DNA of 64,000 bases from Gracilimonas sediminicola (GTDB taxonomy: Bacteria > Bacteroidota > Rhodothermia > Balneolales > Balneolaceae), in the NCBI RefSeq assembly GCF_024320785.1, contig NZ_JANDBC010000001.1, positions 1,432,001 through 1,496,000 of the forward strand, in the 5' to 3' direction. The notes below the pieces were generated by a model. The model saw nothing but the letters and a program-made list of their open reading frames with translations, did not search any database and was not told the origin of the DNA. Both the position numbers and the translations under genes were made by a program. This document shows positions 1 through 64,000 of the stretch, piece after piece. Position 1 is the stretch's first letter, and each line of letters opens with the position of its first letter.

Positions 1-999
1 ATGGATTATGATAATGTCGGATTACTCGTAGGAGACCCGAATGCGCAGGTAACCTCTATTCTCACCTGCCTTGATGTAACCGACAGCGTGGTAGCTGAAG
101 CCATTGAAACCGGATGCGAACTTATTGTAGCTCATCACCCGCTTATTTTTAGCAAGATTGGAAGTATTAATCCCACCGATGAGCAGGGTCGTATAATTTA
201 CAAGCTCATTAAAAACGACATTGGCTTGCTTGTCGCTCACACCAACTTAGATGCCGCGCTCGATGGCGTCTCTTTTGTGCTCGCCAATATGCTGGGGCTG
301 GATAACCTTAAGTTTCTTGACAAGAATTATTCCATAAGCCGAAAGATCCGCCTTATCACCTCTCATAAAGACAGTGACGCTGTACTGAAGTTGCTGAATT
401 ATCACTCTGCGGAAGAGGCTCACCACTTTGATGTAAACAGCCGTGAAGACGGGCTGAAGTGTTTTGAAGCAATCATTGACCAACATAACGTGTCTGTCCT
501 GAAAAAAGCCCTCAACAAAGAGGGGATGCTTAAAGAGGGAAGTTTTCAGGTGATAGATCTTGCTTCAACCTCTCAGAATTTTGGGATGGGAGTTTTAGGA
601 GAATATCCCGAAGAAGGAATTGGTAAAAATGAATTTTTGCACCTGGTATCGAAAGCATTGAATGTAAAGGCCATACGATATTCCGGAGATGTAGACCGAA
701 TTAAAAGCGTGGCCGTATGTGGCGGGGCCGGCGTGTTTTTGAAGAACAAAGCCATTGCAGCCGGAGCCCAGGCTCTGGTAACCGCCGATATTAAGTACCA
801 TGATTATTTCACTGAAGCCGATGACTTCCTTCTACTGGACGTCGGCCACTATGAAAGTGAATTCCCTGTTGCCGAAGCCCTGAAAAACGAGCTATCCGAA
901 GCCTTTGAAGAACTTACTGTTTCTGTAACGCGAACCGTAACGAACCCGATGCAGGTATATGTATCGGAGCCTGAACCGAAAACTATTCAACCAAGCTGA
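1..999 (+). CDS. Nif3-like dinuclear metal-centre protein (5' end outside window)
   Basis: This is a member of the Nif3/YqfO (GTP cyclohydrolase 1 type 2-like) family, cytosolic hexamers with a two-metal centre whose physiological substrate is unsettled. Visible signatures are DNVGLLVGD at residues 4-12, the metal-binding AHHPLIF at 44-50 and, near the C terminus, GHYESE. A less conserved insert at about 110-215 fits the PII-like domain of the long (about 365 aa) family members. The methionine at base 1 is unlikely to be the start: homologues carry about 30 residues before this motif, so the gene is cut by the window edge. It is followed after 10 bases by the coiled-coil gene and is probably co-transcribed with it, a pairing common in Bacteroidota. 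Confidence 0.9.
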   Translation: MDYDNVGLLVGDPNAQVTSILTCLDVTDSVVAEAIETGCELIVAHHPLIFSKIGSINPTDEQGRIIYKLIKNDIGLLVAHTNLDAALDGVSFVLANMLGLDNLKFLDKNYSISRKIRLITSHKDSDAVLKLLNYHSAEEAHHFDVNSREDGLKCFEAIIDQHNVSVLKKALNKEGMLKEGSFQVIDLASTSQNFGMGVLGEYPEEGIGKNEFLHLVSKALNVKAIRYSGDVDRIKSVAVCGGAGVFLKNKAIAAGAQALVTADIKYHDYFTEADDFLLLDVGHYESEFPVAEALKNELSEAFEELTVSVTRTVTNPMQVYVSEPEPKTIQPS

Positions 1000-1009
1000 A
1001 ACTCACTCC

Positions 1010-1744
1010 ATGAACGAAGTATTACAAAAATTAGCCAACCTCCAATACATAGACAGTCGCATTGACGAGCTGAAACAGCTTCGGGGAGATCTTCCGGAAG
1101 AAGTGCTGGATCTGGAGACAGACATCGCCCGAAAGCAAGCAAAGCTCAATAACCTCGAAGAGGAAGATCAAAACCTCACGGTCGAGTACGATAATCTTAA
1201 GCTTGATCTGCAAAGTTCTGAAGAAAAAATTCAGAAGTACGAAGATCAGCAGTTGAGCGTACGCAATAATCGCGAATACGATGCTCTGACCAAAGAGATC
1301 GAAGCTCAAAAGCAAGTGATTGAAAATGCGGAGTCCCGACTTAAAGAAATCGAGAAGCGTAAAGAGGAAATTGGCCCTGAAATTGACAAAGCCAAGGAAG
1401 AACTCGACGCTGCTCAAAAGCTTTACGACGAAAAAAGCGAAAGCCTTGATGATGTAGTCAAATCTACTGAAGAGGAAGAGAAGCAACTTCTTAAAAAGCG
1501 TGAAGAGGTAGAAAAGGAAATTGACGATCGTTACATGCGCAGCTACAATCGCTTACGCGACGGGCTGAACAACGGAATGGCTGTTGTTGCCATGGACCGT
1601 GGTGCCGCTCTTGGAATGGCGCTGCCTCCACAAACCCAGGTTGAAGTCCGCAGAAAAAATAAAATCATCATCGATGAAAACAGCGGGCGTATAGTGGTAG
1701 ATCAGTCTTTCTTTGACAACGCTAAAGAAGAACTCTCTATCTGA
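1010..1744 (+). CDS. coiled-coil protein of the C4-type zinc-ribbon family, cysteines lost
   Basis: The protein has 244 residues. About 1-175 is a charged, heptad-rich coiled coil, followed by a short C-terminal region that matches the position of the C4-type zinc ribbon (zf-RING_7) of this family, recognisable by ALPPQ and GRIVVD. In relatives this region has two CxxC pairs. Here the whole protein appears to contain no cysteine, so it cannot form that zinc site. The start at 1010 was chosen because the longer reading begins inside the upstream gene, whereas this ATG follows its stop by 10 bases and starts the coiled coil. The function of the family is unknown; it is often adjacent to Nif3, as here. 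Confidence 0.85.
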   Translation: MNEVLQKLANLQYIDSRIDELKQLRGDLPEEVLDLETDIARKQAKLNNLEEEDQNLTVEYDNLKLDLQSSEEKIQKYEDQQLSVRNNREYDALTKEIEAQKQVIENAESRLKEIEKRKEEIGPEIDKAKEELDAAQKLYDEKSESLDDVVKSTEEEEKQLLKKREEVEKEIDDRYMRSYNRLRDGLNNGMAVVAMDRGAALGMALPPQTQVEVRRKNKIIIDENSGRIVVDQSFFDNAKEELSI

Positions 1745-1775
1745 TAAGAATAGTTTTCGGATCAGCACATTGTTT

Positions 1776-1806
1776 AAAAAAGGGAAGTCGAGCACTTCCC
1801 TTTTTT
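1776..1806 (+). terminator. rho-independent terminator after the Nif3/coiled-coil pair
   Basis: The stem AAAAAAGGGAAGT pairs with ACTTCCCTTTTTT around a 5-base loop, and the T-run lies within the 3' arm. It sits 32 bases after the stop codon at 1744. Confidence 0.85.
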
Positions 1807-1834
1807 GTTTCTGCTTGCCTGAACAATCTAACCG

Positions 1835-1874
1835 ATTATCGTAGGGGCAATTCATGAATTGTCCCTACGATAAT
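1835..1874. repeat. 40-bp near-perfect palindrome upstream of rnpB
   Basis: The 40 bases read the same on both strands except for one G/T position; the centre is CAATTCATGAATTG flanked by GTAGGG/CCCTAC arms. It resembles short dispersed palindromes with a GTAGGGGC...CCCTAC pattern that I recall from many bacterial genomes, but I cannot confirm copy number here. It lies between the terminator and the likely rnpB promoter. Confidence 0.7.
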
Positions 1875-1886
1875 GGCTGAACAACC

Positions 1887-1921
1887 TTGGTTAGTTCATA
1901 CAAAAAAAAAGCCTATCTTTA
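1887..1921 (+). promoter_or_regulatory. candidate rnpB promoter, Bacteroidota type
   Basis: TATCTTTA at 1914-1921 is one base from the Bacteroidota -7 consensus TAnnTTTG and lies about 6 bases before the predicted 5' end of RNase P RNA. TTGG at 1887-1890 is a poor -33 candidate at a somewhat long spacing. Confidence 0.4.
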
Positions 1922-1925
1922 GTTC

Positions 1926-2395
1926 ACAGGAAAGCCGGGTAATCGCTTGGTACAATTATGTGCCGGGAGGAAAGTCCGGACACCAACAAGTACCGCGCTC
2001 CCCGATTCGGTTCAGCCGGCGAAGGGGAGGCTTCTCGTCAGGAATGGCGGGATGACAGACAGTGCAACAGAAAACAGACCGCTTCAGCGCGGAGCGCTGA
2101 GAAATTCCAAGCCGCAAACTCCAATGAACAACTATAAACTTTAATTGAGCATTGGAATTTGATTTTTGGTGCTTGGAGTTTTCAACGCTCCGCGTTGGAG
2201 TAAGGGTGAAAAGGTGAGGTAAGAGCTCACCGCCCCAAAGGCAACAATGGGGGCACGGCAAACCTCGCGGGATGCAAGTTCATGCAGATGGTATACGCCA
2301 CTTGTCGTGACGCCATCGGGTGGAATGCGCCAGATAAATGATTACCACCCGCACACATTGTGTGGGAACAGAATCCGGCTTACAGGCTTTCCTGT
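1926..2395 (+). ncRNA. rnpB: RNase P RNA (bacterial type A), enlarged P12
   Basis: This is the catalytic RNA that removes 5' leaders from pre-tRNA. Conserved blocks are GGAGGAAAGTCCGGAC near 1967, CAGTGCAACAGAAAACAGACC near 2060, GGTAAGAGCTCACCG near 2218 and GGGGGCACGGCAAACC near 2249. The terminal helix P1 pairs CAGGAAAGCC (1927-1936) with GGCTTTCCTG (2385-2394), which sets both ends. The total of about 470 nt is longer than usual. The excess lies between the CRII block and the GGTAAGAGCTCACC block, where a long hairpin (2086-2197) extends the P12 arm. Several apparent reading frames across this interval are spurious. Confidence 0.96.
2101..2182 (+). repeat. dispersed-type hairpin repeat inside the P12 arm of rnpB
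   Basis: ATTCCAAGCcgcAAACTCCAAT at 2103-2125 is an imperfect inverted repeat of the segment at 2150-2180, with ATTGGAATTT and GGTGCTTGGAG as its main blocks. The hairpin sits on top of a helix formed by 2086-2100 and 2183-2197. Motifs such as CCAAGC..CAAA..CCAAT occur, as I recall, as dispersed repeats in many bacteria, so this looks like a repeat accepted as an rRNA-expansion-like insertion. Other copies were not searched. Confidence 0.6.
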
Positions 2396-2407
2396 TGAAT
2401 TTACATG

Positions 2408-2439
2408 AAAACCCCGCTCTTATCTGAGAGTGGGGTTTT
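2408..2439. terminator. bidirectional terminator between rnpB and the PhyH gene
   Basis: AAAACCCCGCTC pairs with GAGAGTGGGGTTTT around a short loop, with an A-run on one side and a T-run on the other. It can end rnpB on the plus strand and the convergent dioxygenase gene on the minus strand. Confidence 0.85.
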
Positions 2440-2440
2440 G

Positions 2441-3241
2441 TTATTTCTGACCAGTTTTAACCGGGGCGTGAGGATTGCCAACCAGATAGCGCTTATCGTT
2501 TATATTTACCCGCTTTTTTTCATAATATTCTTCCCGTTTATCCCCTTCTGAAAGCGGGTTATATACTCCATACAAAATTCTCCTGCTTTTATCGGAGTTA
2601 TTTCGTTGTGACCGGTGGGGCAGGCGCTCTGTGAAAAAGATCACATCTCCGGGCTCCGTTTTCAACTTCTTCCATTCGAGTTCATCCTCTATAGATTGCG
2701 AGATTTTTGAAAAGTTAGGATGCTCCGGATATGGCTGTTCCATTGGCAAAATTTCCAGCTTCTCAAGAGGCCAGTTGGGTACAACTTCCAGACACCCGTT
2801 TGATTCAGTAGCCGGGTCGATGCTTATCAAGAATGAAATATACGGGCTCGAATCAGCATCAAATTTCATTTCCATTCCCTTTTCATAGGCAACCCCATCC
2901 TGGTGTGCAGAATGTGCTCCTCCATTCGGGTATTTATAATTTATACGTTCTTTATAAAGAACGGCTTTTTCGCCCATTAACTCGGTTACTAAACTGATCA
3001 TTCTTTGGCCCGTCAGTATCTTATTCAACTCATCATGATATGGAGCAAAGTTTTCCACCCGTGATAGTTTAGTTGGATCATCCATCTCATAAAACCGCAG
3101 CCACTTTGAATAGTCATCACCCCATGATGCTACTTCATCTACCATTTTTGAGATAGAGTCGATTTCATTTTTGAAGAGCCCCTTTTTGATTAGGTAGGAA
3201 TTATTTTGATAGAACTGAACTTCATTTTGTGACAGCAACAT
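2441..3241 (-). CDS. phytanoyl-CoA dioxygenase (PhyH) family protein
   Basis: Fe(II)/2-oxoglutarate-dependent oxygenase of the PhyH superfamily; the substrate cannot be read from sequence. The iron triad is visible as H113-x-D115 in SAHQDG and H209 in RLPHRS, with arginines near 220 as candidate 2-oxoglutarate ligands. I chose the ATG at 3241 because it begins the usual N-terminal segment (FYQNNSYLIKKGLF) and has a G-rich stretch before it. An in-frame GTG at 3301 would add 20 residues and overlap the smpB stop as GTGA. It lies immediately downstream of smpB and may be read through from it. The 3' end shares a terminator with rnpB. Confidence 0.85.
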   Translation of the reverse strand: MLLSQNEVQFYQNNSYLIKKGLFKNEIDSISKMVDEVASWGDDYSKWLRFYEMDDPTKLSRVENFAPYHDELNKILTGQRMISLVTELMGEKAVLYKERINYKYPNGGAHSAHQDGVAYEKGMEMKFDADSSPYISFLISIDPATESNGCLEVVPNWPLEKLEILPMEQPYPEHPNFSKISQSIEDELEWKKLKTEPGDVIFFTERLPHRSQRNNSDKSRRILYGVYNPLSEGDKREEYYEKKRVNINDKRYLVGNPHAPVKTGQK

Positions 3242-3297
3242 GCCCGCCCCCCATTGATTCGTTGAATTGGTTAATTTTGTGCGCTGATAGAAATTAA

Positions 3298-3771
3298 TCA
3301 CATATTAATCTTATAATTCCCCTTCACATTGCGCTCTATCTGTCGCTTCACGTCTTTTTCTTTGATGGAGTCTCTCTTGTCGTATTGCTTCTTACCTTTG
3401 GCTACACCGATCAGCACTTTGGCATTTCCTTTTTTGAAGTAGAGCTTTAGCGGCACAATGGTATAGCCCTTTTGTTCGGTTGCTTTTTCGAGCTCTCGTA
3501 TTTCCCGCTTGTTGAGCAGTAATTTTCGAGGACGGGTTTCATTGTGATTGTAATAGGAGCCGTGCTCGTAGGGCTTAATGTACATATCCCGCAAATACAC
3601 TTCACCATTCTGGATAAACGCAAAGGTATCAGCGAAACTGGCCTTGCCCTGGCGCAGCGATTTCACCTCGGTTCCCTTCAGAACCAACCCTGCTTCATAG
3701 GTCTCCTCGATATGGTAATCGTGGCTGGCCTTTCGATTCTTAATGGTAGGTGTTGTTTTCTTATCGCTCAT
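3298..3771 (-). CDS. smpB: SsrA-binding protein SmpB
   Basis: SmpB binds tmRNA and delivers it to stalled ribosomes for trans-translation. The 157-residue length is normal. Family hallmarks are NRKASHDYHIEETYEAG at 12-28, LKGTEVKSLRQGKAS at 31-45, the GSYYNHNETRPRKLLL block, and a basic C-terminal tail that would form the decoding-centre helix (YDKRDSIKEKDVKRQIER). The tmRNA gene itself was not seen in this window. Only 67 bases separate its start from the next upstream minus-strand gene, a TPR lipoprotein. Confidence 0.97.
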   Translation of the reverse strand: MSDKKTTPTIKNRKASHDYHIEETYEAGLVLKGTEVKSLRQGKASFADTFAFIQNGEVYLRDMYIKPYEHGSYYNHNETRPRKLLLNKREIRELEKATEQKGYTIVPLKLYFKKGNAKVLIGVAKGKKQYDKRDSIKEKDVKRQIERNVKGNYKINM

Positions 3772-3838
3772 TGGACCACAGACTTAGTGTGATAACGCTA
3801 ATTTAGCTGCTTTCTGACACGCCGGGAGTGCCTAAAAG

Positions 3839-4273
3839 TTAAATTTCGAAGCCTAATTCTTTTAGCTTTTCCATGATTTCCGGCTCCGGACTGCGGTCAG
3901 GAAATGTTCGGTAGATGCCCAAAATTTGTTCGGTTTCAGCAATGGCTTTCTCATTTTCCGGGTTGATTTCCAATACGGCAATAAATTCACGCAGTGCATT
4001 ATTCGCATTTTCCCGCATCTGCGAAGGGTCCGAATTATAGATCAGGTAAATACCGTGTTGCAGGTGCACATTTTCTTTCAGGGCCACTACTTCCGGGGAA
4101 GTCGGGCGGCCATCCAGAATAGCCATAGCATCCTCGAACTTGGCTTCTTCCACCAAACTGTTAACCTGCTGCTCAAGCGTTTGTTCTTGTTCAGCTTTTT
4201 GTTCGGATTGATTGCAGGCCGTTAGAAGCCCTGCTGTAAGGATGATAAAAAGTAAAGTTCTCATTGATTTCAT
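3839..4273 (-). CDS. small TPR-like lipoprotein, function unknown
   Basis: A 144-residue envelope lipoprotein. The lipobox LLTAC places the acylated cysteine near residue 20, preceded by a hydrophobic signal. The rest is helical: residues 35-60 and 85-125 look like tetratricopeptide hairpins (for example EFIAVLEINPENEKAIAETEQ). Its ATG overlaps the stop of the site-2 protease gene (ATGA), so the two are translationally coupled and it is likely a partner or co-regulated product. A start three codons later (M4) is also possible. No enzymatic motif is visible. Confidence 0.75.
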   Translation of the reverse strand: MKSMRTLLFIILTAGLLTACNQSEQKAEQEQTLEQQVNSLVEEAKFEDAMAILDGRPTSPEVVALKENVHLQHGIYLIYNSDPSQMRENANNALREFIAVLEINPENEKAIAETEQILGIYRTFPDRSPEPEIMEKLKELGFEI

Positions 4274-5493
4274 CAGTTCATATAAATTGGGTTCGGACTA
4301 ATACAGAGCAGAAAGATAAGCATACTCAGCCAGCCTATCACGCGCCGGGCCGGGGATAATTTTTCTTCAATATCGACCGGCGGATGTTCCACGCCAACCA
4401 CAAATGCCATAAAAAAGCTCCATACAACCCATATATACGACGCCTGACCGGCCTCCACACCGCCCACAGCATAATCATAGACAACCGATCCTATAATTGA
4501 GGCGGCCATCATCGCAAAAATCCAATAACGATCTGAGCGGAAGGCGCGATTCATGAGCACGAATAAGATGAATCCCCACACTACATATTCCGCTAAAGGC
4601 ATGGTGGTATAGCCAGCAATAAACTCCCGGAGCAGAGGAATGGCTTCCGCTCCACCAATAGCAGTGATCATGGTAAAAAACAGCCTTGCCACCACCCTGT
4701 GCTTTTTGTATCCAATAAGAGAATACAAAATGTGTCCACCATCCAGCTGACCCACCGGCATCAGGTTCAGTGCGGTAAAAAACAGGCCGAGCCATCCCGC
4801 AAATAAAAAGGGATAATGATACATCTCCCACATGGGCGGAACGTTATCAAACATAGATGCCAACGCAGAATATAACAGCGTATTCCCAACGGTTAATACA
4901 CCCTGACCTTCCACTTCATCTGTAATAAACTCCGGATAGGTTCCATTTTGAGCAACATATTCTTTCAGCTCCTCGTGCCCGGAAAAGTTTTGCACATACT
5001 CGGCCGGTTCGGGTAAAGTGGCAAAACCAATCATTAGTACAACCAATGCCACGATGAAACCGGCTATAGGACCTGATGCCCCTACATCAAACAGCTTGTG
5101 CATTTTTCGGATTCGTTCTTTAATCCTGATCACCGCCCCTACTGTACCTATCCCGATGGGAAGTGGAATATAATAGGGCAGCGTCACTTTTATGTTGTGG
5201 CGAACCGCGGCAAAGTAGTGCCCGAATTCATGAACCGTAAGGAAGGATAGAAACAACCCGGCAAATAAGAGGCCTCTGAGTATGTCGGTTGTGTTGGGTA
5301 TGGCAAATGGGAAAAGAACCGGTTCAAAGCCTACAAAATTGGCGCCGGTCATAGTCACAAAGAAAAATGTGAGTAAGAACAGCCCCAGATGTTTTAGAAT
5401 CGTCTTGGTGTCGGGTTTGTTCTTGGGCTCCTCTTTTCTGGAAAGGACTTCAAAATCGCTCGTAACTTCCTCTTGATATGGATTTGAACTCAA
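4273..5493 (-). CDS. site-2 protease family (M50) membrane metalloprotease
   Basis: Intramembrane zinc protease, 406 residues with about 8-9 hydrophobic segments. The catalytic HEFGH is at 88-92 inside a membrane helix. The third ligand motif, NLMPVGQLDGGH, follows at about 243-254 with D251. A cytosolic N-terminal region of about 35 residues precedes the first helix. Members of this branch cleave membrane-bound regulators or remnant signal peptides, but the target here is unknown. It is encoded 10 bases after the arginine deiminase gene and overlaps the lipoprotein gene, indicating a three-gene minus-strand operon. Confidence 0.92.
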   Translation of the reverse strand: MSSNPYQEEVTSDFEVLSRKEEPKNKPDTKTILKHLGLFLLTFFFVTMTGANFVGFEPVLFPFAIPNTTDILRGLLFAGLFLSFLTVHEFGHYFAAVRHNIKVTLPYYIPLPIGIGTVGAVIRIKERIRKMHKLFDVGASGPIAGFIVALVVLMIGFATLPEPAEYVQNFSGHEELKEYVAQNGTYPEFITDEVEGQGVLTVGNTLLYSALASMFDNVPPMWEMYHYPFLFAGWLGLFFTALNLMPVGQLDGGHILYSLIGYKKHRVVARLFFTMITAIGGAEAIPLLREFIAGYTTMPLAEYVVWGFILFVLMNRAFRSDRYWIFAMMAASIIGSVVYDYAVGGVEAGQASYIWVVWSFFMAFVVGVEHPPVDIEEKLSPARRVIGWLSMLIFLLCISPNPIYMN

Positions 5494-5503
5494 TCGTCTC
5501 TTG

Positions 5504-6739
5504 TTATTGGGTTAATGACTTTCTTGAAATCGGAAGTGTCATACATCGTGCTCCGCCTCGCCCTCGGCACAACTCATGACCCTGGAAACTGATGGCTATC
5601 TTCTGTCCTTCTTTAGGGGTGAACCCTTCTTTGCCGTATTCTTCAATAAACTCAAACTGGTTCATCAGGTCATAGCCATGATCAACCAAGGTGTTAAAGG
5701 TATTGGTATTACGCTCGTAACCTACAATTACACCGGGCGCCAGGGCAAAAACGTTGGCGCCATCAGTCCATTGTTCACGGAATTGATTAGTACGGTCTTC
5801 GCCACCACACTTGATGAAATTAAAGTCTCTTCCGGTTTCTTCTTCAAGTGCTGATTGTAACGAGCTTTTCATTTCTGTCTTGATGGAATCCCCATCCTTA
5901 AACAGGGCAACAACATTGTTTTTCTGCTCTAAAATAGCCGGGGGAAATACGATGCACTCGCTTTCATCAGCAAACGTAAAAATAGTATCAAGGTGCATGG
6001 ACGAACGCTGTTTGGGGATATCTACCGCCAACACTGTTTCCACTCCGCTGTTCAGCAGACCTTCTGTGCCCTTCATCAATCCGCTGAAGGATGTTCGTTC
6101 GCTCATCCCGATGAGCACAAGCTTGTCTGAAACCACCAATACATCACCGCCTTCTATGGACTGATGCCCGGATATTTTAATGGCATCTTCCCTTACGCTT
6201 TCAAACAAAGGATGAAACTCCACCAAGGTTTCCATAAGCAGCGACTCTCGCATGCGGGCTTTTTTCGCAGCTCTTGAAATAAGAATATTGTCTCCTACGA
6301 CTGCTGCCAGGTCCCGCGTAAAAAGCAGGTTGGGAGAGGGATTCAGGGAAAACCCTTTCGAGCGCTCCAGGTATCCCTGGGTCACAAACACCAGCAGTTC
6401 TTTAGGATCAAGTTTCCGAAGTTCCTTTTCCACCACATGCAGGTTTTCTTCCGGAAACTCCTTAATCAGCTGTTCAATAAAAAACAGGCGGGCGTCTTCA
6501 TTCTTAAATACCTCTGTCAAAAGATCCAGAATCTCGATCACATTTCCAGCTGCCGGCATGGCCGTTTTAAAAACCTCCAGCATATCCAAATGCTCTATCC
6601 TTGCATCTTCCTCAAAGATGATGTCGTCGAACAACAGTTCATCTTTAAGCTCGGGATTTACCAGGGAAACCTCATGGCCGGGCGTGTGAACGATTACTCC
6701 CTGCAGGTGACCTATTTCTGAAGAAACATTTATATCCAT
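5504..6739 (-). CDS. arcA: arginine deiminase
   Basis: Converts L-arginine to L-citrulline and ammonia. The protein has 411 residues from the ATG at 6739, which starts the usual N-terminal INVSSEIGHLQGVIVHTPG. Catalytic motifs are LLFTRDLAAVVGD around 140, the acidic EGGDV near 196, HLDTIFTF at 249 and the nucleophile Cys399 in GGARCMTLPI. No ornithine carbamoyltransferase, carbamate kinase or arginine/ornithine antiporter lies nearby, so a full arginine deiminase fermentation pathway is not encoded here. It is followed closely by the site-2 protease gene. The longer reading starting at 6796 has no homologous-looking N terminus and was rejected. Confidence 0.93.
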   Translation of the reverse strand: MDINVSSEIGHLQGVIVHTPGHEVSLVNPELKDELLFDDIIFEEDARIEHLDMLEVFKTAMPAAGNVIEILDLLTEVFKNEDARLFFIEQLIKEFPEENLHVVEKELRKLDPKELLVFVTQGYLERSKGFSLNPSPNLLFTRDLAAVVGDNILISRAAKKARMRESLLMETLVEFHPLFESVREDAIKISGHQSIEGGDVLVVSDKLVLIGMSERTSFSGLMKGTEGLLNSGVETVLAVDIPKQRSSMHLDTIFTFADESECIVFPPAILEQKNNVVALFKDGDSIKTEMKSSLQSALEEETGRDFNFIKCGGEDRTNQFREQWTDGANVFALAPGVIVGYERNTNTFNTLVDHGYDLMNQFEFIEEYGKEGFTPKEGQKIAISFQGHELCRGRGGARCMTLPISRKSLTQ

Positions 6740-6858
6740 AAAATGGTTGAGTGGTTGATTGTCGGAGCCGTGAAATATAACGGTTACAAACGGCATTTAT
6801 AAGAAGTAATTGGCTGAGTGAATCAATATCTTGACCGCCAAGCAAATGAAATGAGAGT

Positions 6859-7713
6859 ATGACTTCAAAGACAGAAATAGAATCGTTGCTTTTTTTAATG
6901 GATGATCCTGATCCGTTTGTTCAACAAAGTGTGGAGACCCGGCTGCAGGAACTTGGAGAGAAAGCGGTGCCCCTGCTGGATGAGTATCGTTCAGAAATTA
7001 GCGGGGAAGACGCCAAAAGCAGGGTGAATGATGTGATTCACAAACTTACTTTTGACACGCTTGAGTCTGACTTTATAGAAATTCTCGAAAATGGCATTAA
7101 GACCCGAAAATCCCTTGAGACCGCCATTTTTACGCTCGCACGTTTTGGAAACCCGACGCTTCGCATTTCAGAATACCAAAAGAAGCTGGATCACTTTGCC
7201 CAGATGATTGAGCCGCAGATCAAGTACAAGCTTGATGAAAAGCGCAAGATGAAGCGTATGCTTAAATTCATCTTTGAGGACCTGAACTTTCGTGGAGATA
7301 CAGAATTCTATCACGCCCCCGGGAATTGCTTTTTAAACCAGGTAATTGATCGGCGAAAAGGACTGCCTATTTCACTAAGCCTGATTGTCATGTTTATCGC
7401 CCGCCGGCTGGAGATGCCTTTTTTCGGGATCAACATGCCCATTCATTTTATGCTGAATTACGTGGGAGATAAAGAAGAGCTTTTGATTGACCCCTATGAT
7501 GACGGCGCCATCGTTACGTACGATCAGTGCTATTTCTTTTTGAAGAAGAATAACATTGACCCCCGCCCGGAACATTTTCAGATAGCCACAAACCTGGATA
7601 TTGTGTTGAGATGTATTCGAAATCTCATCCACAGTTATGAACGGCAGGAAGAGCCCGAGAGAGTTGAAGACCTTCGCAAGCTGCTGAACGTAACAGAAAT
7701 GTATCAGGACTGA
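6859..7713 (+). CDS. SirB1/transglutaminase-like family protein
   Basis: A 284-residue cytosolic protein of the SirB1 (Transglut_core2) family. Residues 1-60 look like HEAT-type helices, common at the N terminus of these proteins. The transglutaminase-like core follows with NCFLNQVIDRRKGLPISLS at about 154-172 (Cys156), the central histidine in PIHFMLNY and the aspartate of LLIDPYDDG. The Cys-His-Asp arrangement is therefore retained, but activity is unproven in the family. The start was chosen for its good hydrophilic N terminus and its position in the divergent promoter gap with arginine deiminase. The next gene starts 3 bases after its stop. Confidence 0.85.
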   Translation: MTSKTEIESLLFLMDDPDPFVQQSVETRLQELGEKAVPLLDEYRSEISGEDAKSRVNDVIHKLTFDTLESDFIEILENGIKTRKSLETAIFTLARFGNPTLRISEYQKKLDHFAQMIEPQIKYKLDEKRKMKRMLKFIFEDLNFRGDTEFYHAPGNCFLNQVIDRRKGLPISLSLIVMFIARRLEMPFFGINMPIHFMLNYVGDKEELLIDPYDDGAIVTYDQCYFFLKKNNIDPRPEHFQIATNLDIVLRCIRNLIHSYERQEEPERVEDLRKLLNVTEMYQD

Positions 7714-7716
7714 CCA

Positions 7717-8124
7717 ATGGCCGGTTATTCAGGAACCCCTCTCCTGAAAAAACTGGGCGTCAAGCCCGGTTATGCAATCCTGCTTGTTAACCCTCCTGAC
7801 TATTTTCAGAAGTTATTAGGCCCACTTCCCGAGGCTTCACGCTTTGTTGATATTAACCACTCAAAGCCACTGCCTTTCATTCACCTTTTTTGCCGGAATG
7901 AAAAAGAGCTCCACAACTTGCTTCCTCCATTAAAAGATAAGTTGGCTAAAGACGGAAGCCTTTGGGTTTCCTGGATCAAAAAATCGTCAAAGCTTACCAC
8001 GGATATCACCGGGAATGAAGTTCGCTCGCTGGGCCTTCAAATCGGGTTGGTTGATGTAAAGGTGTGTGCTGTTGATGACGACTGGTCGGGCCTGAAGTTT
8101 ATGTACCGAAAAGAGGATCGTTAA
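7717..8124 (+). CDS. DUF3052 family protein
   Basis: A 135-residue cytosolic protein matching the DUF3052 pattern: N-terminal SGTPLLKKLGVKPG, central Rossmann-like strands with NPP, then GSLWVSWIKKSSKLTTDITG and a C-terminal LVDVKVCAVDDDWSGLKF. Members occur in many phyla and no biochemical function is established. It follows the SirB1-like gene by 3 bases, so the two form an operon. Its stop codon overlaps the stop of the convergent histidine kinase gene by 4 bases. Confidence 0.85.
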   Translation: MAGYSGTPLLKKLGVKPGYAILLVNPPDYFQKLLGPLPEASRFVDINHSKPLPFIHLFCRNEKELHNLLPPLKDKLAKDGSLWVSWIKKSSKLTTDITGNEVRSLGLQIGLVDVKVCAVDDDWSGLKFMYRKEDR

Positions 8125-9593
8125 TCAGCCGTTTTACCGGAAGGAAACTTAAAGATGTATTCAGCTCCCCCCACTTCTCTGTTATTCACCTGAACCCCAG
8201 CCTTTAAGCGGGAGGCAAAAGAATTAATGAGAATTGCCCCAAGACTCTCATCATCCGACTGATCAAACCCGGATGGCAAGCCGGGGCCATTATCGGAAAC
8301 GATCAGCACGATATCATCACCAATTTGCTTTAGTCGTATGCGAAGCTCACCGCGCTTGTTTTTATTGAACGCGTGTTTGTAAGCGTTAACCACTAATTCG
8401 TTAATCAGAAGCCCACAGGGAATTACCCTTTCGGTTTCAAGTAATACTTCTTCCATTTCAAATTTGAGCTCAACGGCTTCTTTGTAATCCGTAAATGTTT
8501 TGTGGATGGCCTCTACCAAATCTTTTATATACGTATTGAGCTTGATCTCTGAAAGAGACTCCGTTTTGTACAACTTCTCATGCACCAACGCCACCGACTG
8601 AATGCGTGCTTGGGTGTCTTGCAGTACTCTCTTTGCTTCCCGGCTTTCCGTATTTCCTTCCTGAAGATGAATGAGGCCCGACACTATAGCGAGGCTGTTT
8701 TTTACCCGGTGATGAATTTCCCTTAGCAAAACCTCCTTTTGCTCTAAGTTAGCCTGTATCGTCTTTGTCTTGGCGTTCACGCTTCGCTTAAGGCTTATGA
8801 CCCAACCCACTACTACAATAATTAACATTGCAGAGGCGGCTGCAATCAAATACAGATAAAACTGCGGAATGCCCCGAAAAGTCAGGTCTTCCGGTGTTCT
8901 GAGAAATAATTTGAAGGTTCGTTCTTTGGGAAACTCCGGGTTGTACTCTGTTATAATCCCTTTTACGGAAATTCTATCGCCCACTCCCAACACATCAAAG
9001 TCAAACTGATCATACAAACTGTGGAAATTCGACACGTACACCATCATGCTTTTGGATGAGCCTTCGGTAGATATGCGCACATACTTGCCATTAAACGTGC
9101 TGCCTTTTTCAATAATTTTTCCCTCCCCTTCTGCCAACATCCCCAGATAATCCTGTGGGGACTCTATGACTTCTGATAACGAGCGTACTTTAATCGGAGA
9201 TGAAGTCTTAAAAACCCGGTATGAATCAATATGAACTTCCGCCAGCCCATTGTACCGTTCTATTTTCCCTGTGGCTACGATGCTATCGCCTATTCCGAAT
9301 GGAGTTTCTATTTCCATCGCAAATACGGACATGCCGGCAGAATCATTCTGCACAAATGCCTGAAGATAGTGTTCATGAAGTAAGCCGGTTTCAATATTAG
9401 CGATGCCGGTTATGCTTACTTCCTCCCCAAAATAATCCAGCGTGTTATCGCTATTTGTGTCAGAGCGGATTTCAGAAAAAGTCCAAAAATAATCGGCGTC
9501 AGACTGTGCCTTTACTTCGAAACTGAAAAAACCTGCCGATACAACAAAACCTAAGAGAAACCACCCAAGGCGAGTACCAAAATTTTCAATCAT
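8121..9593 (-). CDS. membrane sensor histidine kinase, HisKA_2 type, OB-fold-like sensor
   Basis: A 490-residue kinase. It starts with a signal peptide or first membrane helix (1-29). A periplasmic region of about 30-240 follows, which looks like two OB-fold/tOB modules: phrases such as EEVSITGIANIE, GDSIVATGKIERYNG and GDRISVKGIITEYNP. A membrane helix at 245-270 and a short linker lead to the HisKA_2 dimerisation domain with REIHHRVKNSLA (phospho-histidine 294 or 295) and a C-terminal ATPase domain (NELVVNAYKHAF, DNGPGLP). Its partner regulator is not in the window. The gene is 141 bases downstream of a sodium:solute symporter on the same strand, suggesting linked regulation. The OB reading is by eye only. 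Confidence 0.85.
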   Translation of the reverse strand: MIENFGTRLGWFLLGFVVSAGFFSFEVKAQSDADYFWTFSEIRSDTNSDNTLDYFGEEVSITGIANIETGLLHEHYLQAFVQNDSAGMSVFAMEIETPFGIGDSIVATGKIERYNGLAEVHIDSYRVFKTSSPIKVRSLSEVIESPQDYLGMLAEGEGKIIEKGSTFNGKYVRISTEGSSKSMMVYVSNFHSLYDQFDFDVLGVGDRISVKGIITEYNPEFPKERTFKLFLRTPEDLTFRGIPQFYLYLIAAASAMLIIVVVGWVISLKRSVNAKTKTIQANLEQKEVLLREIHHRVKNSLAIVSGLIHLQEGNTESREAKRVLQDTQARIQSVALVHEKLYKTESLSEIKLNTYIKDLVEAIHKTFTDYKEAVELKFEMEEVLLETERVIPCGLLINELVVNAYKHAFNKNKRGELRIRLKQIGDDIVLIVSDNGPGLPSGFDQSDDESLGAILINSFASRLKAGVQVNNREVGGAEYIFKFPSGKTAD

Positions 9594-9734
9594 TATTCAC
9601 ACTAAAAGTTAACCTAAAGCCGCAAGGGTCGTTTCTGACCCTCAGATGATTGCCAAAATAATATTTTCATCTTTATATCTATAATCATTTTTCACATTAT
9701 CGGTTTATAAACAAATTTTTGATTCTGCCGGCTG

Positions 9735-11435
9735 TTAAATCTTCCTCACCACCGCCCAAACAAAGATACAGCCACCCAGCAAAAACCCGATTCCCGTTCC
9801 TGTATTGAAAAAGAAAATTTGCCCCAGTCCATATAGGAAAAAGAAAATAGCTCCCAGCGACATCCCAATATTCACAAGCTGAGGTAGCAAGCGGTCGGTC
9901 GTGTAGTTTCCATCCCTATACCCTGACCAGCTGCCCATCGGCGTTACTTTAGCATAGAATTTTTTGAGCGTCTCTTCCGATTCCGGCTTGGTCACAAAGG
10001 TTGCTGCCAACCAGATTATTGTTGAAAAAGTGGTTGTAAATATCATGCTCCCGGAAAAGTCATAGCCCATTTGATTCGAAAATACAGCCCCGGCAAAAGC
10101 TGCAATCATTGCTGAAATTTCACTCCAGGCATTAATTCTCCACCAGAACCATCTAAGTAAAAGTACGCCTCCAATTCCGGCACTTAGCGACAGGATAAAC
10201 TCCCAGCCGCCGGAAACGGAATCAAAGAAGTAGGAAACACCAACCCCCAGGGCAGCCATCAGTAATGTGGCGACCCGAGAGATGAACACATAGTGCTTTT
10301 GGGCTTTCTCTTTGTTCTCAAATTCTTCTTCGTTTTTTATGAACCGCTTGTAGAAATCATTTACCACGTAGGAGGTTCCCCAGTTCAACTGAGTGGAAAT
10401 AGTGGATACAAATGCGGAGAGAAAAGCCACCATCAATAAGCCCATCCAGCCCACAGGCAACACTTCCAGCATCATAAGCGGGTAACCGGTTTCCGGATCT
10501 TCGAGACCCGGGAATACAACCAGAGCAACCAAGCCAACTAATATCCATGGCCAAGGACGAACGGCATACATCAGGATATTGAACAACAAGGTTCCGCCGA
10601 CCGCATTTTTCTCATCTTTAGCTGAAAACATTCGCTGGGCAATATACCCTCCGCCACCCGGCTCAGCCCCCGGATACCAGGCCGCCCACCAGTTCATCCC
10701 CAACCAAATAAACGCTGTAGTCAGTGCTATTTCAGGATTGGTGAACGGGTTGAAACTCAAAATATCATAATTAGCCACCTCACCAAGCTGCGACTTAAGC
10801 TCGGATAACCCGCCCACATGATCTACGGAAAAGTAGGCCAGCGCTATTGTCCCTGCCATTGCGAGGATAAACTGAACAAAATCTGTTACCATCACTCCCC
10901 ACAAACCGGATATTGCTATGTATATGCCAATCAGCCCATACAGCACCAGGATAGCCACCCATTGATCGGCACCGGTAACTACCGTTAGAATTTTTGCCAT
11001 GCCAACCGTAACCCACCCCATAATGATGCAGTTGAATGGAAAGGCGAAATACAGTGCCCGAAATCCCCTAAGAAAACTGGCCGGCTTCCCGCCATAGCGT
11101 AGTTCAATAAACTCCACATCGGTTATTACGTCCGCCCGTTTCCAGAGTTTGGCGTAGATGAATACAGTCACAATACCTGAAATCATCCAGTTCCACCAAA
11201 ACCAATTTCCCGCAATCCCCTGTTTTGCAACAATTCCGGTAATGGCAAGGGGAGTATCTGCTGCAAATGTAGTAGCCACCATCGAAACCCCTACCAGCCA
11301 CCAAGGCAGGTTTTTTCCACCGGCGAAGAAATCGTCAAGTGACTCTTGCCCTCTAACCTTGGCTGCCCACGCAACGGCTATCATTAATAGTATATATCCG
11401 GCAACAACGAGATAATCAGCTGTCTCAAAGGGCAT
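9735..11435 (-). CDS. sodium:solute symporter (SSF family)
   Basis: An integral membrane carrier of 566 residues with about 13-14 hydrophobic segments, beginning with the typical extracellular N terminus and first helix (ADYLVVAGYILLMIAVAWAA). The loop ESLDDFFAGGKNLPWWLVG and the following SMVATTFAADTP are typical of the SSF family and include sodium-site residues. The solute cannot be predicted; sugars, acids and osmolytes are all transported by SSF proteins. It is transcribed away from one HisKA_2 kinase (start 11651) and toward another (8121-9593), so sensing and transport may be linked. Confidence 0.92.
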   Translation of the reverse strand: MPFETADYLVVAGYILLMIAVAWAAKVRGQESLDDFFAGGKNLPWWLVGVSMVATTFAADTPLAITGIVAKQGIAGNWFWWNWMISGIVTVFIYAKLWKRADVITDVEFIELRYGGKPASFLRGFRALYFAFPFNCIIMGWVTVGMAKILTVVTGADQWVAILVLYGLIGIYIAISGLWGVMVTDFVQFILAMAGTIALAYFSVDHVGGLSELKSQLGEVANYDILSFNPFTNPEIALTTAFIWLGMNWWAAWYPGAEPGGGGYIAQRMFSAKDEKNAVGGTLLFNILMYAVRPWPWILVGLVALVVFPGLEDPETGYPLMMLEVLPVGWMGLLMVAFLSAFVSTISTQLNWGTSYVVNDFYKRFIKNEEEFENKEKAQKHYVFISRVATLLMAALGVGVSYFFDSVSGGWEFILSLSAGIGGVLLLRWFWWRINAWSEISAMIAAFAGAVFSNQMGYDFSGSMIFTTTFSTIIWLAATFVTKPESEETLKKFYAKVTPMGSWSGYRDGNYTTDRLLPQLVNIGMSLGAIFFFLYGLGQIFFFNTGTGIGFLLGGCIFVWAVVRKI

Positions 11436-11650
11436 ATTTCGATCTAATTTTGTTTTCTTGATTCCATGAATATCAATGGGAAGAGTATAGCTAAAAATAT
11501 TTTGTCTATTTCAACCTGAAGAATAATAACAACACTGGTTTTGTTAATTATTATTTATTTAGTTGGACTTATTGCTTGCGTTCTGTTATTCTCCGAAAAG
11601 TTAAGGCAATGAATGGTTTACGGACCTTAGGGTTTCAGCTCAGTATATAA
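11436..11650. promoter_or_regulatory. divergent promoter region between symporter and kinase
   Basis: This 215-base AT-rich gap separates the divergent starts of the symporter (minus) and the PAS kinase (plus) and must hold promoters for both. I see no clear TTTG/TAnnTTTG pair, riboswitch fold or strong operator palindrome. Confidence 0.4.
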
Positions 11651-13405
11651 ATGGATACTAACAGAAGTTTTGCAAAAAGCTCTTTCAGGCGGCTCCATAT
11701 AGACAGAAAGATGATGGGCATCCTCGTCGTTTTTACGGTCTTGGGGATTTTTCTGACCATATCGGTTATTGTAGCCACCAACACACTGTCGGGGCTCAGG
11801 GGTTACTCAACCTTTCAGGTAAACTGGACGGAAGCGCGTAAAGATGCCGCTTTTCACCTTCTCAACTACATCAACACGAGGGACGATGTTTACCTGGACG
11901 GGTTTAAAGATGCAATGCAGCTCATCGATAATGCTTCAAGTATTCGGGAGGAGCTTAAAGCTGAGGATACCGATTATGCCTATTTACAGGAACTGTATAT
12001 CCAGACCCATACCATGCCCAATGACGTTGATAACATGATCCGCACTTACCAATGGTTTCATTCTTTTGGGGATTTTCAAATTGCTATTCAGGAGTGGATA
12101 GATTCTGATGGCACCATGAGGGAAATGGAGGGGCTGGCTAATGAGGCGCAGATGCTTGTCAACACTAATTCTTTGACTTTTGAACGGCAACAAGAGCTCA
12201 CGAACCAGGTTTTAGCTTTAGATCAAAGACTAAGAGGATCTAAATTCAGGCTGGCCGCGGCTCTTTCTTCGGGAACAGAGCTTTTAAATTTCATCATGTT
12301 GTGGATTGCTGTTTCTCTTGGGTTAATCTTGTTAACCACCGGTGGCATGCTTTCTTTTCGATTTCTGAAGAGCATTAAAAACTGGGAAAGAGAGATCGAG
12401 ATTAATGAGCAGAAGTATAGGTCACTGTATGAGCAAAATCCCAATGCCGTTTTCTCATTATCCAGAGATGGCCTTCTAATTTCTGCCAACCGAGTATTCG
12501 AAAAGGCTGTAGGCATGCAAGCTGAAGTATTGAAAGGTTCAACTATTGACCGGTTTGTAGAAAAATCAGATATCAAAAAACTGCAGTTCCATTTTCACCG
12601 AACGCTGGAAGGAACCCCACAGCATTATGAGACAGCTGTTGTTTTAAAAAAATCAGCTCCTATGCATGTAGAGGTTACAAATTTGCCTATGGTTGTTGAC
12701 GGAGAAATTATTGGCGTTTACGGTATTGCCCGCGACATTACTTATAGAAAGGAAGCAGAACTGAAAATAAAAGAGCAGCTGCAAGAGAAAACTCACCTTA
12801 TAGCAGAAGTCCATGACCGGGTGAAGAATAACCTGGCTTTAGTTTCCAGCCTGATACAATTACAACAAAATCTATCAAAACAACCAAGTTCCGGAAACTT
12901 CTTTGATAATACGATTTCCCGAATCCACTCTATGGCGATGGTGCATGAGCGACTATATCAGAACGAAACTTTTTCAAGCATCAGAATGGATGAATATGTA
13001 AATGAGCTGTTAGAAACCATTCGGCGAAAATACTCCTCTCCTTCGGCCAATGTTCAGTTAATAACGCATACCAACCCTGTTACATTAAGCATCAAACAGT
13101 CTATACCAACCGGACTTCTACTTAATGAGCTTTTAGTGAACGCTTTTAAACATGGCATCACTGAAGATAATGGGAAGATTGAAGTCTATCTTTCGCAGGA
13201 AAAGGATGAGGTTGTCATCAAAGTTTCTGATACAGGCCCGGGACTTTGTAAAGACTTTGACCTTAAACAGGCCCAAACCTTGGGGATGACTTTAATTTCG
13301 GTGTTACTCCGACAGCTGGATGCCGATTACCAATTATCTAATGAAGAGGGAACCACATTTACTATTCGGTTTAAAGGTATAGACGTGCTTTCCAGAACGG
13401 GCTGA
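11651..13405 (+). CDS. membrane PAS-sensor histidine kinase, HisKA_2 type
   Basis: A 584-residue kinase. Helix at 21-42, an extracytoplasmic helical sensor of about 45-205 (CHASE3-like in look), second helix at 210-235, a PAS domain at about 255-365 (YRSLYEQNPNAVFSLSRDG; GIARDITYRKEAE), then the HisKA_2 domain with AEVHDRVKNNLALVSSL at 385-401 and a HATPase domain (NELLVNAFKHGI, DTGPGL). In the first kinase of this locus the motif is HH; here the second His is Asp389 and only His388 remains. It is divergent from the symporter gene with a 215-base promoter gap. No response regulator is adjacent. Confidence 0.9.
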   Translation: MDTNRSFAKSSFRRLHIDRKMMGILVVFTVLGIFLTISVIVATNTLSGLRGYSTFQVNWTEARKDAAFHLLNYINTRDDVYLDGFKDAMQLIDNASSIREELKAEDTDYAYLQELYIQTHTMPNDVDNMIRTYQWFHSFGDFQIAIQEWIDSDGTMREMEGLANEAQMLVNTNSLTFERQQELTNQVLALDQRLRGSKFRLAAALSSGTELLNFIMLWIAVSLGLILLTTGGMLSFRFLKSIKNWEREIEINEQKYRSLYEQNPNAVFSLSRDGLLISANRVFEKAVGMQAEVLKGSTIDRFVEKSDIKKLQFHFHRTLEGTPQHYETAVVLKKSAPMHVEVTNLPMVVDGEIIGVYGIARDITYRKEAELKIKEQLQEKTHLIAEVHDRVKNNLALVSSLIQLQQNLSKQPSSGNFFDNTISRIHSMAMVHERLYQNETFSSIRMDEYVNELLETIRRKYSSPSANVQLITHTNPVTLSIKQSIPTGLLLNELLVNAFKHGITEDNGKIEVYLSQEKDEVVIKVSDTGPGLCKDFDLKQAQTLGMTLISVLLRQLDADYQLSNEEGTTFTIRFKGIDVLSRTG

Positions 13406-13481
13406 TAAGACTGGTAAATTCTTTTTCTAAAACCGGTGTTCAAAGGAGGAGTATAACAGAAAAATTTAGTTACTTCTTACT

Positions 13482-14351
13482 ATGAAAATGAGCCTGCCAT
13501 ATCACCTGGGTTGTACAGTCTGGAGTTTGCCGGAGTGGAAAGGAAGTTTCTTTACTGATGATGCCCAGCCCGATCGGTTTCTGTCTCAGTATTCGTCCGT
13601 ATTTAATTCTGTGGAAGGCAACACCACATTCTATAACACCCCTGACCCTGAAACCATATTGAAGTGGGGGCAACAAACTCCGAAAGGATTTAAGTTTTGC
13701 TTCAAATTTCCCAAGCGCCTCACCCACGAGCGCCGGTTACAGAACGTGGAAGATGATGCGGTGCATTTCGTAAAGTTGTTTGAACCGATCAGAGAGAAAA
13801 CCGGGCCGTTTATGATTCAGTTTCCTGACAGTTTTGGGCCTCAGGATCTATATAAGCTGGAAAATGTGTTCTCCGTTCTTCCAAAATCATTTAGCTATGC
13901 CGTTGAGGTTCGTCACCGTGACTTTTTTGACCACGGAAAGCATGAACGAAACCTGACTTCTCTCCTGAAAAGCTATGATGTGGATCGGGTTATTTTTGAC
14001 ACCCGTAAACTCCATTCGGTTAAAGCTACCGAATCTTCCATTGCAGAGGCACAAAAGAAAAAGCCCAAAGTACCCGTTCGATTCGATACTACGGGTGCCC
14101 GGCCCTTATTAAGATATGTAGGTACCAACGACATCCTTAACAACGAACCCTACCTGAAGGAGTGGGCTATCATAGTGGCTGAATGGATTGATGAAGGGCT
14201 TCACCCCTACGTTTTCATCCACGCTCCCAACAAGGTGGATCAGCCTAAACTATGCCGGCATTTTCACAAGCTGCTGTCGCAGTTGATTGAGGTTCCTGTC
14301 TTGCCTGATTGGCCTGCCAATAAGCAGGATAAACAACTTGGGTTGTTCTGA
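13482..14351 (+). CDS. DUF72 (YecE-like) family protein
   Basis: A 289-residue cytosolic protein with a TIM-barrel-like DUF72 pattern: LGCTVWSLPEWKGSFF near the N terminus, FNSVEGNTTFYNTP at about 41-54, FKFCFKFPKRLTHERRL at about 70-86, GPFMIQFPDSFGP, the acidic YAVEVRHRDFFD, and C-terminal YVFIHAPNKVDQPKLC. The family is widespread and biochemically uncharacterised; a nuclease or lyase role has been guessed. It ends just before the convergent DksA-like gene. Confidence 0.88.
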   Translation: MKMSLPYHLGCTVWSLPEWKGSFFTDDAQPDRFLSQYSSVFNSVEGNTTFYNTPDPETILKWGQQTPKGFKFCFKFPKRLTHERRLQNVEDDAVHFVKLFEPIREKTGPFMIQFPDSFGPQDLYKLENVFSVLPKSFSYAVEVRHRDFFDHGKHERNLTSLLKSYDVDRVIFDTRKLHSVKATESSIAEAQKKKPKVPVRFDTTGARPLLRYVGTNDILNNEPYLKEWAIIVAEWIDEGLHPYVFIHAPNKVDQPKLCRHFHKLLSQLIEVPVLPDWPANKQDKQLGLF

Positions 14352-14356
14352 TTTAA

Positions 14357-14797
14357 TTACACCGGTTCGTTCACATTGATTTCGGTATTGGCTTCTACAT
14401 TATTAGCCGACTTTACCGCTTCCACACTGTACCGGGCGTGGGGTTTAATCTCAAGCCGCTCTTTCTTGATGGGATCTCCGGTTACATCGCAGACTCCATA
14501 GTTACCCGTTTCTATACGATCTTTCGCCATCTTAATCTCTTCGATCTTCTCTTTTTGCTTTTCGATCATTGAGTAGTACTTCTCTCTTTCTTCCTCCGAG
14601 GAAGCAATATTACCCTGATGGTGGGCCGAGGAGGAAGTAGTATCATCAAGCTTACTCTCAATTTCACTTAATCGATCTTCGAAGGAATTTATCTTTTCTT
14701 CGGCATCTTCCAGCTCTTCGTTTAGCCGTTCTTCAAAATGCTCAAGTTCTTCTGATGAAAATGGAGTGTTGTTTACCGGTGCTTCTTGCTGTGTCAT
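14357..14797 (-). CDS. DksA/TraR-family protein
   Basis: A 146-residue protein. Residues 15-105 form an acidic, coiled-coil-rich N-terminal part, followed by the DksA-type C-terminal domain (IETGNYGVCDVTGDPIKKER at about 103-122). The family acts at the RNA polymerase secondary channel or as general stress factors. The zinc-finger cysteines are reduced to one (Cys in YGVCDVTG); the other three positions hold D/T/G-type residues, a pattern shared by many Bacteroidota members that work without zinc. The gene stands alone, convergent with the DUF72 gene. Confidence 0.83.
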   Translation of the reverse strand: MTQQEAPVNNTPFSSEELEHFEERLNEELEDAEEKINSFEDRLSEIESKLDDTTSSSAHHQGNIASSEEEREKYYSMIEKQKEKIEEIKMAKDRIETGNYGVCDVTGDPIKKERLEIKPHARYSVEAVKSANNVEANTEINVNEPV

Positions 14798-14875
14798 AAT
14801 ACTCTCGTTTTATCCAACTTCATTCAGTTATTAAACGAGATATCTGTTTTTAGCATTTCAATAGCTCAACTGAGT

Positions 14876-15502
14876 CTATTCAAGGTTGCCAACCATGGCC
14901 GTGTTTTTGACGAAGTCCAGTTTCTTCAGCTCATCCATAGCCTCCAACTCTTTATCCTCTTCGGTTTTGAGTATCGCTGAACGCTGACTCTTTTGCAGCA
15001 CCTCAAATTTTAGATCCGGGTAAGCGGCTTTAATATCTGTAACCGTTTTTTCTGTAGCATTATAGGTTAACGCTACTACTACATATTCGTACTCTTTACT
15101 ATAAGTCAGCTTTGCCAGCAGCTGATTTACCTTATCACTTCCAAGTGTATCGCTATCATTAATCTCTTCCATCTCTTTGTCGGAGTTCCCGGCGGCTTCA
15201 CTCATCACAAACTCTACCCACTCACTTTCTTCCAGTTCTTTCAGCTGTTGGGGGCTTGGGTTGTTTTCTATGGAAAGCACTATGTTTTTAATCTCGCTGC
15301 TCAGAATTTCATATCCCATATCGTCCAGTTTCTGTTCAATAAAGGTTGGAGAAACTGTATCAGAAAAGGTTACCTGGATTTTACCGGCTTCAATGTTGTA
15401 TTCGCCCTTCTCAAGTTTTTTGATGTCGGTATCGTCCATCACTTGTGCGAAACCGATAAAAGGAACCAACACGCTAACTATTATGACTACTAACTGTTTC
15501 AT
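14876..15502 (-). CDS. secreted protein of unknown function with a duplicated domain
   Basis: I do not recognise a family. The 208-residue protein has a signal peptide (1-19, cleavage after GFA). Two stretches look homologous: about 52-100 (KLDDMGYEILSSEIKNIVLS then PSPQQLKELEESEWVEFV) and about 155-205 (AAYPDLKFEVLQKSQRSAIL then ELEAMDELKKLDFVKNT). Each predicts helix-strand-strand-helix-strand, similar to I9-inhibitor or ACT-like folds. An acidic linker separates them. The protein is likely periplasmic or secreted; no cysteines or catalytic motif were seen. Confidence 0.7.
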   Translation of the reverse strand: MKQLVVIIVSVLVPFIGFAQVMDDTDIKKLEKGEYNIEAGKIQVTFSDTVSPTFIEQKLDDMGYEILSSEIKNIVLSIENNPSPQQLKELEESEWVEFVMSEAAGNSDKEMEEINDSDTLGSDKVNQLLAKLTYSKEYEYVVVALTYNATEKTVTDIKAAYPDLKFEVLQKSQRSAILKTEEDKELEAMDELKKLDFVKNTAMVGNLE

Positions 15503-15597
15503 GAAAACCCGTTTTATTTATTATTACCTGTAGCTGTAACGGGAATTTTTGGTATTTGTTCCCCGATGAACTTTCTCTGCGTGTCCGTTAGTCCCGC

Positions 15598-16617
15598 CTA
15601 CTTTTTTAAAAGCCTGGCCTTTTGACTTCCGGCACCAACTGCCAACATACAAATACAAATAAATATAAACCCACCGGTGAGTGTAAAATTATCCACCAGA
15701 TAACCCATGATGGGCTGAGAAAGCATTCCGCCCAGCGCTCCCATTGTTGCCACCGTTGCAAGTGCCACAGCACCTTCTTTTCCGGCAGCACTGAAAATCA
15801 TGGGGAACGTTAGTGCAACACCTGCGCCTGCCATAACAAAGCCAATTGAAGCAACCATCAGGTTTGGAGATAAGATCGAAATTATCACACCCGTAGCTGC
15901 TATTACAGAACCGCCTGTGATTAATGCTTTTGCCCCAAACCTTGGTTTCAGGCGGTCCCCTACCAAACGCATAATTAACATGGAAACTGCATAAGCGGTG
16001 TATCCAATGGGGGCCAGTCCCTCTGATGCTCCCACATAATCTGTGAAGAATAAGGTTACCCAGTTCATAATCGAGTCTTCGATGGAAGCTGCAACAAAGC
16101 AGATTACCCCCAACCAAAGTAAACTCCCGTGTGGAAGTTTGAATCGTGCTTTCACAGCCTGTGGGTCCGGGCCGTCTTCCGGCAGGTAGCTATAGACGCC
16201 CATCAGTACAACCAGCAGCAATATGGCTATTCCCCAGAAATGAAGGGTTACAGAAAACTGTTGTGATGCCATAGCTGTTCCTGCCAAAGCCCCGGCAACA
16301 TTCCCCACTCCAAACCAGGAGTGGATCATGGACATGTGCGACCGGCCGGTACTTTCTTCGATCCTGGAACCGAGAGCATTGATGGAAATATTATATCCGC
16401 TGGCTCCCGCGCCGGTAATTAACAGCACAAGTGTCAGTACAATCCAGTCCGGTGCTACCGCCATGGGAATGAGTGACAGAATCAACAGCACACCAAAGAG
16501 CATAGATGCCTTTTTCGCTCCAACACGGTGTATGAGTCCGGTTACTGCCGGCATAATTAATATGGTGCCCAGTCCCCGCCCAAGCAGTGCATATCCCAGC
16601 GTAACCGGGGTGAGCAT
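15598..16617 (-). CDS. MFS transporter, 5' end uncertain
   Basis: A major facilitator superfamily carrier related by look to the YbjJ/Fuc-permease-like group, substrate unknown. From the first ATG (16617) the product has 339 residues and about 11 helices, missing the start of helix 1. The same frame stays open upstream to 16807 and encodes a convincing first helix, CTAFFILGAVFATWASRIPAI, just before the ATG. Yet it contains no ATG, GTG or TTG. The gene therefore uses a rare start (ATC, ATT, ATA or CTG), has an upstream frameshift or sequencing error, or is decaying. It is divergent from the ATP-grasp gene. Confidence 0.8.
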   Translation of the reverse strand: MLTPVTLGYALLGRGLGTILIMPAVTGLIHRVGAKKASMLFGVLLILSLIPMAVAPDWIVLTLVLLITGAGASGYNISINALGSRIEESTGRSHMSMIHSWFGVGNVAGALAGTAMASQQFSVTLHFWGIAILLLVVLMGVYSYLPEDGPDPQAVKARFKLPHGSLLWLGVICFVAASIEDSIMNWVTLFFTDYVGASEGLAPIGYTAYAVSMLIMRLVGDRLKPRFGAKALITGGSVIAATGVIISILSPNLMVASIGFVMAGAGVALTFPMIFSAAGKEGAVALATVATMGALGGMLSQPIMGYLVDNFTLTGGFIFICICMLAVGAGSQKARLLKK

Positions 16618-16896
16618 GGATATATCACGAATGGCCGGAATACGGGAAGCCCAGGTTGCAAATACGGCTCCCAGAATAAAAAAAGCAGTACAAGTGGCTA
16701 TTAGCTCTCGCTTTGCCGTATTGTCGGAAGTATTTGAGCCGTATGAAGAGATCGTTTTTATCTTGAATTTAGAAGCAGCTTGAAAATACGGGCAATGATC
16801 AAAACTTCATAAACTTAGTTCTTGGTTTTGGTTATTGGTTTTTAGTGATTATTTGTATTCCTTAGGATTTATTTTTGCAATGAAAGCCTGCTTTTT

Positions 16897-17802
16897 ATGC
16901 CCCAACCTGATTTTGACGTTGTCATACTTACTGACTCCCGATATGTAAACCCTCCTGCACCCGGCGGGTATGTTCAAAATATTCTTACGGAAGACCGTAT
17001 CGTAAAAGAGGCTTTGCAGGATATCGGCTTAAAAGTGGACAGAAAAGATTGGGCTGATCCTGACTTTGACTGGTCTTCAACCAAGACCGTACTTTTCAGA
17101 ACAACCTGGGATTATTTTAATAGGTTTGGTGAATTTAAACGCTGGATGGAAGACACTTCTACAAGAACCCATTTTATTAATAGTGAGAAGCTTATCCGCT
17201 GGAATATGGACAAACATTACCTGGATGATCTCAGCGGGGGTGGCGTTACCGTAGTTCCTACCCGATATCTCGACAGCGGAAATGGACTATCGATACACCA
17301 GATTCACAACATCACAGGCTGGCAGGATACAGTCATCAAACCTACAGTTGGGGGAGCCGGCCGCCACACCTATCGCATTCAACCCAAAAACATAGACACC
17401 GTTGCCCAAAAGCTTGAAGAGGTAATGCTGGAAGAAGATTTCATGCTTCAGCCTTTTCAGGAGTCCGTCATTACCAGCGGGGAATGGTCGTTTGTCTTTT
17501 TTGGTGAAACCTTTAGTCACGCCGTGCTGAAAAGAGCTAAACCGGGCGACTTCAGAGTACAGGATGATTTTGGCGGGACCGTACATGCATATTCGCCTAA
17601 AGAGAATGAGATTGAATTTGCCCGGCAAGCATTACGAGCCTGCCCTGAGCTTCCGGCCTATGCGCGGGTTGATATGGTGCTCAATAATTCAGGAGAACTG
17701 GCTGTTTCTGAACTGGAGCTCATTGAACCGGAGCTTTGGTTCCGCATGAAACCGGAGGCAGCTAATTTATTGGCAGAAGAAGTCGCAAAACGGACCCCCT
17801 GA
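16897..17802 (+). CDS. ATP-grasp domain protein
   Basis: A 301-residue cytosolic ligase-type protein. The N-terminal part (FDVVILTDSR; RTTWDYFNRFGEFKRWM) and the ATP-grasp core (VIKPTVGGAGRHTYRI at about 147-162; DFMLQPFQESV; EWSFVFFGETFSHAVLKRAK; ELELIEPELWF at the metal site) match the RimK/glutathione-synthetase-like group that includes DcsG and prokaryotic relatives. It probably joins an amino acid or small amine to a carboxylate using ATP; the substrate is not predictable. It stands alone and is divergent from the MFS gene, which may export or import a related compound. Confidence 0.85.
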   Translation: MPQPDFDVVILTDSRYVNPPAPGGYVQNILTEDRIVKEALQDIGLKVDRKDWADPDFDWSSTKTVLFRTTWDYFNRFGEFKRWMEDTSTRTHFINSEKLIRWNMDKHYLDDLSGGGVTVVPTRYLDSGNGLSIHQIHNITGWQDTVIKPTVGGAGRHTYRIQPKNIDTVAQKLEEVMLEEDFMLQPFQESVITSGEWSFVFFGETFSHAVLKRAKPGDFRVQDDFGGTVHAYSPKENEIEFARQALRACPELPAYARVDMVLNNSGELAVSELELIEPELWFRMKPEAANLLAEEVAKRTP

Positions 17803-17813
17803 AATAAACCGAC

Positions 17814-18557
17814 TTATTTCTGATAAGCTTCAAAGTAGGATTGAATGCGTTTTGCATTCACCCCTAAATCACCTCTGCCAATTCTTGACTTCGATCGCAC
17901 ATCTATCTTACTTCCCGTTGCGGTGGTATCAACCCTAATCACAACATCATCAACAAACCCAAACCAGGGTAATTTGTGGTAAGCTTCTATTCGTCCTTCC
18001 CGCTTGTTTTCACCTACAACTTGCCAGGGCATTTCCCGCGCTGTTTCAAGAGCACGGTCATAAGCCTCATCATAATCCATTGAAACGTTCAGCGTTTCCA
18101 GCCCTTCATAAAATTCTCTTTGGGCTTCGGCCGGACCGTCCTCATGTATATATTCCGGGGGGTTTGGAGCATCTTGCCGGAGGGGAACAATAGCATCAAA
18201 CTCTGGGGGATTCACCGTATCCGTTGTGATATCGTGGATAGGCGGATATCCTTTCTGAACTTCCATGTACCAATACCCAAAATTTGATAAGGCAGCCAAC
18301 CCGATAATCATTGCCGTGAAGCCGGCTATAGTATAATTCTGATCCCGTTCTTTCATCCTGAAAAAACCAGCCGTTCCTGCAATTCCACCTAAAATAGCTG
18401 ATCCTGTTCCCCAGGGAATGATTGAAAAACCGGTACTAAAGTGCCACCAACCCCACTGATATCCATAGCCTGAAAGAATAACTGCCAGTCCGCCCAAAAC
18501 GGCTAACGAAGTCCCCCATTTTAATAAGCCGGATCCTTTTATGTTTGTTGCTGCCAT
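17814..18557 (-). CDS. DUF1499 family membrane protein
   Basis: A 247-residue protein with three or four hydrophobic segments (about 12-33, 40-60, 75-93) and a C-terminal soluble domain that matches DUF1499: APNPPEY, ETLNVSMDYDEAYDRALE, MPWQVV, RIEAYHKLPWFGFVDDVVIR and IDVRSKSRIGRGDLGVNAKR. DUF1499 has no known activity. The gene begins 153 bases from the adenylate kinase stop. Its stop is 11 bases from the convergent ATP-grasp gene. Confidence 0.85.
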   Translation of the reverse strand: MAATNIKGSGLLKWGTSLAVLGGLAVILSGYGYQWGWWHFSTGFSIIPWGTGSAILGGIAGTAGFFRMKERDQNYTIAGFTAMIIGLAALSNFGYWYMEVQKGYPPIHDITTDTVNPPEFDAIVPLRQDAPNPPEYIHEDGPAEAQREFYEGLETLNVSMDYDEAYDRALETAREMPWQVVGENKREGRIEAYHKLPWFGFVDDVVIRVDTTATGSKIDVRSKSRIGRGDLGVNAKRIQSYFEAYQK

Positions 18558-18674
18558 TCACTTACTCCTACATTTTATTAAGCCTTTAATATTATACACA
18601 AGAAATCCCGGTAATCGTTCCGAATGACGATTCCATTAAATATCTGTGGCCCAGCGTTTACAGAATAGCAGAAA

Positions 18675-18702
18675 CAAAAAATCCCGCTCGGTGGCGGGAT
18701 TT
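18675..18702 (-). terminator. terminator downstream of adk
   Basis: AAATCCCGC pairs with GCGGGATTT around TCGGTG. On the minus strand it is followed by a T-run (the A-run at 18675-18680), and it lies just after the adk stop. Confidence 0.85.
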
Positions 18703-18710
18703 AAACTTCA

Positions 18711-19265
18711 TCAGGAAAGAGCGTTCTTAATTCGCCCGAAGATTTCATCGATGGTTCCTATACCATCTATCTCCTGCACCTTACCCTGTTTTTTATAATG
18801 CTTCATTACGGGCCGGGTTTCTTCCCGATATACCTGAAGGCGGGTTTTCACTTTTTCCTCGGTGTCATCCGAGCGGCCTTCACCGCGGGAAAGAATTCGT
18901 TTGATGAGTTCCTCCTCCGGAACCGACAACAGGATGAAAGCATCGAGCTCGTCGTTGTTGTTTTCCAGAAAAGCATCGAAAGCCTCGGCCTGAACTACCG
19001 TTCTTGGAAAGCCATCCAGAATGTACCCTTCCTGGTATTTGTCTTTACTCAATTCATCTGCAACCAGGTCAACAACGGTTTGGTCAGGAACTAATTCACC
19101 GGAATCCAAAATGGATTTCACCTTAACCCCAAGTGGCGTTTTATTTTTGATCGCTGCCCGAAAAATATCTCCGGTTGAAAGATGTGGGATGTTGAACTCG
19201 TCTTGTAATAATTTAGCCTGAGTCCCTTTTCCCGCCCCCGGAGGGCCAAACAGAATAATATTCAT
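18711..19265 (-). CDS. adk: adenylate kinase, short-LID type
   Basis: Interconverts ATP + AMP and 2 ADP. The 184-residue protein starts with IILFGPPGAGKGTQ (P-loop at 7-15), followed by the AMP-binding LSTGDIFRAAI and GYILDGFPRTVVQAEAF. The LID is the short form without a zinc finger (RILSRGEGRSDDTEE), and the conserved arginines of TRLQVYREETRPV are present. It lies in the usual place downstream of the ribosomal block but 106 bases after rplS, with a hairpin between them, so it may have its own promoter. A terminator follows. Confidence 0.96.
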   Translation of the reverse strand: MNIILFGPPGAGKGTQAKLLQDEFNIPHLSTGDIFRAAIKNKTPLGVKVKSILDSGELVPDQTVVDLVADELSKDKYQEGYILDGFPRTVVQAEAFDAFLENNNDELDAFILLSVPEEELIKRILSRGEGRSDDTEEKVKTRLQVYREETRPVMKHYKKQGKVQEIDGIGTIDEIFGRIKNALS

Positions 19266-19311
19266 TCTTTGTTAGTTAGATTGATCTGATAAATAGCCGT
19301 AACAAGCTGAT

Positions 19312-19352
19312 CTGCAATCTTAGAACGTTAACTAAAAAGTCTAAGATCGCAG
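19312..19352 (-). other. 13-bp hairpin between rplS and adk
   Basis: CTGCAATCTTAGA and TCTAAGATCGCAG form an inverted repeat with one mismatch around a 15-base loop. There is no T-run on either side, so it may be an attenuator, an RNA-processing site or a weak terminator after rplS. Confidence 0.4.
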
Positions 19353-19371
19353 TAAAATTCAGCCGGCGAAT

Positions 19372-19725
19372 TTATTGTTTCTTCGCGCCTTTTTCCTGAA
19401 TACGAGCAGCTTTACCTCGCAGGTCGCGCAGATAGAAAAGTTTTGAACGTCTTACTTTTCCTTTTTTCTTCACTTCAATTTTAGCGATGAAAGGAGAGTT
19501 CAGCGGAAATACACGCTCAACACCAACGTTGCTGCTGATTTTACGAACAGTAAACGTCTTGTTCGGGCCGCTTCCTCTTTCGGAAAGCACAACGCCTTCG
19601 TACTGCTGAATACGCTCTTTTTCACCCTCGCGCACGCGGTAGTGAACATTTACAGTATCTCCAGCTGTAAAGTGAGGAACGTCCTCATTTATCAGGCTTT
19701 GCTCTACAAGTTTTAACTTATCCAT
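19372..19725 (-). CDS. rplS: 50S ribosomal protein L19
   Basis: L19 sits at the interface of the two ribosomal subunits. The 117-residue sequence is diagnostic: [20 protein letters not shown] at 19-38, [34 protein letters not shown] and the basic tail [18 protein letters not shown]. It follows trmD by 39 bases in the classical rpsP-rimM-trmD-rplS order. Confidence 0.97.
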
Positions 19726-19764
19726 GATTTCTAAATTTAATCCCGATAGCTATCAGGATTGTTA

Positions 19765-20460
19765 TTAATGTTCTTTCTTAAATTTTTCGTACAAATCTTT
19801 TCTTCGTTCTTTGGTCCGTTTTTCGGATTGCTCCTGTTTCCATTCGGCCACTTTTTTGTGATCGCCGGAAAGCAGCACATCCGGGACTTTCATCCCCTTA
19901 AACTCTGCCGGACGTGTATAAACCGGACCTTCCAGCAGTCCATCCTGAAATGAATCATTCAGCGCGCTTCCTGCATCTCCCAACACACCGGGGAGCAGGC
20001 GAACAACAGCATCTGTAATAACCATTGCCGGGAGTTCACCTCCTGAAAGCACATAATCACCAATGGAAAACTCTTTGGTGATGAGTTCATCTCTTACCCG
20101 CTGATCAACGCCTTTATAGTGGCCACATAAAATGATGATGTTTTTTTTGAGCGATAATGCATTTGCGTCAGGCTGTTCAAAAACATCGCCATCGGGTGCT
20201 GTGAAAATGAGTTCGTCATAATCACGTTCGGACTGGAGCTTTTCGATACAGCTGAATATCGGCTGCGGTGTAAGCACCATTCCGGGTTCGCCACCATAGG
20301 GGTAATCATCTATTTTCTTGTGTTTGTCTTCGGTATAATCCCGAAGGTCGTGCACATGGATTTTAACCAGCTCTTTATCGACAGCCCGCTTCACAATACT
20401 GTGGTTCAGCGGCCCGTCCAGCAAAGCCGGAACGGCGGAAATAATATCAATTCTCATCAT
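19765..20460 (-). CDS. trmD: tRNA (guanine-N1)-methyltransferase TrmD
   Basis: Methylates G37 of tRNAs to m1G, preventing +1 frameshifting. The 231-residue SPOUT enzyme shows [15 protein letters not shown] at the start, [14 protein letters not shown] in the middle, and the SAM-binding trefoil knot motifs [16 protein letters not shown] and [15 protein letters not shown], then [16 protein letters not shown]. Its ATG overlaps the rimM stop (ATGA), so the two are coupled; two adjacent ATGs make the exact start uncertain by one codon. Confidence 0.97.
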
Positions 20461-20993
20461 ATTCCCTCCAGTTCATCCAGGTTCTGGCAATAGATGTTAC
20501 CGTCGCGCCGGTCTTCTACAAAATGATCGATGTATGGAATCAGGCGGCTTCCCGATGTAGTAGCTACTACTAAAATAGGGTGAGCCGGATTGTTCATCAC
20601 ATCAACCACCAACCCGATGGATTCATCTCCGTCATATACTTCATGATCAACTAATGAATCGTCGGTTTCAGCTTCTGCATATACAAAAGGCTCGGCTTCC
20701 TCTGCTTCCAGAAATATACCTTTGCTTTTCAATGCTTCTGCGCCGGTGCGATCAGCGACATGGTCAAATTGTACAAAGAACGAAATTTTATTTCTTTTTC
20801 CCTCTACCCGAAAATCCATGATTCGGGCCGGGTAAAAGTCGCCTCGGTCATTCCGCAAATACACCAGCTTCAGTTCTTCAACCTTCTGCGGGTCATCGAC
20901 ATCAAAGAAAACTTTGACCTCGCCCTCAAGTCCATGGGAGCGTTCAACATGCCCCACCTGAACAAAGCCCGGTGTATTGGCGTCCTGATTCAT
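20457..20993 (-). CDS. rimM: ribosome maturation factor RimM
   Basis: RimM binds S19 and helps assemble the 30S head. The 178-residue protein starts with the family motif [20 protein letters not shown] (9-28); the C-terminal PRC-barrel domain includes LVDHEVYD and [13 protein letters not shown]. It lies 18 bases after rpsP and overlaps trmD by 4 bases. Confidence 0.95.
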
Positions 20994-21011
20994 CGGCGCC
21001 GGATATTAATT

Positions 21012-21947
21012 TTATCCTTCTTGTTTGCTTTCCCAGGCACGCTGAACCGTCACGCGGTCTTCGTCTTCCGGGACAAATCCTTTAAGGTCGTCAAGATCGG
21101 TGTTGTTGATGTGATCTATCGCCTCTTTGGCATTCATATCAGTGGAAACCTTGTCGGAAGATGACTCTTCAGCTTCTTCTTTCTCTTCTTCAGCCGGCTC
21201 TTCGTCTTTGGTTTCTTCCTCGGCGGCTTCTTCCGTTTCCTCTTCAGCAGCTTCAGCAGAATCTTCTTCTGTTTCTGCTTCGTCTTCTGCAGGTGCTTCT
21301 TCTTTAGCTTCGGTTTCTTCTTCAGCTTCATCAGCTGCTTCTTCCTCGGCTTCGGCTTCGGCTTCCGCTTCTGTAGTTTCTTCTTCGGCAGCTTCTGTTG
21401 TTTCTTCTGCAGAGTCATCAGACTCAGCTTCTTCTAATGCCGCTTCAATTTCTTCGGCTTCATTTTTAGGAGCTTCGTCTTCTTCTGCATCGGCAGCCGC
21501 TTTTTCAGCTTCTACTTCAGCAGCAGCTTGCTTCGCTTTTTTCTGAAGCTGCTCTTTGTATTCTCTTTCTTCGGCAGCAAGCACTTCCTGGTAGTCCGCT
21601 TTGCGGCTGGTGGCATCTTCTTTCTTAGAGTCTCTGTACTCTTTCCACTCTGCCAGTGCTTTTTCAATTTCTTCTTCGCTCTTGCCCCAGTTTATGAGGT
21701 GACGCTTGTACAGTACACCTTCTCGGCGAAGGATTTTACGTACGGTGTCGGTAGGCTGAGCGCCGGTGTCTAACCAATAAAGAATGCGGTCTTCGTTGAG
21801 TACCACTTCTTTTTTCTCGGTTACGTTGTCGTAACGACCCACACGCTCTACGATACGTCCATCACGAGCTTCGTGTCTTTCGGCTACTACGATATGCCAA
21901 ATCGGGCGTTTTTTACGTCCTTTTCGTTGTAATCTGATTCTTAACAA
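21012..21947 (-). CDS. rpsP: 30S ribosomal protein S16 with a 230-residue acidic C-terminal extension
   Basis: Residues 1 to about 85 are ordinary S16 (MLRIRLQRKGRKKRP; RDGRIVERVGRYDN; WLDTGAQPTDTVRKIL), while the total length is 311 instead of about 80-90. A helical linker (90-145) is followed by about 130 residues of Ala/Glu-rich, very acidic low-complexity sequence (145-270) and a short folded-looking end, NAKEAIDHINNTDLDDLKGF plus EDRVTVQRAWESKQ. Similar short terminal modules occur, as I recall, on other ribosomal proteins in this phylum. The acidic repeat makes long apparent reading frames on the opposite strand (serine-rich), which are not genes. The gene is 35 bases after ffh. Confidence 0.95.
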   Translation of the reverse strand: MLRIRLQRKGRKKRPIWHIVVAERHEARDGRIVERVGRYDNVTEKKEVVLNEDRILYWLDTGAQPTDTVRKILRREGVLYKRHLINWGKSEEEIEKALAEWKEYRDSKKEDATSRKADYQEVLAAEEREYKEQLQKKAKQAAAEVEAEKAAADAEEDEAPKNEAEEIEAALEEAESDDSAEETTEAAEEETTEAEAEAEAEEEAADEAEEETEAKEEAPAEDEAETEEDSAEAAEEETEEAAEEETKDEEPAEEEKEEAEESSSDKVSTDMNAKEAIDHINNTDLDDLKGFVPEDEDRVTVQRAWESKQEG

Positions 21948-21982
21948 TGCTGTTCTCCAATGTGTGTTTAAATTATAAGTTC

Positions 21983-23323
21983 TTATCGGCCGATAGGCAG
22001 ATTCTTCAATCCTTGAAGAGCACGTCCGGCTTTACCCATTTTTGACATGGTCTTCATCATTTTTTTCATTTGATCGAACTGCTTCATGAGTTGATTGATC
22101 TCACGAACAGTGGTGCCAGATCCTTTGGCTATTCGGCGTCTTCGACTTCCGTTTAGCAGCTCGGGCTCCTGGCGTTCCTCCGGCGTCATTGATAAGATTA
22201 TAGCTTCAATTGGTTTGAAGGCATCATCGTCGATTTCAGTATCGTTCAATGCTTTGCTGGCGCCGGGTATCATAGAAACAAGATCACCGAAGTCTCCCAT
22301 CTTCTTGATCTTCTGAATTTGCTCGAGAAAGTCGTTCAGGTCGAATTTATCCGACCGAATTTTTTGCTGAAGTTTTTCTGCTTCCTTCTCGTCAAATTCT
22401 TTTTGAGCTTTTTCAACAAACGAAACCACATCTCCCATGCCCAGAATACGCTGAGCCATACGGTCGGGATAAAAAGGAGAAAGAGCATCCAGCTTTTCGC
22501 CGGTACTCACAAATTTGATGGGCTTGTTTACAACGGTCTTAATGGAAAGAGCAGCACCACCGCGGGTGTCACCATCCAGTTTGGTTAAAACCACACCGTT
22601 ATAATCAATGCGTTCGTTAAACTCTTTGGCTGTGTTAACAGCATCCTGCCCGGTCATGGAATCGACCACAAACAGGATTTCGTGAGGATTTACGGCCTTC
22701 TTAATTTCCGCAACCTCATTCATCATCTCCTCATCTACGTGTAAACGACCCGCGGTATCAATGATAACCGTATCGAGTGCCAAACTTTTAGCCATCGAAA
22801 CGGCTTCTTTGGCAACACGAACCGCATCTTTCTGCTCGATGGAATACACCGGAACATCAATTTGCGAAGCGAGTGTCTTAAGCTGGTCAACAGCGGCAGG
22901 GCGATAAACATCGGCGGCAGCAAGAAGAGGATTCCTTTTATGCTCCTGCTTTAAGTGTCGGGCTAACTTACCAACAAAGGTCGTTTTACCCGAACCCTGA
23001 AGTCCGGCTATAAGAATTACTGTAGGAGGAGTGTCAGCTTTAGCAATGTCGGCCTTTTCGCCACCAAAGGTCTCAACCAGCTTGTCGTGCACAATTTTTG
23101 TGAACTGCTGGCCGGGATTAACACTGGTGAGTACATCAGAACCGAGCACCTGCTCTTTGACATCTTCCGTAAACTGGCGGGCAACCTCATAATTAACGTC
23201 AGCATCCAGCAATGCACGGCGAATTTCGCGGACAGTCTCCGCTACATTCACATCCGTGATGCGTGCTTCTCCCTTCAGTGACTGAAAGGCTTTGTCTAAT
23301 TTTGAGGATAAATCTTCAAACAT
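21983..23323 (-). CDS. ffh: signal recognition particle protein Ffh
   Basis: The SRP GTPase that targets nascent membrane proteins. From the ATG at 23323 the product has 446 residues: N domain (FEDLSSKLDKAFQSLKGEAR), G domain with GLQGSGKTTFVGKLARHL, DTAGRLHVDEEMM and TKLDGDTRGGAAL, and the methionine-rich M domain near the C terminus (MKQFDQMKKMMKTMSKMGKA) that binds 4.5S RNA. A TTG at 23350 would add nine residues; the ATG matches the family start. No 4.5S RNA gene was found nearby. It is the first gene of the ribosomal block. Confidence 0.96.
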   Translation of the reverse strand: MFEDLSSKLDKAFQSLKGEARITDVNVAETVREIRRALLDADVNYEVARQFTEDVKEQVLGSDVLTSVNPGQQFTKIVHDKLVETFGGEKADIAKADTPPTVILIAGLQGSGKTTFVGKLARHLKQEHKRNPLLAAADVYRPAAVDQLKTLASQIDVPVYSIEQKDAVRVAKEAVSMAKSLALDTVIIDTAGRLHVDEEMMNEVAEIKKAVNPHEILFVVDSMTGQDAVNTAKEFNERIDYNGVVLTKLDGDTRGGAALSIKTVVNKPIKFVSTGEKLDALSPFYPDRMAQRILGMGDVVSFVEKAQKEFDEKEAEKLQQKIRSDKFDLNDFLEQIQKIKKMGDFGDLVSMIPGASKALNDTEIDDDAFKPIEAIILSMTPEERQEPELLNGSRRRRIAKGSGTTVREINQLMKQFDQMKKMMKTMSKMGKAGRALQGLKNLPIGR

Positions 23324-23362
23324 AATGTTAACAGGATTTTTCTCCGCCAATTACAGAGCCTG

Positions 23363-23393
23363 TAAAAATACGGGTTCTTTTCCGTGTTATCAA
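23363..23393 (-). promoter_or_regulatory. candidate promoter of the ffh-rpsP operon
   Basis: On the minus strand TTGA, a 19-base spacer and TATTTTTA precede the ffh start by about 40 bases. The second box matches TAnnTTTG at seven of eight positions. It is a pattern match only. Confidence 0.35.
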
Positions 23394-23487
23394 CAACAAT
23401 GTGGATAAATGTTTTTGAGTGATAAATCGTGAACGGAAGTAACGGTTCGATCTTTCCCTCTTTTTAAACCAGAGGTTCAGGCAGGTA

Positions 23488-23508
23488 TTACGAACGAGAC
23501 GTTCGTAA
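23488..23508. repeat. perfect short hairpin TTACGAACG-AGA-CGTTCGTAA
   Basis: A perfect 9-bp stem with a 3-base loop, REP-like in style, without a T-run. Confidence 0.6.
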
Positions 23509-23554
23509 CGAGAAAAATATGCTAAATTGGTTAAGTGCCTGATTTATCCCAATC

Positions 23555-23632
23555 GTTCAAGCGTCCGCTTGGACGAACTCATTTCTTGTTCCAGCTTTTT
23601 TAGTTCCATACCGCACAAGTGGACGGTTGCAC
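23555..23632. repeat. AAGCGTCCGCTT-family repeat, copy 1 (degenerate)
   Basis: The left end GTTCAAGCGTCCGCTTGGAC matches the left end at 26458; the right end ACCGCACAAGTGGACGGTTG is a decayed form of the right end at 26517. The two ends are inverted repeats of each other. Confidence 0.65.
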
Positions 23633-23743
23633 TATTGCCATTATAAATTTCCCATTTGGTTAAACCCTCATCAAACTCTCCCGGAACAAAATCGCTTTTC
23701 TCTTCTTTAACTGAGTGAATTTTCCGCAAAAAAATTTTAGGTC

Positions 23744-24118
23744 ATGAGAAAGTTAGCGATGATAGTGCCGCTTGTTATTGCATTCAGTGCATGTGCAAGT
23801 ACCAAACCTCCAAACGACAAACTGACCCAGGTTGAAGCCTCCATTCAGCAAGCCGAACAAGTGGGAGCTGAAAACTATGCTCCGCTTGAGATCCGCGAGG
23901 CCCGCAAGAAACTGGACAAAGCCCGGGAACTTGTTTCCAGGGAAAAATACGGGAAGGCTAAGCGAACGGCTGACCGCGCTATGGTAGATGCGGAATTGGC
24001 CCAGATGAAATCATTATCTGAAAAAGCCCAGAAAGCCGTACGGGAACTACGGGAAAGCATCCGCGTGCTTCAGGAAGAAATTCAGAATAACTTAGAAAAA
24101 GCGGAGCGTCAGTCATGA
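23744..24118 (+). CDS. DUF4398-type lipoprotein
   Basis: A 124-residue lipoprotein. A signal peptide ends in the lipobox FSAC (Cys17). The mature part is a helical DUF4398-like domain rich in Ala, Lys and Glu: ASIQQAEQVGAENYAPLEIR at 32-51, KLDKARELVSREKYGKAKRT at 56-75, then a coiled coil to the end. The neighbouring gene overlaps its stop (ATGA) and encodes a related lipoprotein with an OmpA domain, so the pair probably form a peptidoglycan-linked outer-membrane complex. Function unknown. Confidence 0.85.
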   Translation: MRKLAMIVPLVIAFSACASTKPPNDKLTQVEASIQQAEQVGAENYAPLEIREARKKLDKARELVSREKYGKAKRTADRAMVDAELAQMKSLSEKAQKAVRELRESIRVLQEEIQNNLEKAERQS

Positions 24119-24999
24119 GAGATTGTACAAGAAATAGTTTAGTTGCTCTCAGCCTGATTATTCCATTGCTGTTAGCCGGTTGTGGCGGACCTCCACAAAA
24201 CAACCCACTGCTTACGGAAGCCAGGCAGTCTTATGATAAGGCTGAGCGAGACTCCATGATTGTAATGAAAGCCCCTGTTGCATTGAAGGAGGCCGAAGAA
24301 GCCCTGGAGCAAAGCCATCAACTGTGGGAAGAGGGTGCTGATAAAAACCTGGTTGAACATTATGCATATATCGCCCATCAGAAAACCAAAATTGCCCGCG
24401 AAACCGCTGAATTAAATGCAGCACAGGATGAGGTGGAGCGCGCCGAAGCCGAACGAAAAGAAGTGTTGATTGAAGCCCGGAAAGCGGAAGCCATAGCAGC
24501 CGAGCAGCGCGCTGAAAAGGCCATGACACAACTTCAACAAGAACGAAAAGAAGCAGAAAAAGCCCGGCAGGAAGCATCCGAACTGGCAGACCGGTTATCA
24601 GAGATGGAGGCCCGCCAAAGTGAACGTGGCATGGTGCTGACTCTGAGCGATGTGCTTTTTGACTTCGACAGTTCTACACTGAAAGCCGGAGCCAATAAAG
24701 TGGTAAATGAACTGGCCGCCTTTCTGAACAACTATCCCGAGCGCACGGTCCAAATTGAGGGCTTTACAGATAGTGTGGGCTCAGCTGAGTACAACAAAAA
24801 TTTATCGCAGCGAAGAGCGGATGCTCTGAAGCAGGCGTTAATTAAAGCAGGGATCTCTTCACAGCGAATTGAGACGGTGGGATATGGAGAAGAGTATCCG
24901 GTAGCCACAAATATGAACGAGGCCGGAAGACAACAAAACCGGCGGGTGGAAGTTATAATATCCAACGAGAATGGAGCTGTTTCGCAACGTACGGAATAG
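24115..24999 (+). CDS. OmpA-family lipoprotein with DUF4398-like coiled coil
   Basis: A 294-residue outer-membrane lipoprotein. Lipobox LLAGC (Cys near residue 22), a DUF4398-like helical region at 30-110, a long charged coiled coil at about 110-170, and a C-terminal OmpA peptidoglycan-binding domain: LSDVLFDFDSSTLKAGANKV, the diaminopimelate-binding GFTDSVGSAEYNKNLSQRRA and GYGEEYPVATN, then NRRVEVII. It likely tethers the outer membrane to the cell wall. It overlaps the upstream DUF4398 lipoprotein gene, and a strong terminator follows. Confidence 0.92.
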   Translation: MRDCTRNSLVALSLIIPLLLAGCGGPPQNNPLLTEARQSYDKAERDSMIVMKAPVALKEAEEALEQSHQLWEEGADKNLVEHYAYIAHQKTKIARETAELNAAQDEVERAEAERKEVLIEARKAEAIAAEQRAEKAMTQLQQERKEAEKARQEASELADRLSEMEARQSERGMVLTLSDVLFDFDSSTLKAGANKVVNELAAFLNNYPERTVQIEGFTDSVGSAEYNKNLSQRRADALKQALIKAGISSQRIETVGYGEEYPVATNMNEAGRQQNRRVEVIISNENGAVSQRTE

Positions 25000-25018
25000 C
25001 TTCATACGCGAAGAGAGA

Positions 25019-25052
25019 CAAGGGGGAAGGTTGATCACTTCCCCCTTTTTTT
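25019..25052 (+). terminator. terminator after the OmpA-lipoprotein gene
   Basis: AGGGGGAAG pairs with CTTCCCCCT around an 8-base loop and is followed by a T-run. Confidence 0.88.
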
Positions 25053-25466
25053 ATTGTTATAGTGAGAGCTGATAAAGTGATAGAGTGATTTGACCCAGCT
25101 TTGAAATTATTCCCTATCTAATCCAAGCGGACGCTTGCACTGGTTGCGCGATTTATTAGGATGACATGACCCCTCCCAATGCTGAGTAACCGAGAATACA
25201 ATCCATCATTCCGCTTCCGCTTAGCAGGGCCATGCGTATTAATTGGGAGAAGCGGGGTGATGGATGGGACTGTATTCGCCTGGCGAAGTTCCATCACCCG
25301 GCTCTTGTCAAATTCAACAACATTTTCTGAGCGTGCTGAGCCGAATGATGGGATTTTGATATAACGAATTTAAAACGCTTCTACTTTTTGACTGCTATCC
25401 GAAAAGTGATTTTCTTACCCGTCATTATGGTTTAGTTTTCCGTAGAATCTCCCCATAACTTTTTTT
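25053..25466. other. repeat-bearing intergenic stretch before the ABC cassette
   Basis: No credible gene. Most of it is copy 1 of the 236-bp repeat (25124-25360). The last 100 bases are AT-rich and must contain the promoter of the ABC cassette. A 61-codon frame inside the repeat is spurious because its counterpart in copy 2 is only conserved as DNA. Confidence 0.5.
25124..25360. repeat. 236-bp direct repeat, copy 1, with nested palindromes
   Basis: Nearly identical to 26524-26759 (about 15 differences by eye, including one 1-base indel). It starts with CAAGCGGACGCTTG and ends with GAATGATGGGATTTTGAT. Within it, CCATCATTCCGCTTC (25203) pairs with GAGCCGAATGATGG (25338), and GAAGCGGGGTGATGG (25249) pairs with CCATCACCCGGCTC (25291), giving one long nested fold. 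An alternative of two side-by-side stem-loops is also possible. It lies just upstream of the ABC cassette. Confidence 0.85.
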
Positions 25467-25760
25467 ATGGCCTTTTTGGGATATAAAATCTTACTAAGAA
25501 AATACCTGCTCATAGACTTAGGCGTATTGTTATTATTAATTGTGCTTCCTCTTTATATCTCACCCGATGAAGCTGTTTCTGCCTTTCGGAGAGCCGTTCT
25601 GTATAGCGGTTTTATAACACCAGGCATTAGTTACCTCGAGATCAAAAAATCTCACCAAGCTCCCTTCTTTGATAACTTAGGCGTGTCTTACCTGGCTTTA
25701 TATGCCGTTTTATTTATACTAAAAACGATCTTTACTCTTTTAATTTCGATATATGTCTAA
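25467..25760 (+). CDS. small membrane protein, probable partner of the ABC ATPase
   Basis: I do not recognise a named family. The 97-residue protein has two clear hydrophobic segments (about 13-29 and 73-95) and perhaps a third amphipathic one (41-52). The central motif KSHQAPFFDNLGVSYLAL resembles a 'NLGIS' motif that I recall from tiny membrane proteins beside ABC ATPases in Bacteroidota. Its stop overlaps the ATPase start by 8 bases, so the two are translationally coupled. The visible base composition is AT-rich relative to neighbours. It would be very small for an ABC membrane subunit and may oligomerise. Confidence 0.75.
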   Translation: MAFLGYKILLRKYLLIDLGVLLLLIVLPLYISPDEAVSAFRRAVLYSGFITPGISYLEIKKSHQAPFFDNLGVSYLALYAVLFILKTIFTLLISIYV

Positions 25761-26355
25761 GCTGATCCTGGATAGCATCTTCTTTTATTATCCTGAACTA
25801 AAGGTTTTGCAAGGAGCTTTTCTTGAAGTCCCCAATAGAACTATTACTTGTTTGGTTGGAAGGAATGGCTCCGGCAAAAGCACTCTGTTTAAGATTGCTG
25901 CCGGACAAATACAGGCCGACAGTGGCATAACCCAAATAGAGGAATTAAGACTTCACAAAAAATCTAAGATCACCCGATTTAAGCACCTTTCGTATTTACC
26001 TCAAAAGCCTTTCCTCCCCGGTTCCATAAAAGTGGGCAACCTGATTGATAAAAGTTTTGCTGATCAAGATGAAATAATCGGTCACGTTTTAAAAAAAAGG
26101 GTTAAAAACTTGTCTACAGGTGAGCGTAGATACCTGGAAATTCTATTAGTGCTTTCATTGGGCCGAGAATTTATTTTGCTTGATGAACCCTTTACAGGCC
26201 TTTCTCCCATATTGATAGAGAAAGTTATCGAACATCTCCATAACGCCAAAAATCACGGCTCTGGGATTTTGATCTCTGATCACTATATGAGATACATTTC
26301 TGAAATTGGAGAGTCTTTCTACTTATTGGAAAGTGGAAGAACTCAAGTGCTTTAA
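25753..26355 (+). CDS. small ABC transporter ATP-binding protein
   Basis: A 200-residue ATPase domain and nothing more. Walker A GRNGSGKST at about 36-44, Q-loop PQKP, signature LSTGERRYLEIL, Walker B EFILLDEPFTGL and H-loop SDHYMRY are all present, so it should be active. In size and in the DHYM H-loop it resembles LptB-like ATPases. Its only visible partner is the overlapping 97-residue membrane protein. The pair lies between two 236-bp direct repeats, suggesting a mobile or recently acquired cassette. The transported substrate is unknown. Confidence 0.9.
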   Translation: MSKLILDSIFFYYPELKVLQGAFLEVPNRTITCLVGRNGSGKSTLFKIAAGQIQADSGITQIEELRLHKKSKITRFKHLSYLPQKPFLPGSIKVGNLIDKSFADQDEIIGHVLKKRVKNLSTGERRYLEILLVLSLGREFILLDEPFTGLSPILIEKVIEHLHNAKNHGSGILISDHYMRYISEIGESFYLLESGRTQVL

Positions 26356-26457
26356 TCACGATTGATATTGCTACAATTTGATCGACCTTTCATTTAACAC
26401 TGAGACAGAGCCGTGTTGCCAAAAAAAATTAAGATTATATTCCCCTTCCCCCATCTA

Positions 26458-26543
26458 GTTCAAGCGTCCGCTTGGACGAACTTATTGGTCAATAACATGA
26501 GCCTTTCTTAGATCAACACCGCACAAGAGGACGCTTGCGCTGG
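26458..26543. repeat. AAGCGTCCGCTT-family repeat, copy 2 (best preserved)
   Basis: The left end GTTCAAGCGTCCGCTTGGAC and the right end GCACAAGAGGACGCTTGCGC are inverted repeats separated by about 45 bases. The right end merges with the start of the 236-bp repeat. Confidence 0.75.
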
Positions 26544-26759
26544 TTGCGCGATTTATTAGGATGACATGACCCTCCCAATGCTGAGTAACCGAGAATACAA
26601 TCCATCATTCCGCTTCCGCTTAGCAGGGCCATGTGCATTAATCGGCAGAAGCGGGGTGATGGGTGTGACTATATTCGGCTGGCAAAGCTCCATCACCCGG
26701 CTCTTGTCAAATTCAACAACATTTTCTGAGCGTGCTGAGCCGAATGATGGAGTTTTATG
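26524..26759. repeat. 236-bp direct repeat, copy 2
   Basis: Same orientation as 25124-25360, starting exactly 1400 bases later. The nested palindromic arms are kept. Together the two copies bracket the 97-aa/ABC cassette. Confidence 0.85.
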
Positions 26760-26787
26760 ATCCTGCATTCTGATTTCTCCCCATCTA

Positions 26788-26811
26788 GTTCAAGCATCCG
26801 CTTGAGCGAAC
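26788..26811. repeat. AAGCGTCCGCTT-family left half-unit
   Basis: GTTCAAGCATCCGCTTGAGC matches the left end of the unit at 26458, including the preceding CCCATCTA. No right end follows. Confidence 0.55.
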
Positions 26812-27037
26812 CAACCTCATCTGACGACTACAGTTTGTCCGATGAATTTTCATGCATCATATTTTTCATACCCCCTCATTCGTCAGACCGCTAAAACATG
26901 TTCTCCTGACAAAACAACTTACCAAAACGGTCGGACGAGCCGTACCACTCTACCCGCCTACATCACCCCTCAACTTTCAACTCTCGATTTCATCCCCTTT
27001 AAAACTATATTCCCCTTTCCCTCGTCTTACTTTCAGA

Positions 27038-27631
27038 ATGAACTCGGGACAACACGAACACATGGAAGACGCACAACTGGTACAGGATTTTCGTGGTGGA
27101 AATCACCAGGCTTTTAATACGCTGGTAACGCGATGGCAGGATCGCATTCACCACTTTGCGTACCGCTTTTTTGCCAGTTCCGATGACGCCGCCGAGATCA
27201 CTCAAAAAACATTCATCAAAGCATACCAAAAGCTGGACACACTGGATGATGTAAACAAGTTTGGGTCGTGGTTGTACACCATTGCCAACAACCTATGCCT
27301 TGATGAATTGAAACGAGCGGGCCGAAAACGAGCGACTTCCTATGAAGCGCTCAAGGTTGCACCGCAAACAGAAACGGCCACTCCTGCCGATGGCACCGTA
27401 CTCCGAAACGAAGGACTGGTTCTGCTTCACAAAGCATTACTCCAGCTGCCAGTGGATCAACGAGTGGTGGTAATTATGAAAGAATACGAAGGCCTGACCT
27501 TCAGAGAAATAGCAGAAATTTTAAATGAACCTGAAAACACAGTAAAGTCAAGATTGTATTACGGGTTGAGCGCACTCAAAAAGACGTTCGACTCCTGGAA
27601 CATCAACAAAGAGGTGTTTGATTATGAATAA
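27038..27631 (+). CDS. ECF-type RNA polymerase sigma factor
   Basis: A 197-residue sigma-70 family factor. Region 2 covers about 14-85 (AFNTLVTRWQDRIHHFAYRF; GSWLYTIANNLCLDELKR). Region 4 covers about 130-185 (LLQLPVDQRVVVIMKEYEGL; FREIAEILNEPENTVKSRLY). The start at 27038 is preferred; a longer reading back to 26852 adds 62 residues with no family character, and an ATG at 27062 is the alternative. Its stop overlaps the anti-sigma start (ATGAATAA), so the two are coupled and it is probably autoregulated. Confidence 0.92.
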   Translation: MNSGQHEHMEDAQLVQDFRGGNHQAFNTLVTRWQDRIHHFAYRFFASSDDAAEITQKTFIKAYQKLDTLDDVNKFGSWLYTIANNLCLDELKRAGRKRATSYEALKVAPQTETATPADGTVLRNEGLVLLHKALLQLPVDQRVVVIMKEYEGLTFREIAEILNEPENTVKSRLYYGLSALKKTFDSWNINKEVFDYE

Positions 27632-28304
27632 AGAAACCGCACGATCGCTCTACATGGATTATCTGTATGATGAACTGGAGCCAGATCAACGAAACGAATT
27701 AGAACAATTTTTATCTCAAAACCCGGGGCTGAAGAAAGAGCTGGAAGAACTGTCGAATGTACGCTCGATGCTTTCTCACCTTCCGGTTCAGGACCCGGCC
27801 GAGCAGCTGGTGATGGTTGAACCTCACAAATCCGGATTACAGGAGTGGTGGAATGAGTTAATCGGAGGGTTGCTTCCTCAAAACGGATTTGCCCGCACCG
27901 GCTTTGCAATGGCCTCGCTTCTGGCGGTCTTCGTTGTGATAGGGGCCTTCACAAAATTAAACATCACCGTTGACGATGGCAGTTTTAACCTGGCCTTTGG
28001 AGAGAAACAGGAAATTATCCAACAAGGATTCACCCCGCAGCAGGTTGAAATGCTTTTACAGCAAGTCCGAGAAGATAATGCCGTTATGATTTCGGATGCC
28101 ATTCAGCAAGCACAACAGCAACAGGAAAACCGGATTGAAAAAACGCTGGTCAACTTTGCGGATTACATTGAGCAGCAGCGGCAGTCAGACCTGCAGATGA
28201 TCTCCTCCGGGCTCTATAACATGGAAGAAACATATTACGACCGATTCAGACAAACCGATCAGGTATTAGGCGAACTCATACAAACGGTAAGTACCGGAAA
28301 TTAA
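27624..28304 (+). CDS. membrane anti-sigma factor, zinc-free
   Basis: A 226-residue protein with a cytosolic N-terminal domain (1-75: ARSLYMDYLYDELEPDQRNE) of the anti-sigma type, but without the HxxxCxxC zinc site. One membrane helix follows at about 95-112 (FAMASLLAVFVVIGAF). The long periplasmic part is glutamine-rich and coiled-coil-like (PQQVEMLLQQVRED; AIQQAQQQQENR). It is encoded directly after the sigma factor and overlaps it, so it most likely sequesters that sigma factor. The signal that releases it is unknown. Confidence 0.8.
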   Translation: MNKETARSLYMDYLYDELEPDQRNELEQFLSQNPGLKKELEELSNVRSMLSHLPVQDPAEQLVMVEPHKSGLQEWWNELIGGLLPQNGFARTGFAMASLLAVFVVIGAFTKLNITVDDGSFNLAFGEKQEIIQQGFTPQQVEMLLQQVREDNAVMISDAIQQAQQQQENRIEKTLVNFADYIEQQRQSDLQMISSGLYNMEETYYDRFRQTDQVLGELIQTVSTGN

Positions 28305-28321
28305 ATTTACAGGACAAAATT

Positions 28322-29665
28322 ATGAATATGAAAACGAACACTTTTAAAAACCCCGTCATTGCGAGGGATTCCGCGACCATCGGGAGCAAATCCCGCGGCA
28401 ATCTCCATAAATCGACTTTCGAGCTTAATCAAGGAGATTGCTTCTTCGATCAAGTTGACAGATCAAATTCAAATTACGCGGCTCCTCGCAATGACAGCCC
28501 TAATTTTCTTTCCAGAATAATCCTGTTTGGGTTGATGACACTTTTGCTGTCTTCCCTTTCCTTTGCTCAGGATTTTGATACCAACCGCATGAACCGCGAC
28601 ATCAAGATCATGGAGAATATTCTGGGCGAAATGTTTAAAACCCAGTTTACCTCTAATGAAGGTACCGTGCAGGTGCGCTCACAGGGATATACGATTTTTG
28701 GAAGCGGCTCATCCGGAAATGTAAAGGGAACCTACATTCCGGGCTATGGAGTCATCTTCATGATTCCTGCCACCAGTAACAGATACATTATATCCAGCGG
28801 AAGCTCCGGCTCGAACCGACAGGTTGTTTTCCAGTACAGTTCTGAAGACTCCGACCGTAAGATTGATAAAGAGTCTGTAACCAGCCGAATCGGTGAGTTT
28901 TTACAGGATTATGCTTCAACAATCGGCCAGCTTAAAAATAATGAAAGCATCCTTGTTATCTATGGCTCGGCTAACGCTACCGGAAACCGCACTGCTGTTT
29001 ATAGTATAAGAGGAGATGAAGAAGACCGACCTTCCCCGCTCCCAGTTATTTCAGTTTCTGCAAAGAAATCGGATTTGGATGCTTTCAGAAGTGGCAGAAT
29101 AAATTCAGATGCTTTGCAAAACCGCCTGTCTGTTTCAACCTCTGAAGACAAAGAACGACTCGATCTTAAAGTACTTGGCAACATTTTTGGAACGGCTTTG
29201 GGTGAGGGTGATGGAAATGAGTATCACCTTATTAACAGCAATTCTCTGTCCTACATGTATCTGGACAACTTTGGCGCACTTTACTCACTGGACCTACATC
29301 GTGGACATGCACTGGGTTCTTTAAGCTCAAGTGTATTTAAGCTGAGACTCTCCCGGGATGCTGAGTCGGAAGATCGGGCAGAAGCAGAGGCCAGAGAGCA
29401 TGAACTGGAGCTTACTGAAACCATTGAAAAGGAATACGACGCCCTTGTTAACAAAACCAAAGAGTTCATTATTGATTATGGTCGCACACTCAGCTCTCTT
29501 GAAGACGACCAATACTTGTTGGTTTCACTAAACATCAATGAATCAAGCGACATCATTCCTGAGCGGGTCGATTTCCAGGTTAAGAAATCAACATTCAATC
29601 AACTCGATAAGGGACAAATTTCCAGGGAAGCGGCATTAAATGCTGTAACCCTCACGGAATATTAA
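28322..29665 (+). CDS. secreted protein of unknown function, co-transcribed with ECF sigma pair; N terminus contains a repeat element
   Basis: I do not recognise a family. The mature part (from about residue 83, after SLSFAQ) is 365 residues with strand-rich N-terminal region and a charged C-terminal helix. It lies 17 bases after the anti-sigma gene and is probably part of its operon. The first 82 residues combine a short start (MNMKTNTFK), 47 codons derived exactly from a palindromic repeat (28355-28495), then a signal-peptide hydrophobic core (IILFGLMTLLLSSLSFAQ). The real start may be the methionine inside that core or the first one; the frame is open throughout. The role may be envelope stress-related, given the operon. 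Confidence 0.75.
   Translation: MNMKTNTFKNPVIARDSATIGSKSRGNLHKSTFELNQGDCFFDQVDRSNSNYAAPRNDSPNFLSRIILFGLMTLLLSSLSFAQDFDTNRMNRDIKIMENILGEMFKTQFTSNEGTVQVRSQGYTIFGSGSSGNVKGTYIPGYGVIFMIPATSNRYIISSGSSGSNRQVVFQYSSEDSDRKIDKESVTSRIGEFLQDYASTIGQLKNNESILVIYGSANATGNRTAVYSIRGDEEDRPSPLPVISVSAKKSDLDAFRSGRINSDALQNRLSVSTSEDKERLDLKVLGNIFGTALGEGDGNEYHLINSNSLSYMYLDNFGALYSLDLHRGHALGSLSSSVFKLRLSRDAESEDRAEAEAREHELELTETIEKEYDALVNKTKEFIIDYGRTLSSLEDDQYLLVSLNINESSDIIPERVDFQVKKSTFNQLDKGQISREAALNAVTLTEY
28355..28495. repeat. 141-bp GTCATTGCGAGG palindromic element inside a coding region
   Basis: The ends are GTCATTGCGAGG and CCTCGCAATGAC, perfect 12-bp inverted repeats. Internal arms GCAATCTCC and GGAGATTGC are also inverted. 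The pattern 'GTCATTGCGAG ... GCAATCTC ... GAGATTGC ... CTCGCAATGAC' is a widespread dispersed element in many bacterial phyla, as I recall (similar to RPE-type elements). Its 141 bp length keeps the reading frame of the host gene. Confidence 0.85.
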
Positions 29666-29688
29666 AGTGTAACTAACATCCTATCCAG

Positions 29689-29747
29689 AAAGCTGCCTTG
29701 GATACCGGTCATGAATTTCATCGATCCGTATTCGGGGTGGCTTTTTT
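29689..29747 (+). terminator. imperfect terminator after the secreted-protein gene
   Basis: AAGCTGCC...GGATACCGG can pair imperfectly with CCGTATTC...GGTGGCTT, followed by a six-T run. It ends the sigma/anti-sigma operon. Confidence 0.5.
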
Positions 29748-29934
29748 ACTTTAACGTGCGATTGTGTTTAGGTGTGAATGTGTTAAAGTATCTATATAAG
29801 AACTTTAGCACGTTAACACCTTCCCCCCTCGTTTAAGCGTCCGCTTGGACTTTTTTATATCATAATCCCTCAACGTAATTAAACACCGCACAAGCGGAGA
29901 ACTTTAACACGTTAACACCTTCACACATCTACTA
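29748..29934. repeat. intergenic repeats: TTAACACGTTAGCAC family and AAGCGTCCGCTT copy
   Basis: GTGTTAAAGT and ACTTTAGCAC flank a short AT-rich loop near 29780-29810, then GTTAACACCTT. A copy of the AAGCGTCCGCTT repeat (29831 to about 29899, ends AAGCGTCCGCTTGGAC and CACCGCACAAGCGGA) follows, then TTTAACACGTTAACACCTT again, suggesting that one repeat inserted into the other. No gene was found. Confidence 0.6.
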
Positions 29935-30519
29935 TTACAAAACGAAATTACACTCTTTGTTCAGAGCTCTATCCAGTATTTCTTCATATTCTGCGGCTTC
30001 AATTTCGATACAGCCAAACTGAGCCAGGTGATCGGTGTAGAACTGAGTATCCCAAAGCAGAAAGCCGTTCTTTTTTAATATTTCATGGCAATGATACAGT
30101 GCGAATTTGTCTGCCCACTTTTCTTTTTTAAACATACTTTCTCCAAAGAAAGCGGCTTTTAACTTTACCCCGTACAACCCTCCCACCAGTTCGCCATCCC
30201 GATAAGCCTCCACGCTGCAGGCGTTGCCGTATTGGTTCAGCACATCATAGGAATTGATGATCAGATCGTTAATCCAGGAAGTTTCCCGATTGGCACATTG
30301 CTTTACTACTTCCCGGAAGTTTTGATTTACCCGAACCTCAAACCTCCCCTGCCTAATAATACGGGCTAAGTTATCCGAGGTGTGAAACTCTCCTATAGGT
30401 ATTATCCCCCGCTTTCGGGCCGTGTACCAGTTTACATCTTCGGCCTTTTTATGCTCAGCCATGGGAAATATTCCCTGGCTGTAGGCTTCCAGCAAACTTT
30501 CCGGCGGGATGATTTTCAT
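29935..30519 (-). CDS. aat: leucyl/phenylalanyl-tRNA--protein transferase
   Basis: Adds Leu or Phe to N-terminal Arg/Lys of proteins, marking them for ClpS/ClpAP degradation. The 194-residue length fits. Motifs are PPESLLEAYSQGIFPMAE at 5-22, VNWYTARKRGIIPIG, the GELVGGLYGVKLKAAFFGES block at about 109-128 and GFLLWDTQFYTDHLAQFGC. It is the last gene of a minus-strand group after a beta-propeller protein and a metalloprotease. ClpS is not visible here. Confidence 0.95.
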   Translation of the reverse strand: MKIIPPESLLEAYSQGIFPMAEHKKAEDVNWYTARKRGIIPIGEFHTSDNLARIIRQGRFEVRVNQNFREVVKQCANRETSWINDLIINSYDVLNQYGNACSVEAYRDGELVGGLYGVKLKAAFFGESMFKKEKWADKFALYHCHEILKKNGFLLWDTQFYTDHLAQFGCIEIEAAEYEEILDRALNKECNFVL

Positions 30520-30552
30520 GAATGGATTAAGTAAATATTCTGAAGGTCTTTC

Positions 30553-31416
30553 TCAAAAAACCGTGCTTGTACCATCTTTGCTGATTTTTCTGATGCGCAC
30601 GGAATTGGAGTTTGAGAATTCAAGTAAAACAACGGATCCATCTTTCGCAAACGCTCCGCCCGTAACCGACCAGTCTCCTTCAGAGCGATATACCTCTTCT
30701 TTGGCTCCGTCCTTATAAACCTTTATCACCCTCTGCCCCGAAAACAGAGCTACATACAATTCATTCTCACGGTCAAACCACATCCCCATTAGTGCGTGAT
30801 GATCACCAACCCAGTCAAATTCAGAGGTTCGCTCAATAAGAGATTCCGTAAACTTCGAGCTGCTTTTTTCAGAAACCTTCACAATGAATCCTTCAAAAGA
30901 AACAAATAGATCCCCGGACGGGCTGAGCGTGTGCCAGCGCGGGCTACCCTCAAACTTTGAAAGAGAATGTGAGTGAAACACTTCCTCATTCCTGTAAACT
31001 TTTATCCGCTTATTGGGCCTGTCGAGCACATAAGAATGGCCTTCATTGTCACGGACAAACGAATAGTCGCTATACTCATCCGGATAGCCATTTCTCCAAC
31101 CCATTACGTCTTCAACCGTGCCATCCGGGAGCCGCACCCATACTTTGTGGCGATAATTATCTCCCTGATTTCGCACATCTTCTCCGAAGAGTTCATCGTT
31201 CGGGGAGAGCCAAAGCTCATGGGTGTGAACGTTCTCTACAACAACTTTTTTGTCTCCATCGGGAGATATCATCCAAACCCGGGAAAGATCGCTGTAGAAA
31301 ATATTACCCTTCGAGTCTATAACTACTGATACCGAAGGGTGTGCCGCTACAGATCCCAACATCCCAAAAAGGATGAAGAAAAATATGGTGGCTGATATTC
31401 TCTTTCTGTTATTCAT
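30553..31416 (-). CDS. secreted beta-propeller (NHL/SMP-30-like) protein
   Basis: A 287-residue protein with an N-terminal signal (1-24, cleavage near VAA). It has repeated strand motifs such as SVVIDSKGNIFYSDLSRVWM, LSPNDELFGE, LSPSGDLFVSF, FDRENELYVALFSGQRVIKV and FAKDGSVVLLE. These recur every 40-45 residues and indicate a propeller of about six blades like NHL or SMP-30/gluconolactonase proteins. No metal triad was identified, so enzymatic activity is doubtful. It is encoded 6 bases after the metalloprotease and before aat. Confidence 0.8.
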   Translation of the reverse strand: MNNRKRISATIFFFILFGMLGSVAAHPSVSVVIDSKGNIFYSDLSRVWMISPDGDKKVVVENVHTHELWLSPNDELFGEDVRNQGDNYRHKVWVRLPDGTVEDVMGWRNGYPDEYSDYSFVRDNEGHSYVLDRPNKRIKVYRNEEVFHSHSLSKFEGSPRWHTLSPSGDLFVSFEGFIVKVSEKSSSKFTESLIERTSEFDWVGDHHALMGMWFDRENELYVALFSGQRVIKVYKDGAKEEVYRSEGDWSVTGGAFAKDGSVVLLEFSNSNSVRIRKISKDGTSTVF

Positions 31417-31422
31417 ACTTCT

Positions 31423-33831
31423 TTAGAAATCACAATAGATCATGCTGCCAGAGCCGATCGGAGATCCGGGAGGTGGAGCCGGGGCATCCTCAACCTCAAA
31501 TTCTTCGGGATTGGTTAAAAACCGGCCAATGGTATAAACAGCATATTGGCTGTCTGCATCTTTTTTGCCGGATAATTTGGATTGAAGATCGGTTAGTTTT
31601 TTATGTGTGATGGCTTTTGTAACCGGATTGGCATCATTATCTGCTGCCAGTTCAATCATGTTCTTCAGCACCACGTGGTTAACCACACGTTGAATAGATC
31701 CCAGGTATCCGTTTTGAGATTTTCTGTTCCAGCTGGCATCGATGAGTTCATCCAGAACTGTTTCCAGGCTCAGGTTGTTATCACGAGCTCCGTATTCAAC
31801 TAAGCGATTGGCTCGTTCTGCATTCAGAATCAGGCTGACGGGTAAGTCGGCAGCTGTTTCAGCAATGCCTAATGCATCCATGGCCGGACCTGCATTACCA
31901 TTAAACAGTTCTCGCGAATAGCCCAATGAAGAAGGCCTCGGAGGTATAAGTTCCAGCAGATTTTCAGGAATAGCCAGTGTGGCCGGCTCAATAGCTTTTA
32001 GCATTTCACCGAGGGCCTTTTGCTGAGTTGATTTAGCCACTATTTTCGGGGCAGATAAATTATCTCCCTTCATATTATAACTGTAATCCAGCCCGCCAAT
32101 TAACTTCACGGTGCCTTCCAGCTGATAGCGGTGAAAAAAGTACATTGGCACTAAAGCATCTTCCAGCTCTGCCATCGGCTCTCCGGATTTCAGATTCGCT
32201 TCCCCGAAATTCTCAAGTGCTTCCTTCCTGATATCCAGAATGGTTGATAACTGGGTAGCCGGATCTGAACCAAAATCCCAGAGATGGGCATCGGGGTGAG
32301 CTCCGCTTTGGGGGCGGGCATCAGCATCCGAGATATACTTAAGGCCGGAGTCATAGGCTTCTTCCAAAATTTCATCGAGCGCCTCTTTCTCATCGGTTCC
32401 TTCCGGAAAATCCTGGTAACCATAAGCCACGACCACTTTATCCCACTCACCAATTCCCACATCGTATGGATCAGAAAGGTCTATTTCTCCATTCACTAAT
32501 TTAGGTTGCGGATGAGGATAATCCATCACGGAAGCATCGCCGGTAACGCTGGCTGCGAAATTGTGAGCTATTCCAATGGTATGACCTACTTCGTGCGCGG
32601 AAAGCTGTCGGATTCGGGCAAGGGCCATTTCCTGCATGGTCGTGTTGAGCTCATCATCCCCATAAGGAGCGAGCAAGCCAACCGCGATCAGGAAATCCTG
32701 ACGGACCCGCAGCGAACCGAGTGATACATGACCTTTTATAATTTCACCGGTACGAGGATCTGTTACCGAAGAGCCATACGACCATCCGCGGGTTGACCGG
32801 TGAATCCATTGAATCACATTATAGCGAACATCGAGCGGGTGGGCTTCTTCCGGCAGAATCTTAACGATAAATGCATCTTTATAGCCGGCCGCCTCAAATG
32901 CCTCATTCCACCAGCGAGCTCCGTCAAGCAGTGCACTTCTGACCGGCTCGGGGGTTCCATTGTCCAGGTAGTACACAATCGGCTCAACCGGTTCACTCAT
33001 TTCAGCATCCGGGTTTTTCTTTTCAAGTCGATGGCGAGCTATAAATCGTTTGGTCAAATCCTGATCAATGGGTGTTCCATAATCCTGATATGAAATGCCG
33101 AAATATCCGGACCGGGGATCCGTCTCTCTTTTCTCATAACCATCATCCGGCAATTCAATAAACGAGTGGTGCTGACGTACGGTAATGGCTTCCGGTGTTG
33201 GTACCACCGAGCGAACGTATCCGCCGGGATTGCTTCCATCAAAGGTTAGCGTGGCTTCAAACTCTGTATTTTGGGGGAAGTTCATGGTGCCTTCTTTGTA
33301 TAAAGCAGACCGGTTCTTATCCAAACTGTAGGATCCCTGATTTGATCTCCGAAGCGTGTTAGTTACTCCATGAGCATCTCTGAGTAAAAAGCTTGTTAAG
33401 TCAATTAACACTTTCCCGTCTTCTTCGGCTGCAACTTCAAACCCGGCAATAATGGAGGATGCAAAAGCCTCCCGAACTGATTTCTTTTCCAGCTCATTAT
33501 CTGTTTCTGCACGGTATTCGTAGTTAGGCTGAACCATGAGAACTTTCGGTCCCCGGCGTTCAAAATAGACTACCCGGGTATCCCCAAGTTGTCCCCGGTC
33601 TAACCCAATATCATTAGAACCGATACCTGCCGTTAATGAATTCACGTATAAGAATTCGGTATTCAGTTTATCGACCTCTAACCAAATCTGGTCTTTTGAT
33701 TCATCGAAGTAGTAATCAAAATATCCTTCGGTTTTAGTTAGGCCTTCTGTTTTTTCGGATATAGACGGGATTTGTGCTGATACCTGGCTGGCCACAAGCA
33801 TCATCACAACAAAAGTAAACGCTCTTTTCAT
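31423..33831 (-). CDS. zinc-dependent metalloprotease, DUF5117/DUF4953 type
   Basis: An 802-residue secreted protein with signal peptide 1-19 (ending VSAQ). Order: DUF5118/DUF5117-type N-terminal beta domains (about 30-290: DKLNTEFLYVNSLTAGIGSN), then the metzincin-like catalytic domain with HEVGHTIGIAHN at 413-424 (HExxHxxGxxH) and a Met-turn region (SVMDYPHPQ), and a C-terminal helical domain. This type is abundant in Bacteroidota and is probably involved in extracellular or periplasmic proteolysis. The start of the operon (with the propeller and aat) lies here. Confidence 0.92.
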   Translation of the reverse strand: MKRAFTFVVMMLVASQVSAQIPSISEKTEGLTKTEGYFDYYFDESKDQIWLEVDKLNTEFLYVNSLTAGIGSNDIGLDRGQLGDTRVVYFERRGPKVLMVQPNYEYRAETDNELEKKSVREAFASSIIAGFEVAAEEDGKVLIDLTSFLLRDAHGVTNTLRRSNQGSYSLDKNRSALYKEGTMNFPQNTEFEATLTFDGSNPGGYVRSVVPTPEAITVRQHHSFIELPDDGYEKRETDPRSGYFGISYQDYGTPIDQDLTKRFIARHRLEKKNPDAEMSEPVEPIVYYLDNGTPEPVRSALLDGARWWNEAFEAAGYKDAFIVKILPEEAHPLDVRYNVIQWIHRSTRGWSYGSSVTDPRTGEIIKGHVSLGSLRVRQDFLIAVGLLAPYGDDELNTTMQEMALARIRQLSAHEVGHTIGIAHNFAASVTGDASVMDYPHPQPKLVNGEIDLSDPYDVGIGEWDKVVVAYGYQDFPEGTDEKEALDEILEEAYDSGLKYISDADARPQSGAHPDAHLWDFGSDPATQLSTILDIRKEALENFGEANLKSGEPMAELEDALVPMYFFHRYQLEGTVKLIGGLDYSYNMKGDNLSAPKIVAKSTQQKALGEMLKAIEPATLAIPENLLELIPPRPSSLGYSRELFNGNAGPAMDALGIAETAADLPVSLILNAERANRLVEYGARDNNLSLETVLDELIDASWNRKSQNGYLGSIQRVVNHVVLKNMIELAADNDANPVTKAITHKKLTDLQSKLSGKKDADSQYAVYTIGRFLTNPEEFEVEDAPAPPPGSPIGSGSMIYCDF

Positions 33832-33996
33832 TAATGCAGAGTTTTGTTTGGGTTGAAGGGTCGCTAAATAACGGTTTCAGCCAATATCTGAAAGAAGAGC
33901 GGATAAGAAAAATGTTAAAGTTTTAGAGGGTTGCCGAATTTTTAAGGGCTCCTATTGAAATAAATTCAAAGCCCTACTCACTTTTAGCAACCTTTC

Positions 33997-34094
33997 AGCG
34001 TCCGTAGGTCCTGGAAGCGTTTCGGATTCGTAGTTGAAATTCAGTTAGCTTTAAAAAACCAGCGAACGCTCCAAGGTCTTGGGGGCGCTTGGAG
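33997..34094. repeat. REP-like inverted repeats next to the transposase element
   Basis: CTCCAAG (34069) and CTTGGAG (34088) form a hairpin. A related segment lies at 33997 (CAGCGTCCGTAGGTCCTGGA). Both look like short palindromic repeats. No gene is visible between 33832 and 34163. Confidence 0.5.
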
Positions 34095-34100
34095 GTTCTT

Positions 34101-34736
34101 AAAGGGCTAAAGCCCTGTCCCAAGCCGGGTCAGGGCCTTTCACCGCCCTGAAGGGCGGAGTAATTATTCCTTAGAATGAAAACGATAGTTTTTGATAAAC
34201 TCCTCATATTCTTCTGAAAAAGACTTTACCTGATGATGCTTTTCTTGTTTATCAATGTAGCCGTTTACTCTTTTCAGTTGTGATTCCCCTACTGACACAG
34301 CGAAGTACTCTTCTTGCCAACCAAACTTCTCAGGAAGCGAGAGGTTTCTGTTTGCCCAATATGAAGACTCCCCTTTTATCAGGTTCATGATGGTCTGAAT
34401 ATTTTGATCAGACGATATTGAAATTAAAGCATGAAGATGATCATGCCAGCCATTGATATTCAAGAGGTGAATCTGCTTGGCTTTTGAATATTCCCGAATG
34501 TGTTGGCAAAGAGTATTTTTATTCTCCAGACTTAAAAGTTTTTTTCTACTTTTTGTAGCCCAAACAAAATGCCCATACATTTTTATAAATGGCATGTCTC
34601 TTGGTTTAATTTTTAGCTTCCCCTTCAGAAAAATAGAAAGGATTAGATAAAATCAAAGCGGGTGTACCATTTAATTGCACCGGCCTTCAGGCCGGTGAAT
34701 GAGTGGCATAAACCGGAAAAAGGGCTTTAGCCCTTT
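34101..34736 (-). mobile_element. RAYT/IS200-like element with inverted REP ends
   Basis: The Y1 transposase is bracketed by sequences that are imperfect inverted repeats of each other. On one side AAAGGGCTAAAGCCCT (34101) and CACCGCCCTGAAGGGCGG (34141) occur; on the other CACCGGCCTTCAGGCCGGTG (34678) and AAAGGGCTTTAGCCCTTT (34719). Each side therefore has two hairpins in mirrored order, as expected for REP-type sequences acted on by a RAYT or IS200/IS605 transposase. Confidence 0.75.
34164..34595 (-). CDS. REP-associated/IS200-like Y1 transposase
   Basis: A single-strand DNA transposase of the HUH/Y1 superfamily, 143 residues. The HUH motif is H53-L54-H55 in GWHDHLHALI, and the catalytic tyrosine is likely Y113 in KRVNGYIDKQEKHH. 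N-terminal GHFVWATKSRKKLL is typical of the family. It is full length with no visible frameshift, so it may be active. No tnpB gene is present. The flanking hairpins suggest a REP-associated transposase rather than a classical IS. Confidence 0.9.
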   Translation of the reverse strand: MPFIKMYGHFVWATKSRKKLLSLENKNTLCQHIREYSKAKQIHLLNINGWHDHLHALISISSDQNIQTIMNLIKGESSYWANRNLSLPEKFGWQEEYFAVSVGESQLKRVNGYIDKQEKHHQVKSFSEEYEEFIKNYRFHSKE

Positions 34737-34762
34737 GTATGGGCGTGAAAGGCAGAGTTTGT

Positions 34763-36115
34763 TTATTTCTTCTCCAAATACTCTTTAAACTCGCCGTTTT
34801 TCAGGCGGGTGAAGTAATCTTTAGAGGCCAGCCTTACTTTTTTGGAAAGTAATAAAGCGGAAGTCACCGTAGGTATGGCCATCAGGGCAAACATACCATC
34901 AATCAGGTTGATGACCGCATCCAGCGAAGCCACGGCTCCAAAAATAATAGAGAACACATAGAAGTAATTGTAGAGATGCTGCCTTTCCGCACCTAAGAGG
35001 AAGCCCAAACATTTTGAGCCATAATAGGAGTAGGAAAGCATGGAGCTTACACTGAAAGTGAGTACGGATATAATCAATAAGTACGTACCGAATGCAGGGA
35101 GCGCTTCGTTAAAAGCGTTGAGAGTAAGCGTTACCCCATTGGCTTCCGTGGATTGCCATACACCGGTTACCAAAATCGCAAGGGCCGTCATGGTACATAC
35201 CAGCAATGTATCGATGGCAGGTTCCATCATAGCTACCAATCCTTCCCGAACAGGTTCTTTGGTCTTCGATGCACCGTGCGCCAGCGACTCCGTCCCGATT
35301 CCAGCTTCATTTGAAAAAGCAGCCCGCTGAACCCCGATAATAATCAACTGACCTACAGCTCCGCCCATCACGGCTTTTCCGGTGAAGGCATCTGTTACAA
35401 TCAGCCCTAAATAGTAGGGAATGTCTGCAATGTGAACGGCTAAAATAAACAGTACCGAAACTACATAGATCACAACCATGGAGGGAACCAGCTTTGAAGC
35501 TACCTTCCCGATTTTGGTAATCCCGCCAAAAATCACCAGTGAAACCAAGCCGACCAGCACAATTCCGGTGATCAGGTTTCCTGTAAAGGCGGCATCTGCT
35601 TCAACCCATCCGTTCGGGATGTAAATAAAGTCTCTTAAAATCTGTACCAGCTGGTTGGTTTGGAATATTGGCAGCGGACCAAATAACCCCGCCATCGCAA
35701 ACAGGTAAGCCAGAGGCATCCATTTGCTGCTGAGTCCTTCCCGGATTACATACATCGGTCCACCCTGAATTTTGCCCTGGGTGTCTTCTCCGCGATACAT
35801 AATGGAAAGCGTACAGGTGAAAAATTTGGTTGCCATTCCAACAATGGCGCTCATCCACATCCAAAACAGCGCGCCGGGACCACCCATAAAAATCGCAACT
35901 GCTACACCGCTGATGTTCCCCATACCCACGGTGGAAGCGAGTGCTGTGGAAAGAGCTTCGAAGTGGTTAATATCTCCCGGATCATCGGGGTTGTCATATT
36001 TTCCACGCACAAGGTCTACCGCGTGAAAGAAAAAACGAAATGGGGTAAAGCCGGATGAAATCAGGAAAAAGAGCCCTCCTCCCACCAACAAAATGACAAG
36101 GGGGTATCCCCACAT
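34763..36115 (-). CDS. sodium:alanine/glycine symporter (AGCS family)
   Basis: An integral membrane carrier with about 11 helices, 450 residues from the ATG. Family markers are the HFEALSTALASTVGMGNISGV segment region (about 51-71), GGPGALFWMWMSAIVGMATK and the later GIGTESLAHGASKTKEPVREG. It co-transports alanine or glycine with sodium. The reading frame continues upstream for 18 codons (to 36169) and reads like the start of the usual first helix (LIEEFLAAFSSF) but has no ATG, GTG or TTG. The true start may be non-standard. It is isolated and monocistronic. Confidence 0.92.
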   Translation of the reverse strand: MWGYPLVILLVGGGLFFLISSGFTPFRFFFHAVDLVRGKYDNPDDPGDINHFEALSTALASTVGMGNISGVAVAIFMGGPGALFWMWMSAIVGMATKFFTCTLSIMYRGEDTQGKIQGGPMYVIREGLSSKWMPLAYLFAMAGLFGPLPIFQTNQLVQILRDFIYIPNGWVEADAAFTGNLITGIVLVGLVSLVIFGGITKIGKVASKLVPSMVVIYVVSVLFILAVHIADIPYYLGLIVTDAFTGKAVMGGAVGQLIIIGVQRAAFSNEAGIGTESLAHGASKTKEPVREGLVAMMEPAIDTLLVCTMTALAILVTGVWQSTEANGVTLTLNAFNEALPAFGTYLLIISVLTFSVSSMLSYSYYGSKCLGFLLGAERQHLYNYFYVFSIIFGAVASLDAVINLIDGMFALMAIPTVTSALLLSKKVRLASKDYFTRLKNGEFKEYLEKK

Positions 36116-36308
36116 GAAAGAGGAAAACGCTGCGAGAAATTCTTCGATGAGTGCCAGAGTATTGTCCGTTTAATTGATGTTAAGCGTAGAAACTAATGAA
36201 TAAAGGTATTAATTGTGGAGCAAGCGACTATTTTTTTACCAATTTAAATTTTCATGACTTAGTTTAGAGGCTGTTCCACAAATAATTAATTACGTACTAC
36301 TTAAAGAG

Positions 36309-38177
36309 ATGACCGTTTTTACCAAGCGACTGCTCCCCATTGTAATGATTGCCGTGCTTTTTATAGCGGGTTGCCAAAACAGTACCGAACCCGAATCAAA
36401 CCCAGATGCCCGATTCCTTGAATTCAGTATTTCTGAACTTCCCAACCTCTCGTTTACTATAGATCATGATGAGGGTTTTGTAGAAGTTACTAATGCAGAA
36501 CCGATCCATTCCGGTACGGACCTCACCTTGCTAACGGCAAGTTTTTCAACCTCTCAGGGAGCTTCTGTTTTTGTGGACACCGTGCAACAAGTCTCCGGAG
36601 AAACCATAAACGATTTTTCTGAAGGCATTTTTTATACCGTTATTTCTGAGGATGGTACTGCCCAACAAAAGTACTTTGTTTACCTCAGTGAAGAACTCCC
36701 TCTTAACTACCTGTTAACAGAATACCCTACCGTTCAACTAAACCCAAGCGGAAGAAACCCTTTATCTGCAGAGATAAGGGTTGAATCCCGCGAACCCACT
36801 ACAGCAAGTATAGAAATACTGGGAGATATCCCTATCGAAAAAACCGTATCCAGTCGTTTTTCTACCTATCAAATTCCCGTATTGGGACTCTACCCCGATG
36901 CCGAAAACCAAGTTGTACTTACGGTTGAAAATTCAAACCAACATGTCGTCAAAGATACCCTTAATGTTACAACAGAAGCTCTACCCGACTTTCTTCCAAC
37001 GCCGGAAATTAACGTTCTTCAGGAATCAAAAATGGAGCCCGGCATGCATTTTAACGAGGTGCATATTGGGAATGCCGGCAAATTCAACAGTTATCCATTG
37101 ATGTTTGACAACAATGGTGATATCCGGTGGTACCTGGATTTAAGTGAACATGACCGAATTACCTGGCCAATTCAGTTTAATGGTGATGGTACTTTTTTCG
37201 CCATATTTGGGGTAACTATAATTGAGTACGATATGTTGGGTAATGAGTTGAACCGGATCGTGGTTGAAGAAAACAACATGCATCATGAAATCATCAAGCT
37301 GCCAAATGGAAATTATGTGATAGCAGTAAGCCGTGTAGGTACTACTATGATTAAGAATGGAGAGGAGATAGGAAGTGTAGAAGATTACATTATTGAAGTT
37401 GACGGCAGCGGTAGTATTGTAAACGAGTGGGACATGGCTGAAATTCTTGACGTAAACAGAACCACATTAACTGACGGTGGTGTAGACTGGTTTCACATGA
37501 ACTCAATTTGGTATAGTGAAAGCGACAATACCCTGATTATCTCCGGCAGAAATCAGGGCGTAGTTAAAGTCGATTGGGAGAATAACCTGAAATGGATCTT
37601 CGCCCCTCATCAAGGCTGGGGCAAAGCCGGCAGATATGAAAAAAGCACCGAAACCGCTCCTTTTCTTTTGACTGCAGTGGATGAGAGCGGGACGCCTTTC
37701 AGTGATGAAGTTCAACTGGGAACTCTTGAAAGCAATGACTTTTCCTGGGTTTGGGGTCAGCATGCTCCGCTTATTCTGCCAAACGGCAACCTTTTTATTT
37801 TTGACAACGGTTTCAACCGGAATTTCGGAACAGCCGCATCTAATTACTCAATGGGAACGGAATATGAAATTAACGAACAGCATATGACCGTAAAGCAAGT
37901 ATGGAGTTATGGGAGATCGCGCGGAGATGAGCTTTTTTCTTCTATCATCAGCGATGTTGACTATCTACCAAATACCCATAACAGGCTTTTTATGCCCGGC
38001 GTTGTTCGAACAGGAGCCGGCAACCCTTATTCAAAAATTGTCGAGATTACTCACCCCGATAAAGAAATAGTCTTTGAATCAACGCTTCACTTTAAGAACC
38101 AGCTTGTAAATGGACAAGGTTGGGGAAATCTTGATATTACTTACCGTGCTGAACGCATTCCCTTATATGAAAACTAA
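36309..38177 (+). CDS. arylsulfotransferase-family lipoprotein
   Basis: A 622-residue secreted lipoprotein with lipobox FIAGC (Cys22). Residues about 30-220 hold two Ig-like or DUF5018-type beta domains. The rest is a beta-propeller of the arylsulfate sulfotransferase (ASST) type: YPLMFDNNGDIRWYLDLSE, MHHEIIKLPNGNYVIAVS, DWFHMNSIWYSESDNTLIIS, GQHAPLILPNGNLFIFDNGF. The HMN and QHAP motifs correspond to the active-site histidines of the family. It would transfer sulfate groups between phenolic compounds in the periplasm; the actual substrate is unknown. It is monocistronic and convergent with the DinB gene. Confidence 0.88.
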   Translation: MTVFTKRLLPIVMIAVLFIAGCQNSTEPESNPDARFLEFSISELPNLSFTIDHDEGFVEVTNAEPIHSGTDLTLLTASFSTSQGASVFVDTVQQVSGETINDFSEGIFYTVISEDGTAQQKYFVYLSEELPLNYLLTEYPTVQLNPSGRNPLSAEIRVESREPTTASIEILGDIPIEKTVSSRFSTYQIPVLGLYPDAENQVVLTVENSNQHVVKDTLNVTTEALPDFLPTPEINVLQESKMEPGMHFNEVHIGNAGKFNSYPLMFDNNGDIRWYLDLSEHDRITWPIQFNGDGTFFAIFGVTIIEYDMLGNELNRIVVEENNMHHEIIKLPNGNYVIAVSRVGTTMIKNGEEIGSVEDYIIEVDGSGSIVNEWDMAEILDVNRTTLTDGGVDWFHMNSIWYSESDNTLIISGRNQGVVKVDWENNLKWIFAPHQGWGKAGRYEKSTETAPFLLTAVDESGTPFSDEVQLGTLESNDFSWVWGQHAPLILPNGNLFIFDNGFNRNFGTAASNYSMGTEYEINEQHMTVKQVWSYGRSRGDELFSSIISDVDYLPNTHNRLFMPGVVRTGAGNPYSKIVEITHPDKEIVFESTLHFKNQLVNGQGWGNLDITYRAERIPLYEN

Positions 38178-38180
38178 TTT

Positions 38181-38618
38181 TTAGCCCCTCAGAAAAAAGA
38201 TGTAATCAGTACCGGGAGGGGTTTGTCCGGCTTGTCGAATAAGCTTGGCTATTTGTGCACGGTGATGTTGGCCGTGGATAACAAGGTGAGTCAAAATATC
38301 ACCTACAACATTCCCGAATTCCTCACCTTTGGAGTTTTGGTAGGTAATGGCTTTATCACTCTGTGCAACCAAGTCTTTTAGCTTTTCGGTATTCTCCTGC
38401 ATCTTTTGGCTCATTTCAGCCATCGAAAATTGTGGCCATATCTCCACCGCTGTTTCTTTGCCTGTGATTCTGTTCATCCAAACCTGTTGGGCTGCCAGGA
38501 TGTGAGAAAGCAAGCCCATGACTTCTTCTTTCGTTTTGCCCTCATCAAGTTCACGAATAGCCAGAAGTATTTTTTTGTTGGCCCATCGGTCGTATTCGAA
38601 AAGCTTTTCAAAGTCCAT
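38181..38618 (-). CDS. DinB-family protein
   Basis: A 145-residue four-helix bundle of the DinB/YfiT family. The metal ligands are visible: the histidine in SHILAAQQVW (about 43) and the pair in HGQHHRAQIAKLIRQ near 117-121. Family members are bacillithiol or other thiol transferases, or simply uncharacterised. The gene follows marC by 4 bases on the minus strand, so the two form an operon. It converges with the arylsulfotransferase gene. Confidence 0.85.
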   Translation of the reverse strand: MDFEKLFEYDRWANKKILLAIRELDEGKTKEEVMGLLSHILAAQQVWMNRITGKETAVEIWPQFSMAEMSQKMQENTEKLKDLVAQSDKAITYQNSKGEEFGNVVGDILTHLVIHGQHHRAQIAKLIRQAGQTPPGTDYIFFLRG

Positions 38619-38622
38619 GAGA

Positions 38623-39297
38623 CTATCCTATTCCAAAAAATTTGGAGATACCGTTGATCACAAATTGAACACCAATAGCCAGCGCGATGAAGCCCATCAT
38701 GCGGGTGATGACCGTCATTCCGGTTTTACCAATATATTTTACGATGGCGGGTGCTACTCTTAATATTCCGTAAGCAACCAGCGCCGTCATAAATACAGCC
38801 GCGCCGTTCACCAGGTAATCGGTAATTCCCTGTGCATCGGAACCGAATCCGATTACAACCGCAATACTACCCGGCCCCGAAAGCAGAGGGAGTGCAAGGG
38901 GGCTGAATGATACGTCTTCTTTCTCTTTGGCAGCCTCCTGATCTTTCTTGGTCAACTTTCTGCCACCGTTATCGGGGCTTAACATCGAAAAGCCGGCTCT
39001 TACAATCACCAACCCTCCGGCTATCTGAATGCCCGGAAGGCTGATTCCAAAGAAGCTGAGAATGTAGGTTCCAACCAACAAAAAGGTGATCAGAACAAAA
39101 AACATGTAAGTAGTAGCCTTGCGCGCGGTCCTGATTTTCTCCTCATCGGTATGCCCTTCCATCAATGAAATGTAGATAGGCATTGCTGCAAAGGGGTTAA
39201 CGACAGAAAATAAAGATGAAAAGCTTGCAAAAAATAATGCTGCTATGCTCATAAAAACAGTAGAAAAGGGGATTATGTCTTTGAAAAATTCTTCCAT
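38623..39297 (-). CDS. MarC-family integral membrane protein
   Basis: A 224-residue membrane protein with six hydrophobic segments. Family motifs are FSVVNPFAAMPIYISL at 30-45, FGISLPGIQIAGGLVIVRAG, and LALPLLSGPGSIAVVIGFG. MarC proteins were once tied to antibiotic resistance but have no established transport function. The insertion GGRKLTKKDQEAAKEKEDVS in the cytosolic loop is typical. It precedes the DinB gene. Confidence 0.9.
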   Translation of the reverse strand: MEEFFKDIIPFSTVFMSIAALFFASFSSLFSVVNPFAAMPIYISLMEGHTDEEKIRTARKATTYMFFVLITFLLVGTYILSFFGISLPGIQIAGGLVIVRAGFSMLSPDNGGRKLTKKDQEAAKEKEDVSFSPLALPLLSGPGSIAVVIGFGSDAQGITDYLVNGAAVFMTALVAYGILRVAPAIVKYIGKTGMTVITRMMGFIALAIGVQFVINGISKFFGIG

Positions 39298-39420
39298 GAT
39301 GGCCCTAAAGATACACAGCTTTTTACCAATTTTTAGTTTGTGTTTTTACTTAAAACAAAGCTTAACTTTTATATCGGTTATATTATTTTATTTTCTGTTC
39401 CAACAAATTTTATTAATGCT

Positions 39421-39894
39421 ATGAGCGCTGTACAACTTATTTCTTATGATCAATTAATTTCGGATACGGAAAGCATTTTAAAGCGAAATGTGACCCGCGA
39501 TGAAAAGCTTTTTGCGATTTGTGAATTGTTAGCTGATGAAATCCCTTCTTTCAGCTGGGTGGGTTTTTATCTGCCTGATCCTGAGGGGAAACAGGAACTT
39601 GTTCTCGGTCCATTTGTGGGCCCTTCTACCGACCACACCCGGATTCCTTACGGCAGAGGTATTTGCGGACAGGTTGCCCTTAGCCACGAGACCTTTGTGG
39701 CACAAGATGTACACAGCGAAGAAAATTACCTGGCCTGCAGCACCGATGTACAATCCGAAATTGTTGTCCCCATCATGAAAGACGATGAGTTTGTAGGCCA
39801 ACTCGATATCGACTCAAACACAAAAAACTCCATCACCAAAGAACAGCGTGAGCTTTTGGAAGAGATTTGTGAGTTTCTGTCGGACGAATTTTAA
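39421..39894 (+). CDS. msrC: free methionine-R-sulfoxide reductase (GAF domain)
   Basis: Reduces free Met-R-sulfoxide using thioredoxin. The 157-residue GAF protein has WVGFYLPDPEG, LVLGPFVG, RIPYGRGICGQVA with C82 and HSEENYLACSTDVQSEIV with C106, which match two of the three redox cysteines known in the E. coli enzyme; the third position (in ACxRIP of homologues) is a histidine. The ATG at 39421 was chosen since the longer reading adds a hydrophobic segment from upstream sequence. It is monocistronic and divergent from marC. Confidence 0.88.
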   Translation: MSAVQLISYDQLISDTESILKRNVTRDEKLFAICELLADEIPSFSWVGFYLPDPEGKQELVLGPFVGPSTDHTRIPYGRGICGQVALSHETFVAQDVHSEENYLACSTDVQSEIVVPIMKDDEFVGQLDIDSNTKNSITKEQRELLEEICEFLSDEF

Positions 39895-39964
39895 TCAATT
39901 AGTACCACGAGAACCTTTTCTTTTCTAACGAAATGGACATCGATCAACTCAGTCGACTTGGGTT

Positions 39965-40828
39965 TTAAGACGTTTTCTTATCCTGATTTATGTTTACGCT
40001 TACGGGTAGCATGTCTATAGCGGTGGTCACATTAGAGCTGTAGGTAAATCCTTTTTCAGCTAATGTTTTGTGGCACCCGTCCATCACCTGCGACCGTATT
40101 TCACCTAACTCGCGGTCATTGCTGAACGTATCAATCCAGAAGAAAACTTCCAGCTCAACATAAGCTGCCGTAAAGCCGGCTATCAGAATATTTGGGGCAG
40201 GATTTGCAAGCGTGAGTTTATGATCCTGTACGGTTTTGAGAAGAGTCTCTCTTGCTTTCTGAAGATCGTCACCATAGTCAACCCCAATGATGAAGCTGCC
40301 TCGTCGCAACCCATCTCTTGTAAAATTGTGAAGCGGGTTTTTGTAGATGGTGACACTTGGAATGAAAATATCACACCCGTCGGCAGTCCGTATGTGAACG
40401 TCCCGTATCTCTATTCTCTGCACAATTCCTCTTATTCCATTGCTTTCAATCAGATCTCCGACATCGAAAGAGCGGCTGAAAGAAAGGAATAACCCTGCAA
40501 GTAAATTTTCACCTATCTCCCGGAAAGCGAATCCAAGTACCACGGCAACAACACCACCCGCAGCTAAAAAACTGGTGGCAACTTGGGTTAAGCCAACAAG
40601 GTGTAAGGCAATAACCAGACCCAGCACATTAAATGCCCAGCGTACCAGTCGCTTAATCAGCCGGACTTGCTTTACGCCTTTGGTTCTATCATCGCCAAGT
40701 AAACGACCAACACCGCTGCTGGCAAGCCTGCCGATAAAAATAAGCACAACCAACGATGTTATAGCAGCTAAAATTTGAGGCGTTGTGCTTATTATTCTGT
40801 CCACCAAAAGCTCAAAACTTTCTTGCAT
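39965..40828 (-). CDS. MscS-family small mechanosensitive channel
   Basis: A 287-residue membrane protein. Three helices at about 18-35, 62-80 and 90-110 are followed by the pore helix (GVVAVVLGFAFREIGENLLAG split over 92-112), the MscS beta domain (FDVGDLIESNGIRGIVQRIE; NPLHNFTRDG) and a C-terminal alpha/beta domain. It probably opens on membrane tension and releases solutes during osmotic downshock. It is monocistronic. Confidence 0.9.
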   Translation of the reverse strand: MQESFELLVDRIISTTPQILAAITSLVVLIFIGRLASSGVGRLLGDDRTKGVKQVRLIKRLVRWAFNVLGLVIALHLVGLTQVATSFLAAGGVVAVVLGFAFREIGENLLAGLFLSFSRSFDVGDLIESNGIRGIVQRIEIRDVHIRTADGCDIFIPSVTIYKNPLHNFTRDGLRRGSFIIGVDYGDDLQKARETLLKTVQDHKLTLANPAPNILIAGFTAAYVELEVFFWIDTFSNDRELGEIRSQVMDGCHKTLAEKGFTYSSNVTTAIDMLPVSVNINQDKKTS

Positions 40829-40908
40829 GTTTTGTGTCTTAGTTCATGTTTTGCGTATAAAGTACATGAAATAAAACGATTTTAGCGAAGCTTAATTCCG
40901 CGCTTCTT

Positions 40909-41328
40909 TTAAAGCAGCACCAACGGGTTGGTTTCTGATGGAATTTTATCGAGTGCATACACGGCTATTGCTTTAACCTCTTTGGTTACCGAGGCTGATC
41001 CATCACCGGTTTTGTTCTCAATAAGAATTACTCCATTTCCACCTAAGTTTTTTGCTTCTATTTTCAGCATTTCAATCATGCTTTCAGTGGAACTTTCTCC
41101 GGCTGTTTCCTGAATTTGAACCGTGGCAAGCTCCAGGTATTCTCCCTCAACTTCATCCAGTGAATTGTAAACGATGATTTCCTGACTATGCGTCGGTAGT
41201 ACACCAAATACATCTGATTGTACCAGGTCTTTAACGTGCGTGGTTGTGGACTTTGTTATTGACGTGCTGCAAGCTGTCGTCATCATTCCGATTATTACTA
41301 AGATCAATACCGCATTAACTTTTCTCAT
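40909..41328 (-). CDS. small lipoprotein, function unknown
   Basis: A 139-residue lipoprotein with signal peptide and lipobox MTTAC (Cys20). The mature part has a YbjQ/DUF-like look: VYNSLDEVEGEYLELATVQI and KIEAKNLGGNGVILIENK, which resemble small proteins where a conserved 'AKxLGANGV' segment precedes a strand. No catalytic motif was seen. It is monocistronic, between mscS and a secreted LamG-like gene. Confidence 0.75.
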   Translation of the reverse strand: MRKVNAVLILVIIGMMTTACSTSITKSTTTHVKDLVQSDVFGVLPTHSQEIIVYNSLDEVEGEYLELATVQIQETAGESSTESMIEMLKIEAKNLGGNGVILIENKTGDGSASVTKEVKAIAVYALDKIPSETNPLVLL

Positions 41329-41436
41329 CTCTCTTCTCCTTTTATTTATTTTTGAGACAAGAGCTAATACGCCGGTTTCAGAAGGGGGTTACGCCTTTCG
41401 GGCAGTATTTTCTTTATGATGAGTAAAAATTTGTTA

Positions 41437-42120
41437 CTACAATTTCGATAAGCTCAAATCCGAAACATGAAGATTCACGCTATGGTTAACACGCAGTCCG
41501 TAAATACCGTCATTGTTCATGCCTGATGCATCAATATCTGCAACCTCTTCATCATTAATTGTAAAGCGGATACTCTCGCCCTCAACCATTACCTGCAGTA
41601 CATTCAAAACAGAAGACACTTCAGGGTCATCGTATATGTTGATTGCATCGCTGGCCGTCCAGCCCTGAATAACCTCGGTGTCTTCGCCTGTCCTTTTTTT
41701 GATGAGAAACTCGCCGGTATTCCGAAGTAAAAAATACATATATGTCTGAGCATCACCTTCCAGATCGGAGCCTCCCCAGAAAAGCCCATATCCCTCCCGG
41801 TTTCTTTCGCCGGGATTAAAAAAGTGCAGTTCCGTTTTTACACCAAATGAACCGGAGGCCGTGTTGGCTGGGTGATAAAAGATGCCGGCAGGTCCGGTGG
41901 TAATATGCCAGCCCGGGGTCATGTTCACAAAATAGATATCAGAAGAGTCCGGCTTTGAACCTATGACCACATCATCCATGCCGTGATCGAGGCGAACTTC
42001 CCATCCATCCGGGACTTCAAAATTTGTGCCTTGCGGAATATTTGGATCGGGACGATCCTGTGCTTGTGAAAAGCTGAAGAGACTACACACTAAAATAACC
42101 GACGTAAAAAGCACTTTCAT
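41437..42120 (-). CDS. secreted LamG/DUF1080-like beta-sandwich protein
   Basis: From the ATG at 42120 the protein has 227 residues with a signal peptide (ending SQAQ). The rest is strand-rich: FEVPDGWEVRLDHG, SGSFGVKTELHFFNPGERNR, YGLFWGGSDLEGDAQTYMYF, and VLQVMVEGESIRFTINDEEV, a pattern like concanavalin-type sugar-binding or DUF1080 domains. Its substrate is unknown. A longer reading up to 42165 lacks a signal peptide and was not used. It is monocistronic. Confidence 0.75.
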   Translation of the reverse strand: MKVLFTSVILVCSLFSFSQAQDRPDPNIPQGTNFEVPDGWEVRLDHGMDDVVIGSKPDSSDIYFVNMTPGWHITTGPAGIFYHPANTASGSFGVKTELHFFNPGERNREGYGLFWGGSDLEGDAQTYMYFLLRNTGEFLIKKRTGEDTEVIQGWTASDAINIYDDPEVSSVLNVLQVMVEGESIRFTINDEEVADIDASGMNNDGIYGLRVNHSVNLHVSDLSLSKL

Positions 42121-42230
42121 AGGAATCCCCACTTTATTTCTATTACTACCTTCCTGATTATACAATAAATGATTGAATAGGAGAAATCCCTATTTACAGG
42201 CATCTTGGCGGCCTGCTTTTCCCCTTTAGG

Positions 42231-44756
42231 CTACTTGATGGAGTTGTATGCGGATAACGTTCTGCGGTAAATCACATTAGTGGTGTCGTAGAACTGCTCT
42301 CCGATACTCAGGGCTTTTTCAAAATATTTTGTGGCCTGCTCATTTTTTCCCAGTTGCATGTAAACAGCCCCTATATTACTCAACTCTCGCAAGTGATCGG
42401 GATGTGTTTCTCCTTTCACCTTCACATTACTTTGGTGGGCTTTTATAAACCACTCCAACGCTTTCTCCTTTTGGTCATCGTAGAAATATACCAGCCCCAT
42501 GTTTCCTTCACTGGTCAAGGTCAGAGGGTGGGTATCTCCCAACAAGTCTTTTCGCATATAGTAGGCTTTTTCGATTAACTCTCTTGCTTCCTCATATTTT
42601 CCCTGCTTCTGAATGATAATCCCTAAATCATTCATCGCCTTAGCTCGATCTATACTTCGCTTGCTCCCAAAAATATCATTATACAAATCCAGCGAATAGC
42701 GGGAATGCTCCTCTGCTTTATCACTCTCCCCCTGCATATGCAATGCCCAGGCCATGCTTGCATGAGCCCCGGCTACCTTGGTAGGCGTATAGTGCCTTCT
42801 CCCGTTTTCATATCCTTCCGTTCTCGCTTCGATAACCTCTTCGAAAGTAGAAATAGCTTTTTCATACTCGCCCTTGTCGTACAAAAGCCAGCCATGATCG
42901 TGACGGCTAACCCAGTACGCATCCGACATGGTATCCTTTCGGGCGGCATAACCGTCAAAAATTTCATTATACAGGCTGTCCGCTTTCTCATATTCTCCCA
43001 GGTAGGTGAACACTTCTGCCTTGTACGATTTGGACGTTAACAGGTAGGCCTGCCAATCCAGCGGCACAATTTCGAGGTTTCTGATTTCCTCTTCATTATT
43101 CTCCAAAAATTGCTGAAGTGAATCTGCATAATTCAGCGCTATTCTATCCTGTCCCATAGCCCGCGCCAGGTCGGCTTTTTTGTTGTACACATCAGCCAGC
43201 CAGTACCTGTATTCATTGTCTTCTTCAAGAGATCGAAGTATGGATGCCGATTCATTTAGCAACGAATCCGCCGTTTGCAGCTCGCCGAGATTAAACTTTA
43301 TTGACCCGAAGTTTAACAGTAAGCGGGCTTTTTCACCGGGTACATCACCAAATTTGTACTCCACCATAGCCAGCGACTCATCAAGAAAACGGCTTGTGGC
43401 AAGTCGGGGATCCTCGGTCGTAGTATAATCCACCTCCTCAAAAACATTCACCATTACATCGCTTACCATTTTAGCTCTGCTTAAGGCTTCCAGCGCCCGG
43501 TTTTTTTCTTTGGTGATGTTGACGCTATAAATAATCCCAAATGTGACGATGGCCACTAAAAATGTAGCTGCCACCGAAAGCTGATACTTGTTCCTTTTCA
43601 GAAATTTCTCCGTCTTATACCGGCGGGTGTTTTTTCGCGCCGCAACCGGCTTTTTTTTCTGAAGGCTTTCCAGATCATTCAATAGCTCCCGAACTGATGA
43701 ATACCGGTATTCGGGTTCTTTTCTGAGACATTTGCTTACAATGGCATCTAAATCTTTCGCATCAATTGTTTTGAGCTTTACCTTCGCCTTTGCGCTGATA
43801 TTCTCGGTCTCTCTGTTGAGGATTATTTTCTCGGCTTGCTGCAGGGTCTTCCCTGAAAGATCGAATGGCTTCTCCCGTGCAATCATCTCATACAGAACCA
43901 AACCAAGCGCATACACATCCGTGGCTACCGTTATCTTTCCCATATTGATCTGTTCCGGCGCTGCATAACTTAGACTCAGCAGCCTGCCCGACTCCATGGT
44001 CTGTATCACTTCTTCTTCTGAAAGCTCTTCGGAGATAATTTTGGCAATCCCGAAATCCAGCACTTTGACCCGTCCCTGCTCATTAATCAACACGTTTTGC
44101 GGCTTGATATCCCGGTGCACAATCAGGTTGCGATGGGCATATTCAATCGCTTCACAGATCTCTTTAAACTTAGCAAGGCATTCTTTCAGTTCCGGTTCCT
44201 CTTTTTGAATGTACTCCTTCAGCGACATTCCCCGCACGTATTCCATAACCAGGTACGGCCGGTTTCTTTCGGATATACCGGCATCATACAACTTGGCAAT
44301 ATTGGGATGCTCCAAACTGGCGAGAATCACTTTCTCCTGCTTGAACCGCTTTTCCCAGTTTTCACTAACCAGACGCCTGTTTAAAACCTTGATGGCGACT
44401 TCTCGTTCAAATTCTCCGTCCGAGCGCTTGCCCTTATATACAATGCCCATTCCTCCCTGGTCAATCTTGCCGGTGGTGGTATAAAACCCATAGGTCTCCG
44501 GGGTAAAGTCACTTTCTTCCGTTTCGGGTGGGGCTTCGGTATCAGGAATATCGTCGAGAAAAGACTTCAGGTTCTTCTTTTGATCATCCAGAAAGGTCTC
44601 GCTGTCATGAATGGATTCCAGCAGTTCTTCGGCTTGTTTCTGCAGCTCGCTGTCTCCCCCGCAAAGTTCTTTGATGCGGTCTTTCTGCTCTTCTTTTGGA
44701 CAGAGCAACACGTCATCAATGATTTTTTCCAGCTTTTCAAACTCCGACTTTTCCAT
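42231..44756 (-). CDS. serine/threonine protein kinase with TPR sensor region
   Basis: An 841-residue Hanks-type kinase. The N-terminal 90 residues are helical. The kinase domain spans about 95-370: GGMGIVYKG, the ATP-binding K123 in AIKVL, HRD at 214-216 in VHRDIKPQN and DFG at 234-236. A basic linker leads to a membrane helix at about 395-416. The C-terminal part (about 420-840) has eight or more tetratricopeptide repeats and would lie outside the cytosol. Such kinases are numerous in this phylum. The target is unknown. Confidence 0.93.
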   Translation of the reverse strand: MEKSEFEKLEKIIDDVLLCPKEEQKDRIKELCGGDSELQKQAEELLESIHDSETFLDDQKKNLKSFLDDIPDTEAPPETEESDFTPETYGFYTTTGKIDQGGMGIVYKGKRSDGEFEREVAIKVLNRRLVSENWEKRFKQEKVILASLEHPNIAKLYDAGISERNRPYLVMEYVRGMSLKEYIQKEEPELKECLAKFKEICEAIEYAHRNLIVHRDIKPQNVLINEQGRVKVLDFGIAKIISEELSEEEVIQTMESGRLLSLSYAAPEQINMGKITVATDVYALGLVLYEMIAREKPFDLSGKTLQQAEKIILNRETENISAKAKVKLKTIDAKDLDAIVSKCLRKEPEYRYSSVRELLNDLESLQKKKPVAARKNTRRYKTEKFLKRNKYQLSVAATFLVAIVTFGIIYSVNITKEKNRALEALSRAKMVSDVMVNVFEEVDYTTTEDPRLATSRFLDESLAMVEYKFGDVPGEKARLLLNFGSIKFNLGELQTADSLLNESASILRSLEEDNEYRYWLADVYNKKADLARAMGQDRIALNYADSLQQFLENNEEEIRNLEIVPLDWQAYLLTSKSYKAEVFTYLGEYEKADSLYNEIFDGYAARKDTMSDAYWVSRHDHGWLLYDKGEYEKAISTFEEVIEARTEGYENGRRHYTPTKVAGAHASMAWALHMQGESDKAEEHSRYSLDLYNDIFGSKRSIDRAKAMNDLGIIIQKQGKYEEARELIEKAYYMRKDLLGDTHPLTLTSEGNMGLVYFYDDQKEKALEWFIKAHQSNVKVKGETHPDHLRELSNIGAVYMQLGKNEQATKYFEKALSIGEQFYDTTNVIYRRTLSAYNSIK

Positions 44757-44919
44757 AATAGTGTCTGTTCTTGATTTCCCGAATTTCTTTTAAGCTAATA
44801 AAATTAGTGGATTGATAAAGCTCCCTTCTTATTCATCATTTCTTCACAAAGATTCTATATGTATCAATAGCGCTTTGCAACATATTCAGATAGTTACACT
44901 ATCAAAAAGGTTTGATCTT

Positions 44920-44927
44920 TAACTTTG
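44920..44927 (+). promoter_or_regulatory. candidate -7 box for the cytidylate-kinase-like gene
   Basis: TAACTTTG matches the Bacteroidota TAnnTTTG box exactly, 16 bases upstream of the ATG. No TTTG at -33 is found at the usual spacing, so this is tentative. Confidence 0.3.
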
Positions 44928-44943
44928 TAATTGGGGGGTTGTT

Positions 44944-45654
44944 ATGGCTAAGAAAGCAGCTCAGATCATCGAACAACAAGTTCAGTTTTGGATGCGTAAA
45001 GAGGCCGCCCAAAAAGGCGTTCCCGTCTCTAATTCTACGCGTCCTATAATCACGATATCGCGGGAATTCGGAGCTAAAGGCGCTGCCCTGGCAGAAGAAT
45101 TAGGACGGCGGTTAGAATTCAAGGTTTGGGATAAGGACTTACTGGAGTTAATAAGTAAGAATATTGGCAGCAACAAAGAGTTTATAAAGTCCTTAGATGA
45201 GAGTCGCCGGGGGTTATTGGAAGACACCATTTTCGGGTTTATACATCATCGCGAAACAAACCTCAGCTATCTTCTTTTCCTGATTAAAGCTGTTCGGGCT
45301 CTGGAGAAATTTGGTAGTAATATTATTGTAGGAAGAGGTGCAAATTACATCTGCAAAATACCGGACACTTTTCATATCCGTGTGGTCTGTCCTCTTAATA
45401 AGCGTATCCAGAACTATGCACGCGACTATCAAATCACAAAGAAAGAAGCCTCCGAATTTATTTTGAGGAAGGACGCAGATCGTCAACATTTCAGTAAATA
45501 TAACTTCAATCAGGATTCTGGAAATGCAAGCGATTATGACCTGATTCTTAACTCAAGCACTTTTTCTTTGTCAGAGATGGCTGAAATAGCAGTGCAAGCC
45601 TATGAAATGAAAACCGGAACTAAGGTTGCTGAAATGGCTCAGCAGGAGTTGTAA
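44944..45654 (+). CDS. cytidylate kinase-like protein
   Basis: A 236-residue nucleotide kinase of the Cytidylate_kin2 (AAA_26-like) type. The N-terminal REFGAKGAALAEELGRRL (about 39-56) takes the place of the P-loop. VGRGANYICKIPDTFHIRVV follows near 125, and the LILNSSTFSLSEMAE segment is typical of the family. It may phosphorylate CMP or another nucleotide but the substrate is unproven. Its stop is 15 bases from the convergent ABC ATPase gene. Confidence 0.85.
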   Translation: MAKKAAQIIEQQVQFWMRKEAAQKGVPVSNSTRPIITISREFGAKGAALAEELGRRLEFKVWDKDLLELISKNIGSNKEFIKSLDESRRGLLEDTIFGFIHHRETNLSYLLFLIKAVRALEKFGSNIIVGRGANYICKIPDTFHIRVVCPLNKRIQNYARDYQITKKEASEFILRKDADRQHFSKYNFNQDSGNASDYDLILNSSTFSLSEMAEIAVQAYEMKTGTKVAEMAQQEL

Positions 45655-45669
45655 AAACCTACCCGTAAA

Positions 45670-46428
45670 TTACAACCAGTCCACGATTTCTTCTTTCTGC
45701 TCTACTTCCACATACTTTTCAAATATTTCGTGGAGGCTGGAATCTTTTTGTAGTTCTTTGCGGCTCACAGAGTCCAGGTAGGCTTTAATGTGGCCGTGAT
45801 GCAGAATGGCGATATCGTCACAGAGGTTTTCTACCACCTCCAAAATATGACTGGTTACGATGATGGTCACCCCTTTTTGCTTCAGGCGCCGGATGATGTT
45901 TTTCATCCGCTCGATGGAAATTACATCAACGGCTTCAAAAGGTTCGTCCAACAGTAGCAGCTTGGGCTCAACCAAAACGGAAGTTACAAACGCCAGCTTT
46001 TTACGGCTCCCGGAAGAAAGCTTGTTCACTTTAATTTTGGCAAAATCCTTGATGTCGAAATAATCCATCAGCGAGTACGCCTTCTCAATCAGCCCTTCTT
46101 TGTTCACCTCGTAGATTTCACACACATACTCGATAAACTCCAGGCTGCTGAACTGCTCAAACAACAGTGGCGGCTGCAACACAGAAGCGGTCAGCTTTTT
46201 AATTTCCAGCTCGTTCCTGGCGTTCAGTTTCATCCCGTGAATAATTACATCACCGCCTTCGAAGCTCAGCAAGCCCGTCAACACGCCAATCAACGTGCTC
46301 TTCCCGGCGCCATTCGGGCCAATCAACCCAAAAACCGTCCCTTTTGGAATCTCCAGGTTCAGGTTCTTGAGCACCGGTGTTTCCTCGTAGCTCTTGTCCA
46401 GATTTTTTATTTCTACAGCTCGCTCCAT
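45670..46428 (-). CDS. ABC transporter ATP-binding protein
   Basis: A 252-residue ATPase. Walker A GLIGPNGAGKSTL at 35-47, Q-loop VLQPP, signature KLSSGSRKKLAF, Walker B LLLLDEPFEAVD and H-loop VTSHILE are intact. In sequence it is like the ATPases of Bacteroidota ABC-2 type exporters. It overlaps the upstream permease gene by 16 bases, so they are translationally coupled. The substrate is unknown. Confidence 0.92.
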   Translation of the reverse strand: MERAVEIKNLDKSYEETPVLKNLNLEIPKGTVFGLIGPNGAGKSTLIGVLTGLLSFEGGDVIIHGMKLNARNELEIKKLTASVLQPPLLFEQFSSLEFIEYVCEIYEVNKEGLIEKAYSLMDYFDIKDFAKIKVNKLSSGSRKKLAFVTSVLVEPKLLLLDEPFEAVDVISIERMKNIIRRLKQKGVTIIVTSHILEVVENLCDDIAILHHGHIKAYLDSVSRKELQKDSSLHEIFEKYVEVEQKEEIVDWL

Positions 46429-47963
46429 AATCTCATCAATACTCGATTTTTAAACAGGTTAACCAAAACATCCATGTGTCGCCATAAATAAATTCCCATA
46501 ATTACAATAACCGTTCCCATAATCGTCAGCCGGTACCATTCCAATCCATTTAGTGGCACAAAGACCAAGTATCCCATAGAAAAAATCAGGAATGAGATAG
46601 CGAATGTTACTTTTTGGGGGATAATTGGGTGCTTATAACTGAATGAAGAATAGGTGGCTTTTTGGTATTGGAAATAGGAACTCCAGACAAACAGCAGCAT
46701 AAACATCAGGAAGAAAAACGTATTTGCCACAAAAATTTGCAAGGGTGAACCGATTTCAGGAATCACAAGTAATTCAAACAGCGTAATCAGGTAAAAAACC
46801 AGCAGCGGCAAAACAATCACCCCTAAAAAGCGCTCTTTTAACTGTTTTTCTAAGTTGATGGGAAACTGAAGGTGCAGCAGGAATTCCCGGTTTTCATAAC
46901 CATACATATTGGCCATTCCCATAGCCAGCAGAGCCACTGGAATTCCCGCTAGAATGGTTGGAATTAAAATAGTTTTAGCGACTTCATAATCTACATTCAA
47001 CAATAGCGGAACGTATACAATCGGAATAATAGTAAGGGTTAATACCTGCAGCCGGTTGTAGGGATGCTTCATCACATAGAAGTAATATTTTCCTGCATTC
47101 CGCCCAAGAACTTTACGAAGTATTGTCCAGAGCTTGCTGCTTTCCTCTTCTGCTTTTTTAAGTCCGGGGTTCAACAGCCCTTCCTTCGTTTTGTTGAAGT
47201 GATCAACAACGGTAAGCCCAATCAGCACAATGGCAAAAAAGAGAATGGTAAGTGCATTCATCCACCCATAATCTTCGGTTACGGTTTGGATTAGCATGCC
47301 GCCCGGTAGCCACGACAAAAACGCATTTACTGTCTCAACCTGAGGCAGTAATTCCGCAAAGATCTTTGTCGAATTGGATGCAAAAAGTGACACTAATTGA
47401 AACAGACCGAATACCAGCACAAAGAAACCAATCACAACGGCAATAAAGCGCTTTTCAACAACACGGATAAACCGGTGTTTTACTGAATAAATTAACACAT
47501 AATTTAAAGCTACAGCTGCTATCGCCACCGGCACCTGATAAGCGGCATGTACCTGTATCAACAAAAAAACCAGCCAGGTTAAATTGTAGATTATATTTAC
47601 CGGATGACAAAACCCGATGATGGTCAGATATTTGGCCAGCCTTTTTAAAGGGAAGCCAAAGCCCAACAGCTTTCGGTTTTCCTCGATATTCATCAGCCGC
47701 ATATTGGTGAATGAAAAGTGCATCACCCAGTAGGCATTGGCAAACACCAGCAGAATAAAGGAATAAATATCCGGCGTTAGCCACGGAAGCTGCATCTGCA
47801 TCCAGGGGTCGCTGTCCATCAGTACTACCACAATGGCAGTCCCGGCAAGGTTCACCAGCATAATCCCCAGAAACAGAATGTACCCGATGGTCAGCAGCAG
47901 CTGAAAGCGGTTCAGGTTGGAGATAAATATTCTCCAGTTTAATGTAAGCAGCCTGTAGAACAA
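46413..47963 (-). CDS. ABC transporter permease, large membrane protein
   Basis: A 516-residue integral membrane protein with about 12 hydrophobic segments, no clear soluble domain, and the start RLLTLNWRIFISNLNRFQLL, a pattern common in ABC permeases of the ABC-2-like group in Bacteroidota. Central loops contain KKAEEESSKLWTILRKVLGR. It is encoded just upstream of the ATPase, with the 3' end overlapping that gene's start. It would form the channel of the exporter. Confidence 0.8.
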   Translation of the reverse strand: MFYRLLTLNWRIFISNLNRFQLLLTIGYILFLGIMLVNLAGTAIVVVLMDSDPWMQMQLPWLTPDIYSFILLVFANAYWVMHFSFTNMRLMNIEENRKLLGFGFPLKRLAKYLTIIGFCHPVNIIYNLTWLVFLLIQVHAAYQVPVAIAAVALNYVLIYSVKHRFIRVVEKRFIAVVIGFFVLVFGLFQLVSLFASNSTKIFAELLPQVETVNAFLSWLPGGMLIQTVTEDYGWMNALTILFFAIVLIGLTVVDHFNKTKEGLLNPGLKKAEEESSKLWTILRKVLGRNAGKYYFYVMKHPYNRLQVLTLTIIPIVYVPLLLNVDYEVAKTILIPTILAGIPVALLAMGMANMYGYENREFLLHLQFPINLEKQLKERFLGVIVLPLLVFYLITLFELLVIPEIGSPLQIFVANTFFFLMFMLLFVWSSYFQYQKATYSSFSYKHPIIPQKVTFAISFLIFSMGYLVFVPLNGLEWYRLTIMGTVIVIMGIYLWRHMDVLVNLFKNRVLMRLWSEL

Positions 47964-48084
47964 GGGCGGTTAATTAGTTGATGAATAACAGGATGCTATT
48001 ATAACAGTATCATCGTGATTTTACTATTTGAAAGTTCAAATTTTCATCAGTTGGCCGTGCTTATGATTTCATTTCATGTTTAAA

Positions 48085-51000
48085 TCATTTGATCAGTAAC
48101 ATTTTCTTCACCTTGGTATAACTGCCCGTCTGCAGCTTGTAGATATACACTCCGCTGGAAAGCCCGGATGCATCAAAATTCACCGTAAAGGTGCCTGCCC
48201 GTTTCTGTTCATTGACCAGTGTATGGACTTTTCTCCCCAGTATATTATACACCGTTAAATCAACATAAGACTGTGTGGGCAACGAGTATGTAATGTTCGT
48301 GTTTGGGTTGAATGGATTAGGATAGTTTTGCTTTAAGGAAAAGGTTTCGGGTAGTTCACGGTCTTTCTCCCCGGCAGTGGATATCATGACTTCAAATACC
48401 AACTCGGCCTTTGGCTGTTCTGAGTCGTTACTGATAATTGAAAGCGAATCTATTCCGCTTGCAGAGAGATGGCTTGCATCCAGTTCTACATTTATCGCGA
48501 CCGTATCTCCAGCGCCGATGGTTCCTGAAGCCGGGTTCACGGTTTTTATAATCGCCCCGGTGCTATCTGCAGAGTCGGCAACAGTGTTGCTTTTCAGCGC
48601 CGCATCTTCGGTAAATTCAGGAACGGTAAAATCTATTTCCGCTTCTCCATCATTCACCAACACCACCTGCTCCGTCACGGTTGTCTCTTCACTGATGGTA
48701 ACCTGATACTTGGTTTTTTCTATGCTGAGACTCCTCTTTCTTTGCGGGATGAGCTCTATCTGCATTGTCCCAATGTTATTAGCTTCATCAAGCTCAAAAA
48801 CCTCCTTGCTATAATCTACATACGCTCCCACATTATAGGTGCCTGCACTTATTCCCTGAGGTAACCGGCTTCCCATTGGGGATTGTATAGCAATCGAGCT
48901 GTCTTCACTCAACTCGTTCACTCTTACTTTAGCAAACAGGGAGTCTTCTGTTGTGATTTGCTCGTCATCCGACAAGTAGAAGCCCACCAAAAAACCATTG
49001 GCTACTGCTTGTTTACCATTATTGGAAACTTCAGCCTGAAAGCTGTTATTGACGAGAGCGCCGGCCTCAAGTGTATCGCCGCTTGAGCTTACAACTTCTC
49101 CGGCCATCAGTTCTGTACTGTCTCTTTCAGTAACCGACAGAATGGTTTCAATGGTGAATGACTCGTCGTTTACATCGTTGGAGTTAATTCGCAAGGATGT
49201 GTTGTATTCTCCGGGGGACAACTGTTCTGTTTGAAAAGTAAGTGCCAGTTCTTCTGAGGCTCCTCCTTGAATTGAGCCCGAAGACTTATCAAAGGTAATC
49301 CAGGGCGACTCCTCTGACTCCTCCAATTCCCACAGAAGTGTTTCACCACCGCTATTGGTCAGCATTACTTTTTTGTCTTTGGATTCGCCTTTATACGCAT
49401 CCAATTCCAGTTTAGCTGATGAAAGTTGAAGTTGTGGCAGCTCAGAATCCCGCTTTATGGAAAAGCTTTTTACAGCTCCTACATCCTGTCCTTCTTCGGT
49501 ATCCAATCCGGGCACACCCACCAGTATTTCAGGCTTGCCATCGTTGATGTAGGAAATTAATGAAGAGCCAAAGAGCTCCGTCGTTTCTTTGTTATCTGCG
49601 CCTATGGCACCCAGCGCCTGCCACTCATCATCTTTCGGTGTTTTTTTGTAGGAGAACACTTTACCTGAGCCGGCCTTAGGAGCTGATACACTCAAAAACG
49701 TTTCCTCGGCTACTTTAATCAATGAAATTTGTTCGCCAAAGCGACCTCCTACAGGCACTGTTTGAGAACTGACCGGTACTTCTTTGCCCACCCATTCGTC
49801 TTCTTTAAGTGAGTAGCTAAATACCGCTCCACTTGGCTCCGACTTAGCAAAAGTAGTTCCGGGCGCTCCAACAACTATTTCGAAGCCACCTTCAGCATCG
49901 GCACTAATGTCTATCGATGTTCCAAAGTCAGCAAAAATGAGCAGGTCTTCACTTATCATGCTGTGGAATACCCACTGACCTGACTTATACTCATACACAA
50001 ACACTTTCCCGGAGGAAACTTCCGAGTCTGTACCCGGAGCACCAATCGCCATGAATCCGCGGGAGTCTGAAAAGGCTATGTCAATAGCTGCTCCGAAATA
50101 GTCTCTGGCTACAGATTCGTTTGGGGTGATGGGTGCTGTCTTCCATCTTGTTCCGTCGTGCTCACTTACAAAAACCCCACCTGCATTAGTCTGTCCGGTC
50201 GCATCCCATTCAGGGGCGCCGGCAATAATCAGCGGTTTTTTCGAGTCGCTAAGTGGATTCTGCTCCAGCAAAACAGACTCCCCATATCCTGCTCCGGTTT
50301 CCACATCGGCTTGTATTTTCGCTTGTTGCTGCCACTCTCCCAAAACTTTCTCAAAATAATATACCGATCCGGGAACAGTATTTTGGGTCTTCAGCTTATC
50401 GGGATCGGTGCCCGGTGAACCTGCTGCAGCAAAATCATTTTCATTTAATCTCAGCACATCCATTGAATACCCAAATCGTTCTCCGGAAATTGGTTCGGTA
50501 GGTGAGATTTCGGTTCCTTGTCCCCAGCCGGCTTCCGTAAACTCATAAATATAGCCTACCCCCAACTGTTCATTTCTGTCGGGAATACCTACGGAGATAA
50601 ATTTCTCATCCGGGTCGCCTCCTATTACTGAGCCGAACTTATCAAAGGGAACACCATATATAGCACGAAACGCCTCTTCAGGTGTCGGGGGAATGTTGGA
50701 ATCAAACACTCTTAAAGATACAGGTACATCGAGCGCGGATACGCCGGCATCAGGGGATGTAAATTCCAGCTTCCCGGTCAGCTGACCCGGTGTGGTATTT
50801 TCTGATCCTAAATAAACCGTCACTTCTCCTGTAGCTCCGGGAGCTAATGACCCTGAAGTGAAATTAAAATCAATCCAGCTTTCTGCCGAACTTACATTCC
50901 AGTTCAGCGTGCTGTTATTCTTATTGATGATCTGGACCTTGTATTCTGCTTCGGTTCCTTCCATTACCCGCTTGCTTATTTGTCTGGGCATCACGGGTAT

Positions 51001-52755
51001 ATCAGGTGTTTCATATACTGCCTTGTAAGCCTTGTCGTTTTGGTCGGGATTAAGGTCAAGATATCTGGAACTGTATGATGATGCGTTCGGTAAAATCCAC
51101 CTTTCAAAGCTATCGGTTCCAAAATACTCGGGGGCATACACGCTTACGTCCGTGCCCGGAGCAAACCTTCTTTCAACCGTTGTGGTGCCAGATCCTTCAT
51201 CAAGCACGTCATCCGGAAATATGCTCAAATCAACCCCGATTGGATCGTTGTTCTTATCAACGGCCTCGAAAGTAAGTACAGATGTCTCTGTGATATTTAT
51301 TTCAAGAGCATCTTCACCGTCCGTGTCGTTGTTGTCCGTATTGCTGTCTTCATAATCTATTACTACTCCAAGATAGTTTTTACCCGTTACCCCATCGGGA
51401 AGTTTGAAAGGCTGGGTATTTACCGTTAAGCCTGCTGAAGGTTGAAAATTAAACGAGAACGTCTGCGAACTCAGCAGTTCATCAGACGTTGAAATGTTAT
51501 TGTTATCCGATAAATAGATGTCTACATCCCAGTTGCCATTCATCTGCTGGGTAGAGCGATTAAACACCTTGAACGAAAGCCCATTTATTTCCTGTCCTTC
51601 AGCCTTATCCGTTACCAAAAGGTCTGTTTCCATGGCAACCAGGTCCAGGTTTTGGGGTGTGCTGTTATTCTTAAAACCGTTCCAGGTATTGTAGCGTGGC
51701 TGCGTAACTCTGGTATAACAGGTTGGGGGCTTGCGGTTCTCATCTTTATCCTCTTTTGTATGTGACGTGGTTGCATACATAATGCGATCTCCGCTTTTAA
51801 ATGCATAGGCGCCGCTACCACTTTGGCCGCCATAACCAACGCGATCCTGGCATACGGTGTTTTTTTCTGAGGCAAACGTTCTGAAGTCAAACTTGCCGTC
51901 CCACTCAAACATGAAGTTACCGTCATAGGGACTTTCTGCCGGATAACCCTGGTTGTAAAAGGTATTGTTTTTGAAAAAGTCATTGTCGTTGTCAAACCCG
52001 TAGCCAAACCAGCCTGTTAAAAAACCCACAGGCCGTTCCAGTTCTATCCAGCCGATATCATAAGATAAATCATCGTTATCGGTCCACCCCGAAATTGAGA
52101 ATAAATTCTTTGCCATCGCTCCGCCAAAAGGTTTATCCCCGTCTTCATAGGCCGGAACCACCTCTACCGATGTAGCCCAACCTCCCCGGTTTTTGTCCTC
52201 ACTGTACACACAGTGTCCGGCGGTAAGCACCCATTCAAAATCAATTAATGAACCCGAACAAACCAAATTAGCCCCGTTCGAAAAAGTCATGAAAACTTTC
52301 ACATTCATTTTGTAGGGAAAGTCTTCCGGGTCTGTTACTTGCTGCAACGGACTGAATTTAGCCCTCCGTTCCTGGTTTTGATTTTCCTCTATCTTCGAAC
52401 CAGCAATCGGGCTGTGGTAATTTCCCTCTCTGAAATTATTTCTGCTCGGAACCGAAATCTCATTCTCCCGGAAACGTTCTACTTTTCTCGTTTCTATGTT
52501 ATACCGATAGAAAAGCTGCTCACCGGAAGATTTTTTAGCCCGCTCTTCATACACGGGCAGGTTCATGGGTTTAAAATCTTCGTAATTGTTAAACCCCGTT
52601 TCCACAGGCTCATCATCAACGAGCTGTATATTTTGAAGCTTAGTCGTGTCCTTGACTGCTGTAGTCTCTGCCGTCTGTGCGACACTCGTAATTTGCGAGG
52701 CAAAAAGAAGGGTTAATATTACCAGTGATGACCGAAAATTTATTATCTCTCTCAT
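48085..52755 (-). CDS. giant secreted trypsin-like protease with FG-GAP and type IX sorting domain
   Basis: A 1556-residue exoprotein. Signal peptide 1-26 (ending SVAQ). The trypsin-like domain (about 145-370) has LTAGHC with H181, SYDIGW with D233 and GGQSGSG with S312. A CARDB-like domain follows at about 390-480. Two BACON-like modules (about 600-690 and 1160-1240) flank six or more FG-GAP repeats (about 700-1130; PDxN/GERFG/FGxSxD patterns). A second CARDB region and another Ig-like stretch precede the type IX secretion signal LKQNYPNPFNPNT and terminal KVKKMLLIK. It is secreted to the cell surface or medium and probably digests proteins. Monocistronic. Confidence 0.92.
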   Translation of the reverse strand: MREIINFRSSLVILTLLFASQITSVAQTAETTAVKDTTKLQNIQLVDDEPVETGFNNYEDFKPMNLPVYEERAKKSSGEQLFYRYNIETRKVERFRENEISVPSRNNFREGNYHSPIAGSKIEENQNQERRAKFSPLQQVTDPEDFPYKMNVKVFMTFSNGANLVCSGSLIDFEWVLTAGHCVYSEDKNRGGWATSVEVVPAYEDGDKPFGGAMAKNLFSISGWTDNDDLSYDIGWIELERPVGFLTGWFGYGFDNDNDFFKNNTFYNQGYPAESPYDGNFMFEWDGKFDFRTFASEKNTVCQDRVGYGGQSGSGAYAFKSGDRIMYATTSHTKEDKDENRKPPTCYTRVTQPRYNTWNGFKNNSTPQNLDLVAMETDLLVTDKAEGQEINGLSFKVFNRSTQQMNGNWDVDIYLSDNNNISTSDELLSSQTFSFNFQPSAGLTVNTQPFKLPDGVTGKNYLGVVIDYEDSNTDNNDTDGEDALEINITETSVLTFEAVDKNNDPIGVDLSIFPDDVLDEGSGTTTVERRFAPGTDVSVYAPEYFGTDSFERWILPNASSYSSRYLDLNPDQNDKAYKAVYETPDIPVMPRQISKRVMEGTEAEYKVQIINKNNSTLNWNVSSAESWIDFNFTSGSLAPGATGEVTVYLGSENTTPGQLTGKLEFTSPDAGVSALDVPVSLRVFDSNIPPTPEEAFRAIYGVPFDKFGSVIGGDPDEKFISVGIPDRNEQLGVGYIYEFTEAGWGQGTEISPTEPISGERFGYSMDVLRLNENDFAAAGSPGTDPDKLKTQNTVPGSVYYFEKVLGEWQQQAKIQADVETGAGYGESVLLEQNPLSDSKKPLIIAGAPEWDATGQTNAGGVFVSEHDGTRWKTAPITPNESVARDYFGAAIDIAFSDSRGFMAIGAPGTDSEVSSGKVFVYEYKSGQWVFHSMISEDLLIFADFGTSIDISADAEGGFEIVVGAPGTTFAKSEPSGAVFSYSLKEDEWVGKEVPVSSQTVPVGGRFGEQISLIKVAEETFLSVSAPKAGSGKVFSYKKTPKDDEWQALGAIGADNKETTELFGSSLISYINDGKPEILVGVPGLDTEEGQDVGAVKSFSIKRDSELPQLQLSSAKLELDAYKGESKDKKVMLTNSGGETLLWELEESEESPWITFDKSSGSIQGGASEELALTFQTEQLSPGEYNTSLRINSNDVNDESFTIETILSVTERDSTELMAGEVVSSSGDTLEAGALVNNSFQAEVSNNGKQAVANGFLVGFYLSDDEQITTEDSLFAKVRVNELSEDSSIAIQSPMGSRLPQGISAGTYNVGAYVDYSKEVFELDEANNIGTMQIELIPQRKRSLSIEKTKYQVTISEETTVTEQVVLVNDGEAEIDFTVPEFTEDAALKSNTVADSADSTGAIIKTVNPASGTIGAGDTVAINVELDASHLSASGIDSLSIISNDSEQPKAELVFEVMISTAGEKDRELPETFSLKQNYPNPFNPNTNITYSLPTQSYVDLTVYNILGRKVHTLVNEQKRAGTFTVNFDASGLSSGVYIYKLQTGSYTKVKKMLLIK

Positions 52756-52841
52756 TATGTGGGTTTTTATTGTACTTCATTAACTCATACGAAGCACAAA
52801 AAAGAATCCGCTCAAATACATAACTCAGCCTTTTCAGTCAT

Positions 52842-52893
52842 AAAAAAAGTGCCTTCAAATTGTCAACATTGCGACAACCCAAAGGCACTTTAA
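52842..52893 (-). terminator. long hairpin terminator downstream of the barrel-protein gene
   Basis: AAGTGCCTT (52847) pairs with AAGGCACTT (52882), and inner TTGTC (52860) pairs with GACAA (52873). On the minus strand it is followed by a seven-T run. It ends the barrel-protein gene, and maybe uvrA. Confidence 0.85.
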
Positions 52894-52950
52894 ATTTTTT
52901 GGCAGAGACTAAGGCAAGAAACGTCTCTTATCTACAATAGATACTGATCT

Positions 52951-53535
52951 CTAAAATTCGATCCCTACAGTCAGGGCAAAGGCTCCATTTTTTGCTTCAT
53001 CGTTGAAGTTGTCGTTGGCTACATCTTTCAATCCGACGGTGTAGCGCAACCCGATGTTGAACTTACTTATATCTAACCCGGCACCAACAGCAATTCCAAA
53101 ATCGGTTCCCTCGGCTTGGTCATCAAGGTTGATGGAGCCGCTTTCATTCTTCACTTCCGAGTTAAGGTTAATCCCCATGTATGGCCCGAAAAATACGTTA
53201 GGCTGTACTCCCGGAGTATTAAACCCAAACTTTAGCAGTACGGGAATTTGCAGATAATTCACTCTGAACCAGGCATCACTGTTTTCAATACCTGCTCCAT
53301 ATTGAGCATATAGTACTTCCGGCTGAATGGTTAGCGGCGATGCAGGAACTTTGATACTTGAGTAAATTCCCCCTACAAATCCGGCTTTATACTCTACATT
53401 GTCTGTGTTGTTAAAAGTTGAGTAGTTTGCGCCGGCCTTCACCCCAAACTTTGGCAGTACTTGTGCCTGTGCAACGCTTCCCAGCACAAAAAAAACTCCG
53501 GCTACAATTCCGATTATCGTTTGTCTGAGTTTCAT
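52951..53535 (-). CDS. outer-membrane beta-barrel protein (PorT-like)
   Basis: A 194-residue barrel. Signal peptide 1-24 (ending AQAQ), then alternating strands ending with the aromatic ALTVGIEF that marks outer-membrane insertion. VLPKFGVKAGANYSTF at the start and NVFFGPYMGINLNSE in the middle match the PorT / OMP_b-brl_2 family. It may be a porin or part of type IX secretion, but sequence does not decide. It lies 61 bases after uvrA. Confidence 0.88.
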   Translation of the reverse strand: MKLRQTIIGIVAGVFFVLGSVAQAQVLPKFGVKAGANYSTFNNTDNVEYKAGFVGGIYSSIKVPASPLTIQPEVLYAQYGAGIENSDAWFRVNYLQIPVLLKFGFNTPGVQPNVFFGPYMGINLNSEVKNESGSINLDDQAEGTDFGIAVGAGLDISKFNIGLRYTVGLKDVANDNFNDEAKNGAFALTVGIEF

Positions 53536-53596
53536 TTTATGATCTTGTTTTACTTTGTAATTATGATGAACCTGCTAATAGCTGTTTAAATCAACA

Positions 53597-56407
53597 TTAT
53601 TGCAGGTAGTCTTTTAAAAATGTACCTGTATAACTCTCTTTATGTTCCATAATGTCTTCAGGCGTACCTTCTGCTACAATTTGTCCGCCTCCAAATCCAC
53701 CTTCCGGCCCGATATCAATAATCCAGTCGGCACACTTTATGATATCCAGGTTATGCTCGATGATAATTACCGAATGACCCTGTTCAACCAGCTCATTAAA
53801 CGAATCAAGCAGTTTGGCCACATCTTCAAAGTGCAGGCCGGTTGTTGGCTCATCGAAGAAATAGAGGGTGTGGTCGGTGGAGGTTTTAGCCAGGAATTTT
53901 GCCAGCTTCACCCGCTGGGCTTCCCCTCCGGAAAGGGTGGTCGCGCTTTGCCCTAATTTTAAGTATCCAAGCCCTACATCTTCCAGCGGCTGCAGTTTGT
54001 TAATGATGGTGGTTTCGTCCACAAAAAACTCAATGGCTTCAGAAACCGGCATCTCCAATACGTCATGAATATTCTTGCCTCGATACTTTACGCCTAACAC
54101 ATCTTTTCGAAAACGGGTTCCGTTGCACACTTCGCAGGTCAGCTCAATGTCGGCCATAAACTGCATTTCAATCCGCTGAACGCCTTCTCCCTGGCAGTTT
54201 TCACAGCGGCCACCGGGCACGTTAAAAGAAAAGTGACCCGGTTCGTACCCCATTATTTTGGATTGCTTGGTATTGGCAAACAGGTCGCGGATACCATCAA
54301 AGGCTTTAGTGTACGTGGCCGGATTTGAACGGGAAGATCGGCCAATCGGACTTTGATCTACCATCTCCACGCCGTGAACAGCTGCCATTCCGGACAGGTC
54401 CGAGAAACGTCCTACTTTATCATTATACGACCCAATGTGTTTTTGAATGCCGGCGTACAGCGTATCGTGAACCAGCGTTGACTTCCCGGAGCCTGAAACA
54501 CCAGTCACCACCGTCATCATCCCAAGTGGAAAATCCACGTCTACATTCTTCAGGTTATGCTCTGAAGCTCCCCGCAATTCAATGGTTTTCCCATTTCCTT
54601 TTCTTCGTTTTGTGGGAACCGGGATTTCCTTCCGACCACTTAAAAACTTCCCGGTTAGTGTGTCGGCTTTAATGAGTTTATCTACAGAACCCTGAAATAC
54701 CACTTCTCCACCATGAGTTCCGGCAAAAGGACCAATATCAATTACATTATCCGCCGCTTTTATCATTTCGGGATCGTGCTCTACCACCAATACGGTATTT
54801 CCGATATCCCTCAACGACTCCAGAATTTTAATCAACCGGTCGTTATCCCTGGGGTGAAGTCCGATAGTCGGCTCATCCAGCACATACAAACTTCCTATCA
54901 AAGAGCTGCCAAGTGCATTAGCCAGGCTGATTCGCTGCGACTCACCTCCACTCAGGGTATTTGCCAGCCGATCCAAAGTCAGGTAATCCAGGCCCACTTC
55001 ATCCAGATATTTGAGGCGCTTTCGGATTTCGTATAGAATCTGCCCTGCCACGCCTTCCTCAAACTCGGTAAGCTCCAGGTCTTCAAAATAATCGCGGGCG
55101 TGGCCAATGGTCAGCTCAGAAACTTCGCCCACATGCAAGTCGCCAACTTTCACATACAGTGCATCTTTCCGAACCCGGTAGCCTTCACATTCCTGACAGC
55201 GGCTGTATCCGCGATAGCGGGAATACAACACGCGCATGTGCACTTTATAGGATTGGTTCTTGATCTCGTCAAAGAACTTCCAGATTCCGATATACTCATC
55301 TTTCCCTTTCCAGATTACATCTTTGAATTCTTTGGAAAGCTCCGCGTATGGCGTGTCGATAGGATATTTTTCACGGGCTGCAACTTTTATTAAATCCCGC
55401 AGGTGCATGCTGAATTTCTGGGAATCAAAAGGGGCGATAGCTCCGTTCCTGATCGTTTTTTGGTGATCGGGAATAACCAGGTCTTCATCGATACCGGATA
55501 CCTTCCCAAAGCCTTCGCAGTTATCACAGGCTCCAAATGGATTATTGAATGAAAACATCTGGGGAGTCGGCTCGGTAAACTCGATGCCATCTTTTTCAAA
55601 ACGTTCACTGAACCGAAGTTCTTCACCGCCCCTCATCTTAATTGAGCACCTTCCGCTGCCTTCCTGAAAAGCCGTTTCCAGCGAATCGGCAATTCGTGTG
55701 CGGGTGTCTTTATCATCCTTTAAAACCAGGCGGTCAATCAACACCCGGTGCTTGTCAGCCTTAAATTTTTTCAGGTTGATTTCATCCGTTGTTAAATCCA
55801 CCATGCTTTCGTCTTCGATGTTTAAAAGACGAGTCAGCCCTTTTTCTTTGAGCACTTTAAGCTCTTCATCCAGCTTCTTTTTTTCGTGATGTGGAATGGG
55901 ATGAAGCACATAAAACCGTTCGCCTTCATCCTGGCTTCCAAACAGCTTCTCAATGGCAGTGCGAGGGGTGTCCTTTTTTACCACTTCTCCCGAAACCGGT
56001 GAAATCGTCTTCCCTATCCGGGCAAATAACAACCGAACGTAATCATAGATTTCGGTCGTTGTACCGACGGTTGAGCGAGGATTGGAGGTAGTCGTTTTTT
56101 GCTGTATGGCCATGGCCGGCGATATTCCCTGCATAAAATCCACATCCGGCTTATCCATTCGCTCCAAAAACTGACGGGCATAGCTGGAGAGACTTTCCAC
56201 ATACCGGCGCTGCCCTTCCGCATAGATAGTATCAAAAGCGAGACTCGATTTTCCTGAACCCGAAACCCCGGTAACCACGGTCAGCTTATTACGGGGAATT
56301 TCTACGTCAATGTCTTTGAGGTTGTGTGTCCTCGCCCCCTTTATAATTATCGGACGCTCTTCTTCTTTCTCTTTTGCTTCTTTGCTTGCCGTTTGAATTG
56401 TGGACAT
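53597..56407 (-). CDS. uvrA: excinuclease ABC subunit A
   Basis: UvrA is the damage-recognition ATPase of nucleotide-excision repair. From the ATG at 56407 it has 936 residues. Two ABC ATPase halves are visible: [19 protein letters not shown] with [12 protein letters not shown] and [12 protein letters not shown], then [15 protein letters not shown] with [12 protein letters not shown] and [12 protein letters not shown]. The C-terminal zinc module ([17 protein letters not shown]) is complete, but the first one keeps only CDNCEGFG plus CQECEGYR, with the usual first CxxC replaced by FEKDGIEF. A longer reading to 56485 adds 26 unlikely residues. Followed by the barrel-protein gene. Confidence 0.96.
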
Positions 56408-56483
56408 AGATTTGTTGAATCCTGATTTAGTCGAACCCTGAATATAAACATTTGTTGGGAGTGAACCGACAACATCAGAAAAC

Positions 56484-56514
56484 AAAAAAAGCGAGAGATT
56501 CTATCCCTCGCTTT
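56484..56514 (-). terminator. terminator after the DUF4097 gene
   Basis: AAAGCGAG (56488) pairs with CTCGCTTT (56507). On the minus strand a seven-T run follows. Confidence 0.85.
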
Positions 56515-56547
56515 CTGATTTTATTAGTGTATATCGTAATCGCCCTA

Positions 56548-57495
56548 TTATAAATATTCTAAGCGAATCGACCCGCCGCTGGTTTTGGCTTCGATAAGGG
56601 TTCCGCCTCCGTTCATGGTGCCGTTGATTTCATCTTTCTCAGCTTGTCCGCTGAAATTGTTCAGGTCAACATAAACGCGGTTTCCATCCAGGTCTAAGTT
56701 ATATCCATTTTCCTGGGGCACTCTAATGGTGATACTTCCACCGGAGGTTTTCAGTTCTATATAATCAGATGGAGCAAGGATTTCGGCATTGATTGAGCCT
56801 CCGCTTGTTTTAGCGTCCACATTACCTTCAATACCGGACAGACGAATACTGCCTCCGCTGGTTTTGGCATCCAGGTTCCCAACGATGGTTTCTGCACGGA
56901 TGGTACCGCCACTGGTATTCGCTTCCACATCACCCTGCACTTCCGTCATATTGATGCTGCCGCCGGAAGTTTTTAAAATCATTTTCCCCCGAATTCCTTC
57001 CGCTGTTATGCTTCCACCTGAAGTTTTCAGCTCCTGGGAACCACTCAGGTTACGGACGGTCAGGCTGCCGCCGGAGGTCTTTAGCCGGCTTCGTGTTTCT
57101 TCCGGTGCATACACCACAAAAGAGATAGAGTACCCGTCGTTATTCCAGTTCCAGCTGCCTGACCTTCTTTCCACAATTGCCCTGACGTTATTGCCATCTT
57201 GCGCAATTTCTATTTCATAATCGTCAAGGTCAGCATCACCGGGCTCCACGTAGTCGCCCCTTTTTCGCACATACATTTCCACAATTACTTCGTCCTCATT
57301 AGATCCTACTACCGAAATACTTCCCCCTGATGTTCTTACCTCCAGGCTCACCTGTCCTGATACGCGGAACTCTTCAACCCGATATACATCATCACTTGAT
57401 TGGGCTAACGCGGGTTGAGCCGCTGACAAAAAAAGTCCGGCCACTAACGCGCCGGATAGCATCAATTTCTTCAAATATTTTCCTGTTGAACTCAT
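56548..57495 (-). CDS. DUF4097 secreted beta-helix protein with TSGGSI repeats
   Basis: A 315-residue secreted protein from the ATG at 57495, which has GGAG six bases upstream (a GTG at 57516 is an alternative). Signal peptide ends PALAQ. The mature part carries nine copies of the motif [KNR]TSGG[ST][IL] spaced 18-25 residues apart (e.g. LKTSGGSLTVRN, AKTSGGSIRLSG), predicting a stacked-strand solenoid of the DUF4097 type. Such proteins are considered putative adhesins; the function is unknown. Divergent from proline dehydrogenase, terminator after it. Confidence 0.88.
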   Translation of the reverse strand: MSSTGKYLKKLMLSGALVAGLFLSAAQPALAQSSDDVYRVEEFRVSGQVSLEVRTSGGSISVVGSNEDEVIVEMYVRKRGDYVEPGDADLDDYEIEIAQDGNNVRAIVERRSGSWNWNNDGYSISFVVYAPEETRSRLKTSGGSLTVRNLSGSQELKTSGGSITAEGIRGKMILKTSGGSINMTEVQGDVEANTSGGTIRAETIVGNLDAKTSGGSIRLSGIEGNVDAKTSGGSINAEILAPSDYIELKTSGGSITIRVPQENGYNLDLDGNRVYVDLNNFSGQAEKDEINGTMNGGGTLIEAKTSGGSIRLEYL

Positions 57496-57586
57496 ATTTT
57501 CTCCATTGGTTTTCACTCACTCTCTTTACACGAATGATTTTTGCAGTAGTTACATTTTTATGTGGGCACTGATGTGAACTATTGAT

Positions 57587-57594
57587 TAAATTTG
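57587..57594 (+). promoter_or_regulatory. candidate -7 box for proline dehydrogenase
   Basis: TAAATTTG matches TAnnTTTG, 25 bases upstream of the ATG at 57619. No good TTTG is seen at the -33 position. Confidence 0.3.
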
Positions 57595-57618
57595 CCCGCC
57601 ATCAAAATTTGGAGTTTC

Positions 57619-58470
57619 ATGAAGATACCTTTCATTTTAGCAAAACGCTTTGTAGCCGGAGAGTCTTTTACCGAATCAATTCCGAAAGCAAAAGAATTAA
57701 ACAAAAAAGATCTCAAGCTTACCTTGGATCTTTTGGGTGAAAATATTGACGATCGCCAAACCGCAACAGATACCGTTGATGCTTACATTCGCCTGCTTGA
57801 AGGCATCAAAGAGCAGGATTTAATCAGCAGTATTTCCATTAAGCTCACCATGATGGGGCTGGATATCGATCATGATTTCACCCGGGAAAACCTGTTTCGC
57901 CTGCTGGATGTAGCTAAGGCTCAAGATCAGTTTGTGCGGATTGATATGGAGGGTTCTGATCATACCCAAATCACACTGGATATCTTCAAAGAAGCTTTCG
58001 AAAAGTACGGCAAGCATGTGGGTACTGTGATTCAGGCCATGCTGCATCGAAGCCATAATGATATCCACGAGCTGGCTGAAATGGGAGCCGATATTCGTCT
58101 GGTGAAAGGCGCTTACAGCGAACCTTCCAAGATTGCACTCCAAAACATGCCTGCCATTAGGGAGGCTTTCAAAGAGCAGGCGAAAGTGCTTTTAGAAAAA
58201 ACACCTTTTCCCCGTTTTGGGACTCACGATGACGAACTAATTGACTGGCTTAAGAGCTACGCCGCCGAAAATGAAATTTCCAAAGATCGTTTTGAGTTTC
58301 AGATGCTGTACGGGCTTCGGGAAGAAACCATGGTTCAGCTTAGTGATGAAGGCTATTCTGCCCGCGTGTATGTTCCGTTTGGCACCGACTGGTTTCCCTA
58401 CTTCAAGCGCCGATTGATGGAGCGTAAAGAAAACGTTTGGTTTGTGCTAAGCACCATGTTTAAGAAGTAA
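57619..58470 (+). CDS. proline dehydrogenase
   Basis: FAD-dependent enzyme oxidising proline to 1-pyrroline-5-carboxylate. The 283-residue protein keeps the family core: ISIKLTMMGLDID near 75, FVRIDMEGSDHT, IQAMLHRSHNDI, RLVKGAYSEP, FGTHDDELI, FQMLYGLREE and YVPFGTDWFPYFKRRLMER. It is a monofunctional, short PutA-type protein; the P5C dehydrogenase is not adjacent. GGAG at 57611 precedes the ATG, which was preferred over a reading starting at 57592. Confidence 0.93.
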   Translation: MKIPFILAKRFVAGESFTESIPKAKELNKKDLKLTLDLLGENIDDRQTATDTVDAYIRLLEGIKEQDLISSISIKLTMMGLDIDHDFTRENLFRLLDVAKAQDQFVRIDMEGSDHTQITLDIFKEAFEKYGKHVGTVIQAMLHRSHNDIHELAEMGADIRLVKGAYSEPSKIALQNMPAIREAFKEQAKVLLEKTPFPRFGTHDDELIDWLKSYAAENEISKDRFEFQMLYGLREETMVQLSDEGYSARVYVPFGTDWFPYFKRRLMERKENVWFVLSTMFKK

Positions 58471-58473
58471 AGT

Positions 58474-58537
58474 AAGTGTTAAAGTGCTAACGTGTTAAAG
58501 CTGAGTCCTTGCCTAACACGTTAGCACTTTAACACTT
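58474..58537. repeat. perfect 24-bp inverted repeat of the TTAACACGTTAGCAC family
   Basis: The 24-base arm at 58474-58497 (AAGTGTTAAAGTGCTAACGT...) is a perfect inverted copy of 58514-58537 with a 16-base loop. The same motif occurs near 29780-29925. There is no T-run, so it is more likely a dispersed repeat than a terminator. Confidence 0.75.
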
Positions 58538-58558
58538 CAAAACTTGAACACATTACCT

Positions 58559-58936
58559 ATGTCCTTTCTTTTCGAGCCTTCTTTCCACCGATACCTTATT
58601 GGCGTTTTGTTTATTCTTGCCGGTCTGCTTCACTTCCTGAAACCCGGTATGTATATGAGCATCATGCCTGACTATATTCCTTTTCACAAAGCGATGGTTC
58701 TCATCAGCGGGGTGGCTGAAATATTGGGAGGAATTGGAATCATGGTACCTGAATTTCGCACTTTTGCAGCCTGGGGATTAATTGTATTACTCCTCGTCGT
58801 TTTTCCGGCTAATATTGACATGGCCTGGAGCGGATATAAAAACCATGGCCTCACCCTTTATACCTGGGCGCTGATTGCCCGGCTGCCTTTACAATTCGTG
58901 CTAATATGGTGGGTATATTGGGCAGGGGTAAATTGA
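58559..58936 (+). CDS. DoxX-family small membrane protein
   Basis: A 125-residue protein with four helices. LIGVLFILAGLLHFLKPGMY and SGVAEILGGIGIMVPEFR match the DoxX/SURF4-like pattern. The ATG at 58559 was preferred to an upstream TTG. Function unknown; some relatives are tied to thiosulfate or redox reactions at the membrane. It follows proline dehydrogenase with a repeat between them. Confidence 0.85.
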   Translation: MSFLFEPSFHRYLIGVLFILAGLLHFLKPGMYMSIMPDYIPFHKAMVLISGVAEILGGIGIMVPEFRTFAAWGLIVLLLVVFPANIDMAWSGYKNHGLTLYTWALIARLPLQFVLIWWVYWAGVN

Positions 58937-59005
58937 TTAGTGATTAAGTGACAAAGTTTTTGATAACTTACTTCTTCACCATACCACTACATCACCTAAC
59001 CGAAC

Positions 59006-61141
59006 TTGCTCAAAAAGGCACTTCCATATCTGATTCCTGTTTTACTTGGGATAGCACTACTGCCTGTCCCGTTGCTCCGTGATTTTCATTTTGAATCAGC
59101 AGCCCTTGCCGCTGTTATTGGTTGTTTTTGGGCGAGCCTCAGAGCCGCTAAAGCAGTTTCTGATAAGGATTTTTTCCACTCTTTGAACGTACTGGGCTTT
59201 TTATATCTCGGCGGGCTTCCGCTTTTTATCACATCACTTGTTACGGGTTGCCTGACTTTTGACGGGTTTGGGTTCTGGATATTCATTCCACTTCCCTCTG
59301 TTTTTCTGGGAACAGCGATTGGGCGCTTATTCCGTTCTTTCAAGTTTCCATTTCCGGGATTATTCACCGTTGGTGTTCTTCTTTTTTGCGGGGTTGGTGT
59401 TTGGTTAATTGAATTTTTTAGCTTTCCCCAAGTGTATTTCTATAATCATATATGGGGAATTTGGCCCGGACCTATATATGATGAAGCTGTTCAGCTTTCC
59501 GGTTCCTTCCTCTACTTTCGCTGGATTACTTTTCTGTGGATTGTCCTGCTTTGGGTGGTTCCCAACTGGAGCCAGAACCTGCAAACCAAACTCATTACCG
59601 GCTTTGCCCTCATCAGCTTACTATTCAGCTACCTTAATCTTGACGAAGCCGGCATTATCAGTCCAAGAGCATCCATTAAAGCGCAGCTGGGAGCCGTCCA
59701 TCAAACCAAACACTTTGATCTTTATTTTGATGAGAACTTCTATTCACCGGAAGAGATTCGGTATTGGGCAGCAAAGCACGAATTCTACTTCCGTGAAATT
59801 AATAACCTGCTCAACATTGAGTGGCCGAATGACCGGAAAATCGAAAGCTTTCTGTATGCTCATGCCTGGCAAAAGAAGAAAATCACCGGCGCCAAGTTTA
59901 CCAGCTATGTGCCCATTTGGCTGGAGCAGGACCAGCTTCACGTCGCCAAACAACAGCTGGAAGGCGTGTTGAAGCACGAGATGGTACACGTGCTTTCCAA
60001 GCAGTTTGGAAACGACCTGTTTAACGGAAGCCGAAGTATTGGATTGATTGAAGGTCTTGCTGAAGGAATTGCCAAAGATGCTTCCACTCAGTCCACTCTT
60101 CATCAAATCGTTGCCGGGGAGAAACCCTTCCCTTCATCGGAAGACATGCAATCTGCGCTTTCATTTTCCGGATTCTACAGCAGCGCCGGAGCTATCAGTT
60201 ATACCACCGCCGGCTCTTTTGTCGCATACCTGCTTTCAAATTATAGTGTGGATACCTTCAAGAAAGGCTATGCTTCCGCTGACCTGGCATCTGCCTATGA
60301 CACCTCCTTTTCTGCATTGGTAAATAGTTGGCATCAGACGTTAGACAGCACTGCTCTCGATTCTGTTGATCAGCAAGTATCAGAGTTTATTTTTGCACAG
60401 CGGTCTTTATTTGAGAAGAATTGCCCGCATTCCATTTCAAAGGAAATGAGGCTTTGGGATGAATACCGGTTTTTATTAGCTGATCGGGACACCTCCTCCG
60501 CTTATCAAAAACTGGATGATCTCTACCGCCTTTTCCCTCAAAACGATTTGGTGAAAGATGCCTGGGTTCGGGCTCAGCTGATGCAGGGAAATTATGAGCA
60601 GGCTTCAGACGCCATCACCCCAAAAGACACCCTGCTTGCTTTACAGGTACTCAAAGCGGATGCGCTTTTTCTTACCGGGCAAGTCCAAAAAGCTGATTCT
60701 GTATTGGATCACATCTCCCCAAAAATTCAACAGTCGGAAGCACGGAACTTCCGGTTTACCCTTCAGCTTCGGGCAGATTCTGTCCAGTGGAAACATCATG
60801 TTCAGCGACGTTACCAAAACATATTTCCGGATAGTTCTGCTTTTGTTGAACTGAATCTCCCCAACCGTATGCTAAGCCTGAATAAGGTCCTCATGGAAAA
60901 CCGGAAATCACTGTCCCTGCTTTACGCCCGGCAATTGCTTGATCATAATCCCGACTCGCATTGGTTTAATATTTATGAAGCCACTGTCGATTGGCTTGCT
61001 TTCTGGGGAGCCTTCGATCTCGCCGAGCAATGGATAGATTTGGTTGATGAAGAGAACCTCCGCCTGCGATACAAAGAACGACTTGAGAAACAGCGAAAGT
61101 GGCTTCGGTTTTTAAAGGCTGAATCAACAGTTGCAGATTAA
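59006..61141 (+). CDS. membrane protein with gluzincin peptidase domain and TPR-like tail
   Basis: A 711-residue protein starting at TTG (no ATG is well placed). Residues 1-215 contain about seven hydrophobic helices. A cytosolic or periplasmic region follows with a MA-clan peptidase domain: HEMVH near 325-329 (HExxH) and GLIEGLAEGIAKD downstream (third ligand Glu), like the peptidase MA family. The last 250 residues are helical, TPR-like (YQKLDDLYRLFPQNDLVKDA; QLMQGNYEQASDA). The combination is uncommon and I do not know its function. It lies 69 bases after the DoxX gene. Confidence 0.8.
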   Translation: MLKKALPYLIPVLLGIALLPVPLLRDFHFESAALAAVIGCFWASLRAAKAVSDKDFFHSLNVLGFLYLGGLPLFITSLVTGCLTFDGFGFWIFIPLPSVFLGTAIGRLFRSFKFPFPGLFTVGVLLFCGVGVWLIEFFSFPQVYFYNHIWGIWPGPIYDEAVQLSGSFLYFRWITFLWIVLLWVVPNWSQNLQTKLITGFALISLLFSYLNLDEAGIISPRASIKAQLGAVHQTKHFDLYFDENFYSPEEIRYWAAKHEFYFREINNLLNIEWPNDRKIESFLYAHAWQKKKITGAKFTSYVPIWLEQDQLHVAKQQLEGVLKHEMVHVLSKQFGNDLFNGSRSIGLIEGLAEGIAKDASTQSTLHQIVAGEKPFPSSEDMQSALSFSGFYSSAGAISYTTAGSFVAYLLSNYSVDTFKKGYASADLASAYDTSFSALVNSWHQTLDSTALDSVDQQVSEFIFAQRSLFEKNCPHSISKEMRLWDEYRFLLADRDTSSAYQKLDDLYRLFPQNDLVKDAWVRAQLMQGNYEQASDAITPKDTLLALQVLKADALFLTGQVQKADSVLDHISPKIQQSEARNFRFTLQLRADSVQWKHHVQRRYQNIFPDSSAFVELNLPNRMLSLNKVLMENRKSLSLLYARQLLDHNPDSHWFNIYEATVDWLAFWGAFDLAEQWIDLVDEENLRLRYKERLEKQRKWLRFLKAESTVAD

Positions 61142-61189
61142 CCGTTTTATAATCATGTTTGATCATATTCACAGAAATACTTTGGGTTG

Positions 61190-62281
61190 ATGGGTTACAA
61201 TAGTAAATCGATAATTACTGCTGCTGTTTTTTTTACATGCCTTGCCATGCTGATAACGATCCCTCAATCAGCTGCTTCCCAAGACTGGCGCCTTTCCGCA
61301 ACCTATAACGTGCAAAGTGTGGGCTTTAACTACGTGCCTAATCGTACCTATTCCGGGGAAATCAATAAAGCCGTAAAGGGAATGCTGGAAGTTGAGCTTG
61401 AACGGTATTTATTATACCGGTTGTATGTAGCCGGAAAAGGTGAGCTTTTAGTCCAAAACCAGGAAGATTTTTTGATTGGCGGTCCGGTTAATTTTAACCA
61501 GATCAATTTTGGGGCCACAGCCGGTTTGCAATGGCCCAAGCTTGGAGTATATGGCGGAGTAAAAGCCGGTGGCGTGTGGAATTTTAACATCAAAGCAACC
61601 GACCCCAATGGAAATCAATTCTGGGTGAAGCCCACCGAAAATGCCGACCGTTTTACTACTTCAATAACCGGAGGTGTAAAATACTATCTGCTGAATTTTG
61701 TACGACTGCAGGCCGAGATCACCAAAACCCATAATCTTCCCCAAAACATTGTGCCTGAAAGCAGCTTCACCGAAAGCCCGGCTTTTCGATCCTTCGATTT
61801 CAGTCCTGTTACCTTTTCAGTTGGGGTTTCCATCAGTATTCCGTGGAATGAGAGAGAGCGTCCGGAAGGAGATAAAACCAAACTGCCATCCCTCATGCGG
61901 GTAACAGCCGTCAATTTTGACAAGCCCATGGACGATACGTTCGTCACTTCTAAATTCGGCCCCCGGTGGCGAAGCACTCATGAAGGCGTGGATCTGGATG
62001 CAAACCTGAGAGACAATATCTATGCAGCAGAGCAAGGTGTTGTTGTAAAAGCAGGAAATGGCCGGGGATATGGAAAAATGGTCCGCATAAAACATTCGGG
62101 CGGATTTGAAACCGTATATGCTCACATGAGCAAGATTAAGGTTAAGGAAGGTGACCGCGTTAAAAAAGGCCAGGTTGTTGGCAAGGCCGGAAATACGGGA
62201 ACCTCCAGCGGAGTGCATCTGCATTTTGAAATCATCAAAGACGGCAAGCCAGTTAATCCTCAATCCTATATTCGTTTTTGA
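61190..62281 (+). CDS. predicted outer-membrane barrel fused to LytM (M23) peptidase
   Basis: A 363-residue protein from the ATG at 61190. Signal peptide 1-30. Residues about 30-220 are strand-rich and look like a small outer-membrane barrel (LSATYNVQSVGFNYVPN; FGATAGLQWPKLGVYGGVKA; FTTSITGGVKYYLLNFVRLQ; VTFSVGVSISIP). Residues 240-363 are an M23 endopeptidase: HEGVDLD (H264, D268), YAHMS (H312) and HLHFE (H343, H345) give all zinc and catalytic positions. M23 enzymes cut peptidoglycan or glycyl bonds; here the domain would be on the periplasmic or outer side. Confidence 0.88.
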   Translation: MGYNSKSIITAAVFFTCLAMLITIPQSAASQDWRLSATYNVQSVGFNYVPNRTYSGEINKAVKGMLEVELERYLLYRLYVAGKGELLVQNQEDFLIGGPVNFNQINFGATAGLQWPKLGVYGGVKAGGVWNFNIKATDPNGNQFWVKPTENADRFTTSITGGVKYYLLNFVRLQAEITKTHNLPQNIVPESSFTESPAFRSFDFSPVTFSVGVSISIPWNERERPEGDKTKLPSLMRVTAVNFDKPMDDTFVTSKFGPRWRSTHEGVDLDANLRDNIYAAEQGVVVKAGNGRGYGKMVRIKHSGGFETVYAHMSKIKVKEGDRVKKGQVVGKAGNTGTSSGVHLHFEIIKDGKPVNPQSYIRF

Positions 62282-62326
62282 TTTCAGAGTTTTTACTATC
62301 CAGCAATTCACAAAAAAATAGACGCT

Positions 62327-62749
62327 ATGAAGAATGTTGCCCTTATCCTCCTTTTTATATTGCTTTCTCTTCCTCTTTTAGCCCAGGAGCCCGACTCCAC
62401 GGCTCAACCCGAAACCTTTGTGTATGAGTGGTCGGGAGAAAAAATGACCATGCAGAAATATTTTATCGTTTTTCTGAAATCGGGCCCGGAACGGAGCCAG
62501 TCTGAAGAAGAGGCGATGAAACTTCAGCGCGAACATCTGGCTTACCTGGGTGGACTGTATGAAGAAGGCATCATTAACCTGAACGGACCCACAGATGGAA
62601 CAGGAGATATCCGTGGTTTTTCAGTTTACAATGTAGCTACCATCGAACAGGCCCGGGAGTATGCGGAAAATGACCCGATGGTAAAAGCCGGCCGCTTGGT
62701 TGTGGAAGTTCACCCCTGGTGGTTGGCAAAAGGTTCGGGAGTGAAGTAA
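62327..62749 (+). CDS. secreted YciI-like protein
   Basis: A 140-residue protein with a signal peptide (1-19, ending LLAQ) and a YCII-type ferredoxin-like domain: KYFIVFLKSGPERSQSEEEA, HLAYLGGLYEEGIINLNGPT, and AREYAENDPMVKAGRLVVEV. The domain has a conserved His and Asp but its activity is unknown. The secretory signal is unusual for YciI proteins, which are mostly cytosolic. It lies 45 bases after the barrel-LytM gene. Confidence 0.82.
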   Translation: MKNVALILLFILLSLPLLAQEPDSTAQPETFVYEWSGEKMTMQKYFIVFLKSGPERSQSEEEAMKLQREHLAYLGGLYEEGIINLNGPTDGTGDIRGFSVYNVATIEQAREYAENDPMVKAGRLVVEVHPWWLAKGSGVK

Positions 62750-62782
62750 CTTCCGGTATAATCCAAAGAACAAAAGACCATA

Positions 62783-63451
62783 ATGCGTGAAGCCATCTTC
62801 GTACCCCTCGAATCTTACAAGGAACTCCCACAGGATGAAATGAAACAAAAGGCCTCGGAGTTCTACGAACTGGTGAAGCGCCGGCGCACTGTTCGTGAAT
62901 TCAGTTCCAGAGCCGTGCCCAAAGAGGTTATCGAGAACTGTTTATTAGCCGCAGGCACCGCCCCGAATGGAGCGAACAAACAACCCTGGCATTTTGTGGC
63001 CGTCAGCGATCCGGAGGTGAAGAAAAAGATTCGGGTTGAGGCAGAAAAAGAGGAGCATGAGTTTTATAACCGCCGGGCCCCGGAAGACTGGCTTGATGAC
63101 CTTCGCCCGCTTGGAACCGATGAGCACAAACCCTTTCTGGAAGAGGCCCCCTACCTGATCGGTATTTTTGCCCAAAGTTATAACCTGGATAAGGAGGGCG
63201 AGAAAGAAAAGCATTATTACGTTAAAGAGTCCGTCGGCATTGCCACCGGAATTTTGATTACCGCTTTACACAATGCGGGTTTAGCCACATTAACTCACAC
63301 TCCAAGCCCCATGGGTTTTTTGAATGAGATTATGGGTCGGCCTTCACACGAAAAACCATTTCTTTTGTTGGTGGTTGGATATCCCGCTGAGGGAGTTACG
63401 GTTCCGGACATCACCAAAAAATCACTCGATGAAATTTCAACCTTCATCTGA
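62783..63451 (+). CDS. nitroreductase-family protein
   Basis: FMN-dependent oxidoreductase, 222 residues. [20 protein letters not shown] (about 33-52) holds the FMN phosphate-binding arginines. [20 protein letters not shown] and the later [20 protein letters not shown] with [10 protein letters not shown] fit the family. The substrate is unknown; relatives reduce nitro compounds, quinones or iodotyrosine. It follows the YciI gene by 33 bases and is upstream of a TlpA-like gene. Confidence 0.9.
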
Positions 63452-63507
63452 CCACCTTGTTGTTACTACAAGCTCTTTTAATTCTTAAATCCTTCTGATC
63501 TTGTGAC

Positions 63508-64000
63508 ATGAATGAAAAAGAGCAAAAACCGAAAAAGACATCCTCCTTTAAAAAAGAACTCCTGCAATGGGGAGCTATATTTCTGATCGGAGCTATTTTA
63601 TACGGCACCGGGTATCACACAGAAGTAATCGGAAAGCTTCAAAGCGTGATTTTATACACCGGCCTCTTTCAGCCCGATGTTGAAGAGTCTGTTGTACATG
63701 GAAATAGTGCTGACTATAACATGCAGCTGCTTACCCTTGATGGCACCCCTGTTTCTTTTTCGGACTTCAAGGGCAAAACCATCTTCCTTAATTTTTGGGC
63801 GACCTGGTGTCCGCCTTGCATCGCCGAGATGCCGAACATCCAGCGGTTGCATGATGACATTCAGAGTAATGAGATCGTTTTTGTGATGGCTTCACTGGAC
63901 CGGGACCCACAGAAAGCCCGGGATTTTATAGAACGGAAGGAGTTTAGCTTTCCGGTGTATTCTGTACGAAGCAAACCCCGCGTTTATGACGCATCCATTG
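63508..64000 (+). CDS. TlpA-like membrane-anchored thioredoxin (3' end outside window)
   Basis: The N-terminal 164 residues of a periplasmic thiol-disulfide protein. A membrane anchor lies at about 19-38 (LLQWGAIFLIGAILYGTGYH). The AhpC/TSA-Redoxin fold follows with LLTLDGTPVSFSDFKGKTIF and the redox motif WATWCPPCIAEMP (Cys at about 98 and 101). It is probably involved in cytochrome c maturation or periplasmic disulfide reduction. The reading frame is open to the window edge. Confidence 0.88.
   Translation, partial: MNEKEQKPKKTSSFKKELLQWGAIFLIGAILYGTGYHTEVIGKLQSVILYTGLFQPDVEESVVHGNSADYNMQLLTLDGTPVSFSDFKGKTIFLNFWATWCPPCIAEMPNIQRLHDDIQSNEIVFVMASLDRDPQKARDFIERKEFSFPVYSVRSKPRVYDASI

Follow-up and report, generated by a model that had tools for sequence, protein, structure and literature searches.

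The two 236-bp direct repeats that enclose a small operon in the window (the whole 64,000-nucleotide stretch of DNA analysed here) are best explained, with a probability of about 0.8, as REP-type doublets of a RAYT that would have been duplicated locally around a resident and patchily lost operon, and direct doublets of this kind may now aid its deletion. According to this hypothesis, which we derive from sequence comparisons, the cognate enzyme of the repeats would be a RAYT, a Y1/HuH single-strand transposase, encoded in the same genome (G000:C3:297567-298172). The doublets would have been duplicated locally to give the observed pattern of two direct copies with the same loop on either side of resident genes. 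Synteny suggests that the resident operon was bracketed later in the G000 lineage, and single-doublet sites in a close relative (G007) suggest that recombination or slippage between direct doublets could delete the enclosed DNA. The arrangement is ordinary in kind, with REP/RAYT-type repeats around resident genes, the twist being the frequent enclosure of accessory genes by direct doublets and the expanded hairpin loop. A striking picture of a cassette between repeats can evidently come from REP elements and not from a mobile module.

Layout of the repeats and the enclosed operon

The initial annotation had described near-identical 236-bp direct repeats around a two-gene, AT-rich cassette, with other repeats nearby, and each of these features was confirmed. 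The left copy (r1) occupies positions 25124-25359 and the right copy (r2) positions 26524-26756, both on the plus strand. In a repeat search, their alignment fell into two gap-free blocks, 94% and 96% identical, with a spacing of 1399-1400, and a BLAST search of the G000 genome gave 94% identity across the entire query and no third full copy, a similarity between r1 and r2 that is far beyond chance. Each copy consists of one half of a palindrome doublet of a second family (P1), a linker and a doublet of inverted 62-63-nt hairpins, and strong inverted hairpins were formed on folding. A CG-type hairpin on the minus strand (25202-25264 in r1, 26601-26663 in r2) is followed by a GG-type hairpin on the plus strand (25290-25352 and 26689-26751), the loop of the latter being the same in r1 and r2. 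A search of positions 23300-30000 against Rfam, at E-values up to 1, returned zero matches.

Between the repeats lie two overlapping open reading frames on the plus strand, coding for a small membrane protein of 97 aa (TM97, 25467-25760) and an ABC ATPase of 200 aa (25753-26355). The GC content of the cassette is 38.0%, as compared to 44.9% in the window, 49.3% in the upstream ompA gene and 46.4% in the downstream sigma gene.

The additional repeats in the region include P1 palindromes with the core CAAGCGTCCGCTTG, which lie at positions 23558, 23616, 25124, 26461, 26524, 26791 and 29834; one such palindrome makes up the initial 14 nt of r1 and another those of r2. They form doublets at 23558/23616 and 26461/26524, the second of which (26461-26537, plus strand, with cores at 26461-26474 and 26524-26537) overlaps the start of r2, and a further palindrome is located to the right of r2 (26791-26804, plus strand). 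In one congener (G004), CAAGCGTCCGCTTG palindromes were observed on both sides of a Y1_Tnp gene (locus L093, C2:82259-82477), which suggests that the P1 family has a RAYT of its own.

The 200-aa protein matched ABC_tran with an E-value of 2.9e-19, its best relatives in the PDB are LptB-type, and its best NCBIfam model is LptB, with a score of 101.9 bits against a cut-off of 240. It differs from the LptB of LPS export also in that its partner is a 97-aa protein and not LptF/LptG. No family was found for TM97 in Pfam or NCBIfam. An AlphaFold model of TM97, obtained with six sequences and of fair confidence (pLDDT 85), contains three long helices plus a short one at a conserved FFDNL motif, which in this model may be the coupling point to the ATPase. 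The two proteins perhaps constitute an exporter, which is a reasonable guess, and the unit encodes no recombinase.

Related gene pairs, in which a membrane protein of 92-123 aa accompanies an ABC ATPase, are rare elsewhere (G028, G187 and G221). A profile search of genome contigs with the ABC alignment recovered mostly generic ABC ATPases, the sole useful match being a more distant pair in Fulvivirga (L096), in which a 96-aa open reading frame lies directly upstream of the ABC gene. Such pairs, in which the LptB-like ATPase has about 200-230 aa, make up a small unnamed family scattered through the phylum (L060 6654-7597; L177 789-1767; L178 812-1824; L096 5708-6657).

A structured hairpin family associated with a RAYT

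The hairpins in the repeats belong to a real structured family with fixed ends (TCCATCACC...GAATGATGGA), inner stems that covary, a conserved CC/AA mismatch in the stem and a loop of about 30 nt that is mostly wholly different between loci. There are two flavours, distinguished by the inner stem (GGCTC or CGTTTC-like). Across an alignment of 43 elements and 13 pairs, 97.8% of the cells were paired and 57 were altered on both sides of the pair, as compared to 24.0 in shuffles, and the covariation score was reached by 0 of 500 shuffles. Since the pattern used for collecting the hairpins fixed the outer stem plus one variable pair, the evidence that counts is the clear covariation at columns 13 and 15, which lay outside this pattern.

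A covariance model identified 18 hairpins at 8 loci in G000, and copies in 7 out of 10 congeners: many in G001, G002, G007 and G009, fewer in G003 and G008, and zero in G004, G005 and G006. The hairpins are intergenic at the loci that were read and, at 6 of the 8 loci in G000, they are paired in inverted orientation at distances of 65-100 bp. Neither GTAG nor any other conserved tetranucleotide was found 5' of the hairpins, and we therefore refer to them as REP-type rather than as canonical GTAG REPs.

Y1_Tnp has ten matches genome-wide in G000. One of these, a 202-aa RAYT (RAYT202) with the motifs NHFH and YIHQNP, is the protein at C3:297567-298172, and its gene is bracketed by two doublets of the hairpin. 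Homologs with 62-64% identity in another genus are located among hairpins with the same stem that are 31-36 nt or about 94 nt long, and two of these relatives are likewise flanked by the same hairpins. The same-genus homologs in G003 and G008, with 54-57% identity, have direct-repeat brackets with other hairpin stems. Thus, the stem follows the enzyme, being shared by the 62-64% group and different in the 54-57% group, and the stem tracks the enzyme across genera even though the loop length has changed. Because the doublets bracket RAYT202, and related RAYTs in the other genus lie among hairpins of the same stem, the sequence evidence places the 236-bp repeats in a RAYT-associated REP/REPIN-type family. 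Counting against our preferred explanation, G007 and G009 are rich in hairpins but have no close relative of RAYT202, and G001 has only a partial one.

The likeness to the known REP/REPIN (BIME) systems with their RAYT (TnpA-REP), or REPtrons, is extensive: covarying imperfect hairpins with a conserved mismatched stem position, dispersed mainly between genes, arranged as inverted doublets and flanking a RAYT gene. REPINs are described as a fixed-length spacer enclosed by conserved inverted ends, and sometimes occur in tandem with their flanks (PMC3116915); here, too, the ends are conserved and the spacer is constant in length, not in sequence. The nearest described group is subclass 2.6 of the TnpA-Y1 proteins of the Bacteroidetes, the genes of which reportedly have atypical structures on their flanks, with further copies elsewhere in the genome (PMC6006769). 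The YIHQNP motif of RAYT202 fits this subclass, whereas NHFH fits subclass 2.4 rather than 2.6. Unlike typical REPs, the hairpins in G000 lack the GTAG guide and, at 62-63 nt with a loop of about 30 nt, they are longer than the mostly 31-36-nt hairpins of the same stem in the other genus. The copy number of 18 in G000 is modest for a REP system, and direct doublet pairs recur around ordinary genes.

Integron cassettes also place a gene between structured imperfect palindromes with variable loops and strand asymmetry. They differ in that, here, both sites at one locus share their loops and the cargo is old and syntenic where this could be checked. The identification of the hairpins as attC sites was rejected, as their ends (TCCATCA / TGATGGA) contain no RYYYAAC/GTTRRRY core boxes.

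A second, different Y1_Tnp (RAYT-like) gene is present in the window (34245-34583, minus strand). Its candidacy as the cognate enzyme was dismissed because no hairpin of the family is nearby; its flanks contain other short hairpins (AAAGGGCTAAAGCCC), and G007 has a Y1_Tnp match on the corresponding side of an 802-aa gene. In another genus of the family, a 187-bp tandem array of 6.3 copies with a 31-nt version of the hairpin was observed (L263 3244-4426).

Direct doublets around other genes

The initial annotation had taken unlike cargo between the repeats elsewhere as a sign of mobility and, to the letter, similar doublets do enclose other genes. The brackets in G000 enclose the TM97-ABC operon and, at another locus, the RAYT gene. 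Those in G001 enclose a DUF4398-OmpA operon, a pentapeptide protein and a RelE/ParE-like pair, and those in G009 a pentapeptide protein and a 1082-aa gene; the pentapeptide, toxin-antitoxin and peptidase names of bracketed genes were assigned by eye and not by HMM. Brackets with no evident gene inside were found in G001 (C37), G009 (C99) and G002 (C11).

The loops of these doublets point to duplication in place. A loop identity of at least 70% was observed in 19 of 80 local hairpin pairs, all 19 of which are direct repeats, as compared to 16 of 838 distant pairs within one genome, and both copies at one locus have the same locus-specific loops. One case of a dispersed rather than a local copy was noted in G000, in two distant doublets (C1:523319-523478 and C1:1358910-1359072) with 79% loop identity in both hairpins.

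One could imagine that a doublet and the TM97-ABC operon together form a mobile cassette that uses site-specific or RAYT-catalysed recombination to enter or leave resident doublets. The bracketing of unlike genes at different loci, the AT-richness of the cassette and the cargo-free single-doublet sites at two loci in G007, one of them exact, would all agree with such a scheme. However, an imported cassette should bring foreign loops, yet the copies at one locus have matching, locus-specific loops, and brackets also surround an ompA operon or no gene at all. A composite transposon would be expected to recur at unrelated loci, its cargo lying between the same repeat ends, whereas the 236-bp repeat is confined to its two full copies in G000 and the loops mostly differ between loci. 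Its cargo would also be expected to be absent unless the repeats are present, but a distant congener (G003) has the operon in place, with similar AT-richness, without the 236-bp repeats. Finally, genomes devoid of the hairpins have the pentapeptide cargo in a syntenic position. We consider the mobile cassette highly improbable, and the claim of the initial annotation that the operon is a mobile exporter module using the repeats as recombination sites is mostly wrong, given an operon in G003 that is not bracketed by the 236-bp repeats and a unit that encodes no recombinase; what stands of it is that the repeats could be substrates for deletion.

The pentapeptide gene also suggests an order of events, since it adjoins polA at the same site in the hairpin-free G004 and G005, as well as in G003, which has one hairpin. 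Read most simply, the gene was present first and the bracket came later.

Another account is a plain local tandem duplication, in which replication slippage would have doubled a longer segment, one copy of the operon would have been lost and the REP nature of the repeats would be incidental. At one locus (L020), the duplication runs past the hairpins, covering 688 bp at 91% identity, and tandem copies of REP units are both known (PMC3116915) and seen here in the 187-bp array. Yet the duplicate in G000 comprises only the REP-bearing intergenic unit, with no trace of a second operon copy, and all loci with the pattern carry hairpins, although these loci were found through hairpins. We regard this account as unlikely, and favor the local duplication of REP-type doublets. 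A broader and rather doubtful extension of this reading is that, in this genus, accessory genes come time and again to lie between direct doublets of the expanded-loop REP family, which makes resident genes easy to delete, such that a domesticated single-strand transposase might indirectly shape which accessory genes are retained.

History of the operon in the genus

Among ten congeners, only G000 and G003, from different clades of the genus, have the TM97-ABC operon; the other eight genomes searched lack it. The gene order ffh-DUF4398-OmpA-...-aat is conserved, and the operon directly follows ompA in both genomes. In G003, the ompA-TM-ABC arrangement is thus syntenic with that in G000, in a relative without the 236-bp repeats, which is what the initial annotation had named as evidence against its own proposal. 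The operon in G003 is likewise AT-rich (39.5% GC). In G004, the corresponding site has a P1 palindrome and is free of both repeat and cassette.

The presence of the operon at the same site in two clades might also reflect horizontal exchange, by which the G000 lineage would have acquired it from a related strain through homologous recombination in the conserved flanks on the ompA side, with the repeats either coming along or already present, and without a role. A single transfer requires fewer events than vertical inheritance, for which about five losses were counted on an eight-genome tree. However, the ABC and TM97 proteins of G000 and G003 are 62% and 55% identical, respectively, which is less than the 79% identity of the neighboring OmpA, and the 62% value argues in particular against a recent transfer. 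The divergence of r1 from r2 also suggests that the bracket predates the split between G000 and G007. Exchange seems to us somewhat unlikely. Because the operon proteins are more diverged than their neighbors, we favor an ancestral operon, probably long established at the ffh-ompA locus and lost several times in the genus.

Single doublets in the closest relative

The closest relative of G000 is G007, with 91% identity at third codon positions. Where G000 has its two brackets, G007 has a single doublet without cargo, which agrees to the letter with the single repeat and missing cassette that had been predicted for relatives from mobility. At the RAYT locus, the left flank, one doublet and the right flank follow each other without a RAYT gene and with an exact junction, so that the site is empty from end to end. 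In the region corresponding to the window locus, G007 has one doublet nearly identical to r2 and neither the TM97-ABC nor the DUF4398-OmpA operon.

Across about 160 sites, r1 has nine private changes, r2 one, and the G007 copy three outside its truncated end, corresponding to four differences between r2 and G007. A loss in G007 is likelier than a gain in G000 because r1 and r2 differ more from each other than r2 does from the G007 copy. The split between r1 and r2 seems to be older than that between the two species, and G007 has probably lost the cassette.

The path of the loss is less simple. At the window locus, the first 26 nt of the G007 copy are absent and its right end is truncated at a repeated CATCACCC; since the edges of the copy are missing or truncated, at least part of the loss was not a simple recombination between r1 and r2, and an illegitimate deletion is equally likely there. 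At the RAYT locus, left-like and right-like variants follow each other in alternation along the G007 copy, a pattern that fits no single crossover. The repeats that now flank the TM97-ABC operon may now help to delete it, and the exact single-doublet site in such a close relative offers a way to test REP-assisted gene loss in a group that has been little studied.

Additional observations

Where the DUF4398-OmpA operon is missing from G007 (C2:511-512 kb; L018 8405-9060), approximately the last 21 bp of ompA remain beside a terminator. Elsewhere in the window, an open reading frame of 311 aa (21012-21947, minus strand), named by eye as similar to ribosomal protein S16, lies next to RimM-/TrmD-like genes and has a very long, acidic, Glu/Ala-rich C-terminal extension; its counterparts in G003 and G001 align only over the first approximately 179 residues.
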